From NCBI GenBank assembly GCA_958439775.1, contig CAUBWQ010000019.1:1-10453 (forward strand): a DNA stretch of 10,453 bases, given 5' to 3'. Positions 1 through 10,453 of the stretch are shown here, one piece after another. The stretch comes from an uncultured Collinsella sp. GTDB taxonomy: Bacteria; Actinomycetota; Coriobacteriia; Coriobacteriales; Coriobacteriaceae. The translations under genes and the position numbers were made by a program. Below the pieces are notes generated by a model. That model did no database searches and had not been told where the DNA came from. It saw only the letters and a list, made by a program, of their open reading frames with translations. The stretch's first letter is position 1. Each line of letters starts with the position of its first letter.

Positions 1-389
1 GCTACACCTACAACTGCCTGCCCACCCACTCCTGGTTCTGCGGCTTTGCGCTGCTGCTGGCGCCCACCGTCGCCGCCTTTATCTGGAACAAGGGCGGCTG
101 GATCCAGAACCGCGCCTTTACGCTGGCTATTTGGTGCATGTTTGCCCAGGTGTTCCCGTATTTCCAGGAGGAGTCCATCTTTGTGACCCACTCCACGCTC
201 GACCCCGGCGCCGCTACCGCGGTCTCGATCGCCGCACTGGTCGCCAACGTCGCCGCGATCATCTACATCGCCTACCGCGCCAAGAAGCTCGGCCGCAATC
301 CCTACAAGCAGGATGTCTTTGAGGGCACCAGCGATTGGGAGAAGGCCACCGCTCGTCGCGCCAAGGTCGATTACGCTCACGCCGAGTAA
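1..389 (+). CDS. C-terminal part of a multipass membrane protein (5' end outside window)
   Basis: The reading frame is open from base 3 to the TAA at 387-389 and has no start in the window, so this is the last 128 residues of a longer protein. The visible part has about three hydrophobic segments: one around FALLLAPTVAAFIW, one around FTLAIWCMFAQVF and one around VSIAALVANVAAIIYIAY. It ends in a charged, probably cytoplasmic tail rich in Lys, Arg, Asp and Glu. The spacing of the segments fits an integral membrane protein; no catalytic motif or transporter signature is visible in this half. I do not recognise the family with confidence. Two terminator-like hairpins follow at once, so this is the last gene of its transcript. 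Confidence is high that it is coding and low on function. Confidence 0.8.
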   Translation, partial: YTYNCLPTHSWFCGFALLLAPTVAAFIWNKGGWIQNRAFTLAIWCMFAQVFPYFQEESIFVTHSTLDPGAATAVSIAALVANVAAIIYIAYRAKKLGRNPYKQDVFEGTSDWEKATARRAKVDYAHAE

Positions 390-400
390 CATGTTGGTCG

Positions 401-440
401 CTGTTGGCGCCTGGGCATAGGCCCGCCCGCCAGGTTTTTC
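401..440 (+). terminator. Rho-independent terminator (first of two in tandem)
   Basis: Twelve bases after the upstream stop codon, GC-rich arms (CCTGG at 410-414 with CCAGG at 430-434, or alternatively TGGCG at 405-409 with CGCCA at 428-432, plus inner GGGC/GCCC) are followed directly by TTTTT at 435-439. The stem can form in more than one register, so it is probably weaker than the next hairpin. Confidence 0.55.
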
Positions 441-456
441 ATCCAATGCCTCGCAG

Positions 457-497
457 AGCCCCCGGAAAGCGTTTCGCTCGCTTTTCGGGGGCTTTTG
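457..497 (+). terminator. Strong Rho-independent terminator
   Basis: A 15-bp stem (457-471 with 479-493, one G-T wobble) closes a 7-base loop, and TTTT follows at 493-496. It is a textbook terminator for the membrane protein gene ending at 389 and isolates it from the next gene. Confidence 0.85.
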
Positions 498-625
498 TCG
501 TTGCGTCTCTATTCATCTATTCAAAAACATGCGCATATATAAAATCGGATTTCAAATCATGAGGCGGCTCTATAGGGTCCTGTTTTTGGGTACAGTGTTG
601 TCCCGATATTGAGCTTGGGGGATAT

Positions 626-2122
626 ATGAAAGATGAGACGACGGGCCAAGAGGACGCGGTCCAAGATGCAGAAGCGTGTGCCGAGGCCCTGGAGAGCCTA
701 GACCGGATTTCGCTTGACGATGTTGCGTTTGACGATTCGAGCGTTGATGTGCAGGATGAGCCGGAAATCGAGGCGCAGCCCGATGATCAGGATACAGGCG
801 ACGTTGAGCCTGCCGAGGATGAGGCAGATCACGAAGACACCGAAAGCGAGGCCGACGACCAGCCCGGATCCGACACGAGCGAGGAAACCATCTTGCTCGA
901 CAACTTGCCGGCCGAAGATTCGCTGACCCGCGAGCTCCCTGGCTTAGGCTCTGCGCCTGCCGTGGACGAGACCATCGCCATGGGCGATATTCCCCTACCG
1001 TCCGTTCCTTCGGCACGCGAAGCCGAGGTTCGTCATCGTAAGATGTCGCCCAAGCGCCGCAACCTGATGGTTGCCGGCGTTGTGGCCGTCGCGCTCGTCG
1101 CCGGCGGTACAGGCTATGCTGCCTGGAACGGATATCAGCAAGAGCAGGCTGCCACTGTCGCCGCCAATGCCCACACGATGATGTCAGTGCAGATTGGCGT
1201 GCATGCCGCGGGCCTCGACTGTTCCACTGGCTCCAAGATTCCCGTACAGGTGAGCGGTCAGGATTCTGACGGCTCCTCCGTGAGCGAAACGCTCTATGTT
1301 GACGAGCACGGCCGCGGCATCAAACTGCTGCCCGGCGATTACACGCTCTCCATCGCTGCCTCCCCTATCGCGGCCGACGGCACCATCTATACCGTCCCGA
1401 CCACCAAGACGCAGGTCACCGTTAAGAGCGATGGACAGGATTTAAGTGCCCAGGCTACCTTTAAGCTCAAGGCGCCTTCGGCCGACGCGGTGACTGACGA
1501 CCAGATCGATGCCGCCGCCAAATATGCCGAGGAGGGAGGCGCGAGCTCCGCCGCCACCGCCAAGGTGCTCCAGCAGGCGGCAACCGCGCGGCGCGACGCC
1601 GCCGTCAATGCCGTGAGCGCGCAAAAGGCACAGGCGGCCCGCGATGCCGACGCCCGTCATAAGGCAACCGACCTTTACCAGCTCGATATCCCCGTCGAGT
1701 GGTACGGCAAGGTCGAGACTTGGCAGAATGGCAGCACGCTATGCATCTATCTTGCCGGCGACAGCAATACGCCGATCGTGACGCTCGTCGCGGTGCGCGA
1801 GGGCGAGAGCTTTACGCCCGATGAAGGCGATACGGTTTTGGGCGCGGCCAATCTAGGCAACGGTTATACCGTCTACGCCAGCGGCCCCGTCTATCCGTAC
1901 GTGGTGCCCCAGACCATCAACGGACGGACGCAGAACCCCGTGTCAACCTACCCCATGGACACGGCCATTGAGCTTGTCGAGCTTACGACCGGCAACCGCT
2001 ACACCTATAGCCAGATCAAGAACGACCTGGTTGGCAAAGACGGCAACGCAGACGCCGCGACCAAACTCGAGACCGACTACCTCGCGCAGATCCTGCTGCC
2101 GAGTATCAAAACCCAGGACTAG
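626..2122 (+). CDS. Single-anchor surface protein with long acidic cytoplasmic tail, function unknown
   Basis: This is a 498-residue protein of unrecognised family. Residues 1-130 are strongly acidic, low in complexity and probably disordered, with many Asp/Glu runs. A basic stop-transfer patch (RHRKMSPKRR, about 137-146) precedes one membrane helix at about 147-168. The rest should lie outside the cell (N-in, C-out). It comprises a beta-rich stretch at about 186-285 with an Ig/Cna-B-like LLPGDYTLSI strand pattern, an Ala-rich helical, probably coiled segment at about 288-350, and a C-terminal globular domain from about 351 that opens with LDIPVEWYGKVETW. There is no LPXTG sorting motif and no enzyme motif. 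The ATG at 626 follows a G-run (617-621) that can act as a ribosome binding site. The gene stands alone between upstream terminators and a convergent ATPase gene. The architecture suggests an envelope or signalling role, but that is inference. Confidence 0.85.
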   Translation: MKDETTGQEDAVQDAEACAEALESLDRISLDDVAFDDSSVDVQDEPEIEAQPDDQDTGDVEPAEDEADHEDTESEADDQPGSDTSEETILLDNLPAEDSLTRELPGLGSAPAVDETIAMGDIPLPSVPSAREAEVRHRKMSPKRRNLMVAGVVAVALVAGGTGYAAWNGYQQEQAATVAANAHTMMSVQIGVHAAGLDCSTGSKIPVQVSGQDSDGSSVSETLYVDEHGRGIKLLPGDYTLSIAASPIAADGTIYTVPTTKTQVTVKSDGQDLSAQATFKLKAPSADAVTDDQIDAAAKYAEEGGASSAATAKVLQQAATARRDAAVNAVSAQKAQAARDADARHKATDLYQLDIPVEWYGKVETWQNGSTLCIYLAGDSNTPIVTLVAVREGESFTPDEGDTVLGAANLGNGYTVYASGPVYPYVVPQTINGRTQNPVSTYPMDTAIELVELTTGNRYTYSQIKNDLVGKDGNADAATKLETDYLAQILLPSIKTQD

Positions 2123-2195
2123 CCTGGCGCAGCAAGGTGCTCCCCAACCGTGATGAAGGAGCCAGGAGGTCCTGACCCCACAGGCCCATAGATGA

Positions 2196-3548
2196 TTAGG
2201 CAAGGAGCCACTTCCATGCGGGCATAACGTGTACCACACCGTGCTCGCATGGAATATCGGTCTGTTCATCCATGGTAACGATTGCCGACTCGCCAAGATC
2301 AAACTGGGCCATCGAGGCATCAAGCGCGGCGATTTCGCGCTCGCGCGTTTTCTCACTTGCCATATCCGCACTCACCTGAATCAGGCTATAAGCCCGCATG
2401 AGAAGCGCATCCCCAGCCACAAAGTCCACCTCATGGCTTTTGCTCTTCTCTTTGATTAGCAGGCGGCAGACCGAGCCGGTCCTCACCGCGGGAGTCCTTC
2501 TTCTTAGCGCATTGAACACTGCGGTCTCGAGCCTCTGGCCCTGGTCCAATGCCGATGCGGGAGAGAATGCTCCAAACATCGCAGGGTCGACAGCGTAGAC
2601 CTTAGACGCAGACCGCATGTTATTTGCCAGTGAACGCATGAACTCCGGCACAGAAAATAACAGATAGGCGTCCTCATAATACTCAAGTAAGTCGCTGAGC
2701 GAATTACGACTGACGGGTATCTGTCTGCTCTTGAACTCGTTGTACACTTTGTTCACTGACAGCTCTCGTCCCGAAGATGCCATACACCGCGTCAAGAACA
2801 GCGATGCCAGGCGAGGGTTCTTGACGTCGTAACGTTCAACGACGTCCATGGCGACCGTTCGCGAAGCATATTCCTGTAGCAGCTGAATCGCGTCTGCAGG
2901 CGTCTGCTCAAGTGTCGCGATGAATCCCCCTCGTTCAAGATACCCGATCAGATGATGTCGAAGCAGCGCTGCATCGCTCGGGGAAAAGGTCGCATCTGAC
3001 TCGAGAACGCTCCCCGTCTTATATCGAACGTATTCCGAAAAACTCAACGGAAAAAGCTCTCGCACAAGAGAACGACCCCTGAACTCGCTCTTAAGTTCTG
3101 AGGACAGCATCTTAGAAGAAGATCCCGTCACATAGACGGTCGCTTTCTCCGTATCGACTACACGCCGCAGAAACGCACCCCATTCGGGAATTTCCTGGAT
3201 CTCGTCAAAGAAAATGTAAGCGCCCTCGGTTCGAGCAACAGGATACAGCGCATAGAACGTGTCGAGCACGTCCGCCAGCAGCGATGGCTCATACGGGCGC
3301 AAGCGCTCATCCTCAAAATTGAAGTAAAGCATCCGGTCAAGCTCGACGCCCCGGTTCTGAAGCCGCCACATCTCCTGATACAGGCGATACGTCTTTCCAC
3401 AACGGCGGGCCCCCACAATCACATTTACGATGTTGTCGCGCTTTGGCTCCTGTGGGTTTCCTAGATCAAGGTCTCGCTCAAAGACCTGCGGAACCCCCTG
3501 CTGTTCAAAGTCCTTTATTTTCTGGGCGATCAAGTCGTTGAATGCCAT
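2196..3548 (-). CDS. AAA_14 / DUF4143-type ATPase
   Basis: The protein has 450 residues, normal for this widespread orphan ATPase family. Residues 1-40 form the N-terminal lead-in. The P-loop GARRCGKT is at 46-53, the Walker B strand YIFFDE at 111-116 and a sensor-like TGSSS at 141-145, followed by FRGRSLVRELFPLSFSEY, the hallmark end of the AAA_14 domain. Residues about 262-300 look like a winged helix, and about 338-395 resemble the nuclease-fold DUF4143 tail, with EVDF at 373-376 and IQVS at 390-393 where many relatives have EVK. The usual metal-binding Lys is therefore absent, and nuclease activity is doubtful. The ATG at 3546-3548 follows GGAG at four bases. The gene is isolated, less GC-rich than its neighbours, and has a palindromic promoter, which suggests horizontal acquisition and self-regulation. 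The cellular role of such ATPases is not established. Confidence 0.92.
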   Translation of the reverse strand: MAFNDLIAQKIKDFEQQGVPQVFERDLDLGNPQEPKRDNIVNVIVGARRCGKTYRLYQEMWRLQNRGVELDRMLYFNFEDERLRPYEPSLLADVLDTFYALYPVARTEGAYIFFDEIQEIPEWGAFLRRVVDTEKATVYVTGSSSKMLSSELKSEFRGRSLVRELFPLSFSEYVRYKTGSVLESDATFSPSDAALLRHHLIGYLERGGFIATLEQTPADAIQLLQEYASRTVAMDVVERYDVKNPRLASLFLTRCMASSGRELSVNKVYNEFKSRQIPVSRNSLSDLLEYYEDAYLLFSVPEFMRSLANNMRSASKVYAVDPAMFGAFSPASALDQGQRLETAVFNALRRRTPAVRTGSVCRLLIKEKSKSHEVDFVAGDALLMRAYSLIQVSADMASEKTREREIAALDASMAQFDLGESAIVTMDEQTDIPCEHGVVHVMPAWKWLLA

Positions 3549-3555
3549 TATTCTC

Positions 3556-3617
3556 CAATCTTGCTCTCTAGCTAATCAAAATTATAGTGATTCTTGATTA
3601 ATTAGAGAGCAAGATTG
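3556..3617 (-). promoter_or_regulatory. Palindromic operator-promoter of the ATPase gene
   Basis: Arms of 24 bp (3556-3579 and 3594-3617) are complementary at 22 positions and separated by 14 bp. A perfect TATAAT (minus strand, 3586-3581) lies at the exact centre. The expected start of transcription is near 3574, giving a leader of about 26 bases ending in GGAG and ATG at 3548. No good -35 box is seen at 17 bp; TTGCTC lies at 20 bp, inside the right arm. A protein bound across the arms would cover the promoter, which suggests repression, possibly by the ATPase's own winged-helix region. The palindrome is seen directly; its role is inferred. Confidence 0.6.
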
Positions 3618-3624
3618 TGTGTAG

Positions 3625-3645
3625 CTTGATTAACACTTAAGCAAG
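3625..3645. promoter_or_regulatory. Short inverted repeat sharing TTGATTAA with the ATPase operator
   Basis: CTTGATTAA (3625-3633) and TTAAGCAAG (3637-3645) pair with one mismatch around a 3-base gap, and a T-run follows at 3646-3651. TTGATTAA also occurs in the right arm of the neighbouring palindrome, so this may be an auxiliary binding site just upstream of the ATPase promoter. The T-run also allows a weak plus-strand terminator, although no plus-strand gene precedes it. Confidence 0.35.
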
Positions 3646-3710
3646 TTTTTTCACTGTTATTGCTCCGAAGGATATCGAGTGGCCAAGAGGACACGAGCTC
3701 GAATGCGACT

Positions 3711-3743
3711 CCCCGAGCAGTCAATTTGGGACGGGGCTTTTTT
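3711..3743 (+). terminator. Weak terminator-like hairpin with no obvious gene
   Basis: CCCCG (3711-3715) can pair with CGGGG (3732-3736) across a 16-base loop, followed by TTTTTT at 3738-3743. A competing stem, AGTCAA (3719-3724) with TTGACT (3742-3747), overlaps it. No plus-strand gene lies upstream, so it may be a relic or the end of an unrecognised short transcript. Confidence 0.3.
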
Positions 3744-3777
3744 GACTACCCTCCCCCTGTAGAAAAATCCCTAACGC

Positions 3778-3845
3778 AGTTGCGGTGAAATAGGGACTGT
3801 TTTTGCTGGTCAAACTGCAAAAACAGTCCCTATTTCACCGCAACT
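3778..3845. repeat. Perfect 29-bp-arm inverted repeat
   Basis: The arms at 3778-3806 and 3817-3845 are perfectly complementary and flank a 10-base loop. Each carries the core AATAGGGACTGTTTTTGC or its complement. The perfection of the arms suggests recent origin or selection. The GGGAC core recalls REP-type extragenic palindromes mobilised by RAYT transposases in many bacteria, but no transposase is present here. It lies between the ATPase promoter and the small gene ending at 3871 and could act as a bidirectional RNA hairpin, although neither side has a proper T-run. Confidence 0.8.
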
Positions 3846-3870
3846 TAATTGGTGGCCTTTTGGGTGGCAC

Positions 3871-4044
3871 TCAGCGCCACGGGTCGGCTTCGAACATTGG
3901 CTCGCGCTCGAGGCGTCGGTCGCTGTAGGGATCGTAACCGTCATCGTCCTCGTTCTCGGCACGGATATAGGGGTCGCGCGGCTTGGGCGCCGGTTTGGAC
4001 GTGGGCTTGAGCGCCGGCGCGCTTGTCTTGATCTCGTCTTTCAT
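3871..4044 (-). CDS. 57-residue charged hypothetical protein
   Basis: The frame reads MKDEIKTSAPALKP and ends DPWR before TGA at 3871. It has three parts: a Lys/Pro/Ala-rich stretch (residues 8-25), an acidic EDDDGYDPYSD stretch and a short mixed tail. It has no membrane segment and is probably disordered. The start at 4044 is preferred because GAGGAG lies eight bases upstream; the in-frame ATGs at 4050 and 4062 are too close to that site or lack one. It follows clpB on the same strand, but a strong terminator lies between them, so it depends on read-through or its own promoter, which I could not find. The family is not recognised. The good ribosome binding site is the main support for coding. 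Confidence 0.6.
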   Translation of the reverse strand: MKDEIKTSAPALKPTSKPAPKPRDPYIRAENEDDDGYDPYSDRRLEREPMFEADPWR

Positions 4045-4092
4045 CTGCATAGCTCCTCGCATCGCATCCGTTCAACATCATCGATTGTCGCA

Positions 4093-4131
4093 CGAAAAAG
4101 GGCGGCGGACCCAATTGGATCCGCCGCCCTT
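4093..4131 (-). terminator. Rho-independent terminator of clpB
   Basis: A perfect 12-bp stem (4098-4109 with 4120-4131) encloses a 10-base loop. Read on the minus strand it runs into TTTTT at 4099-4095. It lies 45 bases past the clpB stop codon. Confidence 0.9.
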
Positions 4132-4149
4132 GGCGTTTAGAGACGGCTG

Positions 4150-4179
4150 GTAGATTTTAAGGCATGTCCCAAAATCTAC
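4150..4179. repeat. Inverted repeat overlapping the clpB stop codon
   Basis: GTAGATTTT (4150-4158) and AAAATCTAC (4171-4179) are perfect 9-bp complements around a 12-base loop. The inner arm includes the TAG stop of clpB (4178-4176). It precedes the true terminator and has no T-run of its own. Confidence 0.6.
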
Positions 4180-6791
4180 TCGGCGTCGGGAACCTCGTAG
4201 GTGGCCGCCGGCGTGTTGTCGCACACGACGGTAAAGCCGCCGTCCTTGCCGGCATCGACCGTCACCTGATCGCCCTCGCGCACCGTGCCGTCGATGATAG
4301 CGGCGGCGATGGCATCCACGACCTCGCGCTGAACCAGGCGCTTGAGCGGACGGGCACCGAACACGGGGTCCAGGCCACCCACGGCGAGCATCTGCTTGGC
4401 CGCCGGGGTGATGGCAAGCGTCATGCGCTCCTTGGCCAGGCGTGCGCGAACGTCGGCAAGCTGGATGTCGACAATCTTCTCGATCTGCGCCATGCCGAGC
4501 GGATGGAACACCACGATATCGTCGATACGGTTGAGGAACTCGGGGCGGAAGGTCTGAGCCATGGCGGCGTCGACCTGATGGCGCATCTCCTCCTCGTCCT
4601 TACCGGACAGATCGGCGATGGCCTTGGAGCCCACGTTGGACGTCATGATGATAATCGTGTTCTTGAAGGACACCTGGCGACCCTGGCCATCGGTCAGACG
4701 GCCGTCGTCGAGCACCTGCAGCAGCACGTTGAAGACATCAGGATGAGCCTTCTCCATCTCGTCGAGCAAGATCACGGAGTACGGACGACGGCGCACGGCC
4801 TCAGTGAGCTGGCCGCCCTCGTCGTAACCCACGTATCCTGGGGGCGCACCGATCAGACGCTGGACGCTGAACTTCTCCATGTACTCGGACATGTCGATAC
4901 GCACGAGCGCGCGCTCGTCGTCGAACAGGCACTCGGCAAGTGCCTTGGCGAGCTCGGTCTTGCCCACGCCGGTGGGGCCCAGGAAGAAGAAGCTGCCGAT
5001 GGGCTTGTCCGGATCGGAGAGGCCCGCACGGCTGCGGCGCACAGCCGCGGCGACGGCGGAGACGGCCTCGTCCTGGCCGATGACGCGCTTATGCAGCTCA
5101 CCCTCCAGGCCCTTCAGCTTGTCGAGCTCGCCCTGCATCATCTTGGACACGGGCACGCCGGTCCAGGCACTCACGACATCGGAGGTCACCTGCTCGTTGA
5201 GACCCTCGCCGTCCTTCTGCTTTTGTGCCTCGAGCGCAGCCTCGGAATCCTGAATCTGCTGCTGCAGACCCGGAATCACGGAGTAGCGCAGCTCGGACGC
5301 ACGGCCCAGGTCGCCGTTGCGCGTCGCGCGCTCCTCTTCGCTTCTGGCCTCGTCGAGCTGTCCCTTAAGCTCCTGCACGTGGTCGATGGCGTTCTTCTGG
5401 TTGAGCCAGCCGGCCTTTTGCACGGTGAGCTTTTCTTGGACCTCGGCGATCTCTTGGCGCAGGGCCTCCAGACGCTCCTTGGAGGCGTCGTCGGTCTCCT
5501 TCATGAGCGCCTGCTCCTCGATCTGCAGCTGGGTGAGCTGACGCGTGGTGGCGTCAATCTCGACCGGCATGCTGTCGAGTTCCATGCGCAGGCGGCTTGC
5601 GGCCTCATCGACCAGGTCGATGGCCTTGTCGGGCAGAAAGCGGTCGGCGATATAGCGATCGGAGAGGTCAGCAGCGGCCACGAGCGCGCTATCGGTGATG
5701 TGCACACCGTGGAAGATCTCGTACTTCTCCTTGAGGCCACGCAGGATCGAGATGGTGTCCTCGACGGTAGGCTCGCTCACCATAACGGTCTGGAAACGAC
5801 GGGCGAGCGCCGCGTCCTTCTCGATGTACTTGCGATACTCGTCGAGCGTGGTCGCGCCGATCGCGTGCAAGTCGCCACGGGCAAGCGCCGGCTTGAGGAT
5901 GTTGCCGGCGTCCATGGAGCCCTCGGTGGCACCAGCGCCCACGATGGTGTGGAGCTCATCGATGAACAGGATGACCTTGCCTTCGGACTTCTGTACCTCC
6001 TTGAGCACAGCCTTCAAGCGGTCCTCGAACTCGCCGCGGTACTTAGCGCCGGCGACCAGCGCGCTCATGTCGAGCTCGATAAGGTCGCGGTCGCGCAGGG
6101 TACTCGGCACGTCGCCGGCCACGATACGCTGGGCGATGCCCTCGACGATGGCCGTCTTGCCGACACCCGGCTCGCCGATGAGCACGGGGTTGTTCTTGGT
6201 GCGGCGGGACAGGACCTGAATGGTGCGACGGATCTCGTCGGTACGGCCAATGACCGGGTCGAGCTTGCCGGCGCGGGCAAGGTCGCAGATATTGCGGCCG
6301 TACTGTTCCAGCGCCTCAAACTGGGTCTTGTCCTCGGCGGACGTCACGCGGTCATCGCCGCGCAGCTCCTCGTAGACCTGCTCGATGCGCTCCTTGGTGA
6401 CGCCGGCGTCGCGCAGCACACGGCCCGCCTCGCCCTTGTCCTCGGCAAGCGCCATCAGCAGATGCTCGGTCACCACAAAGCTGTCGCCCATCTTGGTGGC
6501 CTTCTTCTCGGCCTTCTCGATGACGCGAACGAGCTCGTTGGACAGGCCCATCTGCTGGCCCTCGCCCGAAACCTTGGGCGCGCGGTCGATGGCGTCCTGT
6601 GTGGAGCGTGCGAGCTGAGCCGGGTCGGCACCGATGCGCTCGATAATCACGGAGATATTGCGCTCGCCGGCACCGAGCAGGGCAGACAGCAGGTGAATCG
6701 GCTCCACCGCGCCGGCCTGCGCGTCAGCGGCCGTGCTCATGGCGGTCTGCAACGCCTCGCGCGACGTCATTGCTAGCTTATCGATTCTCAT
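4176..6791 (-). CDS. clpB: ATP-dependent chaperone ClpB (Hsp100 disaggregase)
   Basis: ClpB is a hexameric cytoplasmic unfoldase that pulls proteins out of aggregates together with DnaK/DnaJ/GrpE. All its parts are visible in 871 residues. They are a Clp-N domain (about 1-145), a first AAA+ domain with GEPGVGKT at 206-213, Walker B FIDE at 276-279 and pore-loop KYRGEFEDR at 250-258, and a long helical M-domain (about 400-525). The second AAA+ domain follows, with GPTGVGKT at 605-612, ILLDE at 674-678, the GYVG pore loop at 652-655 and [10 protein letters not shown] near the second sensor region. The M-domain separates ClpB from ClpA and ClpC, and no ClpP-binding IGF/IGL loop is evident. The ATG at 6791 follows AGAGAGG at a suitable distance, so it is preferred over the Met at residue 8. 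The gene is monocistronic, with its own leader and terminator. Confidence 0.97.
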
Positions 6792-6812
6792 GGAATCACC
6801 TCTCTTGGGGTG

Positions 6813-6830
6813 GCCGCCCTACGGGGCGGC
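6813..6830 (-). promoter_or_regulatory. GC-rich hairpin in the clpB leader
   Basis: A perfect 7-bp stem, GCCGCCC with GGGCGGC, closes a 4-base loop a few bases upstream of the clpB ribosome binding site. No T-run follows, so it is not a terminator. Next to it, CACC and GGTG flank CCAAGAGA and could pair, covering the AGAGAGGTG site. A role in stability or temperature-dependent translation is possible but unproven. Confidence 0.4.
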
Positions 6831-6869
6831 TTCACGTTGTTCGAGAAGTATTGTTGCCAGCTTTGCGCG

Positions 6870-6905
6870 ATCTTATACACAAATCTAAGTCTCTATATAT
6901 AAGAT
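6870..6905 (-). promoter_or_regulatory. Candidate clpB promoter/operator inverted repeat
   Basis: ATCTTATA (6870-6877) and TATAAGAT (6898-6905) are perfect 8-bp complements separated by 20 bp, in an AT-rich island 79-114 bp upstream of clpB. Each arm contains a -10-like element, but neither has a convincing -35 partner. It is neither a CIRCE nor a HAIR (HspR) operator. The position suggests the clpB promoter. Confidence 0.4.
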
Positions 6906-6986
6906 TTTCTGAGTGCTCTCATGACATGGAAAATCACCACAAAGGGGACAGGCGCGCTCACCCGCTGCGGCCTCATCCCCTTACTA

Positions 6987-7041
6987 TCTCAATCTGTAAC
7001 ATCTAGCGACTGTTTATGGCTCCAGATGTTACAAATCAAGA
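6987..7041. repeat. U unit 1 (55-bp hairpin)
   Basis: It begins TCTCAATCTGTAACATCT and its other arm begins AGATGTTACA. The inner 10-bp arms are perfect (6995-7004 with 7024-7033) around a 19-base centre. It is the counterpart of unit 4, exactly 1,954 bp away. Confidence 0.85.
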
Positions 7042-7066
7042 TGAAATGACCAGCGGCGCCCGTTTG

Positions 7067-7121
7067 TCTCAATCTGTAACATCTACTCGGCAAATAGAGC
7101 TCCATCTGTTACAAATCGAGA
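7067..7121. repeat. U unit 2 (55-bp hairpin)
   Basis: It begins like unit 1 but has a different centre, ACTCGGCAAATAGAG, which unit 5 shares. The right arm is CTGTTACAAATCGAGA. It starts 80 bp after unit 1. Confidence 0.85.
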
Positions 7122-7147
7122 CGAACAGAAGACACCCGGATCAAAAA

Positions 7148-7202
7148 TCTAAATCTGTAACACCAAGCCCACTTTTAGCGGCCAAGATGTTACAAGTCGA
7201 GA
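7148..7202. repeat. U unit 3 (55-bp hairpin)
   Basis: It is more diverged: left arm TCTAAATCTGTAACA, right arm GATGTTACAAGTCGAGA. Length is again 55 bp and it starts 81 bp after unit 2. It has no counterpart in copy 2. Confidence 0.8.
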
Positions 7203-7212
7203 CAGACCGAAA

Positions 7213-7247
7213 ACCACCACAAAGAGGACAGGCACCTTTGTGGTGGT
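7213..7247 (-). terminator. H hairpin serving as terminator
   Basis: Perfect 12-bp arms ACCACCACAAAG (7213-7224) and CTTTGTGGTGGT (7236-7247) flank an 11-base loop. On the minus strand the stem begins eight bases past the stop of the gene ending at 7256, and the run TTTTCGG follows, as expected for an intrinsic terminator. It is also the right-hand H of composite copy 1. Confidence 0.7.
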
Positions 7248-7255
7248 CGCGGTCT

Positions 7256-7942
7256 CTACTCCTTCGCCGAACCCGTACTTCCCGATTCGACGGTCCAGGG
7301 CATCTCATCCTCGAACAGCCATGTACGGGCAGACCCACTATCGCGTGCAGTCTGCGGGTCGGGCAAGCAGGTCTGTTCATAGGCATCCTGAATGCACTGA
7401 CCCATAAAATCGTTGAGCTCGGTCTGGTTGCCCTCCATGACATAGGCGACATCGCCGTCCAAGATGTAGATACCCGGCCCCTCATTGCCCTCGTAGCCAG
7501 GATCGTACGAAACATCACATAACTTAGTGCCATTCGCGGTGTCCAACTCGATGGACGAGCGGCATCCGCCAACCATGTCGTTCGCTTTTGCCCGATAGGA
7601 TGCATATCCATACCAGCGCTTAAAGGTTTTGCCCTTGAGCAGCTCGAACGCCCTGTCGATCAGACTAGAATCCGTGGTATAGCGCATAGCCCCAAGCTGA
7701 ATACGCGGATAATTGCTAATACCCAGCACAGCCGGCTGCTCATCAAAATCAACGGTAATGGTCTCGGGCTTGTCGTCGCCGGTCAGAAGTTCGACAGATT
7801 GAGTCACAGGCTTGACCACCGGCTCCGTCACCGCAGCAGGTAGAAATGCCATACCGACAGCGCCCGCGCCAACCACAGCGATCGCAAGCGCCAAGACAAT
7901 CAATCCAATACGGGCAGAACGGCTCACGGCAAAACACCCCAC
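7256..7942 (-). CDS. Single-anchor exported protein, function unknown
   Basis: From the GTG at 7942 the product has 228 residues. A short basic head is followed by one hydrophobic segment (about residues 12-38), then an exported domain of about 190 residues with four Cys (127, 142, 183, 192) that could form disulfides. The C-terminal half contains YDPGYEGNEGPGIYILDG. There is no lipobox at a suitable place and no enzyme motif, and I do not recognise the family. The start is chosen because GAAGG lies eight bases upstream. The longer GTG start at 7966 falls at or before the expected transcription start of the promoter at 7969-7997; a GTG at 7927 is also possible. It is divergent from the gene at 8162, and a repeat hairpin is its likely terminator. 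Confidence 0.75.
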   Translation of the reverse strand: MGCFAVSRSARIGLIVLALAIAVVGAGAVGMAFLPAAVTEPVVKPVTQSVELLTGDDKPETITVDFDEQPAVLGISNYPRIQLGAMRYTTDSSLIDRAFELLKGKTFKRWYGYASYRAKANDMVGGCRSSIELDTANGTKLCDVSYDPGYEGNEGPGIYILDGDVAYVMEGNQTELNDFMGQCIQDAYEQTCLPDPQTARDSGSARTWLFEDEMPWTVESGSTGSAKE

Positions 7943-7968
7943 AATGCAAACCTTCGCCACCTGCACTA

Positions 7969-7997
7969 ATGATACCGCCAGCTAACACTATTACCAA
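7969..7997 (-). promoter_or_regulatory. Sigma-70-type promoter of the gene ending at 7256
   Basis: On the minus strand TTGGTA (7997-7992) and TATCAT (7974-7969) are separated by exactly 17 bp. They match the consensus at 4 of 6 and 5 of 6 bases. Transcription should begin near 7962, which rules out a start codon at 7966 and supports 7942. Confidence 0.6.
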
Positions 7998-8016
7998 AAG
8001 AAGCCGCGCGCTCCTC

Positions 8017-8051
8017 ACCACCACAAAGGGGACAGGCACCTTTGTGATGGT
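8017..8051. repeat. H hairpin 3, in the divergent promoter region
   Basis: Arms ACCACCACAAAGG (8017-8029) and CCTTTGTGATGGT (8039-8051) pair with one mismatch, and TTTCGAC follows. It lies between two divergent genes, so it is not positioned as a terminator for either. The 22-base linker and the TCTC that follow match the layout after the H at 8884. Confidence 0.8.
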
Positions 8052-8073
8052 TTTCGACGCTAACGGTCGACCA

Positions 8074-8088
8074 TCTCACGCCATGAGA
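8074..8088. repeat. Possible collapsed U unit
   Basis: TCTC (8074-8077) stands 22 bases after H3, the same distance as unit 4 stands after its H. Instead of a 55-bp unit there is a 7-base centre and then GAGA (8085-8088). With flanking bases, ATCTCA and TGAGAT form a 6-bp stem. It looks like a unit with its interior lost. Confidence 0.4.
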
Positions 8089-8161
8089 TTAAACTTGAAT
8101 TGTTCTCTGAACATATCCATTTCTGCCTATCCTCAACAGCTCTTTGTCTCGAGGAGCGCAT

Positions 8162-8830
8162 ATGAAGCCGTCTCATTCCACCGGTCGCAACGTCATCGCC
8201 ATTCTCGCCATACCCATCGTGATGCTCTTCCTTATCGTCATCACGCCCTTTTCTTTTGGCATCGCCACGCCCTTCGACCTTTGCGGGATGAACGACGCCG
8301 GCTCGCGTGCCACCTCGCTTTCCTTTATCTGTCGCGGCGTGTTTTACGAAGATGGAATTCCCACCGGAATTTGGCGGTCAAAGTTGCCATTGCTCGGTCA
8401 GATCGACGGATGCTCCCCCTATTTCTGCCTTGGACCTCAGGCGCTAAACTATCTAATCGACGACCAGCCACTCGACTCCATCACCCTCGCCTACGACTAC
8501 GCACCAAACACCGATGAGCGCCACATGAACCAAGTCCTCGACAAGCTGCTTGGACAGTGCGGGCTCACCGCGGAAGCCGGTCGAACCATCTATAGCAACC
8601 AGAAATTAAAGCGAACAGAACTCCGCCGTGTCGGAAAAATCAAAGGGCGAAACGGGGCCGCCTACTGGGATGCCTGGGCAACACGCGACAAGGGCGAATT
8701 CGGACACAGCACCTATATGGTCACTGTCTACACCAAAGACGGAATTAAGGACAATGTTGACGATTTCGCGTCATCCAAACTCGGCATCCCCAAAACAACC
8801 AAACCCGCCAGCCCGGATGAAATCCTGTAG
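8162..8830 (+). CDS. Single-anchor exported protein, function unknown
   Basis: The product has 222 residues. A short head with one Arg and one Lys is followed by a hydrophobic segment (about residues 10-35), then an exported domain with five Cys (41, 57, 84, 89, 133), an ITLAYDYAPNTDERHMNQVLDKLLGQC helix-rich centre written here only in outline, and an aromatic-rich C-terminal part. No enzyme or binding motif is recognised. The ATG at 8162 follows GAGGAG (8151-8156) at five bases; an upstream in-frame TTG at 8144 lacks such a site. It is divergent from the gene ending at 7256. The two share topology and size but no clear sequence similarity by eye. Confidence 0.75.
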   Translation: MKPSHSTGRNVIAILAIPIVMLFLIVITPFSFGIATPFDLCGMNDAGSRATSLSFICRGVFYEDGIPTGIWRSKLPLLGQIDGCSPYFCLGPQALNYLIDDQPLDSITLAYDYAPNTDERHMNQVLDKLLGQCGLTAEAGRTIYSNQKLKRTELRRVGKIKGRNGAAYWDAWATRDKGEFGHSTYMVTVYTKDGIKDNVDDFASSKLGIPKTTKPASPDEIL

Positions 8831-8883
8831 GGACGCTCATTAGAATGTCGTTCAACGAGCACGGCAACATCGAGTTCGCCCCC

Positions 8884-8918
8884 ACCACCACGAAAGGGAC
8901 AGGCCCCTTTGTGGCGGT
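8884..8918 (+). terminator. H hairpin 4, likely terminator of the gene ending at 8830
   Basis: The stem CCACGAAAGGG with CCCTTTGTGG, extended by further CC/GG pairs, encloses ACAGGC and is followed by TTTTCG. It begins 54 bases past the stop codon. It is also the left H of composite copy 2. Confidence 0.6.
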
Positions 8919-8940
8919 TTTCGACTCTGGCGCTCAACTG

Positions 8941-8995
8941 TCTCGATCTGTAACATCTAGCTGCCGTTTTGGACCTCAGATGTTACAGATCGAGA
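8941..8995. repeat. U unit 4 (55-bp hairpin)
   Basis: Left arm TCTCGATCTGTAACATCT and right arm AGATGTTACAGATCGAGA are perfect 18-bp complements around a 19-base centre. This is the best-preserved unit. Confidence 0.88.
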
Positions 8996-9020
8996 CGAAA
9001 TGTTCAGCAGTTCCCGTTTA

Positions 9021-9075
9021 TCTAAATCTGTAACAACTACTCGGCAAATAGAGGTCTACCTGTTACAGAACGAGA
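9021..9075. repeat. U unit 5 (55-bp hairpin)
   Basis: It begins TCTAAATCTGTAACA, contains the ACTCGGCAAATAGAG centre of unit 2, and ends CTGTTACAGAACGAGA. It starts 80 bp after unit 4. Confidence 0.85.
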
Positions 9076-9085
9076 CAAACCGTGA

Positions 9086-9120
9086 ACCGCCACAAAGGTG
9101 CCTGTCCCCTTTGTGGTGGT
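9086..9120. repeat. H hairpin 5 (inverted orientation)
   Basis: ACCGCCACAAAGG (9086-9098) pairs with CCTTTGTGGTGGT (9108-9120) with one G-T type mismatch. The loop reads TGCCTGTCC, the complement of the loop in the other H copies, so this one is inverted. It begins 10 bases after unit 5, the same gap as between unit 3 and its H. Confidence 0.85.
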
Positions 9121-9127
9121 TTTCGAC

Positions 9128-9159
9128 AAAAAGAAGCCGCCCCAATAAAAAGAGGCGGC
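9128..9159 (-). terminator. Rho-independent terminator of the hydratase gene
   Basis: GCCGCC (9136-9141) and GGCGGC (9154-9159) form a 6-bp GC stem. On the minus strand TTCTTTTT follows at 9135-9128. It lies about 150 bases past the hydratase stop, beyond the large nested repeat. Confidence 0.75.
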
Positions 9160-9216
9160 ATCAAGCAAGTCTATTTTTTAGCGTCCCTCAAGACCCAACG
9201 AGAACGCAGAAATGTA

Positions 9217-9290
9217 GCCCGGGGCTTACCCTTTCCCGAACGCGACCCTCGCGAAGCGCGTGAGCGGGCGGGAAAGAGTAAGCCCCGGGC
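9217..9290 (-). repeat. Nested 74-bp inverted repeat in the hydratase 3' region
   Basis: Arms of 22 bp (9217-9238 and 9269-9290) pair with one mismatch. Inside, CCC (9246-9248) pairs with GGG (9266-9268) and CGCG (9250-9253) with CGCG (9257-9260) around AAG. The outer arms begin GCCCGGGGCTTAC. No T-run follows on the minus strand, so by itself it is a poor terminator. It should fold strongly as RNA at the 3' end of the hydratase message and may protect it from exonucleases, or it may be a dispersed repeat. Confidence 0.75.
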
Positions 9291-9305
9291 GGACAATTAA
9301 GTGCG

Positions 9306-10453
9306 TTACTCGGCAGCGGCCTTGAACTTGTTGTAGTTGATCAGGCAGCCGGCCTTGACGATGGCGCGCTCCTCTGCCGTCATATCGGCAATGTAAAGCT
9401 CAATCTGCTCGACCGCACCATCGGCACGAACCACGTAAGCGGCGATGTCCTTCAGGTCGCCGTCGAGCGCGGCGCGGATACCCGGCACAAAGACGTAGTC
9501 GCCTACCTCAAAGCTGGGCTCGGCCTCCATCTGGAAGGGCACCATGCCCCAGTTCATCACGTTGGAGCGATAGCGCTTGGTGGCGTACTCGTGGACGATG
9601 TTGGCCAGGCCGCCAATTACGCGCTGGCAGCTCGCGGCCTGCTCGCGGGCGGAACCGTCACCGGGCTTCTTAGCGTAGAGCATGGAGCCGTACTCGGTCG
9701 CCTTGGCATCTGCCGCGACACCCGCGCCGGCCAACGCCTCAAAAACACCAGCAAGCTCGGCATCGAGCGCCGCCAGGTCGCCCGCGGCCTCGCCGGCCAC
9801 GCGGCGCTTCTCAACGGCGTCGACTTCCTTGGAGCGGCCCACGTAGGCCGGGTCACGGCGGCTGAGCGTAAACTCGGCCAGGCCCAGCGGGTTGGAGCGG
9901 AAGGAGCTCGTCTCACCCGAGGGAATGAGCTCGTCGGTCGTGGTGACCGGGTCCATGATCTTGGAGCACACCTTGAGCAGGATGTCGTCGCCGAGGGGCT
10001 CCATCGCGGGCCACGGCTTGATGTTGGGGCCCTCGACCAGCTCGTCGGCCGGCTCAGCCTTGCCAAAGCCCCAGTACACGCGCTTCTTGTACGGCGCGTC
10101 GTCAAAGGCGTACTCGCAGCCCTCGTCCCAAGTCTCCTCGGGCAGGTCGGTCGCCGGCGTCAGGATGCCGCCGTTGGCCGCCGTCGCCGCAATGGAGCGG
10201 GCGTCCATCAGGGCCACGGCGCTCAGCTGGCCGTTGCCCGGTTTGGAACCCTCGCGATTGGGGAAGTTGCGCGTTGTGTGGCGGATGGACAGACCGTTGT
10301 TGGCAGGCGTGTCGCCGGCACCGAAGCACGGACCGCAGAACGCCGTGCGCACGATCGCGCCAGCCTCCATGAGGTCGTAGATATAGCCGCGGCGTGTAAG
10401 CTCGAGCGCCACAGGCTGGCTCGTGGGATAGACCGACAGCGAAAACTCGCAGC
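9306..10453 (-). CDS. Aconitase-superfamily hydratase, C-terminal part (5' end outside window)
   Basis: The frame is open to the window edge, giving about 381 residues, roughly half of a protein of the YbhJ-like putative hydratase type (about 750 residues in E. coli). The aconitase features are clear. CGPCFGAGD carries two of the three Cys ligands of the [4Fe-4S] cluster. [16 protein letters not shown] with [14 protein letters not shown] matches the conserved core, [11 protein letters not shown] begins the swivel domain, and [13 protein letters not shown] matches its end. Aconitase-fold enzymes move water across a hydroxy-acid, but the substrate of this branch is not settled, so a specific reaction is not claimed. 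The third Cys ligand must lie upstream of the window. The internal GTG at 10412 is not a start, because the matching sequence continues upstream. Transcription ends at a terminator at 9128-9159. Confidence 0.92.

What the first reader, a model, noticed from the sequence alone, without database searches (positions are those of the whole stretch)
6933..7247. Array of 55-bp hairpin units with an 80-bp period, bounded by 35-bp hairpins
Three U units (6987, 7067, 7148) are each exactly 55 bp, start with TCTC, end near GAGA and carry TGTAACA arms, yet their 19-base centres differ. Spacers are 25-26 bases. Conserved length and arms with variable centres suggest selection on structure. Possible roles are RNA hairpins, spaced binding sites or a REP/BIME-like mobile mosaic. 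No feature type I know describes it exactly.
Basis: partly seen in the sequence, partly recalled or inferred. Interest (0 to 1): 0.7.

Follow-up and report, generated by a model that had tools for sequence, protein, structure and literature searches.

The report
Gut-bacterium arrays of paired DNA sites
Collinsella aerofaciens-type gut bacteria carry dozens of copies of a strictly spaced, paired DNA sequence in small arrays between genes, which look more like docking platforms for an unidentified DNA-binding protein than like RNA hairpins.

Summary
Three 55-bp units (6987, 7067, 7148) exist at a period of 80/81 bp, and a second array (8941-9075) was missed. The right 35-bp hairpin is complete; the left one is only a half copy. 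The units belong to a dispersed family, TCTCRATCTGTAACA-N25-TGTTACAGATYGAGA: 22 of 43 genus genomes hold 18-47 copies each, 4 more hold one or two, and 0 of 259 sampled class genomes outside the genus match. It marks the C. aerofaciens clade. Of 313 adjacent pairs under 130 bp, all are 78-81 bp apart, so an array is a run of 15-bp boxes of alternating direction every ~40 bp. The two halves vary independently (pairing equals shuffled controls), so selection acts on DNA half-sites and spacing, not on an RNA hairpin. Arrays keep positions across species, but units are copied between loci, centres are sometimes replaced, and one array has come or gone repeatedly, leaving a single border hairpin. 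Best reading: a phased binding platform for an unidentified protein, with BIME-like evolution. The border hairpins are a separate repeat resembling GGGGWSAS inverted repeats of tyrosine-transposase elements. No binding protein was found; function is untested.

The parts
6987..7041 (.). U unit 1 of array 1; boxes 6987-7001 and 7027-7041, core 6995-7033
7067..7121 (.). U unit 2 of array 1 (80 bp from unit 1)
7148..7202 (.). U unit 3 of array 1 (81 bp from unit 2)
8941..8995 (.).
9021..9075 (.). U unit 2 of array 2 (80 bp from unit 1)
7213..7247 (.). complete 35-bp H hairpin at the right edge of array 1
6933..6953 (+). half H copy at the left edge of array 1; second arm missing, does not fold
8884..8918 (+). 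H hairpin at the left edge of array 2
   Evidence: read from the sequence
9086..9120 (-). H hairpin at the right edge of array 2, opposite direction
   Evidence: read from the sequence; single H at empty sites
8017..8051 (+). solitary H hairpin between the two arrays
   Evidence: read from the sequence
9136..9159 (-). terminator-like stem-loop of the aconitase-like gene; array 2 lies beyond it
   Evidence: pattern scan

Best explanation
The 55-bp unit is a double-stranded DNA site made of two inverted 15-bp boxes (TCTCRATCTGTAACA) 40 bp apart around a central A-tract. Units repeat every 80-81 bp, so an array is a row of boxes every ~40 bp in alternating direction. SHOWN by sequence: the boxes are nearly invariant, centre and spacer letters are largely free, distances are fixed within about 1 bp, the halves vary independently, and arrays lie between genes and are found at the same loci in many species of the clade. 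INFERRED: an unidentified sequence-specific protein, probably a dimer, binds the two boxes of a unit and bends the DNA at the A-tract; neighbouring complexes touch in a fixed helical phase and form an ordered nucleoprotein block at gene borders. Its most likely role is structural (supercoiling, nucleoid anchoring or insulation), comparable to gyrase- or IHF-bound BIMEs. Arrays change and probably arise by recombinational copying of units between loci.
For: Spacing: 313 of 313 adjacent core pairs under 130 bp are 78-81 bp apart (183 at 80, 121 at 81, 8 at 79, 1 at 78; loci overlap and are not all independent), although spacer letters carry little information. Spacer length differs in 38 of 261 orthologous comparisons, never leaving that range, while distances from arrays to flanking stop codons vary by up to tens of bases at some loci (at others they do not vary). 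In genome G003, 85 of 89 boxes with at most one mismatch have a partner 40 bp away (my reading of its list). Variable box positions are independent: at +/-23, GC 32, GT 31, AC 30, AT 21, other 3 of 117; paired cells 92.5% against 92.6% in shuffles. The A-tract direction of neighbouring units goes with 80 or 81 bp: +- 12 of 19 at 81, -+ 3 of 15 at 81, Fisher p=0.017, post hoc, among 103 non-redundant pairs (first seen). Between orthologous units boxes differ at 3.8% of sites, centres 9.3%, spacers 9.7% (152 array comparisons; comparisons with 8 or more centre differences in any unit were dropped, and boxes were used for detection, so this leans in favour). 188 arrays fall into 25 groups by flanking sequence.
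Against: No binding protein was identified, and none was searched for systematically. At the aconitase locus the array is absent, with a single H left, in 7 of 21 genomes, and two genomes with nearly identical aconitase genes differ in it, so a single array is dispensable. Units are copied between loci, which a selfish repeat would also do. Preference for convergent gene pairs is weak: 19 of 53 contexts against 23 of 101 background spaces (Fisher p=0.09; background). Nearness to dnaA in G003 is suggestive at most (mean distance 0.35 of the half genome, one-sided p=0.027, but KS p=0.18; two largest gaps p=0.058, largest p=0.24).
Confidence: 0.5

Rival explanations
1. A selfish or passively spread BIME/MITE-like repeat: units are copied by a transposase or by recombination, and the constancy of arms and period reflects copying and conversion, not a cellular function.
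For: Spacers are shared between flank groups (160 of 37,520 inter-group pairs against 1 for one shuffle of each; 145 of the 160 are groups 3/4 and 4/12, and pair 5/22 looks like one locus split) and so are centres (236 of 65,573 against 11 in a column-permuted control). Empty sites bear a single H. Array presence at the aconitase locus needs 4 changes on the best tree, 2 forced by well-supported branches. Arrays hold 1 to 8 units. H cores lie within 150 bp of 57 of 175 arrays.
Against: Spacer and centre letters have diverged widely while boxes and lengths have not, so copying alone does not explain the constancy. Of five PF01797 frames in G001 none is flanked by boxes on both sides; other transposase families and genomes were not searched. 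Many arrays stay at the same loci across species.
Confidence: 0.33
2. RNA hairpins in transcripts (stabilisers, processing or sRNA units) with selection on RNA structure.
For: Single units fold better than shuffles as RNA (z -1.7 to -7.7 for the five window units).
Against: No covariation beyond shuffles; AC and GT combinations as common as Watson-Crick pairs at variable arm positions; no Rfam family at gathering score in the window or six further loci; array 2 lies beyond a terminator-like stem-loop. Transcription was not measured.
Confidence: 0.06
3. Recombination cassettes: boxes are recombinase sites and the 25-bp centre (or the genes between arrays) is exchanged or flipped, as in invertons or integrons.
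For: Centres differ at 12 or more of 25 sites in 42 of 542 orthologous unit comparisons, and one exact centre inversion is seen (L074 against L125 and L190); gene order around arrays 1 and 2 differs in some relatives.
Against: Flips are 2 of 542 comparisons and one event; replacements concentrate (18 of 42 in group 4), and one replacing centre resembles a unit of group 3 (my reading), as gene conversion would give. The box does not fit attC R boxes RYYYAAC/GTTRRRY (consensus recalled). Recombinase genes were not searched for.
Confidence: 0.08

Closest known systems
REP/BIME elements (GTAG- and CGTC-tagged palindromes; PMC3733652: abstract, section 16 and search passages read)
   Same: short palindromic extragenic repeats, many copies, opposite directions close together, dispersed and turning over; proposed roles include gyrase binding
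   Different: 55-bp unit of two 15-bp boxes with a largely free 25-bp centre, no GTAG/CGTC tag, fixed 80-81 bp period, no REP-type transposase gene flanked by it in G001
TIRs of tyrosine-transposase elements with motif GGGGWSAS (PMC3733652 section 16)
   Same: the H hairpin contains GGGGACAG, fits the motif, is self-complementary and dispersed
   Different: this concerns H only, not the U unit; the one non-IS200-like Y1 frame in G001 is not flanked by H
Phased centromere-like or operator arrays (sopC, iterons; recalled, not searched)
   Same: tandem protein sites with constant spacing
   Different: those sit at one or a few loci beside the gene of their binding protein; U arrays are at about 20 loci around the chromosome and no such gene was identified
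Gyrase- or IHF-bound BIMEs of E. coli (gyrase link read in a passage of PMC3733652; IHF recalled)
   Same: cluster of extragenic inverted motifs bound by an architectural protein or topoisomerase
   Different: sequence unrelated; binding here untested

Membership tests
GTAG/CGTC REP | 20-40 bp palindrome | tested here: not met
   55-bp unit with a 25-base centre that does not pair beyond chance
GTAG/CGTC REP | unpaired GTAG or CGTC tag at one end | tested here: not met
   unit ends are TCTC and GAGA in the profile of 345 distinct cores
GTAG/CGTC REP | many extragenic copies | tested here: met
   34 exact cores in G001; 18-47 in 22 genus genomes; 53 distinct intergenic contexts
GTAG REP | tyrosine transposase gene flanked by the repeat | tested here: not met
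   one genome only: five PF01797 matches in G001; the 348-aa frame has no box in its 13-kb locus; of four identical 167-aa frames three have no box in their 3.4-kb loci and one has a single box on one side
BIME | mosaic of palindromic units in alternating direction with other motifs | tested here: inconclusive
   boxes alternate and H lies near 57 of 175 arrays, but the unit is not a REP
GGGGWSAS TIR (H hairpin only) | motif GGGGWSAS in a self-complementary repeat | tested here: met
   GGGGACAG in H; motif
GGGGWSAS TIR (H hairpin only) | flanks a tyrosine-transposase gene | tested here: inconclusive
   no H beside the 348-aa frame in G001 (only a 5-mismatch chance-like hit); other genomes not searched
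Structured RNA family | compensatory changes in the stem | tested here: not met
Integron attC | R boxes RYYYAAC / GTTRRRY (recalled) | tested here: not met
   box reads CTGTAAC / GTTACAG; integrase not searched
Phased protein-binding array | a protein that binds the boxes | not testable with these tools
   no candidate identified; needs pull-down or ChIP

The most novel reading that the evidence does not exclude
A new class of chromosome-organising element: phased arrays of paired 15-bp sites at about 20 intergenic loci, read by a dedicated, still unknown architectural protein of the C. aerofaciens clade that builds regular nucleoprotein blocks on this gut bacterium's chromosome.
Probability: 0.25. 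Interest if true: 0.8.

Novelty: new variant of a known kind. Interest (0 to 1): 0.57.

Why it matters
C. aerofaciens is a common human gut bacterium (recalled). If the arrays are platforms for an architectural protein, they would give a direct handle on nucleoid organisation in Coriobacteriia, where I know of no such sites (recalled), and a natural series of 79-81 bp spacing variants for testing phase rules. If they are a selfish repeat, they show how arrays with strict spacing can be copied and conserved. The text searches made (listings and openings of abstracts only; one search listed 10 of 314 papers) showed no title describing them; a subscription paper, or one with other wording, would be missed.

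Tried and rejected
RNA hairpin: not supported. Known RNA family: none at gathering score; one sub-threshold microRNA match (22 bits, gathering 80) judged chance.

DUF559-like gene between two arrays as the partner protein (lead): a close relative (84% identity or more) is in 19 of 43 genus genomes, all unit-rich, in one of them in two pieces with internal stops; it is absent from three unit-rich genomes (G002, G005, G006), and distant paralogues also occur in genomes without units. Pfam gives only a DUF559 match below its cut-off and NCBIfam none. Rejected as an obligate partner.

Solitary boxes as regulator sites: in G003 two boxes lack a recognisable partner (1094248, whose second half is degenerate, and 1419320, not examined further) and two are halves of one unit split by an insertion. 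The genes around them were not annotated.

Phage origin: two stretches in the viral collection match. One (L238) shares flanking sequence with a chromosomal array locus; the other (L239) lacks the outer boxes and looks like chance. Active inversion of centres: one event only. Strong preference for convergent genes: an early redundant count (47 of 103) and a hand count of loci (10 of 21, p=0.011) shrank to 19 of 53 when contexts were made distinct by script (one-sided binomial p=0.021, Fisher p=0.09); the 53 still include variants of one locus. Tandem spaces are under-represented (17 of 53 against 60 of 101, Fisher p=0.002, same caveat). Origin clustering: see evidence against.

Full report
WHAT IS THERE. 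Array 1 has three 55-bp units at 6987, 7067 and 7148. All five cores are exact TGTAACA-N25-TGTTACA; shuffles expect 0.01. The right border of array 1 is a complete 35-bp hairpin; the left border is a half copy that does not fold. Array 1 lies between a gene without Pfam match (7256-7966, minus) and a clpB-like gene (4176-6791, minus). Array 2 lies between another gene without Pfam match (8144-8830, plus) and an aconitase-like gene (9306-10412, minus), beyond a terminator-like stem-loop of the latter.

THE FAMILY. The window's own assembly is not held. The nearest genome G001 (46% shared words) has 34 exact cores with a gap of 18-32 bases allowed; 33 have a gap of 25, one of 24. With 18 fixed bases, 23 of 43 genus genomes match: 22 with 18-47 copies and one with a single copy. 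In a class-wide draw with one mismatch allowed, 21 of 296 genomes match, all among the 37 genus members drawn; 0 of 259 others. A sequence-only profile adds three genus genomes with one or two places and finds none in the 22 other genomes of the family. Unit-rich genomes share 96% or more aconitase identity with the window where the gene was found (21 of 22); the others with a match have 75% or less. So the family marks one clade, with stray copies in four genus genomes outside it.

GEOMETRY. From 208 sequences (window and fetched loci, overlapping and partly redundant; cores sought with a fixed gap of 25 and up to 3 mismatches), 421 distinct 89-mers with 345 distinct cores give the profile TCTCRATCTGTAACA-N25-TGTTACAGATYGAGA. 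With the gap left free at 20-30 and exact arms, 366 of 370 distinct cores have 25. Adjacent cores under 130 bp: 78 (1), 79 (8), 80 (183), 81 (121), no others. With 25 bases inside a unit and 25-26 as a rule between units, boxes stand every ~40 bp in alternating direction. Inside the centre an A-tract at the dyad and TA steps 9-10 bp away recur (110 of 117 units could be oriented by the A-tract). The A-tract direction of neighbours correlates with 80 or 81 bp, a post hoc result.

DNA, NOT RNA. On 117 units with at least 7 centre differences, Watson-Crick pairing at variable symmetric positions is at chance, and at several central positions below it (position -25 alone has p=0.024 among 44). On a 50-unit alignment (50 of the 70 references printed) paired cells are 92.5% against 92.6% shuffled. 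Half-sites therefore vary independently, as expected for a protein that reads each half. Against this, the units do fold as single RNAs, which their inverted boxes make unavoidable.

EVOLUTION. 188 arrays fall into 25 flank groups, some merged or split by the method, with orthologous positions across species. Boxes change less than centres and spacers (3.8, 9.3, 9.7%), with detection bias. Spacers and centres are shared between groups far above controls. Orthologous centres: 476 of 542 comparisons similar, 42 replaced, 2 inverted (one event), the remaining 22 between the cut-offs. At the aconitase locus of 21 relatives: 5 have units within 450 bp of the stop codon, 7 at 1.0-1.4 kb in rearranged or interrupted surroundings, 8 none within 1.5 kb, 1 contig end. 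Seven of the 8 show a single H at the junction (6 in the alignment, one in a sequence printed there), as recombination between the two bordering H copies would leave; the eighth has other sequence. The aconitase tree is poorly resolved (12 of 19 inner branches open): it needs 4 changes of the label, 2 forced by well-supported branches, and does not say gain or loss; G001 (filled) and G034 (empty) are nearly identical in the gene. Arrays are thus durable as a set but dispensable singly.

CONTEXT. By distinct gene pairs: 19 convergent, 17 tandem, 17 divergent of 53; background 23, 60, 18 of 101 spaces of 100-1000 bp in 330 kb of G003. The gene caller is a simple codon model and the 53 include variants of one locus. 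Tandem spaces are under-used (p=0.002); convergent ones only weakly preferred (p=0.09). In G003 dnaA is at 1.75 Mb; 14 array clusters lie on average at 0.35 of the half genome from it (one-sided p=0.027, KS p=0.18). H cores lie within 150 bp of 57 of 175 arrays, against 7 hits in 330 kb of G003.

MECHANISM. Best reading: phased binding platform for an unidentified protein, probably architectural (0.5). Main rival: selfish or passively copied BIME-like repeat (0.33). The two are compatible: a mobile repeat may be kept because it is bound. Steps shown: sequence, spacing, distribution, turnover. Steps inferred: protein, bending, contacts, role.

KNOWN KINDS. U units fail the size and tag features of REPs, and in the one genome tested the transposase feature (definitions from PMC3733652). 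The H hairpin fits the GGGGWSAS motif of tyrosine-transposase TIRs described there, but no transposase flanked by it was found in G001. That paper does not mention Collinsella, Coriobacter, Eggerthella or Slackia in its main text. The listings showed no title describing these arrays.

Noticed in passing
L242 (G003 1827.5-1831.5 kb): An insertion of about 1.3 kb with inverted ends splits one U unit, with an apparent 8-9 bp target duplication inside the centre (read by eye); REPs are known IS targets (PMC1525189, abstract read).
   Followed up: partly
L022:3201 / L018:1249 (G001): One of four identical IS200-like frames lies beside a solitary box; G003 has a degenerate unit at 1094248 with similar neighbouring letters.
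   Followed up: no
L127:1932-2999: Gene with a weak DUF559 match lies between two U arrays in seven fetched loci (L021, L117, L127, L149, L177, L187, L259); locus L178 has one two-unit array and no such gene between the same neighbours.
   Followed up: yes
L280, L281 (G038, G016): Two genus genomes otherwise without units carry one U unit, preceded by an H-like hairpin, beside the same two genes (they look like a TetR regulator and an oleate hydratase, labels from memory); in G038 a clpB-like frame follows, as in the window. Possible transfer or relic.
   Followed up: no
L282 (G029): Two truncated, degenerate U units in a genome without other matches.
   Followed up: no
window 6933-9120: H hairpins with GGGGACAG are a separate dispersed repeat; 28 matches in G001 with up to 2 mismatches, control 1.
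   Followed up: partly
L238: A contig of the viral collection carries, near one end of the stretch fetched, chromosomal sequence with a U array, so an array locus adjoins what was called a virus.
   Followed up: no
window 7256-7966 and 8144-8830: Two genes without Pfam match lie between the two arrays; their arrangement relative to aconitase and the arrays differs in relatives.
   Followed up: partly
window 2196-3548: AAA_14/DUF4143 ATPase gene.
   Followed up: no
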